Source: Mesorhizobium sp. BR1-1-16
GTDB taxonomy: Bacteria > Pseudomonadota > Alphaproteobacteria > Rhizobiales > Kaistiaceae
Direction: 5' to 3'
Assembly (NCBI RefSeq): GCF_020165495.1
Contig: NZ_JAIUIE010000018.1
Location: forward strand, 1 to 58,274
DNA: 58,274 bases
Position numbers and translations under genes: made by a program. The notes under the pieces are model-generated. The model made no database searches, was not told where the DNA came from, and was given only the letters and a program-made list of their open reading frames with translations. Numbering within the stretch: position 1 is the first letter of the stretch; every line of letters begins with the position of its first letter. This document shows positions 1 through 58,274 of the stretch, piece by piece.

Positions 1-301
1 CTCCTCGATCCGCCGCGCTCCCCGCCGCGCCACGTCAGACCGCAAGGCTAACTGCCGGCCGCCGCAGCGTTAGCGCTCCCACCGCCCCACGTCACTGCCC
101 GGCACAGCCCGGCTCCCACCCGAGGGCCGACCTCAGGTCCACCGCCCGCCGTCCTCCCTGTCTTCGCTTCCCGTCTCCTTTGGGTACACCCCAGCGAGTC
201 ATAGCGGCGAGACAGTTTCTTCGTCTCATTAGGGTTGACTTCTACATTCCGAGACGCTATCGCTCGGTGGTCTAGACCCAAACGAGACATCGGGGGAAGC
301 C
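1..301. other. Left-edge intergenic segment before the resolvase
   Basis: No convincing gene is seen here. The segment ends in GGGGGAAG a few bases before the resolvase ATG, which serves as its ribosome binding site. A TTGACT at 235-240 could be a -35 box, but no good -10 follows. Several GAGAC/GTCTC half-sites lie between about 208 and 285 in both orientations. Resolvases often act at sites next to their own gene, so these could be part of a res-type site, but that is inference. Confidence 0.35.
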
Positions 302-910
302 ATGACGACATACGGATATGCTCGGGTGAGCACAAAGGACCAAGACCTCACGATCCAAATCGACGCCCTCCGGGCTGCCGGCTGTGAGTTGATCCGGGAG
401 GAGAAGCGGAGCGGCACATCGATGGAGGGACGCCAAGAGCTTGAGACCCTTCTCGCCTTCATCCGTCCCGGCGATGTGCTGATGATCACCAAGGTCGATC
501 GCCTCGCCCGCAACATAGGCGACCTTCAAGACATCGTTCGGAAGCTTCAGGCCAAAGGGGCGGCCTTACGAACCACTGACCATCAAATCAATACCGAGAC
601 GGCTCAGGGGAAAGCCTTCCTTGGTATGCTCGGGGTCTTTGCCGAGTTCGAAACCAACATCCGCAAGGAGCGCCAGCTTGAAGGCATCGCGAAGGCGAAA
701 GCGGCGGACGCTAAGGAAGAGGATAAAAGCAAGCGCACCTACAAGGGACGCACCCCCTCCATCGATCCCGAGCGGGTCCGCGCTATGCGTTCCGAGGGCA
801 AGGGCGCCTCTGAGATTGCCAAGGCCCTCGGGATCGGCCGTGCCAGCGTCTACCGCGTGCTTGAAGCGCAAGCCGAGAGCGCCCCCAAGGCCAACCCGAA
901 GGCCGCCTAA
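302..910 (+). CDS. Small serine recombinase (resolvase/invertase family)
   Basis: Site-specific DNA recombinase of the resolvase/invertase type, 202 residues, which is the usual size. The N-terminal catalytic domain begins with YARVSTKDQD, placing the nucleophile at Ser10 and an active-site Arg at residue 8. The DRLARN motif around residues 66-71 is typical. The C-terminal 45 residues (GRTPSIDPERV onwards) form the Hin-like helix-turn-helix that reads the crossover site. Such enzymes cut both strands through phosphoserine links to resolve or invert DNA. The gene is convergent with the virion-like protein gene downstream, with only 18 bp between them. The start is supported by GGGGGAAG just upstream. 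It probably serves the mobile element, for example in dimer resolution. Confidence 0.93.
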   Translation: MTTYGYARVSTKDQDLTIQIDALRAAGCELIREEKRSGTSMEGRQELETLLAFIRPGDVLMITKVDRLARNIGDLQDIVRKLQAKGAALRTTDHQINTETAQGKAFLGMLGVFAEFETNIRKERQLEGIAKAKAADAKEEDKSKRTYKGRTPSIDPERVRAMRSEGKGASEIAKALGIGRASVYRVLEAQAESAPKANPKAA

Positions 911-928
911 GAGGCGCTCCCCGCTTCG

Positions 929-3900
929 CTATTTCGTCAAGCCGCTGAGGTCGACCCCAAAGGCCTTGCCGACCTCCGCCAAGCTCCCGCCCTGAGCCCT
1001 AGCCCCCGTGGGATCAGCCTGCTTAGTGGCATACGCCCCCTGCACCTTGAGCCGCTCCTTGAGCATCGCCGCGCGGACGTTGGGGTCCATTTTCAACACG
1101 GCTAGGGCGGCATTCCGGTACCTCACGACGAAGCCGGAGAGGAGCCAAAGCTTCGTGCCCTTGATCTCCGCCGGGCCATCGGGAGCCTTGGCATAGACGG
1201 GGCTTGTGATCGCCTTCGCCACCACTTGCTTCAGGCTTCGGACGTTTGGCCCCGGCTTGCCGGCCAACTGCTGGTAGACCTCATAGGCATTCCGGCCATC
1301 CTTGAGCGTGATATCACGGAGGTCCACTCCGCCCTTGATGCGTGCGGACGGTGGGGCGAAGGTTGAGCCGCCCTCCAGCACCTGCCGTTCAACCTCACGG
1401 TCCACAAGGTCGCTCTCCATGGTGGAGCTAAGGCCCTTCCGGGCTGTGATCGGCTCACCCCACGCATCGTATCGCGCAGGGAGATGCTCGGAGAGACCGG
1501 GGACCGTCGCGATGATCCGATCCACCACGCCCCGGGCGTCCCGGAGATACGGGTCGGGGTTCACAGTGCGGAGGAGCGAGGCGGCCGGCACGAAGTTGGA
1601 CGCCGTGCGACCCATGAAGCCCGCCATACGGCTATCCGGCTGGTCCAGAGCGTCGAGGAGCGCCCCGACGTTCATCAGGTAGGACTTGTTGCCCATCTGC
1701 TTTGCGACGCTCACGAGGAGCGCCGTGGTCCCGTTTTCGACCCGTCCCATGAGGTCCGCGTCGCCTGTCTCCTCCGCTATGTGGATGGCGTCCGCAAGGT
1801 CCGCCACAATGCCCATCGGCATGGCGACGGGATCGAACTTGCCGAACGGCGTGTAGGTGGTGGTGCCGTCATCATGGCGATTGACGAAGGAATAGGGCTG
1901 CCACCCCGTAGCGAGCAGCGCCGAGCGGAGCTTAGGGTCGGACGGGCCGCCGCTCGTGATCGTGCCCTGAGACGCCTTGAAGGCGAGCGCCCCCATAAAG
2001 AGCGTCCCCAAGCCCATCTGCCCCACCGCCTGGGCCCTCGCCTCCTCCCCCAGCTTCCCGGTGATCATCTGCCGATACTCGGATTGCAGAAGGTTGAGGC
2101 CCGGCGTCATCTTCCAGCCGTACCGGAGGACGTTGGTCGGGGTCTTCACGAAGGGCAACACAATGCGGAGCGCCGGGAGTTGGGCCGTGCCGTCCTGGAC
2201 CGCCTTGCCGAAGGTCTTGGCGAGGAGGTCTTGCTGGAAGGTGGCAATCTGCGCTTCCCGTTTGGCCTGGGCGTCGAGGCCCACCCCGTTATCGTCAAAG
2301 GCGTCATCCAGCTTCTGCCCGATGAAGTCTCGCAAAGCCTTGCCCTCAAGCCCCCGCTCCATGCCGTCCACATGGGCCTTCGCTAGGACCTTCGAGCGGT
2401 AGGTGATCTGCTTCATCATCTCATCCGCGAAGCCGAGGCTCCGGGTCGGAAGTCCGATGAGCGTTTTCGGGGTCGAGACCACGAGCACATTGTGCACGAG
2501 GTTGGGGAGACTGCCCCACGGCTTGAAGTTGAGCGCGTTGGCACCCTGCCGCTTGCCCTGTAAGCCGGCCTGGAGCACCTCGCTTCCGTGCGGCGCCAAC
2601 CGGCTATCCCCCAAGACGAACGCCTCCCGGGCCGCCCGAAACGAGTCCCCCAAAGCGGTCCCCATGTACAAATACTGCCGCATCGCCTCGGAGCGGATGG
2701 CCTGCCCGCCCTGGACCGCGAAGCTCCCCACGATCCGCTCGGCTGGCCTTGCGGCGAGCATGTAGCCGTTAGTGGAGATATTCACGAGGTGGGTCTTCCA
2801 GCCCCAGAGGAGGTTGTTGACCTGGAGGAAGTTGGCCCAGTCCGCGATCTTCGCCCAGGTGGACGGTGTGGCGATCTTGGCGAGGGCCTTGGGGTCGCCC
2901 ATCGTGTTGGCGATAAGCTGCGCAAGGCGCTCCCCGTCGACCTCCGTAAGGGCCTGGATGTCTTCGGGCTTCAAGCGGAACTCGCCGCGCATCCTACGCA
3001 GGGCCCGCCCGGCATTGGCCGTGATGGACCTCGCCCCGGAATACGCAGCGGCCGAGATGGAGACCTGCTTCTTGAGGCCGTCGAGGGCCTTTGTGAGGTC
3101 CCCACCCCACTCGTCGAGGACCCCGGCGTTGATGCGGGAGGCCATCGCAAAGCTATCCTGGAAGGCACGCTGGGAGACGAGATAGCCCGCCTCCATGTCG
3201 GCCACCATGCGGGAAGCCGCTTTGCCGGACTGCTGGATCATCCCGAGGAGGGCCGCAGGGTCTTCCCCAAAGAGGTTGGCCCGCTGCTGGACCATCTGTT
3301 GGACCCGGGCATCGGAGAGCACGTCCCCACCCTTCGCCTTGTTGACTTCGGCTTCGATGCTATCCGCAAGGCGTGCTGTGAAGTCCGTGGTGCCGCCGCT
3401 CGGGTCATCTTGGGGGTCCAACTTCTGCCACGGGACCTTCTCGCCTACGCCGAAGGTGTGCCCGTCCTGGATGGCGCCCTGCCACGAGCCGGCCTTATCG
3501 ATCGCCTCGGCGTCGGAGCGGATGCCCGAGAGGAGGCCGTTGATCTGGTCGTCCGTGATCTCGGGGAGCTTCAGGCGCGGCGGGAGCTTTGTGCCGTCTT
3601 GCGCTGCCGCTTCCGTGGCGTTGGGGACGGCGGTGAAGGTGGCTCCGATCGGATTGGCCACGCCTCCAGCGGTCTCGGCATGTGGCAGTGGTCCACCGCC
3701 CACACCAGCCACTGGAGGTACTGAATAATTGCCATTCGTCGCATCCTTTCCGAACGTCCCCGCTTTGACCTCTGCGGCGATCTTGGCGTTTAGGGCGGCG
3801 ACCTCTTCCGGGCTGGCATTAGCCGGGGGCGGGTTAGTGCGGAGATTGACCGCCGCCTCCGTCTCACGGGCCGCAGCTTCAGCCGCCACGTGGTCACCGG

Positions 3901-4696
3901 AAGCCAGCGCCTTGTACGCCTTGGTGGCGCCCACGAGCACGGCTCCGAGAGCGGCATCAAGCCCGATGCTTTCGATGGCGGACTTGAGGCGCCCCTCTGC
4001 GGCGGTATCCGTGGGGTCCGCTGCGAGCCACCCGGTGATCGGATTGGAGAGGGCCGGGAAGCTCTCGATGAGATTGGAGAGGCGGGCATCGTGCGGGTCG
4101 AAGACGATGGACCCCACCGTCGCCGCCTTGACTGCTTCGGCCGCACCACGAACCACGCCTCCCGCCCTCGCAATGGCACCGCCTGCCGCCTCCAAAGCGG
4201 GGACGGCAAGCTGGGCGCCCTTGAGGAACTTCCCCGCACCGATGAGCCCGGTGGCGAACTGGGAGACCCCCATGATGAAACCGTTGACCGGGGAGTCAGC
4301 CTGGAGTTGACGATTGGTGGACTCGAAGTCCTTCCGCCACGCAGACTTATCGGCCTCCGGGGGCTCCCCGAAAAGGAAGTCCTTCGTTTCGAGGACCGCA
4401 TTGCCCGCCCCGCCGCCGATGGACTGTATGGCCTCAGAGACGTGGCCGAGGGGGTTCAAAGTCTGGGGCGTTGGGGAGGACGGCTGGGCGTTGGGATCGG
4501 CGGATGGAGCGGCCGGAGGGGGGGCCTGTGCTTCAGCCGGAGTAGCAGCGGAGGCCGGCTGTGCCGCGCCGGCTTCTATAGACTGCACAGCATCGGCTAT
4601 AGCTTGGCTGGAAGCCTCGTCCCCCTGCTTTGCGGCAGGAGGCGGGTTATTCGCCACTGTATCGGCTAGGAGCTTCTGGAAGAGAGCGTCATCCAT
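929..4696 (-). CDS. Very large phage internal-virion-like protein
   Basis: A 1255-residue protein starting at MDDALFQ, with AAAGG upstream; an in-frame extension to 4855 is less likely. Residues 20-100 are a low-complexity Ala/Pro/Gln linker. The next 200 residues contain Gly/Ala-rich, possibly membrane-active helices. The remainder is helical, with a long C-terminal part (LPFVKTPTNVLRYGWKMTPG and after) of the kind I associate with internal core or ejection proteins of podoviruses and other large polyvalent phage proteins. I cannot name the exact family. It is the only virion-like gene in this element; no capsid, portal, tail or terminase gene is visible to its right. It could be ejected with DNA, or it could be a remnant of a larger prophage lying left of the window. 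Confidence 0.6.
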   Translation of the reverse strand: MDDALFQKLLADTVANNPPPAAKQGDEASSQAIADAVQSIEAGAAQPASAATPAEAQAPPPAAPSADPNAQPSSPTPQTLNPLGHVSEAIQSIGGGAGNAVLETKDFLFGEPPEADKSAWRKDFESTNRQLQADSPVNGFIMGVSQFATGLIGAGKFLKGAQLAVPALEAAGGAIARAGGVVRGAAEAVKAATVGSIVFDPHDARLSNLIESFPALSNPITGWLAADPTDTAAEGRLKSAIESIGLDAALGAVLVGATKAYKALASGDHVAAEAAARETEAAVNLRTNPPPANASPEEVAALNAKIAAEVKAGTFGKDATNGNYSVPPVAGVGGGPLPHAETAGGVANPIGATFTAVPNATEAAAQDGTKLPPRLKLPEITDDQINGLLSGIRSDAEAIDKAGSWQGAIQDGHTFGVGEKVPWQKLDPQDDPSGGTTDFTARLADSIEAEVNKAKGGDVLSDARVQQMVQQRANLFGEDPAALLGMIQQSGKAASRMVADMEAGYLVSQRAFQDSFAMASRINAGVLDEWGGDLTKALDGLKKQVSISAAAYSGARSITANAGRALRRMRGEFRLKPEDIQALTEVDGERLAQLIANTMGDPKALAKIATPSTWAKIADWANFLQVNNLLWGWKTHLVNISTNGYMLAARPAERIVGSFAVQGGQAIRSEAMRQYLYMGTALGDSFRAAREAFVLGDSRLAPHGSEVLQAGLQGKRQGANALNFKPWGSLPNLVHNVLVVSTPKTLIGLPTRSLGFADEMMKQITYRSKVLAKAHVDGMERGLEGKALRDFIGQKLDDAFDDNGVGLDAQAKREAQIATFQQDLLAKTFGKAVQDGTAQLPALRIVLPFVKTPTNVLRYGWKMTPGLNLLQSEYRQMITGKLGEEARAQAVGQMGLGTLFMGALAFKASQGTITSGGPSDPKLRSALLATGWQPYSFVNRHDDGTTTYTPFGKFDPVAMPMGIVADLADAIHIAEETGDADLMGRVENGTTALLVSVAKQMGNKSYLMNVGALLDALDQPDSRMAGFMGRTASNFVPAASLLRTVNPDPYLRDARGVVDRIIATVPGLSEHLPARYDAWGEPITARKGLSSTMESDLVDREVERQVLEGGSTFAPPSARIKGGVDLRDITLKDGRNAYEVYQQLAGKPGPNVRSLKQVVAKAITSPVYAKAPDGPAEIKGTKLWLLSGFVVRYRNAALAVLKMDPNVRAAMLKERLKVQGAYATKQADPTGARAQGGSLAEVGKAFGVDLSGLTK

Positions 4697-4722
4697 GGTG
4701 GGACCTTTGGGGTGAGAGGAGG

Positions 4723-5505
4723 CTAGAGCCGGGCCGCCAAGAGTTCGCGCTTCCATCGCGGGACCCATCCCGGGACTTGCGAGGGGTGCGGCCCAAAGCG
4801 TTCGGTCTTCAAGGCGATGATGGCGGGGAGGTGCTGCGCTGTGAGGTGGCCGCAAGCCGCCTCTATGGTCGACCCAAGGAAGCGCAGCACGCGGCCGGAG
4901 CTTTGCGGATAGATGTCGCGGCGGATCGCATGGGGATTGCGCGGGACGGTGGAGTTTCGGCCGAGGACGCCCTCGCGGTGGGTGCCGGAGGCGAGCCGGT
5001 GGACCGCCTTGCCGACCTGGACCAAGCGGTACTCGTCGCTCCGGTCAGCATCGGCGTCTTCCGCGATGAGCGCGGTGATCGCCATGTGGATGGCTACCAG
5101 TCGCTCCGGGCGAATGCCCGCCTTGCGAAGCCGCGCCATGGCGATGCGGACCTTTTCCTTAGGCAGCTTCGTTCGGACCTCATCCGCGCGGACGGCTTCA
5201 CGCGGGTGGGGCATGGACCACGCGACATCGGCCACCGCCGTGGCCACCTCAGGGTCCATTGCGTTGACCTTGAGCCACGCGGTGGCGGCCGTGACGTAGG
5301 GCTTGAGGTGCGGCGCACGGATCGTGCGACATAGAAACGAGCCGTGCCGGGCCTTGAGTTTGACGTGATAGCCGCAGTGGAAGGGCGAGAGGCCACGCCC
5401 TTCGGCCTGGAGAGTTGGCCTGCCGCATCCGGGTAGGACGCACACGGGCGACGGGTCCAAGTTGGGGCCTTCGGCAACGCGGCGCTTGATGGAGGGATCG
5501 CGCAT
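4723..5505 (-). CDS. Hypothetical protein with N-terminal Cys/His zinc-binding motif
   Basis: A 260-residue protein of unknown function. Near the N-terminus (about residues 22-55) it has a C-x4-C spacing, then FHCGYH and RHGS. This resembles the small zinc-binding motif found in many phage and mobile-element proteins, where CxxxxC..CxxH is followed by RHG. The rest is Arg/Ala-rich and probably helical, without a motif I recognise. It lies 26 bp upstream of the giant virion-like gene on the same strand, so the two are probably co-transcribed. A DNA-binding role is plausible but is only inference from the zinc motif. Confidence 0.6.
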   Translation of the reverse strand: MRDPSIKRRVAEGPNLDPSPVCVLPGCGRPTLQAEGRGLSPFHCGYHVKLKARHGSFLCRTIRAPHLKPYVTAATAWLKVNAMDPEVATAVADVAWSMPHPREAVRADEVRTKLPKEKVRIAMARLRKAGIRPERLVAIHMAITALIAEDADADRSDEYRLVQVGKAVHRLASGTHREGVLGRNSTVPRNPHAIRRDIYPQSSGRVLRFLGSTIEAACGHLTAQHLPAIIALKTERFGPHPSQVPGWVPRWKRELLAARL

Positions 5506-5516
5506 TGGCCTGAGCC

Positions 5517-6263
5517 TCAGGTGGCTTCGCGAAGGTCCCAGGGGAGCGGGCGCAATCCGTCAAGGACCCTGTAAGCATCTAGAATGTGACTGCGAAACCC
5601 GTCTCGGGAGAGGCCAAGAGCTTCCTTGGCGGCCCGCTTCGGACGGCTCGCAAGCCTATGGAGTGAGAGCGCAAGAGCCGCTTCACGTCCGTCTGTCGGT
5701 GATCGGGTGCGGCGTCCCCGTGCCCGCTCGGAGGCTTCATCAGCGGGCTTGCGAAGGCCTGCTCGACGATAGTCATAGTGATCGAGGACGCTATGTCGGG
5801 CTATCTTTGCGACCGGCGTATTCGCCAGAAGGCGCCCGAGGTCCGGCCTGGAGTTTCCGCTAAACAAAGCGAGATAGTCTTTCCGATCCGGGTCATCTTC
5901 CGCCCCGTTCTTCTTGAAGGAAAACCCTCCTCCGCACGCCAGATGCAGAATGATAATCCCGAAGCCCTCGGGATCGACGCGGCGCTCTCCCCGCAGCGGC
6001 GCCTCATCTAGGCTTTGGTCGGACCTCAGGTTCACAAGGTCACGGAGTCGGACGCCAATGTAAGGGCCGATATCATCAACCCCGACCGAGGTGGCGGGGT
6101 GGATAGCGCTCTTCCACGTCTCCAGCCCCCGGACCAATACACCCGGATCAACCTCAGGAAGGCCAGGGTCTACTAGACGGGCCAAACTGGGGGTCAGCCA
6201 TTGACTGATCCAAGCGGAATAAAGCGCAGGCGGAGCGGGGTCGTAGTTAGGACGTTTGCTCAT
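5517..6263 (-). CDS. Hypothetical mobile-element protein
   Basis: A 248-residue protein that I do not recognise. The start at MSKRPNYDP is chosen because AAAGGA lies about 8 bases upstream; the frame stays open to 6440, but that extension is a Pro/His-rich shadow. The first half is acidic and mixed. The C-terminal third is Arg/Ala-rich (RARGRRTRSPTDGRE, then ASRPKRAAKEALG), suggesting nucleic-acid contact. The stop is only 11 bp before the start of the zinc-motif gene, so the two probably share a transcript. No enzyme motif is visible. Confidence 0.55.
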   Translation of the reverse strand: MSKRPNYDPAPPALYSAWISQWLTPSLARLVDPGLPEVDPGVLVRGLETWKSAIHPATSVGVDDIGPYIGVRLRDLVNLRSDQSLDEAPLRGERRVDPEGFGIIILHLACGGGFSFKKNGAEDDPDRKDYLALFSGNSRPDLGRLLANTPVAKIARHSVLDHYDYRRAGLRKPADEASERARGRRTRSPTDGREAALALSLHRLASRPKRAAKEALGLSRDGFRSHILDAYRVLDGLRPLPWDLREAT

Positions 6264-6354
6264 GGGTGATCCTTTGGTTTGCCTAGTGGCCCGCCTAGGG
6301 CCTAGCCAGTGGTGTGGTGCACGGCCGGGGTAGGGGCTGTGGTGGGAGTGAGGG

Positions 6355-6894
6355 TCAGGGCAAGGTATCGGTGCGGCCCGTGTGCCCCCTGTAGTTAACC
6401 TTGGTAGTCCTCCGGGCGGCCGCATAAGACCCCATGGCATCTCTCATGGTGTAGTAATGAGTCCGATGGACCACTGCCAAGTTGTTGGCCAGGACTAGCT
6501 CCTGTATGAGTCGAATGGCGTCGGGAATTGATCTATAGTCGGCCACCATTCCGATATGGACCCCACATTTTTCTTCGTCAATGCCCCTTGCGGCGCGGAT
6601 CGAAGGATGCTCTTCTGCATCTTCTATTTCACGAATATTCAACAGCGAGCCGGGCCAAGCACTTAGGCCCCGCTTACTTGGAAAACCGCGTCCAACCGAA
6701 GGGAGAATTATTTTGAGCGAGCCCCGCGTTTCACGCCGAAGCCAAGCTTTTGCGTTCATCGGAACGAGCATGCTCGAGTCCGCATCGCGCGGCCGATGGG
6801 CACGGCTCATGGTCACCACGTGCACGTTGATAATGCCGGTGGCGGCTATCGGCGGGGACGGCAGGTTGGCCCGTAAACGCCTGTATTTCACCAT
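6355..6894 (-). CDS. Hypothetical protein, divergent from the next gene
   Basis: A 179-residue protein with balanced composition in its centre and C-terminus (for example IREIEDAEEHPSIRAARG and IPDAIRLIQELVLANNLAV), which argues for real coding. It is noticeably more AT-rich than its neighbours, hinting at a different origin. I see no named domain. The first ATG at 6894 overlaps the ATG of the plus-strand gene in the palindrome CATG, leaving no room for promoters. Internal Met residues at about 29, 42 and 46 are alternative starts. It may be a regulator or an accessory mobile-element protein, but nothing shows which. Confidence 0.5.
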   Translation of the reverse strand: MVKYRRLRANLPSPPIAATGIINVHVVTMSRAHRPRDADSSMLVPMNAKAWLRRETRGSLKIILPSVGRGFPSKRGLSAWPGSLLNIREIEDAEEHPSIRAARGIDEEKCGVHIGMVADYRSIPDAIRLIQELVLANNLAVVHRTHYYTMRDAMGSYAAARRTTKVNYRGHTGRTDTLP

Positions 6895-7309
6895 GACGGC
6901 GGGCGATGACGCCGGTATGGCTATCGGGCGGGAGGTCGAGTCCGCCGCGTCGCAGGCAGTACTCTGGCACAGGGAGCATCCGGCCTGGGGTCCGCTTAAT
7001 GTCGTGGTACCGGTCGGCTCTATGCCTGCCCACCGCAGTGAGGCGCTCCAGAATACCGCCGTGGTCGATGACTGGGACGTGTGCGACGGCTTCGGTCACC
7101 TCATGGCCAAGGCTCAACACCTCGCCGCCGGCCACCTCTCCGAATTGATCATGAAGGGCAAGGTGGTGATGGAAGCTGCCGCCTCCCTCTCCGCCTCGTT
7201 CGACGATGAGGCCGGCGAGGAGGACCCCCTAGTGCTGCCACCCAACGTCATCCCCTGGAGTCCCTCACGACGGAACCATGGGCGAGACTGGTGGCACCCT
7301 CAGGGATGA
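6893..7309 (+). CDS. Hypothetical protein upstream of the polymerase-like gene
   Basis: About 138 residues if it starts at 6893. The frame is open upstream to 6581, but there it overlaps the minus-strand gene. The region VVDDWDVCDGFGHLMAKAQH is followed by an amphipathic helical stretch, an acidic patch (DDEAGEEDP) and a C-terminal RRNHGRDWW. No family is recognised and no convincing ribosome binding site precedes the chosen ATG, so the start is uncertain. Its stop lies 54 bp before the polymerase-like gene in the same direction, so the two may be co-expressed during element replication. Confidence 0.4.
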   Translation: MTAGDDAGMAIGREVESAASQAVLWHREHPAWGPLNVVVPVGSMPAHRSEALQNTAVVDDWDVCDGFGHLMAKAQHLAAGHLSELIMKGKVVMEAAASLSASFDDEAGEEDPLVLPPNVIPWSPSRRNHGRDWWHPQG

Positions 7310-7351
7310 GGTGGGGTCGCACTCCCGCAAATGATCTGGTGAGGGTTACCC

Positions 7352-7359
7352 GGAGGTGA
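7352..7359 (+). promoter_or_regulatory. Consensus ribosome binding site fixing a TTG start
   Basis: GGAGGTGA is an essentially perfect anti-16S match placed five bases before TTG at 7364. The nearer ATG at 7359 runs straight into a stop (ATG CAT TGA), so TTG must be the start of the polymerase-like gene. Confidence 0.8.
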
Positions 7360-7363
7360 TGCA

Positions 7364-8644
7364 TTGAAGGGCCCTAGGTTCGACCCCCAGAGGAGGGCAT
7401 TAAGCCTCCCCTTGAAGTCAGCCATTAGCCGCCTCACCGCCTACCTGGGTGAGCGTGAGCTAGCCCTCGGCCTCCGCCAGCGTGCTCGTCGGGAGGTGGA
7501 CCACAGGTCCTTCAAGCTCGCCGTGGAGGTGACCTTGTGCAACCTCGTGGTGGCTGAGGTGGTGGGGGCTGAGAGGGTCGAGGTGTATCGTTCCCTCGCC
7601 ACCATCCGCCGTGCTGACCCTTGGAGGCCTGAGGTCTACGCTAAGGGGTTGCTCGATGCTCTGGACGTGATGGCTCATCCCAAGGTCGGGCTCATGGGGA
7701 TGGCCACGGGGTACCGCTTCGACGGGACGGGCGGGAGACCCACTGAGATAAGCTCAAGGCCTGCGCTGTGGTCTCACGTGCCACCTGAAGCCCTATCGCT
7801 CAAGGCCATGGACCGCCTCCCAGAGCCCGAAGTGCTGGTGCTCAAAGGGATGGATGGTGAGGTCCAACCTATCCCGAGCACTCGCACGGCCGAGAGCTAC
7901 AGGCGCCGGGTGGTAGGGCTTAATGCCCGGCTTAAAGCCCTGCCTATCGACCTCTTGCCGGTGGCTTCCGGTCCGCCCTATGGCCTCGGCAATGACGGCA
8001 GGCCCGTGGACCCCACGCAGGTGACAGTGAAGCGGTACTTCAATCGGGGACGCATGGACCGTGGGGGTCGACTCTTTGGGGCATACTGGGAGGAGATGCC
8101 GAGGATGGATCGCTTCCACCGTCTGAGGCTTGGAGGGGACCCGGTGGTCAACGTGGACTATGGCCAACTCTACCCCCGCCTCGCCTACCTCGTGGCGGAC
8201 CGTGAGCCTCCCGAGGGAGACCTCTATGCGGTGCCGGGATTGGAGCATTGCAGGGAGGGGGTGAAGCTCATGACCTCCGCCCTTCTCTTCTCCGAGCATC
8301 CCCTCAAGGCTTGGCCTAAGGGTGGACCTCAGGCTTTCCCCAAGGGTACCAAGCTCGGGGAGGTGGTGGGGTCCATCTCCTCCAAGCATCCCGGCCTCGT
8401 GCCGTACTTCGGGTCTGGCCTCGGGTACCGCCTCATGTTTACCGAGAGTGAAATTCTTCTCGGGGTGCTTGAGGTCCTGCACCGCGAGGGGGTCCCGGCA
8501 CTGCCCATGCACGATGCGGTCATTGTGCCGGAGCGTCATGGACCCCGGGCGAAGGAAGTCATGGAAGTGGCCTTTGAGAGGATCGGCGGGCGAGTCTCTT
8601 GCGGTCTCGTTGAAGTGCAAGGGATGGCGGAAGTCTGCGGTTAA
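7364..8644 (+). CDS. Compact family-A DNA polymerase-like protein
   Basis: A 426-residue protein whose C-terminal half carries the landmarks of a family-A polymerase palm and fingers. Motif A is VDYGQLYPRL with Asp265 (compare DYSQIELR), followed by GDLYAV near 285. Motif B is RxxxK at Arg297/Lys301 with an aromatic Phe309 eight residues after the Lys. Motif C is MHDAVIV with His383-Asp384. Before motif A is GGRLFGAYWEEMP, a signature I associate with uncharacterised phage and mobile-element proteins. The N-terminal 220 residues show no 3'-5' exonuclease DxE motif. It is far shorter than Pol I or T7 polymerase. It probably synthesises or repairs element DNA, but activity is inference. The start is TTG with a perfect Shine-Dalgarno. 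Confidence 0.65.
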   Translation: MKGPRFDPQRRALSLPLKSAISRLTAYLGERELALGLRQRARREVDHRSFKLAVEVTLCNLVVAEVVGAERVEVYRSLATIRRADPWRPEVYAKGLLDALDVMAHPKVGLMGMATGYRFDGTGGRPTEISSRPALWSHVPPEALSLKAMDRLPEPEVLVLKGMDGEVQPIPSTRTAESYRRRVVGLNARLKALPIDLLPVASGPPYGLGNDGRPVDPTQVTVKRYFNRGRMDRGGRLFGAYWEEMPRMDRFHRLRLGGDPVVNVDYGQLYPRLAYLVADREPPEGDLYAVPGLEHCREGVKLMTSALLFSEHPLKAWPKGGPQAFPKGTKLGEVVGSISSKHPGLVPYFGSGLGYRLMFTESEILLGVLEVLHREGVPALPMHDAVIVPERHGPRAKEVMEVAFERIGGRVSCGLVEVQGMAEVCG

Positions 8645-8652
8645 GGAGCCTT

Positions 8653-8952
8653 ATGGCACGCGCTAAAGGAGGAGCCATAAGGTGGACCTCAAGGGGAGAG
8701 TGGTTGGAGGGTGTTGACCTCACCACCTCCCGCCTAGGGGGAGAGCCGGGAGGGACTACAAGGTGCTTGGGGGTGGCTCCCCGGGCATTCCCTCCCGGCT
8801 CTCCTCGGGCTCTTGGTGGACGGTATGGGTTGCCTCAAAGAGGCCGGGGCGGTGGGGGAGCGACCATCCCGGGTCTTCCCCTGGAGTTGACCCTCACTGG
8901 TCACCTAGTGCACTGCTCTATGTATATGCCTGGAGGGCTGGGGTTCTCATAG
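8653..8952 (+). CDS. Possible small ORF after the polymerase-like gene
   Basis: A 99-residue frame starts 8 bp after the polymerase-like stop and has AAGGAG five bases before its ATG, the best argument for translation. The encoded peptide is Gly/Arg/Pro-rich without recognisable structure, and it crosses a 16-bp inverted repeat and the first 46-nt repeat. It may be only a leader or a fortuitous frame. Confidence 0.25.
   Translation: MARAKGGAIRWTSRGEWLEGVDLTTSRLGGEPGGTTRCLGVAPRAFPPGSPRALGGRYGLPQRGRGGGGATIPGLPLELTLTGHLVHCSMYMPGGLGFS
8740..8804. repeat. 16-bp perfect inverted repeat
   Basis: The arm GGAGAGCCGGGAGGGA at 8740-8755 is matched exactly in inverted orientation at 8789-8804, with a 33-nt loop. 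It lies downstream of the polymerase-like gene and could be a transcript-ending or transcript-protecting stem, or a protein-binding dyad. No T-run follows it. Confidence 0.6.
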
Positions 8953-8988
8953 AGGACGGTATTAAGGGGAAATTCCTCAATGATTTCA
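8943..8988 (+). repeat. 46-nt direct repeat, copy 1
   Basis: Begins GTTCTCATAGAG and contains GGGAAATTCCTCAA. It is identical to copy 2 at 40 of 46 positions by my count. It is markedly AT-richer than the surrounding sequence. It lies between the polymerase-like gene and the integrase gene. Confidence 0.8.
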
Positions 8989-9161
8989 ATGAAAGCTCCA
9001 TTTAGCTCCCTCAAAGTCCCCGCTTTTAGCCGCCTTTTCGCTTCTCCAAGCTCTCCTTCGACCGTTTCCCGGGAGGAGAGAACGCTTCTGAGAGGCTTAA
9101 AGCAGCACCCGGGGTGACTGGGGGTCCATCCGCCATGCCTCCACCTAGAGCCGGCCGGGGT
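8989..9161. other. Spacer between the two 46-nt repeats
   Basis: This 173-bp stretch shows no gene on either strand with a credible start. The whole interval from the polymerase-like stop to the integrase stop (8645-9210) otherwise contains only a doubtful small ORF, a 16-bp inverted repeat and the paired 46-nt repeats. Confidence 0.5.
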
Positions 9162-9207
9162 GTTCTCATAGAGAAGGATATTAACGGGAAATTCCTCAAC
9201 GTTTTCA
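9162..9207 (+). repeat. 46-nt direct repeat, copy 2
   Basis: Second copy, in the same orientation, 219 bp from the first and ending four bases before the integrase stop codon. Conserved blocks are GTTCTCATAGAG, TATTAA and GGGAAATTCCTCAA. Candidate roles are integrase arm sites, replication iterons or promoters for a phage-type RNA polymerase; none is proven. Confidence 0.8.
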
Positions 9208-9210
9208 GCT

Positions 9211-10641
9211 TCAGGCCTCTTTCGGGGCGCTAGATCGCCTCCGGGTGCGCCTCGAAGGAGCCTCCCCAGCATCGGGCGGGATGGGCTCCGGCAGCACGAT
9301 GGACCCCACGAGTTCCTTAAGCTGCCGCTGCATGTCGGGCTTGGAGTAAACCCCGAACGTCATCCCCTTGCGGGAGTGGCCGACTGCCAGCGCAATGAGG
9401 CTCTCGGGATAGCCGGCCTCCTCCGCCTTCGTGATGAACCAACGGCGGAACGAGTGGAAGTTGACGAGGGAGCGGCGGCGATCGGGTCGAACCTGCTCCA
9501 ACTTCAGGCTACGAAGGTAGCGGCCGAACGCCTGACTTTCTGCCATGCTGCGCTCCCTCCCCGTCTTCACCAAGTCGATATCGTCAAAGAGCCAAGCGTC
9601 CGGCCCCTTGCCCTTGCATCTCGCCTCGATAACCGGAAGGAGCTTAGGGTGGCTCGGCAGGGCACGAGCGGCCTTCTCCTTCTTCAGCGGCGGCACGGAG
9701 AGCATTCCGCCCTCAACGTCGCAATCCCTCACGCGAAGCCGGAAGATGGCCTCAAGGCGGGCTCCCGTAAGGGCGCCGAAGAGCATGGCGTCCATCGTCC
9801 TCGGCGTCGGTGAGCCGCCCAAGAGCTTGCCGAGTTCTTCCGCCGTGAAGGGGCGCTCGGTCTCGTGGGTCCCCTCGGCGCTGCGGGCCGCGACGGTTTG
9901 CTCTTTGGGGAGACGCTGATGCTCCCAAGGATTGGGAATGCTGGACTTGATCCGGCCCGCATCGACCATCCACCGCCAATAGTCGGTTAGGCCCCAGCGG
10001 TAGCTGGTGATGGTCTTCCGGTTCAGGCCTCGCGTTCCGAAAAGGAACGTGACGAGGAACCTATGTGCAATATCCCGGTCCACCGTCTCGACCGTCGACC
10101 CCAGCCCTTCTTCCTTCATCCACGCGATCAAAGCGTTGATGGAGCGGCGATGCAGGCTGATGGACCGCATAGGCAGTCCGGTTGCAGAGAGCCAATCGTC
10201 AATGTTGATGGTGAGGGGCGTCGCTTTCCCTGCCGCGACATCCCTAAAGAGGCCAGCTTGACGTTCGCTCTCGGGATCAAACTCCCCGTCGCCAAAAGCA
10301 CCCGTCCCAGTCTGTTTTCCGAGCAAGTCAAAGTACCGATCGCGGATGCCCGTTTCAGCACCATCCGCCTCCGCGTCGCCCCTCGCCTGCATTAAGGCTC
10401 TGCGATACCCCAGCGCCTCCTCTTCAAGAGGTAACGCCGCGCTCCCCTTCCGGGCCGCTTCTATTTGCGCCTTCAGCGCCGCAATGGTCTCCCAGCGCTT
10501 CGCCCGGGCGACATTAAGCTCCCGTGTGCCTAAGCTCTTAACGAGCCGCTTCTTGCCCATCGTCTCCCGGAGAGATGGCGGGATTTCAATCTCCACGTAG
10601 TACCCTTGGCGGCGCTTGGTGAGATATCGCGTATCGGTCAT
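9211..10641 (-). CDS. int: Tyrosine-type site-specific integrase
   Basis: A 476-residue phage-type integrase that inserts and excises the element by strand exchange through phosphotyrosine links. Residues 1-50 (YLTKRRQGYYVEIEIPPSL and on) form the short N-terminal beta module seen in many alphaproteobacterial integrases. Residues about 145-235 are the core-binding helices. The catalytic domain shows Arg295 (TGARLEAIF), HxxR at 396-399 (HSFRRWF), His422 and the nucleophile Tyr432 (GVYSKPD). The start at MTDTRYL is chosen because AAGGGG lies just upstream. The gene is transcribed away from the tRNA-Ser-like sequence at 10771, the expected arrangement for an integrase beside its attachment site. 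All catalytic residues are present, so it may be active. Confidence 0.93.
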   Translation of the reverse strand: MTDTRYLTKRRQGYYVEIEIPPSLRETMGKKRLVKSLGTRELNVARAKRWETIAALKAQIEAARKGSAALPLEEEALGYRRALMQARGDAEADGAETGIRDRYFDLLGKQTGTGAFGDGEFDPESERQAGLFRDVAAGKATPLTINIDDWLSATGLPMRSISLHRRSINALIAWMKEEGLGSTVETVDRDIAHRFLVTFLFGTRGLNRKTITSYRWGLTDYWRWMVDAGRIKSSIPNPWEHQRLPKEQTVAARSAEGTHETERPFTAEELGKLLGGSPTPRTMDAMLFGALTGARLEAIFRLRVRDCDVEGGMLSVPPLKKEKAARALPSHPKLLPVIEARCKGKGPDAWLFDDIDLVKTGRERSMAESQAFGRYLRSLKLEQVRPDRRRSLVNFHSFRRWFITKAEEAGYPESLIALAVGHSRKGMTFGVYSKPDMQRQLKELVGSIVLPEPIPPDAGEAPSRRTRRRSSAPKEA

Positions 10642-11263
10642 GGTGGCCCCTTGGAAAGGCGGAAAGGGCTCCCCTGCCCCATACGCACCCCCACACGATA
10701 TACCCCACACAGATGCGCTTTGAAAGACCGGAACTGCGCCATTCTGCCGTTACTAGAGGGGATCGCGGAAAATCTCCCCCTCTCCGCCACTAACTTCCTG
10801 TTTTCAATGATTTTTTGACTTCTGAGAGACCGCGGCGGATAGCGCCGTATTTTCCGAGGCTTGCGGGCGGTCGATCTTCATGAGGGTGCGGAGAGACGCA
10901 TTTTGCGCCTAGGCACCCGCGCATCCTAATTCTCCGTCTCCGCGACGGCTTGCGGCAGTACCCCTTTTTCCATTTTGGGTACCGGCGGTTCGCTGACTGC
11001 GCCCCTGTCGGCCTCACGGCGTCCTTACGCCTGCAGGAGGCAAGGACACCTATCGGCACCAGACCAAAGGGGGCGCACTGGACCCGGCGCCCGCCGATCA
11101 AGCTCTCCGCTACCGGCAGTCCGCATGAGACCGCCCTAGAAGCCCGACACAAGGTGCTGACGATGCCAGAGGACCAACGGCGCGGAAGCGGCGTCGATTG
11201 CGGACGCCTTAGCTTCCAACTTGTGGATACTAGCGCAGGGCAGGCTGGAAAGCTGCGAGGTAG
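10642..11263. other. Intergenic segment between integrase and recombinase remnant
   Basis: No credible gene is seen. It contains the tRNA-Ser-like core at 10771-10788 and, at about 10959-10981, a GTACCCC...GGGTAC dyad with a T-rich centre. A minus-strand frame across 10790-11152 has a basic, unstructured sequence and no good ribosome binding site. The segment probably marks the right end of the left-hand element and scar sequence beyond it. Confidence 0.4.
10771..10788 (+). repeat. tRNA-Ser 3'-end-like attachment core (candidate att)
   Basis: AATCTCCCCCTCTCCGCC followed by ACT looks like the T-arm and acceptor 3' end of a serine tRNA gene (typical ending ...CTCTCCGCCA), but no tRNA body precedes it. 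It lies 130 bp upstream of the integrase start. The 17-mer AATCTCCCCCTCTCCGC recurs exactly at 35602-35618. It is most simply read as an att half-site left by integration into a tRNA-Ser gene. Confidence 0.55.
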
Positions 11264-13137
11264 CTACTCGAATCCGAGCACGCGGCGCTGCTCCCCCCAG
11301 TCGATCGGCAGCCGGGTGTCCGCCATCAGCTTGTTGGCTGTGAGGGTTATAGGTTGCCGGCCGTCAAGAATTGCCGTCACAATGTCGGGTGCAAGGAAGG
11401 CCAGTCTGACGAGCCGCGAGACATAGGACTTGTTCAAACCCTCGTTCCTCGCAAGTTCGGCCGCGGTGAGTTCGGGATCGCTGTTCAACCGGTCGAAAAG
11501 ACGGCTCGCCCGAGCAAGGATTCTCGCGAGGCTCTGATCCGGCACCGCCGCCGCCGTCCTGCCCGGCACGATCAGCCTGAGTTCGTGGCCGGCTCGCTTG
11601 CAGACAATAGGGACGGTGAGTTCGATGCCACAGCGACGAATCTGCTCGCCATCATATCCTACGGGAGCCGCGGCAGCTTGGTTCGGGTTGGTTGCATCCC
11701 GATCTGTCAGATCGGCCGGTACGCCGGCGTCGCGGACATGCAGGATCTGCAAGAGCGCCGAGCTGTCGATCGAGATGTGGACACGATCAGGATGGACAGC
11801 GATGCGCTGGAGGATGGCGAGCAGGAAATCTCGTTGAGCAACCTCGCCGCCACTCCCGAGGAGTGACGCCTGTCGCCCGGCAGCATCCAACAGCGCCTGC
11901 TGGCCCAATGCATCGAAGGATCCACGTCTATGATTGGTCAGATCGTCGTCCGCGTCCGCCGCCGCGGCGACATCGGACGGAGTGGTGAGGAAAGCGCGTA
12001 GCCGATCGATGACTAGCCGCTCAATGCCGGCTGCTGGAAGCCGCTGACCGGATGAGACCATATTGGCGGGGCCGGTCGCGTCGCCATCCTCCGACTTCGC
12101 CGCTCGGGCTGCGATCAGCGTCTGCGAGACATAGTAGCGATAGCGGACGCCCTTCTTGCTGGCATGTGTCGGCGTCATCCTGTTGCCGTCGGCATCGAAG
12201 ATGAGCCCGGCGAGCAGCGACGGCGCATCGGCATTAGTGCCACGCTCCAGGTTGCTCGATTGGCCGCCAGGATCTCCTGCACGTCGTTGAACAGCACCTC
12301 GTCGATGATCGGATCATGCTGGCCGGGATGCGCGATGCCCTTGTGCACGATCTCGCCGCGATAGAGCCGGTTCGATAGCATGGCATAGAGCGCACCACGG
12401 CCGAGCGGCTGGCCGCCATAGGCGGAGCCGTTGTCGCGCTTGCGGCTTTTGCTGACGATGCGGTGCTTGTCGATCTCGGCCTGCAGCAAGCGCACCGACT
12501 TCAGCGCGGCGTATCGTTCAAAGATCCAACTGGACCGTCTCGGCCTCTGGCGTGTTCACCACCAGCTTGCGATCCTGGACATCGTAGCCGAGCGGCGGCA
12601 GACCGCCCATCCACATGCCCTTCTTTTTCGACGCCGCGATCTTGTCGCGGATGCGCTCGTCGGTGACCTCGCGCTCAAACTGCGCGAAGGAGAGCAGCAC
12701 GTTCAGCGTCAGCCGGCCCATGCTCGACGTGGTGTTGAAGGCCTGGGTGACCGAGACGAACGACACCTGAGCTGATCGAAGATGTCGACGATCTTGGCGA
12801 AGTCGGCGAGGGAGCGGGTCAGCCGGTCGACCTTGTACACGACCACCACGTCGATCTTGCCGACCGCCACATCGGCTAACAGCCGCTTCAGCGCCGGCCG
12901 GTCCATGGTGCCGCCAGAGATGCCGCCGTCGTCATACATCTGCGGCAGCGCGATCCAGCCCTCGTGGCGCTGCGACAGGATATAGGCCTCGCAAGCTTCG
13001 CGCTGAGCGTCGAGCGAGTTGAAGTCCTGCTCAAGTCCCTCCTTGCTCGACTTGCGGGTGTAGACCGCGCAACGGAGCTTTGTCGCTCCGGCCGAAGCCA
13101 TCCGGGGCGAGGACGATGATGACGGCGCCCTAGCCAT
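11264..13137 (-). pseudogene. Large serine recombinase with zinc ribbon, broken by frameshifts
   Basis: Pieces of one large serine recombinase (about 620 residues if intact) lie in successive frames. The N-terminal catalytic piece (about 12770-13137) has CAVYTRKSSKEGL with the nucleophile Ser and KVDRLTRSL. The next (about 12518-12766) has SVTQAFNTTSSMGRL and FEREVTDERIRDK. The recombinase-domain piece (12230-12495) has RGALYAMLSNRLYRGEIVHK. The C-terminal zinc-ribbon/helical piece (11264-12178) begins MTPTHASKKGVRYRYYV. At least three frame breaks are needed, near 12770, 12510 and 12230, so no full-length product is made. The family usually sits with DUF2924 and DUF3489 genes, exactly as here. 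The remnant is strong evidence of an old integrated element. Confidence 0.88.
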
Positions 13138-13677
13138 GGTGCGATGCCTTCCTGGGACTCGATGCCGGCGCGGAGGCGAGCTCGCACTTTCCATGCATGC
13201 CGCCGGTCGCTCTGCTCGCCGCGCCGATGCCGAAGAAGCGTGGACCGGACCAATGCGTGCCGTTGATCTCGCGGGCGATCCTCGTCAGCGAGCGGTAGCA
13301 GCGGCCGGCATAGTCGAAACCGGTATCCGTCACGGTGACGCTGTGGGTTCGGCCATGCCACTCGCGAACCAGCCGCGTGCCAGGCGTCAGCACCGCGCGA
13401 GGAGCGCCACAGCGATCGTCCCTCGCCGACGACGTTGCAGCATCGGCGGAGGTCGCCTTCGCCGCATCGGCTATGGTGCGCAGCTAGCGAGCGGCGGCCT
13501 TGCCGAGGCCGCCAAAGCGATTTCCTGATAACGATGGCCGATGGCACGCTTCAGCAGGTCATGGCTGAGCGCGGGTGGCTGCGAGCGGAACAGGCGGCGC
13601 CACTCGACTTTTAGCGCCGCCGTGTCCATCGTCTCCAGCTCCGCCAGTCTCTTGGCGAGAGAGGCGGTCATGACCGT
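13130..13677 (-). pseudogene. DUF2924 family gene, frameshifted
   Basis: The N-terminal part (13471-13677) begins MTASLAKRLAELE and continues through KVEWRRLFRSQPPALSHDLL, typical of DUF2924. The C-terminal part (13130-13393) reads LTPGTRLVREWHGRTHSVTV and REINGTHWSGPRFFG in another frame, so at least one frameshift near 13400-13500 separates them. DUF2924 proteins have no assigned function but travel with large serine recombinases. Neighbours on both sides are also broken, which favours real decay over isolated sequencing errors. Confidence 0.85.
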
Positions 13678-13681
13678 CGCC

Positions 13682-14503
13682 TCAGACCGCCTTGCCCGTC
13701 GCTGGAGGCGCTGTCTCAGCATTCGCGCTCGGCAGGATACGGTAGACCGAACCGGCATCGCAGTCCTTCTGACGATCGATGCGATGGCCCTTCTTCCGCA
13801 GGCAGCGCAGCAACGCCCGCACCGTGTGCGGCAGCCAACCGGTCGCAGCCATCAGCGCCTCGATAGTGGCACCTTCCTCGCGCGACAGCAGCGCGATGAT
13901 CTGGTCCTGCTTGGACGGGCTTCGCCGCGAGGAGGGGTCCGTCCAAGCACGGTCGACCTTGCCGTCGCTTTCCGAAGTGACCGGGTCCACACCTCCATCG
14001 GTCCAGGTAATCGTGCCGTCGAGCGGATCGTCGTCAACCACCTCCGTCTCATCGCCGTGCCGAACAGTGCCGTCTAGGCCGGGGCCGTTGGAGTCGGCAG
14101 CGACGCCCGAGGCGACCTCGCGAACCAACTGATCCGACTTCTGCACCGTAGGTCAGTCGCCCACGGCCTCAACGCCGATCGCTGCGTATCCTGCCACCGT
14201 GATACGGAGGCCAATCCGACCAGCATCGTCGTCACGCCGCCAGCTCTCTGCATCGGAGCTGGCAGGCACTTCCTCGACGAGCGCCCGCGCAAGAAGATGA
14301 CTCAAGACTGCCTTGAGGGCACCACCGCGCGCCTTCAAATCAGCCGGCGGCGGCAAGATTGAACCATTGTCGCGGTTGGCGGCTGTGCTCAGCAGAACCG
14401 ATGCTGTGTCCGAGAGCGGCGGGTTCCGTCGGCCCACTGCGGTCGCCTGATCTCCGACCTGGACTACGCTGCCGCCGTTCTCGATGCTGTTGTTGATGGT
14501 CAT
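13682..14503 (-). pseudogene. DUF3489 family gene split in two
   Basis: The N-terminal half (14153-14503, 116 residues from MTINNSIENG) contains SDTASVLLSTAANRDNGS and LVEEVPASSDAESWRRDDD, the usual start of DUF3489 proteins. The C-terminal half (13682-14146) contains KQDQIIALLSREEGATIEAL and ATGWLPHTVRALL, the winged-helix-like DUF3489 domain. A stop/frame change at about 14150 separates the halves. The whole family member is normally a single protein of about 200-250 residues, thought to bind DNA. It is the first gene of the decayed DUF3489-DUF2924-recombinase cassette. Confidence 0.8.
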
Positions 14504-14878
14504 GATCTCGCTCCGTTGCGCGCCAGCCCTCTGCTGGGGCTTGCACGGAGACGAGCCCGGCAAAGATCAAGAGCCGGGCGGGCGCCGCGCCGGCGGGCTT
14601 CCGCCGTCTTGACGCGGTTAAAGCAATGCTTGCGCTGACATCGAAGTCCAGTCGGATTCAGCGGGAGCGCGAGAGTCTGTGTCACCCGTACCTGCTCCTC
14701 GATTGCCCTTTCAGCGACGTCCGCTTTGCGCCCCCATTTCGGACGGCGAAGGGCCCGAACCCGGTCCCCAGAACCTGCCATTCGCCGCGATCTGCACGAA
14801 TGTCGCCGAAGCGGACAAAGCGCGTGCACCTGCCTCTATCACCCGCGTGTCCGTAGCGAACCCGACCGCCACTTTTTG
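14504..14878. other. Gap upstream of the decayed cassette
   Basis: 375 bp with no gene that I can support. It is GC-rich and separates mobile-element debris (left) from the aromatic-acid island (right), so an island boundary probably falls here. I see no tRNA, insertion-sequence end or direct repeat within it. Confidence 0.4.
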
Positions 14879-16699
14879 CTATGCAGCGGTCGGCCACCTG
14901 GCCAGGCGCCTCATCTCGATAAAGCTGTCTTTGCCGTAGTGGATGGTGTTACGTGAAAAATAAGGCGGCACCTGCATGTCGAACTGCGCGTAGCCACGAC
15001 TCACATCGCTGCGCAGGAGGTCTGTGCGGCTTGCAATGTCGAGACGAAACCGCTCGCCGGGCCTCAGCACGACCGGCTGCGGCGTCAGGCTGAACAGGAG
15101 CGTTACGGGAACGTCGCGCACGAGCGGCTCCGGTGTGTCGACGTCGATCGCGATCTCGGTGGCTGTGGAGCGGGCCTCGTCGATCCGTCGGCACGCCGGC
15201 CTGATCATGCCCATTGACAGGATCGTGTAACGTCCGTCAGCCGAAACGACGCCCGTGCGGGCCACGACGTGGGAATCGATTTCGTTCGAGCTGAAGGCAA
15301 GGCTCACGGTCACCGGTCCGGTCAGCTCCATCTCCTCCTCGATCGGCAGTTCGAAGGCGAGGGATTGATTGGCGACCGCATCGAAGCCGGCTGCAAGCGT
15401 GGCGCCCGGGGGGACCGCCGCCCAGCGGTTCAAGCCGTCGGCCGGCAGATCCGGCGTCAGTCGGTGCGTGTCCGGGTCGGCGCCGTTGGATGTGAGATAG
15501 ATCCGCAGCGGCGCACTCTGCGGAGGCGGCCAGTCTGCTGCGGAGGCGTAGGTCCCGGCTCCCTGCCGCCAGTAGCGCACCCGCGCCTGGCTCGCATAGC
15601 CATTGTCGGCGCCGTAGAGGACATGGTCGAAGAAGGCGAGCGCCTCGAGTTGCCAGTGATAGGCGGGCAGTTCATAGGCGGGAGATCCGATGATCAGCCA
15701 TTTGCGGTCAGCCGGCGTGCCGGCATTCTCGAACAGGTCATAGGCGCCGAACTGGTGCAGGTTGAGGTAGCCCGGATTCTGCACCACCACGAACGGGACA
15801 TCGATCTCGCCCAGCGCACCCGATGGACCGCCAGGTAGAGCACTGCTGGCGCGTGTTTTGCCGTCGAGCATCAAGGCCGCGAACAGTTCGCGGGTTGCCG
15901 CCGTCGGGGTTTCTCCCTGGAATCCCTTCATGATTCGCGCCATGCGCTTCTTCAGTTGCGGCCACCACAGCCGTTTGAGGGGCGAGTTGGTGATGTGGCT
16001 TGCCATCGCGCGCAGGAGCGGCGGCACATGCAGCTTCAACTGGAAAGGCGTGAAATTGGAGCCCATCCAGGTCGCGAAGAAGTCGGGCTGCGGTGCTCCC
16101 CCGAACATGGCGATGTGGCGAAAGAAATCCGTGCACATTTCGATGGCGAAGAAGGCCTTCAATGCCGCCGGGCGAAGCCGCGCCACCTGCGGCTGCGTCA
16201 TGCCATAATAGGACGTGCCGAAGAGGACGACCTGCCCGTCGCACCAGGGCTGTGCGGCGGCCCATCGAATGACCTTGGCATGGTCCTCGACATCGGTGTC
16301 ATTGAGATAGACGCCATCGGCGCCCGTCGAGCGGCCCATGCCGCGCCGGGCCACGAGGATGTGCGCATAGCCACGGTCGGTGAAGACAGGCGGACTGCCG
16401 GTCTCGTTGTTGCCGGTCGGGGCGCCGGCGGCCTGCAACTCCTTGGAATAGGCGGCGAACGCGACGACCGCGGGATAGCGGCCAGGCGCCTTGGGCACAT
16501 AGACATCGGCCGCAAGCGCGATGGACGGCGCCACCTCGATCATCTGGTCGGCAAGGATACGGCAACCGAGCCCCGACCGCGCGGCCGGGCCGGGCGTCCA
16601 TCCGGCCAGTTGCTCACCGAACAGGCCGCCTTTCGGCGGAATGAGATTGTCCCAGAATCCCGGTTTCACATTTCCAGCGCGCACGCACGCCTCCCCCAT
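14879..16699 (-). CDS. CocE/NonD (peptidase S15) family hydrolase
   Basis: A 606-residue serine hydrolase of the X-Pro dipeptidyl-peptidase/CocE type, acting on acyl, ester or amide substrates. Residues 55-120 start the alpha/beta fold (VPKAPGRYPAVVAFAAYSKE). The RGMGRSTG turn near 130 precedes the nucleophile elbow VVLFGTSYYGMTQ (about 170-182). AYHW near 395 is a candidate catalytic His region, and the last 200 residues form the jelly-roll domain of S15 enzymes. No signal peptide is seen. It is the last gene of a long minus-strand series, 29 bp after two nitrile-hydratase-leader-like genes. It may hydrolyse an aromatic ester or amide made or used by the island; the substrate is unknown. Confidence 0.85.
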   Translation of the reverse strand: MGEACVRAGNVKPGFWDNLIPPKGGLFGEQLAGWTPGPAARSGLGCRILADQMIEVAPSIALAADVYVPKAPGRYPAVVAFAAYSKELQAAGAPTGNNETGSPPVFTDRGYAHILVARRGMGRSTGADGVYLNDTDVEDHAKVIRWAAAQPWCDGQVVLFGTSYYGMTQPQVARLRPAALKAFFAIEMCTDFFRHIAMFGGAPQPDFFATWMGSNFTPFQLKLHVPPLLRAMASHITNSPLKRLWWPQLKKRMARIMKGFQGETPTAATRELFAALMLDGKTRASSALPGGPSGALGEIDVPFVVVQNPGYLNLHQFGAYDLFENAGTPADRKWLIIGSPAYELPAYHWQLEALAFFDHVLYGADNGYASQARVRYWRQGAGTYASAADWPPPQSAPLRIYLTSNGADPDTHRLTPDLPADGLNRWAAVPPGATLAAGFDAVANQSLAFELPIEEEMELTGPVTVSLAFSSNEIDSHVVARTGVVSADGRYTILSMGMIRPACRRIDEARSTATEIAIDVDTPEPLVRDVPVTLLFSLTPQPVVLRPGERFRLDIASRTDLLRSDVSRGYAQFDMQVPPYFSRNTIHYGKDSFIEMRRLARWPTAA

Positions 16700-16728
16700 C
16701 AGAAGCCTGCCTCACCGAAGAGGGCCGG

Positions 16729-17097
16729 CTATTTCTGAGAGACACCGGAGCCGGCTTTGTCGAGGGAGGCCAGCCTCATCTCGCGCAGCACCCACTTCTG
16801 GGTGTCATCCGGAATGAAGAAACCTCCGATGCCGGACGAGAATAGGAGGTCGAGAGACTGCTCCGTCACGCGCGTCAGTTCCTGTGCGATGTCCTCTCCC
16901 GCTTCAGGTCTTGGCGGCACGATCATGATGATGGTGTCTTCGGCCTGCTCGATCACCTCGATCTTCAGGTCCGGTCCCGGGCTATACCCGAACTCCTCGC
17001 TCACGACGGCGACGGGATCCGCGAGCAGCCTCGACCGATACTCCGGATCGGTCGCGATGCGCTCGTAATACTGCTCGACGAAATCGGAGCTGCTCAT
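16729..17097 (-). CDS. Nitrile-hydratase-leader-like (NHLP-type) protein 1
   Basis: A 122-residue protein whose first 70 residues match the nitrile-hydratase alpha-like leader fold: FVEQYYERIATDPEYRSRLL, then a DPVAVVSEEFG helix, then beta strands ending in IIMIVPP. In known systems this fold is either the N-terminal half of nitrile hydratase alpha or the leader of RiPP precursors. Here the C-terminal 50 residues (DLLFSSGIGGFFIPDD...) lack Cys and a GG cleavage site, and align with the tail of the next protein, so a variable core peptide is unlikely. The ATG overlaps the upstream paralogue's stop (ATGA), implying coupled synthesis. Its function is unknown. Confidence 0.7.
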   Translation of the reverse strand: MSSSDFVEQYYERIATDPEYRSRLLADPVAVVSEEFGYSPGPDLKIEVIEQAEDTIIMIVPPRPEAGEDIAQELTRVTEQSLDLLFSSGIGGFFIPDDTQKWVLREMRLASLDKAGSGVSQK

Positions 17098-17429
17098 GGC
17101 TGGCCTCCCCCTTGCCGAGCCGCGTTACGGAGCGCGAGAAGCTCGAACTTGGCCGCAACTGGAAGGAGCCAGATGAAGAGCCCCTGGCTCGACCAGAGGT
17201 CGAACTGGTTGAGCGGCGCCGACGGCGCGGGCAAGCTGGCGTCCCGCGCCGGCGGGATGGTGAAGTAGATCCGGTCGCGCTTCTGCACCACGACCTTTAC
17301 CTTGATCCCTGGCGGGACCGACATGCCGATCGACTGCAGGGCCTCGGCGGGATTCGCTTCCAATCGTGCTGCGAACGCGTCATCCGCCCAGACCCGTTCG
17401 GTCAGTTCTCGCTCGAAATCTCCGGTCAT
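17094..17429 (-). CDS. Nitrile-hydratase-leader-like (NHLP-type) protein 2
   Basis: A 111-residue paralogue of the following gene. The leader-like fold is clear: MTGDFERELTERVWADDAF, ARLEANPAEALQSIG, VPPGIKVKVV, then IYFTIPP. The tail (FDLWSSQGLFIWLLPVAAKF) is hydrophobic and resembles the tail of its neighbour. A strong GAGGAGGGG ribosome binding site fixes the start at MTGDFE. No catalytic Cys cluster of true nitrile hydratase (CxxCSC) is present. The pair could be a two-subunit protein or a scaffold for the flanking FAD monooxygenase and S15 hydrolase. No RiPP-maturation enzyme is nearby. Confidence 0.7.
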   Translation of the reverse strand: MTGDFERELTERVWADDAFAARLEANPAEALQSIGMSVPPGIKVKVVVQKRDRIYFTIPPARDASLPAPSAPLNQFDLWSSQGLFIWLLPVAAKFELLALRNAARQGGGQP

Positions 17430-17512
17430 GACCCCTCCTCGAGTGGCATTGATGGGACCGCGCCGAGCCGTCACGTCGCGACAATGCTTACGCCTGGCGC
17501 GACATGCACCCG

Positions 17513-18985
17513 CTATGCCGGCGCCACATACCGCGCCAGATAGGTGGCGACGGCCTGCCAATCCTCCGCCGGCGCGGACATCGCGAGATAGCCGTCGGGC
17601 CGCACCAAGGTCAGCTGTCCCGCCGCTTGCGGGGCGCGAAGCTGCGGCTCCAGCAGGGCCGGGAACTGCGACACCAGCAACGCGGCGACCTCGCCGGTGC
17701 CGTGCAGGCTGAACCGCGGCGCTTCGGCCGCGCCATAGGGTGTCTCGCCGACCGCTGGCGGCACACGGGCGCCGGCGGTGCTGCCGCCGTCCGACGGTCC
17801 GTTGAGCGGGCTCTGCGGATAGCCGATCGCGACCTCGGTGATCATCCCGGCGATGGCATGTTGGGCGGCGGGCAGGCCGAGGACGAGATGCGCGACGAAA
17901 TTGCGGACATCCTGCAGGGCGTGGCTCTCCAGCGTCGCCGCCTTGGTGAGCCGGCCAGATTCGCGGATCACTTCCGCTCCGACGGGCCGTCGCTCGGCAT
18001 CGTAGCTGTCGAGCAGCACCGGCGCCGTGGAGATGCCCCGGCTGACGAGAGCCAGCTTCCAGGCGAGGTTGATCGCGTCCTGCATGCCGGTGTTCATGCC
18101 CTGGCCGCCGGCCGGGCTGTGCACATGGGCGGCGTCGCCCGCGAGGAAGATCCGGCCGGACCGATAGGAGTCGACCTGTCGTTCATTGATGCGGAAGGCG
18201 CTGGTCCACACCGTGTCGGTCAGTGTGATGCCGCCGGGTCCACGGCGATCGATGACCTTCTGGAAGGCGGCCATGTCGAGCGGCACGGGTTCGACATCCG
18301 TCGAGGGGCCGAGGCTGGTGATGACGCGATACCGGTCCGGCGCCATCGGGAAGAACATCAGCGCCCCTTCGGGGTGCCAGAAGATGGCGAGTTCCGAGGA
18401 GGGAATCGGCATGCCGGTCAGATGAAAATCGCCCTGTGTCCAGTCGAGGCTCAGCGTGTCGCCCTCGAATTCGAGGCCGAGGCGATGGCGCACGACGCTG
18501 TGCGAGCCGTCGCAGGCGACGAGCCAGCCGAAGCGCTCCGTCGTTTCCGCGCCGTCCGCGGCGCGCAACGTCGCGGTGACGCCGCCTGCATCCTGCGCGA
18601 TGTCGGCGAGTTCCGTCGAGAATTGCGGCTCGATACCACGCGCTTTCAGGTGGTGGCGCAGCACGCCTTCCGTCTCGTATTGCGGCGCCATGAGTGCAAA
18701 GGGGAAGGGCGACGTGATTCCGTCGAGCTTGATCCGCCCGACCTGGCTGTTGCCGGAGAAGATGTTGGCCACGACGACGTGGTTACCCGCTTTGACGAGA
18801 TCAGCGGCCACGCCGGAGCGATCGAGCAGTTCCAGCGTGCGCGGCCAGATCGCGACGGCCCGCGACGTGTCCGACGGTCCGGAAATCTTGTCGATCACGC
18901 GGACCGGAACGCCATAGCGCGAAAGTTCAAGCGCCATCGTCAACCCGACCGGCCCGGCGCCGGCTACCAGAACGCGTTCCGTCAT
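17513..18985 (-). CDS. FAD-dependent aromatic monooxygenase (PheA/TfdB type)
   Basis: A 490-residue group-A flavoprotein hydroxylase that would add oxygen to a phenolic ring using NAD(P)H. The Rossmann motif VAGAGPVGLT lies at residues 6-15. VACDGSHSVVRHRLG near 155 is the DG motif binding NADPH and FAD. The GD motif reads GRIFLAGDAAHVHSP near 285, followed by GGQGMNTGMQDAINLAWKLA. A C-terminal thioredoxin-like domain is suggested by the length. The start at MTERVLV is preceded by GAGGGGAG, better than the upstream ATG at 19012. It lies between two small exported proteins and the leader-like pair on the same strand. The likely substrate is an aromatic acid or phenol of the island pathway. Confidence 0.9.
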   Translation of the reverse strand: MTERVLVAGAGPVGLTMALELSRYGVPVRVIDKISGPSDTSRAVAIWPRTLELLDRSGVAADLVKAGNHVVVANIFSGNSQVGRIKLDGITSPFPFALMAPQYETEGVLRHHLKARGIEPQFSTELADIAQDAGGVTATLRAADGAETTERFGWLVACDGSHSVVRHRLGLEFEGDTLSLDWTQGDFHLTGMPIPSSELAIFWHPEGALMFFPMAPDRYRVITSLGPSTDVEPVPLDMAAFQKVIDRRGPGGITLTDTVWTSAFRINERQVDSYRSGRIFLAGDAAHVHSPAGGQGMNTGMQDAINLAWKLALVSRGISTAPVLLDSYDAERRPVGAEVIRESGRLTKAATLESHALQDVRNFVAHLVLGLPAAQHAIAGMITEVAIGYPQSPLNGPSDGGSTAGARVPPAVGETPYGAAEAPRFSLHGTGEVAALLVSQFPALLEPQLRAPQAAGQLTLVRPDGYLAMSAPAEDWQAVATYLARYVAPA

Positions 18986-19123
18986 TTTGGCTCCCCTCAG
19001 CTTCTGTTCCACCGGCGAAGATTCAGTGCATCCGTCATGATCTGCGGCGGTCGCGGCGCGGCCCTCGCCTGGCCCGCTTCCCGAGGATCCCCAGCAGCGG
19101 ATCCTCGGGCTTCGGCGTGCCGG

Positions 19124-19621
19124 CTATTGTTCCTCTTCGAACAGCCACAGCTCAGCCGTCGGCTGAGGCATGCCGTTGTTCGCCTCGCGCAGGCCCAGGA
19201 AGGCCGGGATTCGGCGCTGCTGTTCGGGCGTCAGCGACGCCACGAGCGGCTTCAGCGCCGCGGCGACCGTCTTCAGTTCAGCAGCGCGCGTCGCCTCGGC
19301 ATCGGCGGTCCGCTCCAGGACGTCAACGAAGCTGGCCGGCTCCGTCGCGCCGGCTCGCTCGGCCCGCCGCGCGGCCGAACTTACGGCGATCTGCCGAATG
19401 GCTGTCTCCACAGGCGCCCAAAGCTTCTCCTGATCGGCAGACAGTCCGATCACGGTCTTCAAGGCGATGATGCGGGCGTCGAGGACGGCCTGCGCGTCGG
19501 CGGGACTGTAGAGCTCGACGGCTGGCGGGTCGGACGGCGGGGTCGTGTCATCGGCAAGGGCAGGAGGTGCGAAGGCGAGGAACGCGCCGAGCGCTACCGT
19601 GGTAAGGAACGTCATTCTCAT
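19124..19621 (-). CDS. Periplasmic Spy/CpxP-like LTxxQ-motif protein
   Basis: A 165-residue exported protein. The signal peptide occupies residues 1-24 (MRMTFLTTVALGAFLAFAPPALA). The mature part is a long helical region with the hallmark LTPEQQRR near residue 138 and an earlier LSADQEKLW, the two LTxxQ-type motifs of CpxP/Spy envelope chaperones. Such proteins bind unfolded periplasmic proteins during envelope stress, for example from phenolic compounds. It follows the short repeat-containing exported protein by 45 bp on the same strand. Solvent or phenol stress protection would fit the island, but this is inference. Confidence 0.75.
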   Translation of the reverse strand: MRMTFLTTVALGAFLAFAPPALADDTTPPSDPPAVELYSPADAQAVLDARIIALKTVIGLSADQEKLWAPVETAIRQIAVSSAARRAERAGATEPASFVDVLERTADAEATRAAELKTVAAALKPLVASLTPEQQRRIPAFLGLREANNGMPQPTAELWLFEEEQ

Positions 19622-19666
19622 GATGTTGCTCTGTTGTGTGCTGATCGGGGTCGTTCCGCGAACGGA

Positions 19667-20014
19667 TTATTGCCAGCCGCCGCCGGGAAGGCGGCCGTGA
19701 TACGGCGTATCGCGGCAATGCCCCCAGGGGCCGCGCCAGAAGCCAGGCGGGCAGCCATTACCGAAATAGCCGTAGGCCGGCGGATAGTTGTAAGCCCAGC
19801 CGCCGCCCGGCATGCGCCCCGTATAGGGCGTGTCACGACAATGACCCCATGGGCCGCGCCATGCATAGGGACCGCAGCCCTGGGCGACGAGGACGATGTT
19901 GGAGTCCGGCGCCTGGACAGGCGGGACGATCGGTGCCGCCGAGGCCGGCAGTGCCGCCATGGCCGAGAGGCCAAGTGCGGCAAGAGAGGCAAACATATTT
20001 TGCACGACAATCAT
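19667..20014 (-). CDS. Small exported Gly/Cys/Trp repeat protein
   Basis: A 115-residue protein with a signal peptide (residues 1-27, ending PASAA). Two copies of a distinctive repeat are present: GCGPYAWRGPWGHCRDTPY (residues about 47-65) with GRMPGGGW, and GCPPGFWRGPWGHCRDTPY (about 88-106) with GRLPGGGW at the very C-terminus. Each repeat has one pair of Cys and could form a disulfide or metal site in the periplasm. Similar GCG-start, Cys-Arg repeat proteins occur widely in alphaproteobacteria without an assigned role. It appears co-transcribed with the LTxxQ protein. Confidence 0.65.
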   Translation of the reverse strand: MIVVQNMFASLAALGLSAMAALPASAAPIVPPVQAPDSNIVLVAQGCGPYAWRGPWGHCRDTPYTGRMPGGGWAYNYPPAYGYFGNGCPPGFWRGPWGHCRDTPYHGRLPGGGWQ

Positions 20015-20189
20015 CTCCCTATTGGTCGTGGTAACTCGGTTGCATCTGGCAGCGGCTCCAGGTGGCTGCCCCGTCGATCTCGATACGCCGACACATTCCC
20101 CCGGGCATCAGCAGAACTGGTGAAGGCCACTTCGCACCGCCGGCTTCCGTCGCGACTTCCCGCACTCCACATGCAGGGCGCGGCGGACC

Positions 20190-21857
<1,668 letters not shown>

Positions 21858-21896
21858 TCACGCAAAAGTTGCAGCCAGTCCAGGAGGTCGCCGCCG

Positions 21897-22379
21897 TCAT
21901 TCGGTCGGCGTCTCGTCCCGCTTCACCGGCGGTCCCAGGAACTCGACCTGCCATTTGATTCCGAAAGCATTCAGCGCCTTGGTGTCAGGAAGGCCGTTGT
22001 GCATCACGCCGCCGAGCTCGGTGAAGAAGGCCGCGGCGTCGAGCGCCGGCGTCATGAGAATGTACTGCCGGGCCGGCGCATCGGTCACGTTGACGAAGCC
22101 GTGCTCGACGCCGCCGGGAATGCAGACGACATCGCCGACCTCTGCGTAGAAGCGCTTGCCGTCGGCCTCATAGAGATACCGTCCCTCGATGACGCGGAAG
22201 ATCTCGGCTTCCGGATGACGGTGTCGGGGCGGTCCAAAACCCGGCGCGTTTATCGTCTCGATGAAGCAGAATTCGTTGCCACTTGCCGCGGGCGGCATTC
22301 GCACGAACAGATCGAGACCGATGGCAGGGATCTTGATGGGAAGCTCGGTTCCCTTGGAATGAAGGAAGGTGACGGTCAC
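21897..22379 (-). CDS. Single-domain cupin
   Basis: A 160-residue small beta-barrel protein, probably a metal-binding dioxygenase, isomerase or sensor. Cupin motif 1 is seen as PPRHRHPEAEIFRVIEG (HxH then Glu) and motif 2 as GDVVCIPGGVEHGFVN with its His. A GTG start at 22379 is chosen because AGGGAG precedes it at a proper distance; the ATG further out would add 27 Arg/Cys-rich residues. It is the gene immediately upstream of mdlC in the same direction, 120 bp away. The substrate cannot be read from sequence. Confidence 0.8.
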   Translation of the reverse strand: MTVTFLHSKGTELPIKIPAIGLDLFVRMPPAASGNEFCFIETINAPGFGPPRHRHPEAEIFRVIEGRYLYEADGKRFYAEVGDVVCIPGGVEHGFVNVTDAPARQYILMTPALDAAAFFTELGGVMHNGLPDTKALNAFGIKWQVEFLGPPVKRDETPTE

Positions 22380-22562
22380 TTGGATGGCTCCCTGTGTTCT
22401 GGCTGCCGGGCACGGCGTGCAAATCGGTCTGCCGCGGCGCGCTCTCTTGCCGGAATTCAACGCATTTGGCTGTGTGGATCGAGATAGACGGGCGCAGAAT
22501 GCCTGTCGCTAGTGTCGGACGCATCCTCAGAACTGGTGACTTCTGGACAGATCCCGCGAAGG

Positions 22563-23213
22563 CTACGATTTTGCGGGGGCTGCGGTCCTGGACTGGCCGG
22601 CGGCATTCGCCTGAGCCGTTGCGGTGCTGCCCTCGATCCCGGCCATGATACCCCCGGCGTCGGCGGGATAGCCGGCGCTGATGCGCTCGCGGGCCTTGGC
22701 GGTGAAATAGGCCGTCGTCCAGGCAAAGCGTTCGCTGGTCTTGGCCAATCCAACCGCAGGAGCGATCTTGGCCATGCCGAGCGGAAGACCCGCCCACCCC
22801 CAATTTCCCTCGGTGACCTCGTCGATCACCGTGAGAATGCTCTTGCCGGCGCTCTTGCTGCTGGCGGGGCTCTTGTCGGCGTTCTCGCCACTGACACCTT
22901 TCGCCTTGAGGATCGCTGCCGCGACCCAGTCATGCACCTCGTTCTTGTGCTCGGCGTTCATGTAGCCCTCGGGAATGGTGACATGAACGAGGAAGCGACC
23001 CGGAGGGTACACATAGGTCTCGGCCGTCTCGCCGCCCGCCCACCAATCGTCGGTCGATAGCTCGCGAAACAGCACCCAGGCGAAGGCCCGTCCGCCGAAT
23101 GTGTCGCCACCGCCCTCCATGCGGATCATGATCTGCGTCAGGCGCTCGGCGAGATCGGCCTTGGTGGCCGGATCGAGATCGCCGGCACGGTACTGGACTT
23201 CCATAATGGGCAT
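22563..23213 (-). CDS. Tautomerase-superfamily protein (fused 4-OT-like)
   Basis: 216 residues. Pro2 directly follows the initiator Met (MPIMEVQYRAG), the catalytic base of 4-oxalocrotonate tautomerase enzymes. A beta-alpha unit (DLDPATKADLAERLTQIMI) is followed near residue 75 by a second (RFLVHVTIPEGYMNAEHKNE), so two 4-OT-like modules may be fused. The C-terminal 60 residues (GKSILTVIDEVTEGNWGWAG and an Ala-rich tail) are unusual. The ribosome binding site CGGAGG lies within the last codons of the preceding small ORF. It probably interconverts keto and enol forms of an aromatic breakdown product. Confidence 0.78.
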   Translation of the reverse strand: MPIMEVQYRAGDLDPATKADLAERLTQIMIRMEGGGDTFGGRAFAWVLFRELSTDDWWAGGETAETYVYPPGRFLVHVTIPEGYMNAEHKNEVHDWVAAAILKAKGVSGENADKSPASSKSAGKSILTVIDEVTEGNWGWAGLPLGMAKIAPAVGLAKTSERFAWTTAYFTAKARERISAGYPADAGGIMAGIEGSTATAQANAAGQSRTAAPAKS

Positions 23214-23214
23214 A

Positions 23215-23403
23215 TCAGCCTCCGTTCGTTGGCATCAGGTCGTTTGGCGCGGGCGCCATGCGCTTGCAGCGAGGCGACCGGCAGGTCGACCAATTTGGAC
23301 ATGGAGCGAGTTCGGCCGCCGGATCCTTGCCGAAGACTTGACGCGCCAACGCGGCCGCTGCGCCCGAGCAGGACGATGCGAGCCCCGCATCAATGGCCGG
23401 CAT
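23215..23403 (-). CDS. 62-residue Cys-containing small protein between pirin and tautomerase
   Basis: The ATG lies inside the last codons of the pirin gene in another frame, and the TGA falls one base before the tautomerase ATG. The final codons also supply that gene's ribosome binding site. This exact packing suggests coupled translation. The product starts MPAIDAGLASSCSG and ends with a short Cys-rich basic part (CPNWSTCRSPRCKR). No family is recognised. It could be a metal-binding accessory or a peptide whose translation only couples its neighbours. Confidence 0.45.
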   Translation of the reverse strand: MPAIDAGLASSCSGAAAALARQVFGKDPAAELAPCPNWSTCRSPRCKRMAPAPNDLMPTNGG

Positions 23404-24193
23404 GCTCGCTCTCCCACGTCCTGATATTCGCCTCGTCAATCATCACGGTCTCGACGATCAGGATGTCGCTGTCGTCATCGATGATCTCGATGTCGAAGCC
23501 GTCGACGCTCGATAGGCCCATACTGTCGCGATGGCCGAGTTCGGTGCCGGAGCATCCGATCCTGCCCTCCCGCACGAAGACATAGGTCCCGTGTCCCAGT
23601 GTGCGCGGGGCGTAGCGGAAGGTCCTGCCCTTGTCGGCGATGAGGCGCGAGACGCGCAGGTCCTGCGGGATCGGCAGGGCGCCGTCGGCATTGCCGACGA
23701 GCTGCACCAGCTCGTTCCGCCGGCGGCGGAAATCGAAATGGCCGCGGTGATAGGAGGGTGGCAGGTAGAGCTGCTCGGGCAGGACCCAGAGATAGATCGC
23801 CTGCATGTCCTCCGTGGTGATGGACAATTCGGAATGCTTGCCGCCCGAGCCGGCCGAGAAGACGTAGTAGTCGCCGGCGCGAAGCTGGTCGACCATGCCT
23901 TCCCCAGCCGTGTTCACATGCGTGAGCTGCCCCCCGAACACGAAGGCGCAGATCGCGAAATTGTGGTGCGGATGCATGTTGTAGCCGCATCCGGCGCCAT
24001 GGAACACCTCGTCGCCGAAGACGCGGATCGTGCCGAAGCCGGGCCGACCGCCCTGATATTCGTGGAAGTTGAAGCTCGAGGCCCGCGTGACGAAGCCGTC
24101 GGGATGGCCCGCGATGTAGGATGACCGCGATCCGTCGGACTTGATCAGATCATGACCGCGTTCTTCGTTCCGAATGATGAAGGACTGGCTCAT
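23390..24193 (-). CDS. Pirin-family bicupin
   Basis: 267 residues from MSQSFIIRN; the in-frame region upstream is a shadow. The pirin metal site is visible: HPHHNF around residue 75 (His, His) and GSGGKHSELS around 120 (His and Glu). FHGAGCGYN and GEGMVDQLRAGDYYVFSAG are typical family strands. Pirins bind Fe and some, such as YhhW, act as quercetin 2,3-dioxygenases. Within this island a phenolic-ring oxygenase or a redox sensor is plausible. The gene follows rubredoxin by 26 bp and its stop overlaps the small Cys-containing ORF. Confidence 0.87.
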   Translation of the reverse strand: MSQSFIIRNEERGHDLIKSDGSRSSYIAGHPDGFVTRASSFNFHEYQGGRPGFGTIRVFGDEVFHGAGCGYNMHPHHNFAICAFVFGGQLTHVNTAGEGMVDQLRAGDYYVFSAGSGGKHSELSITTEDMQAIYLWVLPEQLYLPPSYHRGHFDFRRRRNELVQLVGNADGALPIPQDLRVSRLIADKGRTFRYAPRTLGHGTYVFVREGRIGCSGTELGHRDSMGLSSVDGFDIEIIDDDSDILIVETVMIDEANIRTWESEHAGH

Positions 24194-24219
24194 CTGTGTG
24201 GTTCCTTGCTGAGCGCCGC

Positions 24220-24438
24220 TCACGCGGTCCGGGCCAGGTCGGGGCCGCCAGGGGCGTAGCCGACGACGATCATTTCGAAGAGGTGCTTGGGTGTGCCGCA
24301 GTCGGGGCAGACCCAATCGGCGGGAATGTCCGCCCAGCGCGTTCCTGGCGCGATGCCGTGCTCGGGCAGGCCGAGCGCCTCGTCATAGGAAAAGCCGCAG
24401 CCAAGACACATCAGCCGCTTGAAGGGTTCGTCCGTCAT
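24220..24438 (-). CDS. Rubredoxin
   Basis: A 72-residue electron-transfer protein with a single Fe(Cys)4 site. The ligands are in two C-x2-C knuckles: [10 protein letters not shown] near residue 11 and CPDCGTPK near residue 45, separated by the usual acidic/Gly loop with DIPADWVCP. The start at MTDEPFK has GGAGGAGA just upstream. It is the first gene of the long minus-strand operon and lies directly after two copies of the candidate GntR operator. It could pass electrons to an oxygenase of the island, but no rubredoxin reductase is seen nearby. Confidence 0.92.
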
Positions 24439-24461
24439 CGCTCGTCTCCTCCGGGTAATGT

Positions 24462-24473
24462 GTAACGCGCTAC
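24462..24473. promoter_or_regulatory. Candidate GntR operator 1
   Basis: GTAACGCGCTAC, the exact reverse complement of the site upstream of the GntR gene. It lies 24 bp upstream of the rubredoxin start. Confidence 0.6.
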
Positions 24474-24482
24474 GTTTGATGT

Positions 24483-24494
24483 GTGACGCACTAC
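24483..24494. promoter_or_regulatory. Candidate GntR operator 2
   Basis: GTGACGCACTAC, two changes from the first site and 21 bp from it (two helical turns), allowing two dimers on one DNA face. Confidence 0.55.
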
Positions 24495-24735
24495 TAGATC
24501 GGATTTGGAATTGCTGCAAGGGGGAAAATCGGGGGAAGCGCAAGATTGCCGGAGGGGCGTCGATGCGGGGCCTTGGCCGGGGTCAGCGGGGTCCTCGGCA
24601 ATTGCCGCCGCGCTGCGCCCGCTGCGGCGCTGCCCGCCGACGAAGCCGTCGGAGATGACGAGGTCGTTCGCGGATGGGGCGCGTTCGGGAAAAATAGAGG
24701 GCCCGGCCGCCGGGCCGGCACCCGGGTGTGGCGGG

Positions 24736-25446
24736 CTACTGCCGCAAGCCGCGCAATCCGTTGGCCACCGGCGCGCTGTCATTCCTCGACGCTGCCAGCA
24801 GAGCCTCGGTAAAAATGGGCTCCCAGGACCGGATGTGATGGCGCATCAGGGTCCGCAGGCCCGCCGCATCGCCGACGTCGGCCAGATCGAGGATCCGATA
24901 GTGCTCGGCCACGGATTCCCGCTGCCTCTCAAGTCCCTGATCGGACGAGATGCCGTACAGCCGCATCTTGTCTCGAAACGCCATCACGCTTTCGGTCAGC
25001 AATTCGTTGTCGGTCGCCTCGACGAATGCCTGATGGAAGCGCCGGTCGGCTTCCAGATAGTCCGCGACATCGCCGGCCTCGACCGCACGGGCGACCTCAT
25101 CAGCCATGGCGCGCGCCCTGGCGAGATCCTTCTTGCGCTTCAGCGCCACGGTCTCGGCCGCATGAACCTCCAGCAGCTCCCGCATGTCGAACAGATCGCG
25201 GAGTTGCGCCAGAGTCGGTGTCACCACCTTGAAGCCGCGATTGCGCAGCGGCTCGATAAGCCCGGACCGTGCCAGCTCGAGCAGCGCCTCGCGCACCGGC
25301 GTGGTCGAGACGCCAAGCGCCGCGGCAAGGCTCGGGACCGAATACATTGCGCCCGGCCCGCTGGCTCCCGAGATGATCTCGGACCGTACCTGCTGCAGAA
25401 CCTGTTGGCGAAGATTGCCGTCGGACGGCCGTTCCAGAATTGACAT
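24736..25446 (-). CDS. GntR-family repressor (FadR/FCD subfamily)
   Basis: A 236-residue ligand-responsive transcription regulator. The N-terminal winged helix contains YSVPSLAAALGVSTTPVREA (about residues 34-53), the classic GntR recognition region. The C-terminal all-helical FCD domain has DMRELLEVHAAETVALKR and the metal/ligand residues DxxxH (ADRRFHQAFVEAT) and HHIRSW near 210. The start MSILERP is preferred to the upstream ATG at 25503 because a 12-bp palindromic site occupies 25456-25467. That placement implies autoregulation and control of the divergent transporter. The ligand is probably a carboxylic acid handled by the island. Confidence 0.9.
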   Translation of the reverse strand: MSILERPSDGNLRQQVLQQVRSEIISGASGPGAMYSVPSLAAALGVSTTPVREALLELARSGLIEPLRNRGFKVVTPTLAQLRDLFDMRELLEVHAAETVALKRKKDLARARAMADEVARAVEAGDVADYLEADRRFHQAFVEATDNELLTESVMAFRDKMRLYGISSDQGLERQRESVAEHYRILDLADVGDAAGLRTLMRHHIRSWEPIFTEALLAASRNDSAPVANGLRGLRQ

Positions 25447-25455
25447 GAACCCTAT

Positions 25456-25467
25456 GTAGCGCGTTAC
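25456..25467. promoter_or_regulatory. Candidate GntR operator 3
   Basis: GTAGCGCGTTAC in the short region between the GntR gene and the divergent AtoE-like transporter gene. It is identical in reverse complement to the site before rubredoxin. Confidence 0.6.
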
Positions 25468-25512
25468 CGGGGATAAATCAAAGGTCTTGCCTCGCCATCG
25501 CAATTGTTAAGA

Positions 25513-26943
25513 ATGGACGCATCGCACGGGGGCGGCATGCAGGATTTGCGGAGTGGGCGCGGCGGCGGCTTGGAAGCGCTGTCGAATCGCGTGGTCGATC
25601 TCGCCGATCGCTGGTTTCCGGATGCCTATGTCTTCGTGCTCGCCGCCGTCGTTCTGGTGGCAATAGCGGCGGTTGCGCATGGCGTCTCCCCCATGCAGGT
25701 CGGCATCGCATTTGGCGACGGCTTTTGGTCGCTGGGTCCCTTCACGCTGCAGATGACCTATGTCGCGATCGGCGGATACGTGGTCGCAACGTCCCCGCCG
25801 GCGGCGGCGTTGCTGCGGAGAATTGCCGGGCTGCCGGCTTCCGGCCGCTCCGCCGTGGTCTGGATCGCGCTCGTCAGCATCGGCCTCTCGCTCGTCAACT
25901 GGGGCCTGAGCCTGATCTTCTCGGGCCTCCTCGTGCGCGAGGTCGCCCGCCGCACTGATATCGCGCTCGACTACCGCGCCGCCGGGGCTGCGGCCTATCT
26001 CGGGCTTGGGTGCGGCTTCACGCTGGGGATCAGTTCGTCGGCGGCGCAAATGCAGGCCAACTCGGACAGCATTCCCGCCTCGCTGCTGCCGATCACCGGC
26101 GTCATCGACTTCTCCCAGACAATCTTCACCTGGCAGAACGGGCTGATGATCGCCGTGATAACGGCGGTCGCCGCAGCCGTCTGCTATTGGACAGTTCCCG
26201 GACCCGGCAACGTTCGAACCGCGAGCGACCTCGGCGTCGATCTGTCGATTGCCGAGCCTGAGGCGGTTCAAGGCCGACGCCCTGCCGACTGGCTCGCCGA
26301 CAGCCCGATCCTGACCATCCTCTTTGTCGCACTCTGCCTGTGCTGGATCGCCAACCGTTTCGTCGCGGGCAGTCCGATCCAGCACCTTTCCGGCCTCGAC
26401 ACCTATAATTTCATATTTCTGCTCATGGGCATCCTGCTGCACTGGCGGCCCAAAAATCTGACTAACGCCTTCGCCAGAGCCGTTCCAACCGTTTCGGGCG
26501 TGCTGCTGCAGTTCCCCTTCTATGCGGGAATCGCTGCCATGCTGACGGTGCCACGAAACGCGGCCGGCCAAACGCTCAGCGATGCGATCGCGACCTTCTT
26601 CATCGGCGCGTCGTCCGGCCCCACGATCTTCTCAGGGGTGGTCGGGCTCTATTCGGCGTTCCTGGGCCTCTTCATCCCATCTGCCGGTGGAAAATGGGTC
26701 ATCGAGGCGCCCTATGTCATGACGGCGGCCAAAGCGGTCGGGGCTCATCCAGGATGGACCGTCATGGTCTACAACATCGCGGAAACATTGCCGAACTTCA
26801 TCAATCCGTTCTGGATGCTACCGCTTCTCGGGATATTGGGTCTCCGAGCAAAGGACCTCGTCGGATTCACGGCAATGCAGTTCATCGTCCACCTTCCGAT
26901 CGCGCTGATCCTTGGCGCAATCCTGATGTCGACGTTCAACTAG
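25513..26943 (+). CDS. AtoE/short-chain fatty acid transporter family protein
   Basis: A 476-residue polytopic membrane protein with about 12 hydrophobic segments, the length and pattern of AtoE-type short-chain fatty acid transporters. Typical family stretches are DRWFPDAYVFVLAAVVLVAI at the N-terminus, SLVNWGLSLIFSGLLVREVA near 140, LGLGCGFTLGISSSAAQMQA near 180 and PNFINPFWMLPLLGILGLRA near the C-terminus. An ATG at 25513 or one at 25537 could be the start; neither has a strong ribosome binding site. It is divergent from the GntR gene and probably imports a small carboxylate, perhaps an aromatic acid. Confidence 0.85.
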   Translation: MDASHGGGMQDLRSGRGGGLEALSNRVVDLADRWFPDAYVFVLAAVVLVAIAAVAHGVSPMQVGIAFGDGFWSLGPFTLQMTYVAIGGYVVATSPPAAALLRRIAGLPASGRSAVVWIALVSIGLSLVNWGLSLIFSGLLVREVARRTDIALDYRAAGAAAYLGLGCGFTLGISSSAAQMQANSDSIPASLLPITGVIDFSQTIFTWQNGLMIAVITAVAAAVCYWTVPGPGNVRTASDLGVDLSIAEPEAVQGRRPADWLADSPILTILFVALCLCWIANRFVAGSPIQHLSGLDTYNFIFLLMGILLHWRPKNLTNAFARAVPTVSGVLLQFPFYAGIAAMLTVPRNAAGQTLSDAIATFFIGASSGPTIFSGVVGLYSAFLGLFIPSAGGKWVIEAPYVMTAAKAVGAHPGWTVMVYNIAETLPNFINPFWMLPLLGILGLRAKDLVGFTAMQFIVHLPIALILGAILMSTFN

Positions 26944-26974
26944 GTCGCGGCACTGCGAGAGGCGGAATTCTCGC

Positions 26975-28264
26975 ATGAGCAGGACCGATGCCTGGCGGGG
27001 AGCGCCGGGCGAAGACCGCGCGCCGTGGGTACCACGCGTTGAATCGGCGGCGAAAATTTGGCAATCTCCGCTCCTCGCACGGGAGCTGGTTGTGGTCGAC
27101 ATTGAGCGTGATCTCGCCGATTGCGTCGGCGCCATCTACCAGGCCGGTTCCGGTGACGACAGCTGGCTGGAGGTCGGCGCGCGCATCTGTCGGATCATGG
27201 ATGCCCAAAGGATCGTGCTGAACCCCGGCGGGCTCGTCCGGCCCAGCAATCTCCTCATGCCTTCCGACGGCAGCGAGGCCGCCTATGTGGCTCATTTTCA
27301 CGCGATGGACCCCTATGCCGCCCAGGCCCGTCGCGACTATGCGCAAGCACGCAGCCATCATCTCGGCAACGCCAAGCTCGGTGCCGAACTCGTCGCCGAG
27401 AACGATTTTCTCCGCAGCGAATATTACTTCGACTTCGCTCGACACCATGAGCGCCGTCACATGATCGGGGGTATGGCCGGCCTCGCCGACGCCACGCCTG
27501 TGCTGGTTTTTCGCGACGACCGGGCGGGCGCGTTTGACCCTACGCATGTTCGCCTGCTTCGAGCCCTGATGCCGCACGTACAGCGTGCTCTGGAGCTTCA
27601 CCTGCGCCTCGCGCGCGATGAACACGCACGCGCCCTGACCCAAGCAACGATGGACACGCTATCCGTGGGTGTGGGGGTCGTGGATGCGGGACTGAAGATC
27701 CGCCTGGTCAACGACATGGCCCGTCGATATTTGACGGGTCCTGAATCCGGCCTCGTGTTCAAGCGCACGGGACCGTTCGCCGGCAGCGGCATCTACCTCA
27801 CCGCCCTGTCGCGCGAGGATGCGGCGAGGCTCCGACGGCTTGTATCCTCCGCGACGTCCGGAGGGGCCGGAGGGTCGATGCGCCTTACGTCTGGCGACGG
27901 CTCAACCCTGGCCTTGATGGTCACGCCGGCGCCGCAGCAGCTTGCCAACGATGTACACGCCATGGAAGGCGATCACGGCCGCGAAGCGCTTGCTCTCCTC
28001 ATCCTGAGGCCCATCGATCGCAAAATGTCGCCCCAAGCGGCCATTCTGTGCGAGATGTTCGAATTCAGCCGGGCCGAGGCGGAAGTCGCGGTCGCTCTTT
28101 CAGGTGGCGCCAGCGCCGAAGACGTGGCGCGCGGACGCGGCGTCGCGCTGATGACCGTCCGCAGCCAGATCCGCGCGATCCTGGGCAAGGCGGAGGCGGA
28201 AAACCTCAGAGACTTCGAGCGGACCATGGCGACCGTCGCTTTGCTGGCTCCACAGTCGCCTTAG
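26975..28264 (+). CDS. LuxR-type transcriptional regulator with long sensor region
   Basis: 429 residues. The C-terminal 60 residues form a LuxR-type helix-turn-helix: FSRAEAEVAVALSGGASAED, then a recognition helix with LMTVRSQIRAILGKA. The N-terminal 360 residues form a PAS/GAF-like sensor region without an acyl-homoserine-lactone signature. DTLSVGVGVVDAGLKIRLVN near 230 is PAS-like. It follows the transporter gene by 31 bp and precedes the methyltransferase gene on the same strand. It probably senses an aromatic metabolite and activates part of the island. Confidence 0.8.
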   Translation: MSRTDAWRGAPGEDRAPWVPRVESAAKIWQSPLLARELVVVDIERDLADCVGAIYQAGSGDDSWLEVGARICRIMDAQRIVLNPGGLVRPSNLLMPSDGSEAAYVAHFHAMDPYAAQARRDYAQARSHHLGNAKLGAELVAENDFLRSEYYFDFARHHERRHMIGGMAGLADATPVLVFRDDRAGAFDPTHVRLLRALMPHVQRALELHLRLARDEHARALTQATMDTLSVGVGVVDAGLKIRLVNDMARRYLTGPESGLVFKRTGPFAGSGIYLTALSREDAARLRRLVSSATSGGAGGSMRLTSGDGSTLALMVTPAPQQLANDVHAMEGDHGREALALLILRPIDRKMSPQAAILCEMFEFSRAEAEVAVALSGGASAEDVARGRGVALMTVRSQIRAILGKAEAENLRDFERTMATVALLAPQSP

Positions 28265-28422
28265 CGCGCCCGCGCCGGCGTGCCGTTCCAATCGGTCTTG
28301 CCGCCATTTGGTTGCTCGGCGCGAACGTTGACCACAAAGTGGAGTGCGCCATTCGGTGCCGGGCCGTTCGGGGCCGCTTAACGACCGGAAATCGATCAGC
28401 CTCGGACCAAAGGAGTTGCACG

Positions 28423-29529
28423 ATGGAAGAAGAATCGAAATTGGCCCGGCCGGCACCCATGGAAGGGCATGGTGGCTACAATTCCAGATCCGCCGTGCAG
28501 GCCTCGACGGCCTCACCGGCATTGCCCCGCCTTGAACGGGCTGCCGTCGACGTCCCCCTCTCGCCGGGCAAAGGCGCGATCGTCGTTGCCGACTACGGGG
28601 CTTCCCAGGGCCGCAATTCGCTGATGCCGATGTCGATCGCAGTGCGGCGTTTGAGACAGCGCCTGGAGACAGGCCGGGCGATATCGGTCGTCCATACCGA
28701 TCTTGCCGACAATGACTTCAGCGCCTTGTTCGAATTGCTAAACACCGATCCGGAAAGCTATCTGAAGCAGGACCAAGGCGCCTTCGCCAGCGCGATCGGA
28801 CGCTCCTTCTACGAGCAGATCCTTCCCGATGACAGCGTGACACTCGGATGGTGCGCCTGGTCCGTGCAATGGCTGAGCCGAACGCCGGTCGCAATTCCCG
28901 ACCATGTGCAGGTTGCCTACAGCAAGGACGACGCCACGCGCGCCGCGTTCGCAGCCCAGGCCGCCGATGATTGGCTGGTCTTCCTGAAGCATCGCCGCCG
29001 CGAACTGCGGCCAGGTGGCCGTCTCGTCATCCTCACCATGGCCCGGACCGATGATGGCGACTTCGGCTACGGGCCGCTTCTGACGGCGATGTATGACGCG
29101 CTGCGGGAACTGGTGACCGAGGGCGTGGTCCAGCAAGAGGAGGCGGCGAGGATGGCTATCCCAACAGTCGGACGGACGCGTGCGGAGTTCGCCGCGCCCT
29201 TCACGTCCGGTGAAGTCTCCGGCCTCGAACTGGAGCACATCGAGATCTTCGAAGGCGACGACGCGATCTGGCGTGATTTCCTTGCCGACGGCAATGCGAC
29301 GGCGTTTGGCGCGCGCTGGGCTGCGTTTTCGAGGGCATCGGTCCTTCCAACGCTTTCGCGTGACCTTTCGCAGGGCGCGAGCGCCGAGCGCGTTCGAGGC
29401 TTTATGGATCGGATGGAGGCCGGCATGGCCGCGCGCCTCGCAGTCGGGCCGGACCGAACGCTCATGCCGCTGGCAATAATCGTCGTGGCAGCAGCTGAAG
29501 AAGCCGATCCAGGGCCGCAGACGGCATAA
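28423..29529 (+). CDS. SABATH-type carboxyl methyltransferase
   Basis: A 368-residue S-adenosylmethionine-dependent enzyme resembling plant salicylate/benzoate carboxyl methyltransferases. Visible family features are GGYNSRSAVQ near the N-terminus, ADYGASQGRNSL (the SAM-binding motif, compare DLGCSSGPNT), HTDLADNDFSALFELL, and SFYEQILPDDSV followed by WCAWSVQWLSRTP. AAGGAG eight bases upstream fixes the start at MEEESK. Members convert a free carboxylate to a methyl ester. In this island the substrate could be a benzoate, cinnamate or mandelate derivative, and the opposing alpha/beta hydrolase could reverse the step. The family call is firm; the substrate is not. Confidence 0.8.
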   Translation: MEEESKLARPAPMEGHGGYNSRSAVQASTASPALPRLERAAVDVPLSPGKGAIVVADYGASQGRNSLMPMSIAVRRLRQRLETGRAISVVHTDLADNDFSALFELLNTDPESYLKQDQGAFASAIGRSFYEQILPDDSVTLGWCAWSVQWLSRTPVAIPDHVQVAYSKDDATRAAFAAQAADDWLVFLKHRRRELRPGGRLVILTMARTDDGDFGYGPLLTAMYDALRELVTEGVVQQEEAARMAIPTVGRTRAEFAAPFTSGEVSGLELEHIEIFEGDDAIWRDFLADGNATAFGARWAAFSRASVLPTLSRDLSQGASAERVRGFMDRMEAGMAARLAVGPDRTLMPLAIIVVAAAEEADPGPQTA

Positions 29530-29853
29530 GAGGGGGATACTATCGATGCCGGCCGGCGTGGCTTGAGGTCCATCCCGTCGCGCTAGTGCGGGAAGCCCGA
29601 CGTTACTGCCATTGGAACGCGCTGGGCGCCCCCTTTGACGTTCAGTCACTCGCGAAGTTTGGCCATCTCACCCAATACGTCGCCGACCGGCCTGCAGCGC
29701 CTCTCAAGGCGGACCCGTAACCAGTTCTGACGATGTTACGTCTGGGCCGGCGAGCTAAGCCCGGTTCCATCAGACTGCGAACCGAACCTTCTTCTCATCC
29801 CTTCATCTAAATCCCGCCGGACTGACAGCAGCGGCGCGCCCAAGGAGGCATCC
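29530..29853. other. Gap between methyltransferase and padC
   Basis: 324 bp without a gene that I can support. It probably holds a separate padC promoter, since padC is well spaced from the previous gene, but no clear -35/-10 pair or terminator stem with a T-run is visible. Confidence 0.4.
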
Positions 29854-30378
29854 ATGTCCGATCGCTTCGAATCCACTCGCCCGGCCGAGATCGCCCCGTT
29901 TGTCGGAAAGCACATCATCTATACCTACGCCAATGGCTGGCAGTACGAGATGTACTTCAAGAACGAACGCACCATCGACTACCGCGTCCATGGCGGCATC
30001 GTCGGCGGGCGTTGGGTGAAGGGGCAGGAGGTCCACATCGTCCGTCTCGCCGACGCTGTGTACAAGGTCTCCTGGCACGAACCGACCGGCACCTGCGTCA
30101 GCGTCGCCTATAATCTCAAGGAGAACGTGGCCCACGGCGCGACGTTCTTCCCGCATTGGATCGAACGCGAGCCAAAGAAAATCATCGGCTTCCAGAATGA
30201 AAAAATCCCCCTGATGCAGCAATATCGCGACGCAGGCCCCACCTATCCAACCCTGCTGGTCGACGAATTCGCCGAGATCACCTTTGTCGAGGATTGCGGG
30301 CGTGACGATGAGAGCGTCATCTCCTGTGCGCCTGAAGACCTGCCGCCGGGTTACGCCACGCGGCGGAACGTCAGCTGA
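29854..30378 (+). CDS. padC: Phenolic acid decarboxylase
   Basis: A 174-residue lipocalin-fold enzyme that removes CO2 from p-coumaric, ferulic or caffeic acid to give 4-vinylphenols, without cofactor. It matches the Bacillus enzymes closely, with a 12-residue N-terminal extension. The active-site residues are all present at the offset positions: Tyr23 and Tyr25 (IIYTYANGW), Tyr31, Arg53 (GRWV) and Glu76 (SWHEPTG). EFAEITF near the C-terminus is also conserved. It is a detoxification enzyme for plant hydroxycinnamates and supports a plant-associated lifestyle. It stands at the end of the plus-strand group and faces an alpha/beta hydrolase gene. Confidence 0.92.
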   Translation: MSDRFESTRPAEIAPFVGKHIIYTYANGWQYEMYFKNERTIDYRVHGGIVGGRWVKGQEVHIVRLADAVYKVSWHEPTGTCVSVAYNLKENVAHGATFFPHWIEREPKKIIGFQNEKIPLMQQYRDAGPTYPTLLVDEFAEITFVEDCGRDDESVISCAPEDLPPGYATRRNVS

Positions 30379-30466
30379 TTTGAGCCGGTTCCGGTGCTCG
30401 AAAACCCGTGCTCCAGGATCGAGGTCGACGCGGTCGATCGATTTCCGCCTGGCGGAACGAATTTTC

Positions 30467-31522
30467 CTACGCCATCAGGCGTGAAATCTCGTCTGCAACA
30501 TTCGTCGCGGTTTGCCTGAGGAGCTTCAGCGTCTGCACGGTGCTCCTCGCACCCTTCTCTCCAAGGAAGAACATGTGGTTGCCCGGCAGCGTCGCACTGA
30601 GCCGCTGCGCGGCGTCCCTGACATGCTCGTCCAGCTTCGCCCACTTCGCGGAGGGCAGAGCGGCGAGCTTGTCCGGTCGGGAGAAGATGAGGGTCTCACA
30701 TAGCTGCTGGGTGATGTAGACGCCCCATGTCGAGCGGTCCGTGAGAGCGTGCCGGGCGTCGATCACAGAGGCGTGCGTCATCAGGGCGAGCGGCGGAAAC
30801 GCACCATATTGCGCCGTGCCTATCTCCAGCGCGTCGCTGGCTGGATTGCGGACGAAGGCTCCGTCTCTGTAGCGCATGGCCGATGCCGCAAGCCCTACCG
30901 GGAAATCGCCGGTCATCTCGTCGGTGAACCTGTCGGCATCAAGCACCGAATGACCGGCAGCCGCGTTCTGATCCGCGAGGCAGTGGAGCAGCCAGTCGGC
31001 GTAGGCGCCCTCGATCGCGGCAAGGCCGCTCGGCGCTGGCTTCAGATGATCGAGCCCGGGCAGAGTATTGGGGAGCGCCGATGCACCCGCCATCGCGACG
31101 AAGAGTTCGATGCCCTTTCCCTTCCGTCGTAGCGCTGCATGAAGCGGCTCCGCGATCCGCCCGGCCATGCTCCAGCCAAGGACGATGACGTTTGCCGGCA
31201 GATCGTTCCGGTCCACGTAACGGGCGATGATCTCGGCGCTCTGCTCCGCCCAGTCCGTGATCGAAAACTGCGGGAATGTAGCGTTGAATACCCTGACGTT
31301 GTCGATGGGATAGGAGAGGACCAGCGAAGCGAAGCCTTCTTCATGCAGCCAATGGCAGAGGAAATCGGCGGCCCTTTCGCTGGGCGGTCCGTAGGCGATG
31401 CGACCGAGCACCCCGCCACCGGTGACGAACACGACGACGGGAAGTTCCGGTCGCCCGGCTTCGAAACGCACCATAGCCGGATAGCCGGCCGCCTCGGTCA
31501 ATTCCTCGCGGGGATAGAGCAT
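30467..31522 (-). CDS. Alpha/beta hydrolase
   Basis: A 351-residue predicted esterase or lipase-like enzyme. The nucleophile elbow is VIVLGWSMAGRIAEP (GxSxG, Ser about residue 118). The oxyanion-hole region is VVVFVTGGGVLGRIAYG near residue 30, and GNHMFF near 320 supplies the likely catalytic His. It has no signal peptide. It is convergent with padC. A methyl-ester hydrolase partner for the SABATH-type methyltransferase is conceivable, but the sequence alone does not give the substrate. Confidence 0.8.
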   Translation of the reverse strand: MLYPREELTEAAGYPAMVRFEAGRPELPVVVFVTGGGVLGRIAYGPPSERAADFLCHWLHEEGFASLVLSYPIDNVRVFNATFPQFSITDWAEQSAEIIARYVDRNDLPANVIVLGWSMAGRIAEPLHAALRRKGKGIELFVAMAGASALPNTLPGLDHLKPAPSGLAAIEGAYADWLLHCLADQNAAAGHSVLDADRFTDEMTGDFPVGLAASAMRYRDGAFVRNPASDALEIGTAQYGAFPPLALMTHASVIDARHALTDRSTWGVYITQQLCETLIFSRPDKLAALPSAKWAKLDEHVRDAAQRLSATLPGNHMFFLGEKGARSTVQTLKLLRQTATNVADEISRLMA

Positions 31523-31722
31523 CGGCTATCTCGTCTGGGCTTCTGCGGTGGCGCGCCACGTCACGGTCAAAGCCGCGCCGAGCATCACCAGCTGACGACG
31601 ATTGAGATCACAGAAAGCCAGTCTATCGGTCCCCTGTTTTCACCGGAACTCTAGACGCATGGAGCGGTCCCAATCAAATCGCCCACCTCGTTTTGCGCCT
31701 CGGTCAGAGGATTATTCCAGCA

Positions 31723-32508
31723 TCAACGAGCATGTCGCGTGCCGGCTGGCCGAATAGGGTCCAGCTCAGATTGGCAGCTATCAGCTGCACAGCGCCAATA
31801 GCAGACTAGCGGCTCCCGGCCCCAAAGCTGACGGGCTGCAATGCGTCCCGCCAAGGGTCCCGAAGCCCTCGGCGGGATCCGCGCGGCCGTCCCGTCGTAA
31901 GGCAGGTCGGTGAAGATCAGATCGATTGTCCCCTCCCCGACCAGCCGACCGACATCTTCTGGCGAGTGGGCATCGCCGCAGAGCAGCCGGTGGCTGCCGA
32001 GCTGCCAGAGATCGCCCGTCCGTGTGACGGCGGTGGCTGGCAGCGGCGGGATCAGATCGGCCGCTGCGTCCGGGCTCGATGGTGATGCCTCGCGCGACCG
32101 ATCGAGCGTCAGGTCGACCTCGGCCAACGAGAAGCCGGTCAGGGTGACATCGACGTCGATATCAACCAGCGCCTGCAGCTCGACGGCGAAGATCTCCATA
32201 TCCCAGCCGGCATTCAGCGCCAGCTTGTTGTCGGCGAGCACATAGGCGCGTCGCTCCTCGGCACTCAAATGCGACAGCTTCACCGACGGGACAGCGGCGA
32301 TACCCAGCTCCTTCGCCGCCAGGACGCGGCCATGGCCGGCCACGATTTCGTTGTCGTCGCTGATCAGCACCGGGTTGGTGAATCTAAACCGCTGGATGCT
32401 GTCGGCGATCTGGCGGACCTGTCGCGTTGAGTGCGTGCGCGCGTCGCCCGAATACGGTCGTAGCGCGGCAATCGGCATGACTTCAATCGAGAGGTAGGAG
32501 GATCCCAT
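31723..32508 (-). pseudogene. ParB-domain DNA methylase, truncated
   Basis: The N-terminal ParB/Srx domain is intact: VMPIAALRPYSGDARTHS, then NEIVAGHGRVLAAKELG with the nucleotide-binding Gly-rich box, and LADNKLALNAGWD. The DNA methyltransferase domain starts (GDLWQLGSHRLLCGDAH) but breaks just after the catalytic motif, which reads TDLPYD instead of TDPPYN. The remaining residues are unrelated and the normal 180-residue remainder is missing. The damaged motif and truncation imply loss of activity. ParB-methylase genes of this type commonly accompany the DUF3489-DUF2924-recombinase cassette, whose remains lie 17 kb away. Confidence 0.82.
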
Positions 32509-32809
32509 TCTCGTCCTTCCTGGCACTGTCCGGCCGCCGGAGAGGCCGCGCGACTAGGAACAGGATGAGAACATATGGGCGGCTGGCAAGCGAAAATCGA
32601 GCGAATCCAACACTTTCGAAGCGGGCGGGTCCTTAAGAGCCCCTAAGAGGTTTCAAGGGCTCATAGGGGTCACTAAGGGGGCCTTAATGGACCGCCAAGA
32701 GATGGAGGGATTGGAGAACGAGGTAGCGACGGTACTATCGATACGATTAGGGCGTCTTCGGACAACCCTCGTCGACGGCGCGCATGGCGAATCACTCTCG
32801 CCGGAAGTG
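32509..32809. other. Gap with palindrome-rich segment
   Basis: About 300 bp with no supported gene. At 32630-32690 a dense set of short inverted elements (AGAGCCCC, GGGCTC, AGGGG, GGGGGCCTTAA) suggests a protein-binding or terminator-like structure at the end of the flavin reductase transcript or at an insertion junction. Confidence 0.4.
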
Positions 32810-33475
32810 CTACTTGGTCCCCTGTTGGGTTCCCCGCGCGAACGAGTCCGCAGGCGTAGGCGTCACCACGTCGAACTGGTCGCGCGTGTGCGCATAGGTG
32901 TGGCCGCCCATGCGTCCCACGGCATCCATCTTGATCTGGTCAATGTGGTGGTCGGCCGGGTTGACGGCATCGCTGCGCACATAGAGCCCGACGACTTGCC
33001 CGAGGATGATCTCGCGCGCCGAACCAAGCTCCAGCGTCATATAGCGTCGGCACTCCAGAGCAGCAGGCGCCTCCAGGATGCGCGGGCTCCTGACGGCTTC
33101 GCCAGGAACCGTGTGCAAGCCCGCCTGCTCTAGTTCGTTGACGTCGGGCCCAAACTTGATCGCGCAGATCTCCATCTGCTCGACCATGGCGTCGTCGCAG
33201 ATATGGACCGTGAACTCGCCCGTCTCGCGAATGTTCTTCGCCGTGTCCTTGAAGCGCATGTCGGCGTAGTTCTCGACGCAGATGGCGACGATCGCCGGCT
33301 CATGCGTCAGCACATTGAAGAAACTGAACGGCCCCGCATTGGGCTCCCGTTCCCGGCTCATGGTCGTGACCAGCGCGATCGGTCGCGGAATGACCGTGCC
33401 GATCAGGAGCTTGTATTTCTGTCGCTCGGTCAATTTCGCGAAATCGAACCGCGTGTGTTCCTTGATCTCGCCCAT
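32810..33475 (-). CDS. Flavin reductase-like FMN-binding protein
   Basis: A 221-residue split-barrel flavoprotein. Characteristic features are YKLLIGTVIPRPIALVTTMS near residue 25, NAGPFSFFNVLTHEPAIVAI near 48 and DTAKNIRETGEFTVHI near 80. Family members reduce FMN for partner oxygenases or bind FMN in other reactions. Its ATG overlaps the stop of the truncated ABC permease gene (TGATG), so it was part of a transporter operon before that operon was cut. The partner enzyme is not in the window. Confidence 0.85.
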   Translation of the reverse strand: MGEIKEHTRFDFAKLTERQKYKLLIGTVIPRPIALVTTMSREREPNAGPFSFFNVLTHEPAIVAICVENYADMRFKDTAKNIRETGEFTVHICDDAMVEQMEICAIKFGPDVNELEQAGLHTVPGEAVRSPRILEAPAALECRRYMTLELGSAREIILGQVVGLYVRSDAVNPADHHIDQIKMDAVGRMGGHTYAHTRDQFDVVTPTPADSFARGTQQGTK

Positions 33476-34344
33476 CAGCGTCGCTCGTCACGGAGGAAAG
33501 GCGTCAGCCGCTGCACCGCGATCAACACCAGCACAGTGATGGCGATGAGCACACCCGATATCGCGGCGATGCGCGGATCGAGCGTGTCCTGCAGCATGGC
33601 GAACATCTCGAGCGGCAGGATGGTCGTGCCGGCCGGCGCCAGGAACATTGGCAGCGAGACATTCTCGATCGACTGGATGAAGACGAGGAACATCCCGGCA
33701 TAGATGCCGGGCGCCAGCAGCGGCAGCGTCACGCGGCGGAAGGTCGCCCAGCGCGACGCACCGAGCAGCCCAGAGGCGTCCTCGAGGCTCTGGTCGAGTT
33801 GCAGCGCGATGCTCGATGTGGCGCGGAACATCAGCGGCCCGAAAACGACGACATTGGCGAGGACGACGAGCCCGGTCGACGGGCTGACATGCATCAGGTT
33901 AGCGGCGATCAGGAGCGCCAGCCCGTAGACCAGGCTCGGCAGCACCATCGGGGCGAGGAAAAGAGGTTCCAGCGCATTCGCACGCCGTGCGCTGATCCGG
34001 GCCATGCCGAAAGCGGCGGGAACGGCGAACACCAGCGATGCCAGCACGGCGAAGACGGCGATCTTGAGCGTGTTCCACGCCGCCTCGACCCTCAGAGCTG
34101 CCGTAAGAAAGCGCTTGTTCCGGGCCTCGACATGCGTCGGCCACACGTCATCTGTCATCATGTCGCGCAGAACGGACGCCGTGCGCGACATGGCATTCGC
34201 GAGCGCAAACGGCATTTGGTCGGCCGCGCCCTGAAGCTTGGCCGTCAACCGCTCGAAGTCGCTCAGGTCAAAGTGGACGCCACTGTTGTCGAGGTCTGCG
34301 GAAATGCTCGCCTTCGAGAAGAGGCCGGTGCTGATCCCGGCCAC
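33475..34344 (-). pseudogene. Chimera: phage tail-protein start fused to ABC permease end
   Basis: This 289-residue open frame is two unrelated genes joined near 34087. Residues 1-86 (KASISADLDNSGVHFDLSDF, ANAMSRTASVLRDMM, HVEARNKRFL) look like the N-terminus of a phage minor tail protein. From AAWNTLKIAVFAVLASLVFA onward it is a PotC/AfuB-type ABC permease with about five membrane segments and the EAA-type loop (LEDASGLLGASRWATFRRVT). The permease lacks its first membrane segment and its partner genes. The join is in frame, so a hybrid could be made, but it should not work as a transporter. It marks a recombination junction. Confidence 0.8.
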
Positions 34345-34754
34345 GGCAACAATCCCGATTGTTCGACCGTCCGCCTCGCCGAGCAGAGCGGTCGTCTTGC
34401 GGTGTCGGCGAGCGCTGCGGGAATAAGGGGACCTTCTGCCCGCCGGCGGCGACGTTCAACGCGCCGGATCGGGCAAAAGGCCCGGGCGAAGCCTATCCGG
34501 CGACGCGAAGTCCGTTGGAAGGTGTGAGCTGACCGGCCGCGATCTGGCGCCGACGGCGCGCCCGCTCCCGGTCGCCGTTGGGGATAGTAGAAGCCGCTCG
34601 ACTTGGGAGCGGCGCGCTTGCGTCGCACAGGCTCGGCGATCGGCGGCCCGAGGGGCGTCTCGATACGATGACCTGCATGGATCGAGAACAGCCCTGCCCC
34701 AGCGGCAAGAAAGAGCGCCCCAGCGTAGGCCGCGTTCGTGTAACCAAGGCGCAT
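34263..34754 (-). CDS. Small membrane-anchored ORF, doubtful
   Basis: A frame of about 163 residues beginning MRLGYTNAAYAGALFLAAGA with GGGAGAAG upstream, so translation is plausible. One N-terminal hydrophobic segment is followed by a Pro/Arg-rich tail. The end overlaps the start of the phage-tail chimera in another frame, and the last 70 residues look random, so the original gene may have been shorter or frameshifted. No function is recognised. Confidence 0.3.
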   Translation of the reverse strand: MRLGYTNAAYAGALFLAAGAGLFSIHAGHRIETPLGPPIAEPVRRKRAAPKSSGFYYPQRRPGAGAPSAPDRGRSAHTFQRTSRRRIGFARAFCPIRRVERRRRRAEGPLIPAALADTARRPLCSARRTVEQSGLLPWPGSAPASSRRRAFPQTSTTVASTLT

Positions 34755-34928
34755 CTGCGCTTCTCCCGATGTCGATAGGTCGACGGCACGACGCGACGGC
34801 CGCGGCAACGCGTTCGCGTTGAAGCGGACGGCGGCGGTTCCCATGGCGGCCGCGACGTCGCGTGATCGGAACGCTAAGACCTGATCCGAGCGGGTGGGCG
34901 ATCGCGCCGTGCCGAACTGGTGACTGAG

Positions 34929-35162
34929 CTAGAAACGAAGCTCGAGGGCGAGCTTCCGGACGTCGTCGGCGATCTCGGATCGCTGTTCAAAGAACCGATC
35001 CGGATCTCGCCGCGAGACCGTCAGGCGTTTGATGCGCTCCTCGATCTGGTCGAGCCGGGACGCGAGGTCCTGGCGTCTATCGACCGGCACTGCGCCTGGC
35101 CGACGGTCAAGCGTCCCCTTCACGACTGTGACGGATCGCCCTTTCACGGTGATCGTGCGCAT
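34929..35162 (-). CDS. Small basic coiled-coil-like phage protein
   Basis: 77 residues from MRTITVKGRSV, with AAAGGG upstream; the frame is open to 35423, but that part looks non-coding. The sequence VDRRQDLASRLDQIEERIKR and EQRSEIADDVRKLALEL predicts two charged helices. It is probably a phage or mobile-element accessory protein lying among tail-protein debris. No family is recognised. Confidence 0.4.
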   Translation of the reverse strand: MRTITVKGRSVTVVKGTLDRRPGAVPVDRRQDLASRLDQIEERIKRLTVSRRDPDRFFEQRSEIADDVRKLALELRF

Positions 35163-35714
35163 GAACCCTTTCGGGCTCCTATCGTTGGAGAGGACAGGAT
35201 CGGTCGCGCCACGACCGATCCCGCTGTTGCCGCCGACCGACCCGGCCGAGGAGCCGCAGGCCGCCAAACCTGCGGTTTCCGAGTTCGCAAAGAAAGAGCC
35301 GGACCTGAGGGCCCGGCTGGTCAAAAATCTGATTGCCGATGGAGCATCGAATCGGGCCGCCTCTCGGTCGACGCAGTTCGCCAGCCCATCAACTGACAGG
35401 GCGTTTTGTGGTACATTCCCCACACGGCTTTCAAGGTTTTCTTGACGGATGATCTCGCGCTGGTCACTAATGCCCCCGTAGCGCGCTGCCGGTCATCTCT
35501 GTACCAGCCTTTTTACCAGAGACCGCACCAGCCCCCTCCTCTCCCCTCACTCACCGATCTCTGAAAGCCGCCATTTTGGGGCCAGAAGTGCCTCCGGTGC
35601 GAATCTCCCCCTCTCCGCTATTAAGTCTATGTAATAATAGAGACTTTTCTTCCCGATAGCTCCTCGTGTGGATCCATACTGGATCGGCTTGGCACACTTT
35701 TGACATAGGTCGTT
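35163..35714. other. Element-end segment with second tRNA-Ser-like core
   Basis: 552 bp without a supported gene. It contains an exact 17-mer copy of the tRNA-Ser-like sequence (35602-35618) and becomes AT-rich immediately after it. A weak resemblance (TTTCAA..TTTT.TTGAC) links 35440 with 10803. It probably represents abutting ends of two integrated elements. Confidence 0.4.
35602..35618 (+). repeat. tRNA-Ser 3'-end-like attachment core, second copy
   Basis: AATCTCCCCCTCTCCGC, identical to 10771-10787 and in the same orientation, 24.8 kb away. GGTGCG precedes it, close to the T-loop of a tRNA, but no tRNA body folds upstream. A decayed integrase N-terminus starts about 100 bp to the right, as expected beside an att site. 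Confidence 0.5.
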
Positions 35715-35840
35715 TTGCTATGGCCACAAATCCGGACGCGTGGGTCGTCGTGGCACGCTCAGGTGCGCGAAGTCGGATTCCGACCCTCACCAAGACATTC
35801 CAATCGAAGGATGCAGCTATTCGGTGGTCTCGGGTTTTAC
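35715..35840 (+). pseudogene. Tyrosine integrase N-terminal fragment, frameshifted
   Basis: One frame reads IRTRGSSWHAQVREVGFR and the other continues PTLTKTFQSKDAAIRWSR. Joined, they match the arm-binding N-terminus of many phage integrases (RKRGxSWQAxVR...TKTFxSKxxAxxW). The gene is cut after about 40 residues, where insertion-sequence transposase sequence begins. Confidence 0.6.
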
Positions 35841-36135
35841 GGTGCGGCCGTCATTGACCGGTTCTCGCGGCGCGTCGTTGGCTGGTCGATGAGTGGGCCG
35901 GGCCACGTCTGGGACAATGCTGCAATGGAGACCTCATCGCTCAAAACCGGGCGGACCGCGCGAAATCTATCGCACGCGCAGTGAGGCAAGGGCGGATGCG
36001 TTCGATTGCATCGAGCGCTTCTATAATCCGACACGCAGGCACTCGACCTTGGGGTATCTCAGCCCCTTGGACTTCGAGAAGCAGGCTAACTTAGCCGAGC
36101 CTCGTGTCCATAAAACCGGCAGCAGTTCAGTCCTA
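35841..36135 (+). pseudogene. IS3-family transposase remnant (orfB C-terminus)
   Basis: Two frames carry pieces of an IS3-type DDE transposase. The first is AAVIDRFSRRVVGWSMSG, then DNAAMETSSLKTGRTAR; the second is REIYRTRSEARADAFDCIER followed by FYNPTRRHSTLGYLSPLDFE. About 30 residues between the first two blocks are deleted and there is at least one frameshift. No terminal inverted repeats are recognised. It is inactive. Confidence 0.82.
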
Positions 36136-36404
36136 CATTACCGCCGGCGCTCATCCGGCGGTGCGCACGAACCGACCCGCCGTCGGCAGATGAGTGCAAT
36201 CTAGGACCAGTCTTTGCTAGAAAAGCGATGAGAGCGCCCTGCATGCTCGACGCCCACGAACATCAACCATGGGGCATGGTGGAAAGCCGTCAGTCCGGTA
36301 TCGAGGTGCGAACGACGGCTCTGCGCCAAGAATAGAAGCTGGCTCTGCGCCCAACAGCCGACATTCGACTTTGCGCCAGGGCTCGGCTGACGGCATTGGA
36401 GATG

Positions 36405-38075
36405 TCAAACCGCTTGGCGCTCGGACAGAATGAAGCGCGCGCTGGACATGATTTCGATTTTGTCTGGGGCGATATTGGTATAGCTGCGCCGCGTACCGCA
36501 AATCGCGCCGTTGTCGGCGAAAATCTCGATGATGCCTCGGTCGTAGATGATGCGCAGGTCGGCCGCCAAGGCACACTCCGCCTCATAGCGGATCCGTCCA
36601 TCATCCTGCGGGAGCCGGACTGAAACGCGACCGCCCGTCACCACGATCTCAAATGCTAGAGCATCGCGTTCCGTAGCGGCAACCCTTGAGCCTTCGAGGT
36701 TGCCCGTTATGAACAACTCGAACGGCGCGTCGTTCAACTTGAAGCTTCCGTCCGCTTCTCTCACCAGAGGATCGGCACGCCAGGCGTTCTGAAGTTCGGC
36801 TGACGGCCGCATGAGGAGCCGCCCCGTGCTGTCGAGGCTGATCTCACGCGGAAGCGACATCTCGCCGGAATAGGGCGAACCGGCGGGCTTGCGGTCTTCC
36901 CAGTTGAACAGCCAGGCGAAGGCGACCTGCCGTTCGCCTGCCCGGAAGGTCTGCATGGCGTAGAAGTCGGTGCCAAAGTCCAGCACCTGCAATTCGCCCG
37001 TATCGGGCACGAAAGCATCGTCCTTGAATTCGCCGACAAGGGCGAAGGAGAGATTGTGGCGGCCCGTCGCCGGCTCCGTATAGCCGACAAAGGCCATGAG
37101 CATGACCCACTTGTCACCGAGCGGGAAGAAGTCGGGACATTCGACTGCTCGAGCGCCGTTTTCGCGGTAATGTGCCGGCGCCCGATATATTGGGCCGAGA
37201 TAGGACCAGTCGATCAGATTGTCCGAACCGTACAGGAGCACCGCCGGATCGCCGAAGAGCGCCGAACCGAGCGCCATGCGATAGGCGCGGGCGCCCTCAT
37301 CCCACCAGACCTTGGGATCGCGGAAATCATGATCGACGCCATCCGCTTCGGGGCGTACGGCGATGACCGTCTCGACGCTGGTAGCGTGGAGGAGGCCCCG
37401 CCCCGGCCGCGCCAGCTTCTGCACCTCGCGATAACCCTTGAACAGGTCATAGGCCGGCAGGCGCTCGGTGTAGAAGAACATGCGGCTGCCGTCGCGATCC
37501 TCGAAGGCATTGCCGGAAAAGGCGCCGCCCGTGGCCCCGAGCCGCCAGAGATTCTGCTCGGGATGCAGGAAGACCGGCAGATGCGTCCAGTTGAAGAGGT
37601 CCGTGCTGACCGCATGGCCCCAGTGCATCGGTCCCCAGTCGGTACCGGCCGGATGGAACTGGTAGAAGATGTGCCAGGTTTCGCCGATCTTGCAGAGCCC
37701 GTTCGGGTCGTTCATCCACTGGCGAATCGGCGAGAAATGCATCACTGGCCGCGCGGGGTCGGACCGCAGCCGGGCATCGATCTCCGGACCGGTGCGCAGG
37801 GCCAACCCTTCGGCGCCGAATTCAAAGATCGTGATGCCGGTCTCGGTCACGGTCTGCGGGTCATAGCCATAGGCCCAGAGGATCGCCTCGCTCCGATCCC
37901 ATTCCAGGGTGACGACGCCAACCTCGCGGTGGTGATAGCGGAAGAAATCGGGATGGGAGGAAAAGGCGGGCACTTGCCAGAGCAGATCATCGTCTCGCAC
38001 GATGCGGATAGAGCCCGGCCCTTGCGCCCAAAATTCGAGCTGATAGCTGGCGGAAAGCGTGATCGTCGACTTCAA
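36405..38075 (-). CDS. GH32 beta-fructofuranosidase (fructan/levan/inulin hydrolase)
   Basis: A 556-residue glycoside hydrolase that releases fructose from beta-fructosides. The catalytic residues are clear: WMNDPNG with nucleophile Asp123, FRDPKVW with the RDP motif at 252-254, and VECPDFF with acid/base Glu312. A C-terminal beta-sandwich follows, and about 100 N-terminal residues precede the propeller. There is no signal peptide, so it acts in the cytoplasm on imported sugar. The start is TTG at 38075, overlapping the stop of the GH91 gene as TTGA, with GGGAGGGG seven bases upstream. It is the last gene of the LacI-controlled operon. Confidence 0.92.
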   Translation of the reverse strand: MKSTITLSASYQLEFWAQGPGSIRIVRDDDLLWQVPAFSSHPDFFRYHHREVGVVTLEWDRSEAILWAYGYDPQTVTETGITIFEFGAEGLALRTGPEIDARLRSDPARPVMHFSPIRQWMNDPNGLCKIGETWHIFYQFHPAGTDWGPMHWGHAVSTDLFNWTHLPVFLHPEQNLWRLGATGGAFSGNAFEDRDGSRMFFYTERLPAYDLFKGYREVQKLARPGRGLLHATSVETVIAVRPEADGVDHDFRDPKVWWDEGARAYRMALGSALFGDPAVLLYGSDNLIDWSYLGPIYRAPAHYRENGARAVECPDFFPLGDKWVMLMAFVGYTEPATGRHNLSFALVGEFKDDAFVPDTGELQVLDFGTDFYAMQTFRAGERQVAFAWLFNWEDRKPAGSPYSGEMSLPREISLDSTGRLLMRPSAELQNAWRADPLVREADGSFKLNDAPFELFITGNLEGSRVAATERDALAFEIVVTGGRVSVRLPQDDGRIRYEAECALAADLRIIYDRGIIEIFADNGAICGTRRSYTNIAPDKIEIMSSARFILSERQAV

Positions 38076-39436
38076 TTCGGTACCCCTCCCTGCCCCGGCG
38101 CGGGCGTGCCTCGGAACGCATTGACGCTCCTGTCGAGCTGAACCTCGGCATCGCTGCCGGAATCGAGGATCGTGTTGTGGCTCGATTGCGGCTCGACCTG
38201 CACGGCGATCACCTCGAGGGCAGCGAGGTTCCTCGTCGAGAGGATCGCCTCGACCTGCGTCGCGAAGCAGTCGCTGTTCAGTGGGTCGCTCGCCTGCGCG
38301 GCCTCTGTCGTCGCGACGATATGATTGTTCGCGACGTAGTTCCCCCGGCCCGAGACGATCCGGATGATCACCGGCTTTTCGCCGGCCGGCTTCAGAAACC
38401 TGGTGTCGATCGTCTCGGAGATATGGTTGGCGATCACCGAGTTATTGTCGCCATTGAGATGGAGAAGGCCGAATTGGTCGTCCAGCCCATTATTGTAGCC
38501 CATCATGGGCGCCCAAGGCTCGCGATCGCGCAGGAAGTGGTTGGACGAGACCAGGTTTTCCGAGCAGTTGCCGGAGAAGATCAGCATTCCCGGATAGAAG
38601 GCGTGCAACCTGTTGCCGGTGACGGATGACCGGACCACGCCCGAGAACTCGATACTGCTGCGCCCGCGCGGGAATACATTGTTGCCGGACACGAGCAGAC
38701 CGCCGAAATTCTCGGCATAGATCGAATAGCCATCATAGCCGGCGCCGATCAGATTGTTCGAAATCTTCGAAGCCTGGCCCATGCCGCGCAGTTCGATGCA
38801 ATTGCCGCATTCGCCGATGAAGTTGTTGTCGATGGTGGAGGCATCGGCATGGTGCGAGACGATGCCATGCTCCAGATAGACGAGGCCCATACCCGTAATC
38901 CGGAACGAGTCGTTGGCGGTCGCGACATGGATGCCGGTCTTGCCGTTTCGATAGGAATTCTCGACGTCGCCATGGCGAGCTTCCGTGAAGTGCAGGCCGT
39001 CAATGCAGAAATCGGCAAACTCGACGGAGCTGATGCGCGGATTGCCGGCGCGCCGCACGAGAAATGCCGCCCTCCCCGCCTCGCCCTCGCCAGCGCCATC
39101 GGGGATGTCGACGAGGACCCGACTGCCGCCGGGCCAGATCTCGTGCCACTGCTTCAGCTCGTCCGGCGGCGTGTTGAAGCGGATGCTCGACGAGGTGAAG
39201 CCGTGTCCGGATCCGACAATTCGCAGGAAGCTGATGTCGATGACGACCTGCGTGCGCAGGCGAAAATCGCCAGGCGGGATGTAGATCACCGCGCCCGGCT
39301 TGCCGCCCTCATGGAGATCGGAGACGGCCTGCCGGCGCTTGATGTCCGCAATAATGCTGTTGATGACCGCGCCGATATCCTCATGCGGATTGCCGACCGA
39401 CCATTCCGTGACGTTGTAGACATTGGCGCTGGACAT
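38072..39436 (-). CDS. GH91 inulin fructotransferase / difructose-anhydride hydrolase
   Basis: 454 residues from MSSANVYNV (GAGGAAG upstream); a GTG at 39598 would add 54 polar residues. The right-handed beta-helix enzymes of GH91 are recognised by IGAVINSIIADIKRRQ, YIPPGDFRLRTQVVIDISFL, NSYRNGKTGIHVATANDSF, ECGNCIELRGMGQASKISNN and NVFPRGRSSIEF. Secreted members cut inulin into difructose anhydride (DFA I or III). Intracellular relatives hydrolyse DFA III to inulobiose. No signal peptide is seen with either start, and importer and GH32 genes adjoin, so the hydrolase role is favoured here. Product specificity cannot be read from sequence. Confidence 0.85.
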   Translation of the reverse strand: MSSANVYNVTEWSVGNPHEDIGAVINSIIADIKRRQAVSDLHEGGKPGAVIYIPPGDFRLRTQVVIDISFLRIVGSGHGFTSSSIRFNTPPDELKQWHEIWPGGSRVLVDIPDGAGEGEAGRAAFLVRRAGNPRISSVEFADFCIDGLHFTEARHGDVENSYRNGKTGIHVATANDSFRITGMGLVYLEHGIVSHHADASTIDNNFIGECGNCIELRGMGQASKISNNLIGAGYDGYSIYAENFGGLLVSGNNVFPRGRSSIEFSGVVRSSVTGNRLHAFYPGMLIFSGNCSENLVSSNHFLRDREPWAPMMGYNNGLDDQFGLLHLNGDNNSVIANHISETIDTRFLKPAGEKPVIIRIVSGRGNYVANNHIVATTEAAQASDPLNSDCFATQVEAILSTRNLAALEVIAVQVEPQSSHNTILDSGSDAEVQLDRSVNAFRGTPAPGQGGVPN

Positions 39437-39602
39437 TCCGTGCTCTTCCTCGGGCATTTCTGTTTTCGCGCGCGAGACCAAGGGCGGCGCGATCCGGCGG
39501 GCTGCCGGCGGTTGCTGGGGTGTCGAAACATCCTGCCGTCGAGCGTCCCTCGCCCGCGCCAGACCCTGTTGATCCTGTCGCGTTCGATTGCGGGCCACCG
39601 GG

Positions 39603-40439
39603 CTAGCCTTTCACGGCGCCGAAGGTCAGCCCGCCGACGATCTGCTTCTGCAGGATGAGGGTGATGAGAATGACGGGCAGCGAATAGAGGACGGCGGCGG
39701 CGGTCATCGGCCCCCAGGCGAGGCCATAGACCGAGTTAAACTCCGCAATGACGATCGGCGCCGTCTTGCTGTTCTGGGAGGTGAGCAGCAGGGCGAACAG
39801 GAATTCGTTCCAGCTCGCGATGAAGCTGAACAGTGCCGTGATCGCAAGGCCGCTCGGCATCAAGGGCAGGATGATATGCCAGAAGGCGCCGAAGCGGCTG
39901 CAGCCATCGATGCGCGCCGCTTCCTCGAGTTCCTTCGGCACGCCTTCGAAGAAGGCCGCCATCAGCAGGAGGGCCAAGGGAACGGCAGTGGATGTATGAG
40001 CGAGAACCAGGCCGATACGGGTATCGAGCAGGCCCAGCGTCTTCATGATCTGGAACAGCGGGACACCAAGCGAGACCGCCGGCACCATGCGGGTGATGAG
40101 AGCGAACAAGAGAAAGAGGACGGTGATCTTCCGACGATAGAGCGCGGAGACATAAGCCGCCGGAACTGCGATCAGCAGCGACAGCAGCGTCGTAAGGACC
40201 GCGACGATGGCCGAGTTCAGGAATGCCTGGGGCAGCGCGGCCGTGCCGATGACCGTGCCGAAATTCTCGAGCGACACGCGGTCGGGGAAGAAGGAAGGCG
40301 GGATCTGCTGGACGTCTGCCGCCGGCTTCAGCGACGTCGAGAGCAGGTAGACGTAGGGAAGGGCATAGGACAGCACCAGCATGAACGCGACCGCATGGAT
40401 GACTGTCTTGCCAAGGTCCAGAGGTTCGCGATCAGACAT
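39603..40439 (-). CDS. Sugar ABC transporter permease (MalG-like)
   Basis: A 278-residue inner-membrane permease with six hydrophobic segments and the EAA loop (ELEEAARIDGCSRFGAFWHI). FNSVYGLAWGPMTAAAVLYS near the C-terminus is typical of MalG/CUT1 permeases. The start MSDREPL overlaps the end of the preceding permease gene by 8 bp, indicating translational coupling. With its partner and the binding protein it forms a CUT1-type importer for an oligosaccharide, inferred to be a difructose anhydride or short fructan. Confidence 0.9.
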   Translation of the reverse strand: MSDREPLDLGKTVIHAVAFMLVLSYALPYVYLLSTSLKPAADVQQIPPSFFPDRVSLENFGTVIGTAALPQAFLNSAIVAVLTTLLSLLIAVPAAYVSALYRRKITVLFLLFALITRMVPAVSLGVPLFQIMKTLGLLDTRIGLVLAHTSTAVPLALLLMAAFFEGVPKELEEAARIDGCSRFGAFWHIILPLMPSGLAITALFSFIASWNEFLFALLLTSQNSKTAPIVIAEFNSVYGLAWGPMTAAAVLYSLPVILITLILQKQIVGGLTFGAVKG

Positions 40440-41310
40440 TGTCCTTCCTCCAGATCTTCCAATAGGCGAGGCCGGCCAGCGCAATCATGAAGGCCAGAAA
40501 CAGCGTCGCCGATGCCGAGGCCTGGCCGAGGTCGCCATAGCGGACCATGCGCTGATAGATGTTCATGGACAGGACTTCGCTGGCTTGTCGCGGCCCACCC
40601 TGGGTCTGGATCCAGATCAGGTCGAAGGTCTTGAGCGCATCGATGCCGCGCACGATCACGACGACCGCAAGGACCGGGCGCATCATCGGCAAGGTGATGT
40701 GCCAGAAGCGGTTGACCGCGCCGGCACCGTCGATCCGGGCAGCCTCGAGAACATCCTTCGGTATGTTCGTCAGTCCGGCGTAGCTGACCAGAGCCACGAA
40801 TGACGTCGTCAGCCAGATGTCGGCGACGGCGACCGAATAGATCACGATGTCGGTGTCGGACAGCCACTTGATCGCGCCGGGGTTCGGAATGATGCCGAGC
40901 GCCGCCAGCCCGTAGTTGAGGATTCCGATATTTCCGACAAGGAGAAAACGCCAGAGCAGGCCGGCGACGATCGGCGAAATCATTAAGGGCAGGGCAAAGA
41001 CGGTGCGGTGCCAGTGTGAGTGCCTGGCGATCGCGGCAAAGAGAAGTGCTGCGCCGAGGCCGAAGACGATCTCGAAGACGAGCGCGAAGATCGAATATTG
41101 CAGCGTCCTGACGGCGGATTCGAGGATCCGCTTCGAGGTCAGCACGTCCGCATAGTTGGCAAGACCAACCCAGACACGGCTCGACGGATCGATCAGCTTG
41201 ACGTCGAAGAACGAATTATAGACGAGCAGCACAACCGGATAGGCAACCAGCAACCCCAGGAACAACAGGGCAGGCAGCAGCATAAGCAGCACGAACCTGC
41301 GTTCGTTCAT
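40432..41310 (-). CDS. Sugar ABC transporter permease (MalF-like)
   Basis: 292 residues from MNERRFV (GGAGGGGG directly upstream). Six membrane segments are predicted, with the EAA motif reading VLEAARIDGAGAVNRFWHIT. The pattern SFFDVKLIDPSSRVWVGLAN after the first segment is typical of MalF/UgpA permeases. It pairs with the downstream permease. No ATPase gene is found in this operon, so a shared ATP-binding subunit encoded elsewhere must energise the importer. Confidence 0.9.
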   Translation of the reverse strand: MNERRFVLLMLLPALLFLGLLVAYPVVLLVYNSFFDVKLIDPSSRVWVGLANYADVLTSKRILESAVRTLQYSIFALVFEIVFGLGAALLFAAIARHSHWHRTVFALPLMISPIVAGLLWRFLLVGNIGILNYGLAALGIIPNPGAIKWLSDTDIVIYSVAVADIWLTTSFVALVSYAGLTNIPKDVLEAARIDGAGAVNRFWHITLPMMRPVLAVVVIVRGIDALKTFDLIWIQTQGGPRQASEVLSMNIYQRMVRYGDLGQASASATLFLAFMIALAGLAYWKIWRKDNV

Positions 41311-41381
41311 CGCCCCCTCCACTGTTTTTGTTGATGTGCCGAGGCGGCGGGCGACCGCCTCGGTCCGTGATGCGCTGGCGT

Positions 41382-42623
41382 TTATTGTTTCAGAATGCCG
41401 CGCGCGGTGGAGGCCGCCTCCTTGAGCAGATCCGCCACGTTATCCTTGCACTCGAGGGCCCCCTGAAATGCGGGCATGACGGCTTCGTCGACGAGTTCCT
41501 GATAATGCGCATTGAGCGGCCGGCCCTTGGTTGCCGGCGCCGAGAGCGTGGCCATCAGCGGTCCGAAATGCTCGTAGCCGGGCTTGCCCGAATAGCTCGC
41601 ATAGGCCGAGTTCGTCGCCGCAAGCCCAAGCGGAGCCTCGATGCCGAGCGCGTTGTGGGCGGTCTCGTAGGCGATGAACTTTCGCGCCGCGTCCTTGTGC
41701 TGCGACGTCGACGGAATGACGTTGTACCAGGGCCCGGGAATGCCTGCGATCCCTGCTGGACCGGCGATCATAGGCGCCACGCCGACCTTGCCGGCGACCT
41801 TGCTATCCGCTGGCGTCATCTTGTAGGCGTGGGCCCAGAACTTCATCATGGCCGTCTGGCCCTGATAGAACAGGTTCTGCGCCTCGCCCCAGCTGATTTC
41901 GAGCGCATTGTCAGGCGCTGATTTGTCTTCGCAAAGCGGCGCCCGGTAGTTGATGAGCGCGTCGATATGGGCCTGGTTGTCGATAATGACATTGCCCTGG
42001 TCATCGAGGATCACGCCGGGCGAGCCGGCCTGCAGCACCTCGGCCATCCATTCCTCGGACGTCCCGCCGATCACATCGGTGCCGAACATGCCGTCCTTGG
42101 TGAAGAACTTGGCCATGTCGCGCCATTGCTGCCAGGTGGCTGGCGGCGCGAGGTCGTAGCCATATTGCGTCTTGAAGGCCGCCTTGTTGGCTGCATCTTC
42201 CCACAGATCCTTGCGGTAGAAGACGATCTCGGCATTCGCCCAGGCGGGCATGCCCATCGTTTTTCCGCCGACCTTGGCGTCGGCGAGAAGGGCCGGCGGA
42301 ATATCCGCTTTGACGGCATCGGTGAACAGGTCGCTCAAATCCTCGACATGATCCGCGAAGGCCGCATTCCAGACGACGTCGATGGTCGCGACGTCATAAT
42401 TCGACGTTCCCGAGGCGATCTCGGCCGTGAGCTTGTCGAAGACGCCCTGGTAGGGCACCTCGACGAAATTGACCTCTATGCCGGTGTCCTTGGTGAAAGC
42501 ATCGGCGGCCGCCTGCTGAAGCGAATGACCGCCGCCTTCGACAAGCACGTTGATGGCTTCGGCATGCGCCACGGACGTTGCCAGAGAAAGCGCGGCTGCC
42601 GCGCATAAGAGCGTCTTGTTCAT
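41382..42623 (-). CDS. Sugar-binding protein of the CUT1 importer
   Basis: 413 residues with a clear signal peptide (MNKTLLCAAAALSLATSVAHA). The mature periplasmic protein has INVLVEGGGHSLQQAAADAF, IEVNFVEVPYQGVFDKLTAE and ASGTSNYDVATIDVVWNAAF, typical of solute-binding family 1. AGGAGGGG upstream supports the start. First gene of the operon, directly downstream of a triple operator and divergent from the LacI gene. It is inferred to bind a fructose-based disaccharide or oligosaccharide. Confidence 0.9.
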   Translation of the reverse strand: MNKTLLCAAAALSLATSVAHAEAINVLVEGGGHSLQQAAADAFTKDTGIEVNFVEVPYQGVFDKLTAEIASGTSNYDVATIDVVWNAAFADHVEDLSDLFTDAVKADIPPALLADAKVGGKTMGMPAWANAEIVFYRKDLWEDAANKAAFKTQYGYDLAPPATWQQWRDMAKFFTKDGMFGTDVIGGTSEEWMAEVLQAGSPGVILDDQGNVIIDNQAHIDALINYRAPLCEDKSAPDNALEISWGEAQNLFYQGQTAMMKFWAHAYKMTPADSKVAGKVGVAPMIAGPAGIAGIPGPWYNVIPSTSQHKDAARKFIAYETAHNALGIEAPLGLAATNSAYASYSGKPGYEHFGPLMATLSAPATKGRPLNAHYQELVDEAVMPAFQGALECKDNVADLLKEAASTARGILKQ

Positions 42624-42681
42624 GTCCCCTCCTGCTTTTTGCCCGCGGAAGACGACCGGGAGCGCTGGGACCATATGCAGC

Positions 42682-42739
42682 AATGTCGACGTCGTCAATT
42701 GGCTATGACAACGTCGACATGCATAATGTCGACGTTGTC
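42682..42739. promoter_or_regulatory. Triple LacI-type operator
   Basis: Three copies of ATGTCGACGTYGTC: at 42683-42696 (with C in place of T at one position), inverted at 42707-42720, and direct at 42726-42739. The last two form a perfect 14-bp inverted repeat (GACAACGTCGACAT / ATGTCGACGTTGTC) with a 5-nt spacer. They sit between the sugar operon and its LacI gene, so they should control both. Confidence 0.8.
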
Positions 42740-42796
42740 GGTTGCGGTATAGTTTTGGTGACGATAGAGTTCCCGGGAGATTGTGGGGGAGCGTGG

Positions 42797-43822
42797 ATGG
42801 TCAGTATCAAGGATGTCGCTCGCGTGGCCGGCGTGTCGGACAAGACTGTGTCCCGAGTGGTCAATGGCGAGCCGAACGTCACGGCTGACACGATCGAGAA
42901 GGTGCAGCTCGCCATTGCCGGTCTGGGCTACATCCCGAACCTCGCGGCGCGCAGCATCAGGTCGAACCGTACCGATATCATCGGCATCATCACCGATTTC
43001 ATTTCGACGACGCCCTATTCCGGCGACATCGTCCGGGGGGTGCAGGATTGGGCGGGAGCCAATGGCCGAACGGTGCTACTGGCCAACACCGATGGCGACC
43101 AGGACCGCGAAGCCAATGTCTGGCGGACCTTCAAGGCCCACCGTATCGATGGCGTACTCTATGTCGCGATGTATCACCGGGTCGTGGTGCCTGCGGCGGG
43201 CGAAGTCTCGATCCCGACGGTGCTGGTCAACTCCCATGCCGAGGACGGGTATTCGTATCCGTCGATCGAGCCGGACGACTATGGCGGGGCCTATGACCTC
43301 ACCCGGCACCTGATAGACCTTGGCCACCGCCGGATCGGCTACATCCGCCTGAACCCGCTTCTGCTAGGGGCCAATCAGCGGCTGGATGCGTTCCTCGCTG
43401 CGGCGCAGGCGCACGGCCTTTCAGAGAATGACATGATCATCCGTCTCGGAATGGAGGGACCGATCGGTCGCGAGACGAACTATGTCTATCGTGAAGCCCT
43501 GGACATTCTCTCCCTGCCCGATCGCCCGACAGCGCTCGTCTGCGGAAATGACGAAATGGCGCTCCAGGCCTACCTCGCCGCCCTCTCCCTCGGCCTGCGC
43601 ATCCCGGACGATATCACGATCGTTGGCTTCGACGACTTCCGGACGGTCTCGCTTGGACTCAAGCCGGAACTCACGACCGTGGCCCTGCCCTATTACGATC
43701 TGGGATGGCAAGGCGCCGACATGCTGGATCAGCTGATACAGGGCAAGGGCGGCAGCGAAACAGAGCGACGCGTCCTCAGGTGTTCGCTGGTTACACGACG
43801 ATCCAGCACGCGAGTGTGCTAG
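42797..43822 (+). CDS. LacI-family transcriptional repressor
   Basis: A 341-residue regulator. The N-terminal helix-turn-helix and hinge are clear: VSIKDVARVAGVSDKTVSRV, then AIAGLGYIPNLAARSIRS. The C-terminal sugar-binding domain (GIITDFISTTPYSGDIVRGV, IVGFDDFRTVSLGLKPELTT) senses the inducer, inferred to be a fructose-derived sugar. The start MVSIKDV lies just after GTGGGGGAG; a longer frame to 42578 would overlap the operator and has no homology. It is divergent from the sugar operon with the triple operator between. Its end overlaps the convergent LysR gene by 4 bp. Confidence 0.92.
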   Translation: MVSIKDVARVAGVSDKTVSRVVNGEPNVTADTIEKVQLAIAGLGYIPNLAARSIRSNRTDIIGIITDFISTTPYSGDIVRGVQDWAGANGRTVLLANTDGDQDREANVWRTFKAHRIDGVLYVAMYHRVVVPAAGEVSIPTVLVNSHAEDGYSYPSIEPDDYGGAYDLTRHLIDLGHRRIGYIRLNPLLLGANQRLDAFLAAAQAHGLSENDMIIRLGMEGPIGRETNYVYREALDILSLPDRPTALVCGNDEMALQAYLAALSLGLRIPDDITIVGFDDFRTVSLGLKPELTTVALPYYDLGWQGADMLDQLIQGKGGSETERRVLRCSLVTRRSSTRVC

Positions 43823-44727
43823 GCGTTCAGGCCCTTTTTCGCCATCAGCCTCACAAGCCATTCGACAAACACCCTTACCTTGTTGCTCAGATGCCGGTTC
43901 GGCGGATAGACGACGTAGAGCGGCACCGGCTCGATATGCCAGTCAGGCAGAACAGCAATGAGCCGCCCGCTGGCGATCTCATCGGCGACCATGCAGCGAG
44001 GAAGCTGGCCCGCACCGAGGCCGGAAAGAACCGCCGCCGTGTAGCTGCGTGCGTCATTGACGGACAAGGCGTAGCGCGGGTTGATCTCGACTTGTTCGCC
44101 GTCCCTTTCGAACAGGAACGACATGCTCCGATTGCTGGGCGGCATGAAGTAGCCGACGCATTGATGGTCCGCTTCAAACTGGGAGGGATGGTTCGGCATC
44201 CCGTACCTCTCCACGTAGTGGGCGGAGGCGCAGAATGTCAGGTCGACTTGGCCCACGCGTCGCGCAATCAGGGATTGATCGGCAGGCTGTCCGCCCCGCA
44301 ATGCGACATCGACATTTTCGGCAAGATAGTCGACGTTCCGGTCGCCGACACCCAAGTCGATATGGATATCTGGAAACTCCCGGTTGAAATCATCGAGCGC
44401 GGGAATCACGATCCAGTCGGCGAAGATGCTGGCCATCTCCACCCGCAAGCGGCCTGTCGGGGTCGAATAGGACTGGGACAGACTGCCGTCGAGTTCGTCC
44501 ACTTCGGATATGATCCGCAATGCGCGCTCATAGTAGAGCGCGCCGTCCGTCGTCACCATCACCCGCCGCGTGGTCCGATTGAGCAGCTTCGTCTGCAGGT
44601 GCGCTTCGAGATTTTGGACGAGATTCGTCATCGAGGCTTTCGACAAACCGAGCGCTTCGGAAGCCTTGGTGAAATTGCCGGTATCGACGACCCGGATGAA
44701 GGCGCGCATGGCCAATAGCTGATCCAT
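43819..44727 (-). CDS. LysR-family transcriptional regulator
   Basis: 302 residues. The N-terminal winged helix is typical: MRAFIRVVDTGNFTKASEAL, GLSKASMTNLVQNLEAHLQT, then LLNRTTRRV. A periplasmic-binding-like effector domain follows (TPTGRLRVEMASIFADWIVI). It is divergent from an alpha/beta-hydrolase-like gene and the RND efflux genes, which it probably controls. LysR regulators respond to small molecules; a drug or phenolic inducer would fit the efflux target. Confidence 0.92.
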   Translation of the reverse strand: MDQLLAMRAFIRVVDTGNFTKASEALGLSKASMTNLVQNLEAHLQTKLLNRTTRRVMVTTDGALYYERALRIISEVDELDGSLSQSYSTPTGRLRVEMASIFADWIVIPALDDFNREFPDIHIDLGVGDRNVDYLAENVDVALRGGQPADQSLIARRVGQVDLTFCASAHYVERYGMPNHPSQFEADHQCVGYFMPPSNRSMSFLFERDGEQVEINPRYALSVNDARSYTAAVLSGLGAGQLPRCMVADEIASGRLIAVLPDWHIEPVPLYVVYPPNRHLSNKVRVFVEWLVRLMAKKGLNA

Positions 44728-44762
44728 ATCCGAGGGCGCCTCCCGCTGGGGTCATTGTTCAA

Positions 44763-44796
44763 AATTTCGAATAGTGTAGTCGAATATGGCGTCCTT
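44763..44796. promoter_or_regulatory. Possible LysR binding region
   Basis: ATTTCGAATAGTGTAGTCGA contains TTCGAAT and, 10 bp on, TCGAAT, a partly symmetric AT-rich segment between LysR and the divergent hydrolase gene. It fits the loose T-N11-A LysR pattern only approximately. Confidence 0.35.
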
Positions 44797-44869
44797 ATTC
44801 AAGGCGATGAATAATGCTAGATCACTGAAATGACGCGAGCTGCGACCCCCCGCAGCCTCAACATCCAGA

Positions 44870-45697
44870 GTGAAAAGCGTGATTGCCGTCCAAGTGAGAA
44901 ATGTGGAGTTGGAGCAAGTGGCGGGAGGCTGTGTGTCTGCGCAAATCTATCAGGGCGCAGAACCCACCAAGTACCCACCTGTCCTTCTGTATTTTCACGG
45001 CGGTGCGTTCATGCGCACAGGCCTCGAAGAGTGCCCGCTCGCCCGGTGTTTTGCTGCCACAGGCGCAATCGTCGTGGTGCCGGACTATAACGCGCCGTTC
45101 GGCGGTGTGTTTCCCAGACCCTTGGAAGTCGGTTTTTCGATTTTCTCCACCCTTGCGAAAAAGTGCGCCGGATTTGGCGACCGAAAGTCTCTCCTGATTG
45201 TCGGCGGCGAGGAGTCGGGTGCCAACATCGCGGCTGCCGTCGCGCTGAAGGCACGCGATCATTTTGCCAGCGAACTGGATGGCCAGGTGCTCGCTTCGCC
45301 TCTGCTCGATCCCTTCATGGGCTCGCCCTCCTTTCGCAACTCTGACGATATCGGGATGCGCCACCGCTGGGAGAATGGATGGGTCCATTATCTGAGCGGC
45401 GGGATCTGTCATCCATACGCTGCCCCCTCCATGTGTTCGCGCCTTCGTGACGTGGCACCGGCACTCCTGCTGACGTCGGACGACGACCCCCTGCTCGATG
45501 AGGCGAGAGGCTATGCCAGGCAGCTGAGGGATGCGGGGGTTCAGGTTCACCAGCACGCTCTTCCTGCCGGGACCGGTTGGCCATCCATCTACGGTGGCGA
45601 CACGGGCCAGGCATCGTCGTGGCAGGATGTCGTAGGCAGCCATTTTTTAAGTTTCACCCGCGAACTCGGCACCCGGTATGCGCGGCTTGAAACCTAG
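44870..45697 (+). CDS. Alpha/beta-hydrolase-fold protein with altered nucleophile site
   Basis: A 275-residue protein of the hormone-sensitive-lipase branch. The oxyanion motif HGGAF is present near residue 43, and DDDPLLDEA near 203 matches the catalytic-Asp region. The nucleophile elbow, however, reads VGGEESGANIAA where the family has GDSAGGN. Aligned that way, the catalytic Ser position holds Glu and the only Ser is shifted by one. The usual catalytic His region is weak (ALPAGTGWPSIY). It may be a non-enzymatic relative. A GTG start is used; no strong ribosome binding site is seen. It directly precedes the RND efflux genes and probably shares their regulation. Confidence 0.7.
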   Translation: MKSVIAVQVRNVELEQVAGGCVSAQIYQGAEPTKYPPVLLYFHGGAFMRTGLEECPLARCFAATGAIVVVPDYNAPFGGVFPRPLEVGFSIFSTLAKKCAGFGDRKSLLIVGGEESGANIAAAVALKARDHFASELDGQVLASPLLDPFMGSPSFRNSDDIGMRHRWENGWVHYLSGGICHPYAAPSMCSRLRDVAPALLLTSDDDPLLDEARGYARQLRDAGVQVHQHALPAGTGWPSIYGGDTGQASSWQDVVGSHFLSFTRELGTRYARLET

Positions 45698-45736
45698 TTG
45701 ACCATCGCCGGCATCCACCGGCCGTAAGGAAAAACA

Positions 45737-46927
45737 ATGACACCGACTATCAAGCGCTGGGCCCTTGCGGGCACCGGTCTGGGACTGGCTGCGTCCGTTT
45801 TTACCGCTGCCATGCTCCTTGATCTTCCCCTGAGCACCAATGCATCGGCATCGGATGGGGTGCTGCAATCCCCCGCAGTGCCCGTCACCGTCACCGTCAT
45901 CAAGGCTCGTGACGTGAACCGATGGCAGGAATTCTCGGGCCGCCTCGAGGCGGTCAACCGTATCCAGATACGCTCCCGCGTCGCAGGCGCCATCCAATCC
46001 GTGGACTTCCGGGAAGGCTCGCTCGTGAATGCGGGAGACCTCCTCTTCACGGTCGATCCGGCGCCCTATCAGGCCGCCGTCGCCCAGGCAGAAGGCCAGG
46101 TGGCGTCGGCCGGTGCAAAATTGAAACTTGCAGCGCTCGAGTTGGAGCGCGGACGGCGACTGTCGCAGACCCAGGTCATATCGCAGAGCACGCTGGACCA
46201 ACGCCAGAATGCCGTGACCGAAGCGCAGGCAGCTCAACAGACGGCTCAGGCTGTTTTGCAGTCGGCGCAACTGGAACTTGACTATACGAAGCTCTATGCG
46301 CCGGTCACCGGTCGCATTGGCAGGGTCGAAATCACAGTCGGCAATCTGGTCGCGGCCGGATCCGCCTCGCCTGCCCTGACAACGCTTGTTTCGATCGATC
46401 CGATTTACGCGAGCTTTGACGTGGCGGAGGATATTGCGGCGCAGATCCTCGCCAAGCTACCGACAGCTGACGTGGCCAATTCGCCAATCGAAGAGATACC
46501 CGTCGAGATCCAATCGCCTTCGGAAGATGGCTCGCCTATTCGAGGAAAGCTGCAGTTTATCGGCAATCAGGTCGATGCCGCCAGCGGCACAATCGGGGTC
46601 CGCGCCGTATTCTCCAATCCGGGTGGCAAGCTTATCCCCGGCCAGTTTGTTCGGATCCGCATCGGCGAACCGAAGGCCGAAAAGAGGATCCTCGTCAGCG
46701 AGCGGGCTATCGGCACTGACCAGGACAAGAAGTTCGTCTTTGTCATCGATGCAGAAAACAAGGTGATCTATCGCCCCGTCCAGATCGGCGACAGTGCGAA
46801 TGGCGAGCGTATTGTCGAAAGCGGACTTTCGGCAGGTGACCGGGTGGTCGTCAACGGCCTGCAACGCATTCGTCCCGGCGCAATCGTAGCTCCGAAGGTC
46901 GATGAAGCGGTTGCTGTACTGAAATAG
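45737..46927 (+). CDS. RND efflux periplasmic adaptor (AcrA/MexE-like)
   Basis: A 396-residue membrane-fusion protein. An N-terminal hydrophobic signal or anchor (residues 6-30) is followed by the lipoyl half-motif RIQIRSRVAGAIQSVDFREG, a helical hairpin (AQAEGQVASAGAKLKLAALE to the Gln/Ala-rich second helix) and the second lipoyl half (YTKLYAPVTGRIGRVEITVG). Beta-barrel and membrane-proximal domains follow (GGKLIPGQFVRIRIGEP). No lipobox Cys is visible. It links the inner-membrane pump encoded next to an outer-membrane channel, which is not encoded nearby. Confidence 0.93.
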   Translation: MTPTIKRWALAGTGLGLAASVFTAAMLLDLPLSTNASASDGVLQSPAVPVTVTVIKARDVNRWQEFSGRLEAVNRIQIRSRVAGAIQSVDFREGSLVNAGDLLFTVDPAPYQAAVAQAEGQVASAGAKLKLAALELERGRRLSQTQVISQSTLDQRQNAVTEAQAAQQTAQAVLQSAQLELDYTKLYAPVTGRIGRVEITVGNLVAAGSASPALTTLVSIDPIYASFDVAEDIAAQILAKLPTADVANSPIEEIPVEIQSPSEDGSPIRGKLQFIGNQVDAASGTIGVRAVFSNPGGKLIPGQFVRIRIGEPKAEKRILVSERAIGTDQDKKFVFVIDAENKVIYRPVQIGDSANGERIVESGLSAGDRVVVNGLQRIRPGAIVAPKVDEAVAVLK

Positions 46928-47044
46928 AGGCCACAGCGGAGGCCGCTAAGCTCCGCAAAATATCGAATACTTCTCATCAGCCTGCGGAGCGATCCGGGGA
47001 CTAGGACGATTCACGCTAATTTCGTCCCAGAGTAGGACTTGGAA

Positions 47045-50000
47045 ATGAATATATCGCGATTTTTCATCGATCGCCCCGTGTTTGCCGGCGTGCTGTCCGT
47101 TCTCATCGTCGTCGCAGGCCTGATCGGCATGAGGTCGCTGCCGATCTCCGAGTATCCAGAGGTCGTTCCGCCTTCGATCGTCGTGCGGGCGACCTATCCG
47201 GGGGCAAATCCCGTTGTCGTCGCCCAAACCGTAGCAACGCCTCTTGAGGAGCAGATAAACGGCGTCGAGGACATGCTGTATATGAACAGCCAGGCCACCT
47301 CCGATGGCGTTCTGACCCTCACGGTAACCTTCAAGCTCGGCACGGATCCCGACAAGGCACAGCAGCTGGTGCAGAATCGCGTCTCGCAGGCGGAACCCCG
47401 CCTGCCTGCCGAGGTGCGCGCGCTTGGCGTTACGACCATCAAGAGTTCGCCCGACTTCATCATGGTGGTGAACCTGGTTTCCGACACCGATCGCTACGAC
47501 ATCACCTATCTGCGGAACTACGCGACCTTGAACATCAAGGACCGTCTGGCTCGCACGGAGGGCGTCGGCCAGGTCCAGATTTTCGGCGCCGGCGACTATG
47601 CCATGCGCGTCTGGATTGACCCGGAAAAGGCGGCACAACACAGCCTTGCCGCGAGCGACATCACCAATGCCATCCGCCAGCAGAACATCCAGGCGGCCGC
47701 CGGCACCATCGGCGCTTCGCCCGCGCCTTCGTCCACGGACCTGCAGCTGAACGTCAACGCGCGTGGCCGCCTCGGTACTCCCGAGGAGTTTGGCGACATC
47801 ATCGTCAGGACGGGCTCGAACGGAGAGATAACGCGGCTGAGGGATGTTGCCCGCGTCGAGATGGGCGCGGCTGACTATACGCTGCGCTCGCTGCTGGATG
47901 GCCGGCCGGCTGTGGCCATTGCGGTGCTGCAGGCGCCAGGCTCGAACGCAATCGAGATTGCGGATCAGATCTATTCCACGATGGATGAACTGCAGCTCGC
48001 GATGCCGGAAGGCGTCCGATACGAGATCGTCTATGACACGACCAAGTTTGTGCGCGCTTCCATCGAGAAGGTCATCGATACGCTTCTCGAGGCGATAGCG
48101 CTGGTCGTTCTGGTCGTCATCCTCTTCCTGCAGTCATGGCGCGCGTCCATCATCCCCCTGATCGCGGTTCCGGTATCGATCATCGGTACCTTCGCCGTCA
48201 TGTTCGTATTCGGATTCTCGATCAACGCCCTGACGCTGTTTGGCCTGGTGCTGGCGATCGGTATCGTCGTCGATGATGCCATTGTCGTCGTCGAAAATGT
48301 CGAGCGAAACATCGAGATGGGGCTCAGCCCCCGGGAGGCGACCTATCGCGCCATGCGCGAAGTGTCGGGGCCGATCGTCGCCATTGCACTGGTGCTTGTG
48401 GCGGTCTTCGTCCCACTGGCGTTCATCAGCGGGCTCTCCGGCCAATTTTATCGCCAGTTCGCCCTGACGATTGCGATCTCGACCGTTATTTCCGCGATCA
48501 ACTCCCTGACGCTTTCACCTGCCCTGGCTTCCCTTCTGCTACGGGACCATCACGCGCCAAGGGACCGGCTTACGCGCATTATGGACTTTGCTCTTGGCTG
48601 GTTCTTCCGCGGCTTCAACCGGATGTTCGGCTCCGTGTCCCGTGGTTATGGCAAGGGGGTCGGCGGCCTCATGTCGCGCAAGAGCATCGTGATGGCTATC
48701 TATCTGGCCCTCGGCGGCGCGACATATCTGGTGTTCAACAGCGTGCCCGGCGGCTTCGTGCCGGCTCAGGACAAGCAATATCTGATCGGCTTCGCGCAGT
48801 TGCCGGACGGGGCCTCGCTCGACCGCACCGAGGCTGTCATCAAGCGGATGAGTGCGATTGCGTTGGAACAGCCAGGCGTCGCGCATGCGATCGCATTCCC
48901 GGGCTTGTCGATCAACGGCTTCACGATTGGCTCGAACTCCGGCATCGTCTTTGCGGTCCTTGACGATTTCGAGAAGCGCAAGTCACCCGAACTGTCGAGC
49001 GGCGCGATCGCGATGCAGCTGAACGGGAAATTTGCAGGGATCCAGGACGCCTTCATCGCCATGTTCCCGCCGCCGCCGGTCAACGGCCTTGGCTCGACGG
49101 GCGGTTTCAAGCTTCAGATTGAAGACCGCGCTGGCCTTGGCTACCAGGCGCTCGACAACGCTACCAAGGACTTCCTTGCCAAGGCCGGCCAGACGCCGGA
49201 ACTGGCCGGCTTGTTCTCCAGCTTCCAGATCAACGTGCCGCAGCTCTTCGCTGATATCGACCGGCCGAAAGCCGAGCAGCTCGGCGTCGCGGTCACGGAC
49301 GTCTTCGACACTCTGCAGATCTATCTGGGATCGCTTTACGTCAATGATTTCAACGCCTTTGGCAGGACCTATAGCGTCCGTGTCCAGGCCGACGCGGCGT
49401 TTCGGGCATTACCCGAAGACATCGGCCGGCTCCGTGTCCGCTCAAAATCGGGCGAGATGATCCCCCTGGCCGCGTTGCTCAAGGTGGAAAGTGCCAACGG
49501 CCCGGAACGGACAACCCGCTACAATGGCTTCCTGGCCGCTGACATCAATGGAGGTCCGGCGCCTGGATTTTCGTCAGGTCAGGCGGAAGCGGCAATCGAG
49601 AAGATTGCCGGCGAGACCTTGCCCGCGGGCATCGATTTCGAGTGGACGGACCTGACCTACCAGCAGATCCTCGCCGGCAATTCGAGCTTCGTCGTCTTCG
49701 CGCTCGCCCTGCTGCTTGTCTATCTGGTGCTGGCGGCTCAATACGAGAGCCTGACTTTGCCGGTTGCCATCATTCTGATCGTGCCCATGGGCGTGCTGGC
49801 GGCTATGACGGGCGTCTGGCTCATCGGCGGCGACAACAACATCTTTACGCAGATCGGCCTCATGGTGCTGGTGGGGCTGTCCGCAAAGAATGCGATCCTT
49901 ATCGTCGAGTTCGCCCGCGAACTGGAATTTGAAGGTCGAAACCCGGTGCAGGCGGCCATCGAGGCGAGCCGCCAACGCCTTCGGCCCATCCTGATGACCT

Positions 50001-50251
50001 CGATGGCCTTCATTATGGGCGTTGTTCCCTTGGTTGTTTCCGTCGGCGCCGGCGCGGAAATGCGCTCGGCCATGGGTGTCGCCGTATTCTCCGGCATGAT
50101 CGGGGTCACCTTCTTCGGCATATTCATGACGCCCGTTTTCTATGTCCTGATGCGCCGGGTAGCGGGCAATCGCCCTCTCGTCCAGCACCACGTCCAAGTC
50201 TCCGATGGCGGTGAAGTGAAAATCGTTTCTTCAAGCAGTGCTAACGTATGA
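47045..50251 (+). CDS. RND multidrug efflux pump (AcrB/MexF-like)
   Basis: 1068 residues, the normal size of hydrophobe/amphiphile-efflux RND pumps. The start MNISRFFIDRPVFAGVLSVL is the standard N-terminus, with TAGGA upstream. Twelve membrane segments are arranged around two large periplasmic loops. The proton-relay Asp pair is in GIVVDDAIVVVENVERN near residue 405, with the conserved Lys region near GLSAKNAILIVEFARE. LYMNSQATSDGVLTLTVTFK is a typical porter-domain stretch. It expels drugs, phenolics or solvents by proton antiport as part of a tripartite pump with the adaptor upstream. Confidence 0.95.
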   Translation: MNISRFFIDRPVFAGVLSVLIVVAGLIGMRSLPISEYPEVVPPSIVVRATYPGANPVVVAQTVATPLEEQINGVEDMLYMNSQATSDGVLTLTVTFKLGTDPDKAQQLVQNRVSQAEPRLPAEVRALGVTTIKSSPDFIMVVNLVSDTDRYDITYLRNYATLNIKDRLARTEGVGQVQIFGAGDYAMRVWIDPEKAAQHSLAASDITNAIRQQNIQAAAGTIGASPAPSSTDLQLNVNARGRLGTPEEFGDIIVRTGSNGEITRLRDVARVEMGAADYTLRSLLDGRPAVAIAVLQAPGSNAIEIADQIYSTMDELQLAMPEGVRYEIVYDTTKFVRASIEKVIDTLLEAIALVVLVVILFLQSWRASIIPLIAVPVSIIGTFAVMFVFGFSINALTLFGLVLAIGIVVDDAIVVVENVERNIEMGLSPREATYRAMREVSGPIVAIALVLVAVFVPLAFISGLSGQFYRQFALTIAISTVISAINSLTLSPALASLLLRDHHAPRDRLTRIMDFALGWFFRGFNRMFGSVSRGYGKGVGGLMSRKSIVMAIYLALGGATYLVFNSVPGGFVPAQDKQYLIGFAQLPDGASLDRTEAVIKRMSAIALEQPGVAHAIAFPGLSINGFTIGSNSGIVFAVLDDFEKRKSPELSSGAIAMQLNGKFAGIQDAFIAMFPPPPVNGLGSTGGFKLQIEDRAGLGYQALDNATKDFLAKAGQTPELAGLFSSFQINVPQLFADIDRPKAEQLGVAVTDVFDTLQIYLGSLYVNDFNAFGRTYSVRVQADAAFRALPEDIGRLRVRSKSGEMIPLAALLKVESANGPERTTRYNGFLAADINGGPAPGFSSGQAEAAIEKIAGETLPAGIDFEWTDLTYQQILAGNSSFVVFALALLLVYLVLAAQYESLTLPVAIILIVPMGVLAAMTGVWLIGGDNNIFTQIGLMVLVGLSAKNAILIVEFARELEFEGRNPVQAAIEASRQRLRPILMTSMAFIMGVVPLVVSVGAGAEMRSAMGVAVFSGMIGVTFFGIFMTPVFYVLMRRVAGNRPLVQHHVQVSDGGEVKIVSSSSANV

Positions 50252-50360
50252 CGTATTCGAGGTAGCCACTGGATTGGCCGATCGCAATGCCCGGATCACA
50301 TGGGTGATTGCAATGAAGCAACCCTAGATATTGGCTAAGGATAGCCAAGGCGATTTCTCA

Positions 50361-50402
50361 AGTCCGGAGCATGGAGCGTAGTCTAGTTCCGTGCTCCGGA
50401 CT
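50361..50402. terminator. Inverted repeat after the RND pump gene
   Basis: AGTCCGGAGCA (50361-50371) and TGCTCCGGACT (50392-50402) form a perfect 11-bp stem with a 20-nt loop, about 110 bp after the pump stop. There is no T-run, so it could be a factor-assisted terminator or an insertion-sequence end. Confidence 0.4.
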
Positions 50403-50439
50403 CACACTCCAGCTTTCTCTCCAAGCCAGTCGTACTGCT

Positions 50440-50700
50440 GCGATCACGAGGCAATCAACTTCACCACCGAAGGCATCAAGGGCGAGGATGTTCGCGATCT
50501 CATGACGCTCGCCGTCGAGACCGCTTCGGACCGGTCGATCGCTTCCGGCCGTCACCGAATGGCTGACCGACACCGGCACCGGCTGCATCGCGCATGAGAC
50601 ACGGCGCTTTGCCCGCGAGATCGCGCCTCGAACCGCTCACCAAGCGCGTCGGCCGCCTCCAAACAGTATTAGGCACGGTCTGGTTGCAAGCCTCGAGGAC
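50440..50700 (+). pseudogene. IS3-family transposase fragment
   Basis: One frame reads CDHEAINFTTEGIKGEDVRD and LMTLAVE, a stretch typical of IS3-type orfB. A second frame continues TEWLTDTGTGCIAHETRRFA and REIAPRT, matching the WLTDNGS block with the catalytic Asp region. The frameshift and truncation make it inactive. It lies between the efflux and ribitol loci. Confidence 0.7.
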
Positions 50701-50952
50701 CGGTAACGCCGACACCCAGCGCCGATCCGTTTCCCTACCTCAGTCGACATAACGCGCCGCAGCAATCGCCTGAAACCCACTTCGCTTGTGCAATATTGGG
50801 CCGATCAATCACGCGAAACGACAAAATAGTATCGGTTCCGGATTGGGAACGAGGTGGCTGTCGACGCTTCACTGCCTCATGATTGCCAGATCACGGGGAG
50901 ACGATCCGGCGGTCAAGATCAAGAGGCGAAAAGCTTAGATCTCGGGAGGGAT

Positions 50953-51837
50953 ATGATGAAGCCGGATCTTGAAGTCGTTGAGATCGGTAGGGGACAGTCG
51001 TTCACCGCTTGGGAACATGGTTATCCCTATCGAACCGTACGCTGGCATTTTCATCCCGAGTGCGAGATCCATTACGTCGTAGCGACTTCTGGCCATTATT
51101 TCGTCGGCGACTTCATCGGCGACTTCGGGCCGGGCAATCTCGTGATGACCGGGCCTAACCTTCCTCACAACTGGGTCAGTCATGTCTCGCCCGGCGCCAC
51201 CGTCTCGTTGCGCAGCCGCGTGGTCCAGTTCCGCGAGGACTTTCTGACACGCATCAGCGACGTGTTCCCTGAAATGTCCGCCTTCGCTTCCGTGCTGGAG
51301 ACCAGTCGGCGGGGCGCTCTGTTCAGCGAAGCGGTTTCGGGCCGCGCGGCAGCGATACTCGCCGAGTTGATTCCTGCGCGGGGACCCCGCCGGGTTGAGC
51401 TGTTCGTCAGCCTGATGTCGACCCTTTCGGACGACCGGCACCTGACCACCCTGTCGAGCCCGACCTATCGGCCCGACCCCTCCGGATTCATGTCGGTCGG
51501 CGTCAACAGGGCTCTGTCCTATATCAATGAGCAACTGACCGAGCCTTTCGGCGAAAACGAGCTCGCGGCCTGCGCCGGCCTGTCGGTCGGCACCTTCTCG
51601 CGCAGCTTCCGTCGCCATACCGGCATGGGCGTCGTCGAATATGTAAACCGGCTCAGGATCAACCTCGCGTGCCAGTTGCTGATGAACGAGCCGGACATGT
51701 CCGTGACGGACATCTGCTACGCCTGCGGCTTCAACAATCTGTCCAACTTCAACCGGCAGTTCCTGCGCCGCAAGGGAATGCCGCCGTCGCGCTTCCGCGC
51801 GCTGCTCAACGAAAACAACGTGGTCATCGCCGCCTGA
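50953..51837 (+). CDS. AraC-family regulator of the ribitol operon
   Basis: 294 residues from MMKPDLEVV, with GGGAGGG just upstream (a second ATG follows directly). The N-terminal cupin-like sensor contains WHFHPECEIHYVV and PNLPHNWVSH. The C-terminal AraC domain has two helix-turn-helix units: ELAACAGLSVGTFSRSFRRH and MSVTDICYACGFNNLSNFNR QF. It precedes the ribitol transporter and catabolic genes in the same orientation and is the likely activator. The inducer is inferred to be ribitol or D-ribulose. Confidence 0.9.
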   Translation: MMKPDLEVVEIGRGQSFTAWEHGYPYRTVRWHFHPECEIHYVVATSGHYFVGDFIGDFGPGNLVMTGPNLPHNWVSHVSPGATVSLRSRVVQFREDFLTRISDVFPEMSAFASVLETSRRGALFSEAVSGRAAAILAELIPARGPRRVELFVSLMSTLSDDRHLTTLSSPTYRPDPSGFMSVGVNRALSYINEQLTEPFGENELAACAGLSVGTFSRSFRRHTGMGVVEYVNRLRINLACQLLMNEPDMSVTDICYACGFNNLSNFNRQFLRRKGMPPSRFRALLNENNVVIAA

Positions 51838-52067
51838 GGACGGCGCAGGTCAAGGGAGGTTCGCGTCATGTGAATTTGGGAGGCACCCGACCGCGGGTCC
51901 CGCGGTGCCGGGGCGGCTGGAGGGCCGTCCGGCGGGGTGATGAAGGCGTGGTCCTGGAGATCGCGTCATCAGGGGCCGTGCTTCTAGGACCGATCGAACC
52001 ATGAATGCCTCTCCGCGCCCTGCGCCGGGAGCCGGTTCGGTCTTTCGAAAACAAGGGGAGTGAATTG

Positions 52068-53108
52068 ATGCAGAATTTCTATCTGAGGACGGCAGCCGCC
52101 GTCGCCGCGCTCACGCTGTCCGCTGGCGCCGCTCTGGCTGGCGACACCGTCGCCTTCCTGATGCCGGACCAGGGCTCCACGCGCTATGAGCAGCACGATT
52201 TTCCCGGCTTCAAGGCCGAGATGGCGAAGCTTTGCGCCGATTGCACGGTCATCTACCAGAACGCTACTGCCGACGCGACGCTGCAGCAGCAGCAGTTCAA
52301 CTCGGTGATCTCGCAGGGCGCGAAGGTCGTGGTGCTCGACGCAGTCGACTCCACCGCCGCCGCTTCGCTGGTGGCGCTCGCCCAGTCGCAGGGCGTCAAG
52401 GTCATCGCCTATGACCGTCCAATTCCGGACAAGGCGGCCGACTATTACGTCTCGTTCGATAACAAGGGTATCGGCAAGGCGATTGCCCAGTCGCTCGTCG
52501 ATCACCTGAAGGCAACGGGCGTGCCGGCCGGCGCTGGCGTCCTGCAGATCAACGGCTCGCCCACCGACGCCGCCGCCGGCCTGATCCGCGACGGCATCCA
52601 CGAGGCGCTCGAGCCGTCGGGTTACAAGACGCTTGCCGAATATGACACGCCGCAGTGGACCCCTGCCAAGGCGCAGGAATGGGCCGCCGGCCAGATCACC
52701 CGCTTCGGCGGCGATATCAAGGGCGTGGTTGCGGCCAATGACGGCACCGGTGGCGGCGCTATCGCCGCCTTCAAGGCGGCTGGCGTCAATCCTGTTCCGC
52801 CCGTGACGGGCAACGACGCGACCATCGCCGCGCTGCAGCTGATCATCGCCGGCGACCAGTACAACACCATCTCCAAGCCTTCGGAGATCGTCGCCGCAGC
52901 CGCGGCCAATGTCGCCGTCACTTTCCTGAAGGGCGGCACGCCGGAAGCGAAGACGACGCTCTACAAAACGCCGTCCGAACTGTTCGTGCCGGCTGTCGTC
53001 ACCGCCGAGAACATCAAGGCCGAGATCTTCGACAAGAAGATCCAGACCCCGGCCGAAGTTTGCACCGGTGAATATGTCGACGCCTGCAAGAAGCTCGGCA
53101 TCGAGTGA
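52068..53108 (+). CDS. Ribitol/sugar-alcohol-binding protein of ABC importer
   Basis: A 346-residue periplasmic protein of the ribose/xylose-binding (CUT2) type. The signal peptide is residues 1-24 (ending AGAALAG). The mature part has TVAFLMPDQGSTRYEQHDFP, VVVLDAVDSTAAASLVALAQ and VIAYDRPIP, typical of XylF-like proteins. AAGGGGAG is placed upstream of the ATG. It is followed by a stable hairpin in the mRNA and then by the ATPase and permease genes. The substrate, ribitol, is inferred from the adjacent ribitol 2-dehydrogenase and D-ribulokinase genes. Confidence 0.88.
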   Translation: MQNFYLRTAAAVAALTLSAGAALAGDTVAFLMPDQGSTRYEQHDFPGFKAEMAKLCADCTVIYQNATADATLQQQQFNSVISQGAKVVVLDAVDSTAAASLVALAQSQGVKVIAYDRPIPDKAADYYVSFDNKGIGKAIAQSLVDHLKATGVPAGAGVLQINGSPTDAAAGLIRDGIHEALEPSGYKTLAEYDTPQWTPAKAQEWAAGQITRFGGDIKGVVAANDGTGGGAIAAFKAAGVNPVPPVTGNDATIAALQLIIAGDQYNTISKPSEIVAAAAANVAVTFLKGGTPEAKTTLYKTPSELFVPAVVTAENIKAEIFDKKIQTPAEVCTGEYVDACKKLGIE

Positions 53109-53119
53109 TCAAGGCGGAA

Positions 53120-53152
53120 CCAGCCCCGGCGGACATTCGCCGTCGGGGCTGG
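53120..53152 (+). promoter_or_regulatory. Intercistronic hairpin after the binding-protein gene
   Basis: CCAGCCCCGGCGG and CCGTCGGGGCTGG form a 13-bp GC-rich stem with one G-U type mismatch and a 7-nt loop. Such hairpins often protect the upstream mRNA or attenuate reading into downstream genes, so that more binding protein is made than pump. Confidence 0.65.
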
Positions 53153-53207
53153 ATCCGATCCGGTCCGACCCATTGAACATGACGCGACAGGACAGGGTGC
53201 GACAGGC

Positions 53208-54014
53208 ATGACGACATCCCCGAATTCGACCGAGCCGGTGTTGAGCCTGCGCGGCATCACCAAGAAGTTCGGCGCTGTCTCCGCGCTGACCGACATCGAT
53301 CTCGACGTTCATGCCGGCGAGGTGGTCGCGCTGGTGGGTGACAACGGCGCCGGAAAGTCGACGCTGGTCAAGGTGCTCGCCGGCGCGCATCAGCCCAATG
53401 GCGGTACGATCCGCTTCGCCGGCAAGGAGGTCCATCTCGATACCCCCGCCACGGCCATGCAGCTCGGCATCGCCACCGTCTACCAGGATCTCGCCCTCTG
53501 CGAGAATCTCGATGTGGTCGCCAATCTCTTCCTTGGCCACGAACTTTCGCCGGCGCGCCTCGACGAGGTGACCATGGAGGTGCGCGCCTGGACGCTGCTG
53601 AAGGAGCTCGCCGCACGCATTCCCTCGGTGCGCGAGCCCATCGCCTCGTTGTCGGGCGGCCAGCGGCAGACGGTCGCCATCGCGCGTTCGCTGCTGCTCG
53701 ACCCCAAGATCATCATGCTCGACGAGCCGACCGCCGCGCTCGGCGTCGCCCAGACCGCCGAGGTACTCAACCTCATCGAGCGCGTGCGCGATCGCGGCCT
53801 CGGGGTCATCATGATCAGCCACAACATGGAGGACGTACGGGCGGTCGCCGATCGCATCGTCGTGCTTCGGCTCGGCCGCAACAACGGCGTCTTCACCCGC
53901 GAGGCGAGCCAACAGGACCTGGTCGCCGCCATTACCGGCGCCACCGAGAATTCCGTTTCCCGTCGCAGCGAGCGCCGCCAGGCGCAGGCCCAGGCCGCCG
54001 AGGTGTCCCGATGA
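53208..54014 (+). CDS. Ribitol ABC importer ATPase (single-domain)
   Basis: A 268-residue ATP-binding subunit. Walker A is GDNGAGKST near residue 44, the Q-loop is VYQDLALCENLD, the signature is LSGGQRQ, Walker B is IIMLDEPTAA and the H-loop is MISHNMEDV. Most CUT2 importers use a double-length ATPase (about 500 residues). This one has a single domain, like the FrcA-type subunits, and should work as a homodimer. Its end overlaps the permease start by 4 bp (ATGA), so the two are translationally coupled. Confidence 0.92.
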   Translation: MTTSPNSTEPVLSLRGITKKFGAVSALTDIDLDVHAGEVVALVGDNGAGKSTLVKVLAGAHQPNGGTIRFAGKEVHLDTPATAMQLGIATVYQDLALCENLDVVANLFLGHELSPARLDEVTMEVRAWTLLKELAARIPSVREPIASLSGGQRQTVAIARSLLLDPKIIMLDEPTAALGVAQTAEVLNLIERVRDRGLGVIMISHNMEDVRAVADRIVVLRLGRNNGVFTREASQQDLVAAITGATENSVSRRSERRQAQAQAAEVSR

Positions 54015-55279
54015 GTTCTCCCGTTCCCACGCCCCCGGAACCGCAACGCGGATCGATCCCACTCGACCGCGCCGATGTGCGGCTGCGGACCGATGTCGGC
54101 TTCGCCGGTGCGCTCAGCAGCTTCTTCGACAAGGTCCGTTCGGGCGATCTCGGCATGCTGCCGGTCGCGGTCGGCCTCGTCGTCATCTCGGCAGTGTTCA
54201 CCAGCCTCAATCCGGTGTTCCTGCTGCCGAACAACCTCGTCAACCTCCTGTTCGACTGCGCGACGGTCGGCGTCATCTCGCTTGGCATCGTCTGCGTGCT
54301 GATCGTCGGCGAGATCGACCTCTCGGTCGGCTCGATGAGCGGCTTCGCGTCGGCGATGGTGGGCACGCTCTGGGTCAACCAGGGTTGGCCGGTGGGACTT
54401 GCCATCCTTGCCGCGATCGCCGTCGGTGCCGTGGTCGGCTATCTCTACGCGATCCTCTTCAACCGGCTGGGCATGCCGAGCTTCGTCGCGACGCTCGCGG
54501 GCCTTCTCGCGCTGCTCGGACTGCAGCTTTATGTGCTCGGCGCCGCCGGCTCGATCAACCTTCCTTTCGAATCCGCGCTGGTGAAGTTCGGCCAGATCCT
54601 GATCATGCCGGCCTGGCTGTCGCATGCGGCGGCGTTGCTGCCGGGCATCGTGATGGTCGTGTCGGGCATCGCGGTCATGCGCCGACGCGTCGCTGCCAAT
54701 CTCTCGGCGCAGTCGATCGGCGGTCTCGTCGTCAAGGCAATCCTGCTCACCGCCCTGCTCGAATTTGCGGTCTATTATCTCAATCGCGGCCGTGGGGTGC
54801 CGTGGATGTTCTGCCTGTTCCTCGTGCTTGCCGTCGTGCTGAACTACGCTTTGACCCGCACCAAATGGGGCCGCTCGATGATGGCGGTGGGAGGCAATCG
54901 CGAGGCGGCCCGCCGCGCCGGCATCAATGTGCGCCGCGTCTATGCCAGCGCCTTCGTTCTCTGCTCGATGCTCGCCTCGCTGGGCGGCATCCTCGCAGCT
55001 TCTCGTCTCGCCTCGGCCAGCCAGCAGGCCGGTTCTGGCGACGTGAATCTCAACGCCATCGCGGCGGCGGTGATCGGCGGTACCAGCCTTTTCGGCGGCC
55101 GCGGCAGTGCCTGGTCGGCAGTGCTCGGCATCATCGTCATCCAGGCGATCTCGAGCGGCCTGACGCTGCTCAACCTCTCTTCCTCGCTGCGCTACATGAT
55201 CACCGGCGGCGTTCTCGCCATCGCCGTGATCGTCGACTCGCTCGCCCGGCGCTCCCGCATCAGCCACGGCCGCGCTTGA
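54011..55279 (+). CDS. Ribitol ABC importer permease (XylH/RbsC-like)
   Basis: A 422-residue membrane protein with about ten hydrophobic segments. The family motif [20 protein letters not shown] near 98-117, [20 protein letters not shown] near 155 and [15 protein letters not shown] near 350 are characteristic of CUT2 permeases. The N-terminal 50 residues are cytoplasmic and Pro/Arg-rich. It is coupled to the ATPase gene by an ATGA overlap and followed 25 bp later by ribitol 2-dehydrogenase. Confidence 0.92.
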
Positions 55280-55304
55280 CCGGATTTCAGACGGAGTAAG
55301 TGTC

Positions 55305-56033
55305 ATGACCTCAGTTCTCGAGGGAAAAGTTGCGGCCGTGACCGGCGCCGCGTCGGGCATCGGCCTCGAATGTGCCCGTGCCATGCACGCGGCCGGCGCG
55401 ACGGTGTTCTTCGTCGATCGTGCGGGCGACCGGCTGCAGTCGATCGTCGCTGATCTCGGCGACCGCGCCCATCCGCTGGAGGTGAACCTCACCGATCCGG
55501 CCAGCGTCGCTGGCATGCTGCCGGCGATCCTCGAAAAGGCGGGTCAGCTCGACATCTTCCACGCCAATGCGGGCGCCTATGTCGGCGGCCATGTGCTGGA
55601 GGCCGATGCCGACGCCTGGGACCGGATGCTGAACCTCAACGTCAATGCCGCCTTCCGCTCGGTTCTCGCGGTGCTGCCGCACATGGCCGAGCGCAAGACC
55701 GGCGATGTGATCATGACGAGCTCGGTCGCCGGCGTCATTCCGGTCGTGTGGGAGCCGGTCTACACCGCCTCCAAGCATGCGGTGCAGGCCTTCGTGCACA
55801 CCACGCGCCGGCAGATGATCCCACACAAGGTCCGCGTCGGCGCCGTCCTGCCCGGCCCGGTTGTCACCGCACTCCTCGACGACTGGCCGAAGGCCAAGAT
55901 GGACGAGGCGCTCGCCAATGGTAGCCTGATGCCGCCGAAGGAGGTGGCCGACGCCGTGATGTTCATGCTGACCCGTCCAGCCGGGGTCGTGGTGCGCGAC
56001 CTCGTGCTGCTGCCGCACAGCGTGGATCTCTAG
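55305..56033 (+). CDS. rbtD: Ribitol 2-dehydrogenase
   Basis: A 242-residue short-chain dehydrogenase oxidising ribitol to D-ribulose with NAD+. The cofactor motif [15 protein letters not shown] is near residue 14. The catalytic residues are in [11 protein letters not shown] (Ser) and [10 protein letters not shown] (YxxxK). The middle and end ([42 protein letters not shown]) are very close to the Klebsiella enzyme as I remember it, so the specific name is justified. It is followed by the D-ribulokinase gene 4 bp downstream. Confidence 0.93.
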
Positions 56034-56037
56034 CGCC

Positions 56038-57684
56038 ATGGCCGGCGAAACCCTTTCCGCGCTGGTCGGCGTCGATGTCGGCACCGGCAGCGCCCGCGCC
56101 GGCGTGTTCCTCGCCGATGGCACCTTGCTCGCCACCGCGAAGCGGCCGCTGACGCTGTGGCACGAGCCCGGCGACATCGTCGAGCAGTCCGGCAACCAGA
56201 TCTGGACGGCGGTGTGCGAGAGCGTCCGTCAGGCGGTCGCGGAGTCGGGGCTCGATCCCTCCGAGATCAAGGGCATCGGCTTCGACGCAACCTGCTCGTT
56301 GGTGGCGGTGAAGGCGAACGGCACGCCGGTGCCCGTCGGCCTCTCCGGCGATCCCGAGCGCAACGTCATTGTCTGGATGGACCACCGCGCCTCGGCGATC
56401 GCCGAGGAGATCAATGCTGGCCATCATCGCGTGCTCGATCATGTCGGCGGCCGGATCTCCCCCGAGATGGAGACGCCGAAGCTCGTCTGGCTTCAGCGGC
56501 ACCTGCCTGCCTCCTTCGCGGCGGCCGATCATTTCTTCGATCTTTCGGACTATCTCACCTGGCGTTCGTCGGGCTCGACTGCGCGTTCGATCTGCACCGT
56601 CACCTGCAAATGGACCTATCTCGCGCACGAGAAGCGCTGGGACGAAGGCTATTTCCGCGCCATCGGCCTCGGCGCGCTCGCCGATGAGGGCTTCGCCCGC
56701 ATCGGCACCGAGATCGTGTCGCCGGGCACGGCGATCGGCACCGGCCTGACGGAACGGGCTGCCGCCGATCTCGGCCTGGCACCTGGAACCGCCGTCGCCG
56801 CCGCGCTGATCGACGCTCATTCGGGCGGCATCGGCACGCTCGGCGTCGCGGCCGAGAGCATCGACCCGGCCATCGGCAGCCGCCTCGCTTATATCTTTGG
56901 GACCTCGGCTTGTTCGATGGCCTCGGCCGCCGAGCCGATCTTCGTCGACGGCGTTTGGGGCCCTTATTTCTCGGCCATGGTGCCGGGGCTCTGGCTTACG
57001 GAGGGCGGGCAGTCCGCTGCCGGCGCGGCGCTCGACCATCTGGTGGAGTTGCACCCGGAAGCGCCAGCAGCCGCTGAGCGCGCGGCGGCGGATGGCGTTC
57101 CGCTGACGGAATGGCTGACGCGCCGGGCGGCCGCGAAAGCGGGCGAGGCTTCCACCGTGATCGATCTTGCCGGCCGGGTGCATGTAGTGCCGGAGTTCCT
57201 CGGCAACCGCTCGCCCTTCGCCGATCCGAACGCGCGGGCGGTGATCGCAGGGCTCGGCCTTGAACGTGACGAGGACAGCCTTATCGCGCTCTATGTCGCC
57301 GGCCTCTCGGGCATCGGCTATGGCCTGCGCCAGTTGCTCGACCGTTTGCGGCTCAGCGGTATTCCAGTCGCCTCGATCGTGGCGAGCGGCGGGGCGGCGC
57401 GCAACCCCGTGGTCTGCCAGATCCTCGCCGACGCGACGGCGACCCCCGTGCTGTTGCCGGCAGCGGACGAACCCGTTCTGCGCGGCGCAGCGATGCTCGC
57501 GTCCGTCGCCGCAGCCACCAGTCCTGATTTGCCGACGGCGATGGCGACGATGTCCGGTCCTGCGGCCGTGCTGCGGCCCGCAGGGAAGAGGATCGCTACC
57601 ATTCACCTAAAGCGCTACGCCGCCTTTGAGTGCCTGCAAGTTGCCGGGCGCCGCATTCGCGACGGAGAGGAAGCGAACGTTTAG
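56038..57684 (+). CDS. rbtK: D-ribulokinase (FGGY family)
   Basis: A 548-residue carbohydrate kinase that phosphorylates D-ribulose to D-ribulose 5-phosphate, feeding the pentose phosphate pathway. The N-terminal ATPase fold starts VGVDVGTGSARAGVF. The motif TCSLV at residues 85-89 (GFDATCSLVAV) marks D-ribulose-specific members of FGGY. MDHRASAIAEEIN carries the catalytic base region, and IVASGGAARNPVVCQILADA is the second FGGY signature. It completes the ribitol pathway with rbtD and the importer. Confidence 0.92.
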   Translation: MAGETLSALVGVDVGTGSARAGVFLADGTLLATAKRPLTLWHEPGDIVEQSGNQIWTAVCESVRQAVAESGLDPSEIKGIGFDATCSLVAVKANGTPVPVGLSGDPERNVIVWMDHRASAIAEEINAGHHRVLDHVGGRISPEMETPKLVWLQRHLPASFAAADHFFDLSDYLTWRSSGSTARSICTVTCKWTYLAHEKRWDEGYFRAIGLGALADEGFARIGTEIVSPGTAIGTGLTERAAADLGLAPGTAVAAALIDAHSGGIGTLGVAAESIDPAIGSRLAYIFGTSACSMASAAEPIFVDGVWGPYFSAMVPGLWLTEGGQSAAGAALDHLVELHPEAPAAAERAAADGVPLTEWLTRRAAAKAGEASTVIDLAGRVHVVPEFLGNRSPFADPNARAVIAGLGLERDEDSLIALYVAGLSGIGYGLRQLLDRLRLSGIPVASIVASGGAARNPVVCQILADATATPVLLPAADEPVLRGAAMLASVAAATSPDLPTAMATMSGPAAVLRPAGKRIATIHLKRYAAFECLQVAGRRIRDGEEANV

Positions 57685-57713
57685 GTCGGCGCCGCGCGCG
57701 GGTGTGCAACTGC

Positions 57714-58274
57714 TCAGGCCGCCGACTGCTGCCGCCGGTCGCGGGCGGGGGTTACCCCGAACAGCCGTCCATATTCGCGCGTGAACTGGGGGACGCTCTC
57801 ATAGCCGACGCTATAGGCGGCGTTGCTGATCGGTTCCCCCGCCGACAGCATCAGGCGCCTTGCCTCGATCAGCCGAAGCTTCTTCTGGAACTGCAAGGGC
57901 GTCAGGGAGGTAATGGCGCGGAAGTGCTCGTGAAACGCAGACAGGCCCATTCCGGCGGCGCTGGCCAATTGCTCCACACGAAGCGGCGCCGCGAGCTCTG
58001 AGCGGATGAGGTTGACGGCGCGGGCGATGCGTTGCGCATGGCTGCCGGGAATCCCGAGCGCGCGGATCGCGCCGCCGTGGCGGCCGGACAGCAGCCAGAA
58101 GTGCAGCTCGCGCAGCAGCTGCGCCTGGAGGATCGGGATCGTCGCCGGCCTGTCCACGAGCCGCAACAGGCGCAGCACCGCGTCGGCGACCTCGCTTTCC
58201 GTCGGGTCGACCCGGATCGGGGTGCCGGCCAGAAACGGAGCCGCACCCATTTCCGTGACCAGTTCAGCCACCAC
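57714..58274 (-). CDS. AraC-family regulator, partial at window edge
   Basis: The last 186 residues of a regulator whose N-terminus lies beyond the window. The remaining sensor part belongs to the arabinose-operon-regulator-like N-terminal domain (LLRELHFWLLSGRHGGAIRA). The AraC domain has two helix-turn-helix units: EQLASAAGMGLSAFHEHFRA and ISNAAYSVGYESVPQFTREY followed by GRLFG. It is convergent with rbtK. Such regulators often control an oxidoreductase gene next to them, outside this window. Confidence 0.9.
   Translation of the reverse strand: MVAELVTEMGAAPFLAGTPIRVDPTESEVADAVLRLLRLVDRPATIPILQAQLLRELHFWLLSGRHGGAIRALGIPGSHAQRIARAVNLIRSELAAPLRVEQLASAAGMGLSAFHEHFRAITSLTPLQFQKKLRLIEARRLMLSAGEPISNAAYSVGYESVPQFTREYGRLFGVTPARDRRQQSAA

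Follow-up and report, generated by a model that had tools for sequence, protein, structure and literature searches.

The open reading frame at positions 7364-8644 (+) of the analysed window almost certainly encodes a miniature polymerase of the divPolA2 type, with a predicted family A palm, reduced fingers, an unrelated N-terminal domain and no exonuclease (426 amino acids; coordinates include the stop codon). The window is the whole stretch of 58,274 nucleotides and represents one complete contig (C10) of the 29-contig genome of Mesorhizobium sp. BR1-1-16. The gene is very likely part of an element integrated at a tRNA-Ser gene, in which an integrase occupies one end and a resolvase lies closer to the opposite end; the adjacency of the two contigs involved (C3 and C10) is deduced. 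In bacteria, divPolA2 is often found on tRNA-integrating elements which carry a tyrosine integrase and a serine resolvase. A search of the open-licence literature found no report of such elements bearing divPolA2, and compared with the literature found, the link to tRNA-integrating elements, the loss of the steric gate and the company of RNase HI are new.

The polymerase, its family and its fold

The reading frame looks like a real gene. It begins with a TTG codon 7 nt after GGAGG, and the Shine-Dalgarno-like GGAGGTG was read from the sequence at 7352-7358 (+). No model of Pfam or NCBIfam matched the frame at E ≤ 1, and the sole match in a family library was phrog_4756 of PHROGs (unknown function, E 4.6e-16, residues 218-409). 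Using tblastn, relatives were detected in 201 of 50,697 phage records, every one below 60% identity; among 72,556 plasmid records, 3 contained a relative. In the host's class, 22 of 385 genomes carry the gene (own genome counted, E ≤ 1e-3). Of the loci retrieved by a pattern search, 71 belong to bacterial genomes and 12 to viral contigs; a single-protein search of viral contigs returned no relative of the polymerase, and megablast of window positions 1-12000 against phages gave zero matches. In four copies (L024, L120, L139, L152) the gene is broken into two reading frames, which suggests decay in some elements, or sequence error.

The sequence-only reading had proposed an uncharacterised protein family. 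This is still true of its function, but the family as such already bears the name divPolA2, under which it was described from barbaviruses and further phages (Yutin et al., 2024, Virol J 21:200, PMC11348598). The available part of that paper describes an active palm, no exonuclease and an N-terminal domain without known relatives, and suggests that the protein is not the main replicase but perhaps serves in repair or as an RNA polymerase. Published in 2024, divPolA2 still has no known function; in the open-licence literature the name was found only in this paper and its preprint. The groups named in the available part of a survey of DNA polymerases in bacteria from 2026 are PolA1, PolA2, PolA3 and a minor PolA1-like group (PMC12926913). 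With a profile built from the window protein plus relatives, the published reference AUR84708 was recovered at 1.5e-40, the only match at E ≤ 10 among 135 ORFs, and a phage-only profile recovered the window ORF at 9.8e-26, the only match at E ≤ 1 among 336 ORFs. Direct comparison of the two proteins by blastp gave an E-value of 6.9e-10 (21.6% identity over 449 columns). Besides this homology, the window protein has a palm with catalytic residues, no 3′ exonuclease and a globular N-terminal domain without a match in PDB.

Motifs A, B and C had been read in this order within about 120 residues, far tighter than in Pol I, and coordinates, frame and residues all proved correct. Alignment and profile register place the catalytic Asp265 of motif A at 8156-8158 (+); together with the model, they also place motif B, the O-helix with R297, K301 and F309, at 8252-8290 (+), and His383-Asp384 of motif C, flanked by two short strands, at 8510-8515 (+). 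The distance from motif A to C is 119 residues here versus 176-178 in the Pol I controls (38 of 43 rows, the motifs having been missed in the other five due to a wrong frame or a regex miss), and ranges from 116 to 170 across the family (median 125, n = 109). When 116 relatives were aligned and, for each position, the members having a residue there were counted, D265 (114/114), K301 (112/112), R236 and R250 (113/113 each) proved invariant, and R297 (110/112), H383 (109/112) and D384 (111/112) nearly so. The GGRLFGAYW box (residues 234-242; 8063-8089, +) is likewise real and conserved, but it is not the family-defining novelty it had been taken for: since the profile alignment pairs it with TGRLS of Pol I, we regard it as the family's version of a known segment. 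Chance motifs were set aside, as fold and conservation argue against them, and so was a dead enzyme, given the catalytic residues retained in nearly all members.

Profile comparison and fold prediction both point to a family A polymerase, in agreement with the sequence-only reading. The AlphaFold2 model (72 sequences in the alignment) has a pLDDT of 93.8 and a pTM of 0.91; in it, motif A ends a strand (259-266), motif B lies in a helix (294-309) and motif C sits between two strands (380-382 and 385-389). Foldseek returned 67 PDB matches at E ≤ 1e-3 (top 4.6e-6), and the best 50 of the 67 are all family A DNA polymerases, with low TM-scores of 0.27-0.35 of the query among the matches listed. 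Of the matches listed from the viral library, the top 11 cover most of the length and are proteins of 400-450 residues, one being named DNA polymerase of a Rheinheimera phage, and many of the rows past these are named DNA polymerase I. When PDB was searched with the polymerase by sequence alone, no polymerase and nothing significant was found. Against a cleaned set of 25 aligned Pol I proteins, the profile comparison gave a probability of 62.5% (E 7.3e-5) and a score of 44.5; the reversed profile scored 14.9, and none of 50 column shuffles exceeded 24.8. In this register, D265 corresponds to the motif A Asp, Y270 to the steric-gate Glu, R297 and K301 to motif B and H383-D384 to motif C. An earlier Pol I match of 99.3% (E 1.8e-20) was discarded as an artefact, as dropping the five Pol I rows (of 43) whose motifs had been missed reduced it to 65.8% (E 5.7e-5).

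That no exonuclease motif precedes the palm is borne out by residues 1-172 (7364-7879, +), which yield no PDB fold match at E ≤ 1e-3, and by the phrog_4756 match, which is confined to the palm side of the protein. In the model, these residues form a domain in place of exonuclease and canonical thumb, and modelled alone they are predicted with confidence (mean pLDDT 91.7). From the order of helices and strands, and a weak match of the polymerase to a predicted transcriptional regulator (E 0.24), the domain may resemble a winged helix.

Tyr270 (8171-8173, +) occupies the position of the steric-gate Glu710 of Pol I, as seen in both the alignment and the profile register. In the family this position is mostly His (78/114) or Phe (11/114) and is Glu in 2/114 only; both Glu-bearing members are Vibrio phage proteins, AUR84708 being one of them, and they pair in the tree. 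In contrast, all 38 readable Pol I controls have Glu. The entire Pol I triad of Glu, O-helix Phe and Tyr was found in the same 38 of 38 controls, using a motif B search term which limited the Phe position to Phe, Tyr or Leu; the window protein lacks this triad and has Tyr270, Ser305 and Phe309 instead. At the O-helix Tyr position, the family has Asn in 73/112 and Tyr in 1/112. The residue after the His-Asp of motif C is Ala in the window protein and Ser in most divPolA2 members. In a Bacillus enzyme, replacing the steric-gate Glu with Ala strongly lowers discrimination against ribonucleotides (PMC7200780, available part). Based on this effect and on the nearly complete loss of Glu, the divPolA2 protein is predicted to have a changed sugar selection. 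With the catalytic aspartates retained, this loss leads to a sharp biochemical prediction concerning the difference between DNA and RNA polymerases.

The integrative element and its relatives

The placement of the gene in an integrative element, also proposed from the sequence, is supported by an att core at tRNA-Ser, an empty site in a congener and a tyrosine integrase. The integrase (DUF6538 and Phage_integrase in Pfam) lies at 9211-10710 (-), and the 19-bp att core at the integrase end (10771-10789, +) has the same sequence as the tRNA-Ser(CGA) 3′ end on contig C3. DNA similarity to congeners starts at 10771, just past the integrase, with parts of the integrase gene as the exception. In the congener G385, the same stretch runs on into a tRNA-Ser gene, giving the empty site; the part of G385 left of this stretch matches the own contig C3 with 84% identity. 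The matches to C10 and C3 overlap by 19 bp, i.e., the 3′ end of the tRNA. Due to this overlap, the element would span from tRNA-Ser (C3 1536-1625) to window position 10789 if the contigs adjoin, in which case its size is at least 12.3 kb, with about 1.5 kb on C3 and a contig break between. The site was identified via congeners: a search for long DNA matches within the own genome did not find it, and the window alone has no direct repeats longer than in shuffles. At the tRNA end of the element, C3 carries an ATPase-like ORF of 465 aa with a P-loop-like motif (L257 107-1504, -), which shares 52% identity with an ORF in the vicinity of a different divPolA2 copy (L142). Just outside the element, serine recombinase frames of broken-up appearance were seen at 11264-13547 (-); since 10771-13918 is 85% identical in G385, they probably belong to an older flank.

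Further genes on the window side are a serine resolvase/invertase (302-910, +; PF00239, E 1e-38), a phage internal-virion-protein-like gene of 1308 aa (929-4855, -; phrog_6651, E 7.1e-45), a Cys/His-cluster protein of 260 aa with relatives near the polymerase gene elsewhere (4723-5505, -) and an ORF of 307 aa without family match (5517-6440, -). The large internal-virion-protein-like gene sits in a small element in which head genes were not recognised. No other polymerase, primase or helicase and no capsid, portal or terminase was recognised among the seven larger ORFs scanned in window 1-10789, part of the element lying beyond the contig break.

Integrases and resolvases recur around other copies. 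After removal of duplicates, clustering detected integrase homologues near 56 and resolvases near 39 of 109 loci. By profile, 69 of the 102 loci other than lytic-phage isolates have an integrase or resolvase within 10 kb (29 both, 33 neither), as do 54 of the 69 loci flanked by 4 kb or more on either side; none was found in the seven lytic-phage isolates (4-6 kb each side). Compared with 20 control windows taken from 14 of the same genomes, integrases were found near 16/20 copies versus 0/20 controls and resolvases near 5/20 versus 0/20, a comparison that favours the copies because the profiles were built from neighbours of the polymerase gene. Pfam scans independent of these profiles covered 292 of the 398 near neighbours in two sets of 146, with Phage_integrase matched by 13 and 8 of them and Resolvase by 6 and 12. 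Seven of 14 genomes of the genus, the own genome counted, carry one to three copies, the others being 31-43% identical to that of the window. Ten further genus copies, one of which (L240) coincides with locus L094 among the 109, have a resolvase in 10/10 and an integrase in 9/10 cases within the 19 kb fetched.

Direct repeats of 17 to 26 bp, beyond those of 10 shuffles each (the 17-bp one barely longer), were found in 5 of 12 regions, and none in the remaining seven, the window among them. All five pairs overlap a tRNA gene at one end. The elements they bound measure 8.0 kb (L233), 15.3 kb (L200), 16.9 kb (L237), 17.0 kb (L239) and 17.8 kb (L241). The smallest att-bounded copy, L233 (7679-15693), lies at tRNA-Ala, and polymerase, resolvase and integrase are its genes recognised by profile.

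Other neighbours are found in subsets of the loci. RNase HI adjoins the polymerase gene in seven loci (4/109 and 3/10 genus copies), always on the same strand and with gaps of -8 to 229 bp; the profile used had five of the seven as seeds and found two, and it gave no further match in the ORFs of those loci, the 20 controls or the window. In three elements (L236, L237, L238), the gene order is resolvase, short tyrosine recombinase, small ORF, polymerase, RNase HI, a protein of about 800 aa and integrase; the ~800-aa protein of L236 had no match in Pfam, PHROGs or PDB. Related proteins of about 1000 aa are encoded upstream of the polymerase in L239, L240, L241 and L200, with C-terminal peptidase M15 or endolysin-like parts in L239 and L200. 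Relatives of the Cys/His protein occur in 10/109 loci, about 0.5 kb or less from the polymerase gene; that of the window is about 1.9 kb away on the opposite strand. These ten loci and the window all fall into one group of 16 (local support 0.91) in a midpoint-rooted FastTree of the palm (112 rows, 4 of 116 left out as too gappy). PDB sequence searches with the ATPase-like protein, the 798-aa partner and the Cys/His protein gave nothing significant. Restriction, BrxL, Abi_alpha and OLD-like genes were found near some copies; these defence genes are perhaps cargo.

Possible roles of the polymerase

Six of the seven phage isolates with divPolA2 also have a full-size Pol A (frames of 778-903 codons, five of the six above the Pfam cut-off). 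In the seventh, a barbavirus, no Pol A was detected by PF00476; barbaviruses also have a regular PolB (PMC11348598, available part). Consequently, divPolA2 is accessory and not the main replicase in those phages. The replicase-like role in self-directed replication, proposed from the sequence, is a conjecture at this stage. Since it is, in addition, the only polymerase recognised among the scanned ORFs of the element, we favour, tentatively and as short of probable, an accessory polymerase which maintains the element. The integrase would excise the element, and the N-terminal domain might hold the polymerase on the element's DNA. In concert with host enzymes, the polymerase would then make nucleic acid for the upkeep of the excised form, by priming, by filling gaps or by copying to a limited extent, and the resolvase would resolve circles. 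The lost steric-gate Glu and the RNase HI beside some relatives suggest that an RNA/DNA hybrid may be used or made at some step. An accessory element polymerase with altered sugar selection, making DNA or RNA, is the most likely reading.

A pocket no longer selecting against ribose might also belong to an RNA polymerase or primase, transcribing or priming element DNA like the single-subunit RNA polymerases. We consider this unlikely: there is no RNA polymerase among the best 50 of the 67 PDB fold matches, the O-helix Tyr of both classes is replaced in nearly the entire family, and the window protein has Ala after His-Asp. The profile match to T7-type RNA polymerases (E 0.0072, 50 columns, three sequences only) is weaker than that to Pol I, although two T7-type DNA polymerases fared even worse (E 0.26, no match). 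It is similarly doubtful that the protein is a repair or lesion-bypass polymerase or defence cargo, serving host or phage rather than copying the element. The co-occurring full-size polymerases in phages, the variable neighbourhoods and the defence genes near some copies are consistent with this, but the recurrent neighbours are integrase and resolvase and not one defence gene, and in the 8.0-kb element the profiles recognise polymerase, resolvase and integrase. A leftover replicase of a decayed prophage is very improbable, and a plain decayed prophage was set aside. Internal-virion-protein-like genes do occur in the window, in two other genomes near the polymerase gene (37-46% identical) and in one viral contig, yet this amounts to just 3/109 loci (L200, L201 and the viral contig L077); further, head and packaging genes were absent among the scanned window ORFs, and similar gene company is found in att-bounded elements of 8.0-17.8 kb.

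Going beyond the accessory element polymerase, a bolder proposal, which we think rather unlikely, is a class of bacterial integrative elements based on a family A polymerase, as a counterpart of the family B pipolins. In such elements, excision would be the task of the integrase and resolution that of the resolvase, while copying would fall to a mini polymerase able to accept ribonucleotides or to initiate or elongate RNA; in some elements, RNase HI would remove the hybrid. The polymerase, a natural family A enzyme, would stand between DNA and RNA polymerases, and the copies in lytic phages would either be secondary to the element pool or be exchanged with it. If the polymerase copies the element, family A would join family B as a basis of self-synthesizing elements. 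In any case, the integrase, the resolvase and sometimes RNase HI in att-bounded elements down to 8.0 kb provide a context for testing divPolA2 function in bacteria.

Comparison with known polymerases and elements

With Pol I-type family A enzymes (PF00476), divPolA2 shares the palm, the O-helix, motifs A, B and C in order and the fold, but it differs in the missing exonuclease, the shorter A-C distance and the lack of the Glu/Phe/Tyr triad. PF00476 itself did not match the window ORF at E ≤ 1; its one match in the own genome is a 1009-codon frame on another contig, which we judge to be the host Pol I. The T7-type single-subunit RNA polymerases, which we take to belong to the same superfamily, share with most divPolA2 members the Ser after the His-Asp of motif C, whereas the profile match is weak and divPolA2 has half their length. 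Further, the N-terminal part of divPolA2 is described as unrelated to that of T7-type RNA polymerase (PMC11348598, available part).

Compared to the published divPolA2 proteins, the window protein is homologous over most of its length and has the active-site aspartates, no exonuclease and an unrelated N-terminal domain in place of the thumb. However, as far as the available part of PMC11348598 goes, these were reported from Caudoviricetes genomes as an extra polymerase, and the word "integrative" is absent from its main text, whereas the window copy lies in a bacterial integrative element. The sugar pockets differ as well, with Glu, Tyr and HDE in AUR84708 and Tyr270, Phe309 and HDA in the window protein. 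Pipolins, as described in the available part of PMC7385651, are likewise integrated at tRNA genes and have att repeats, a tyrosine recombinase, a polymerase of their own and variable cargo; here, too, an att core at a tRNA gene is found together with a tyrosine recombinase. In contrast to the primer-independent family B polymerase piPolB of pipolins, the present elements combine a polymerase of family A fold with a serine resolvase.
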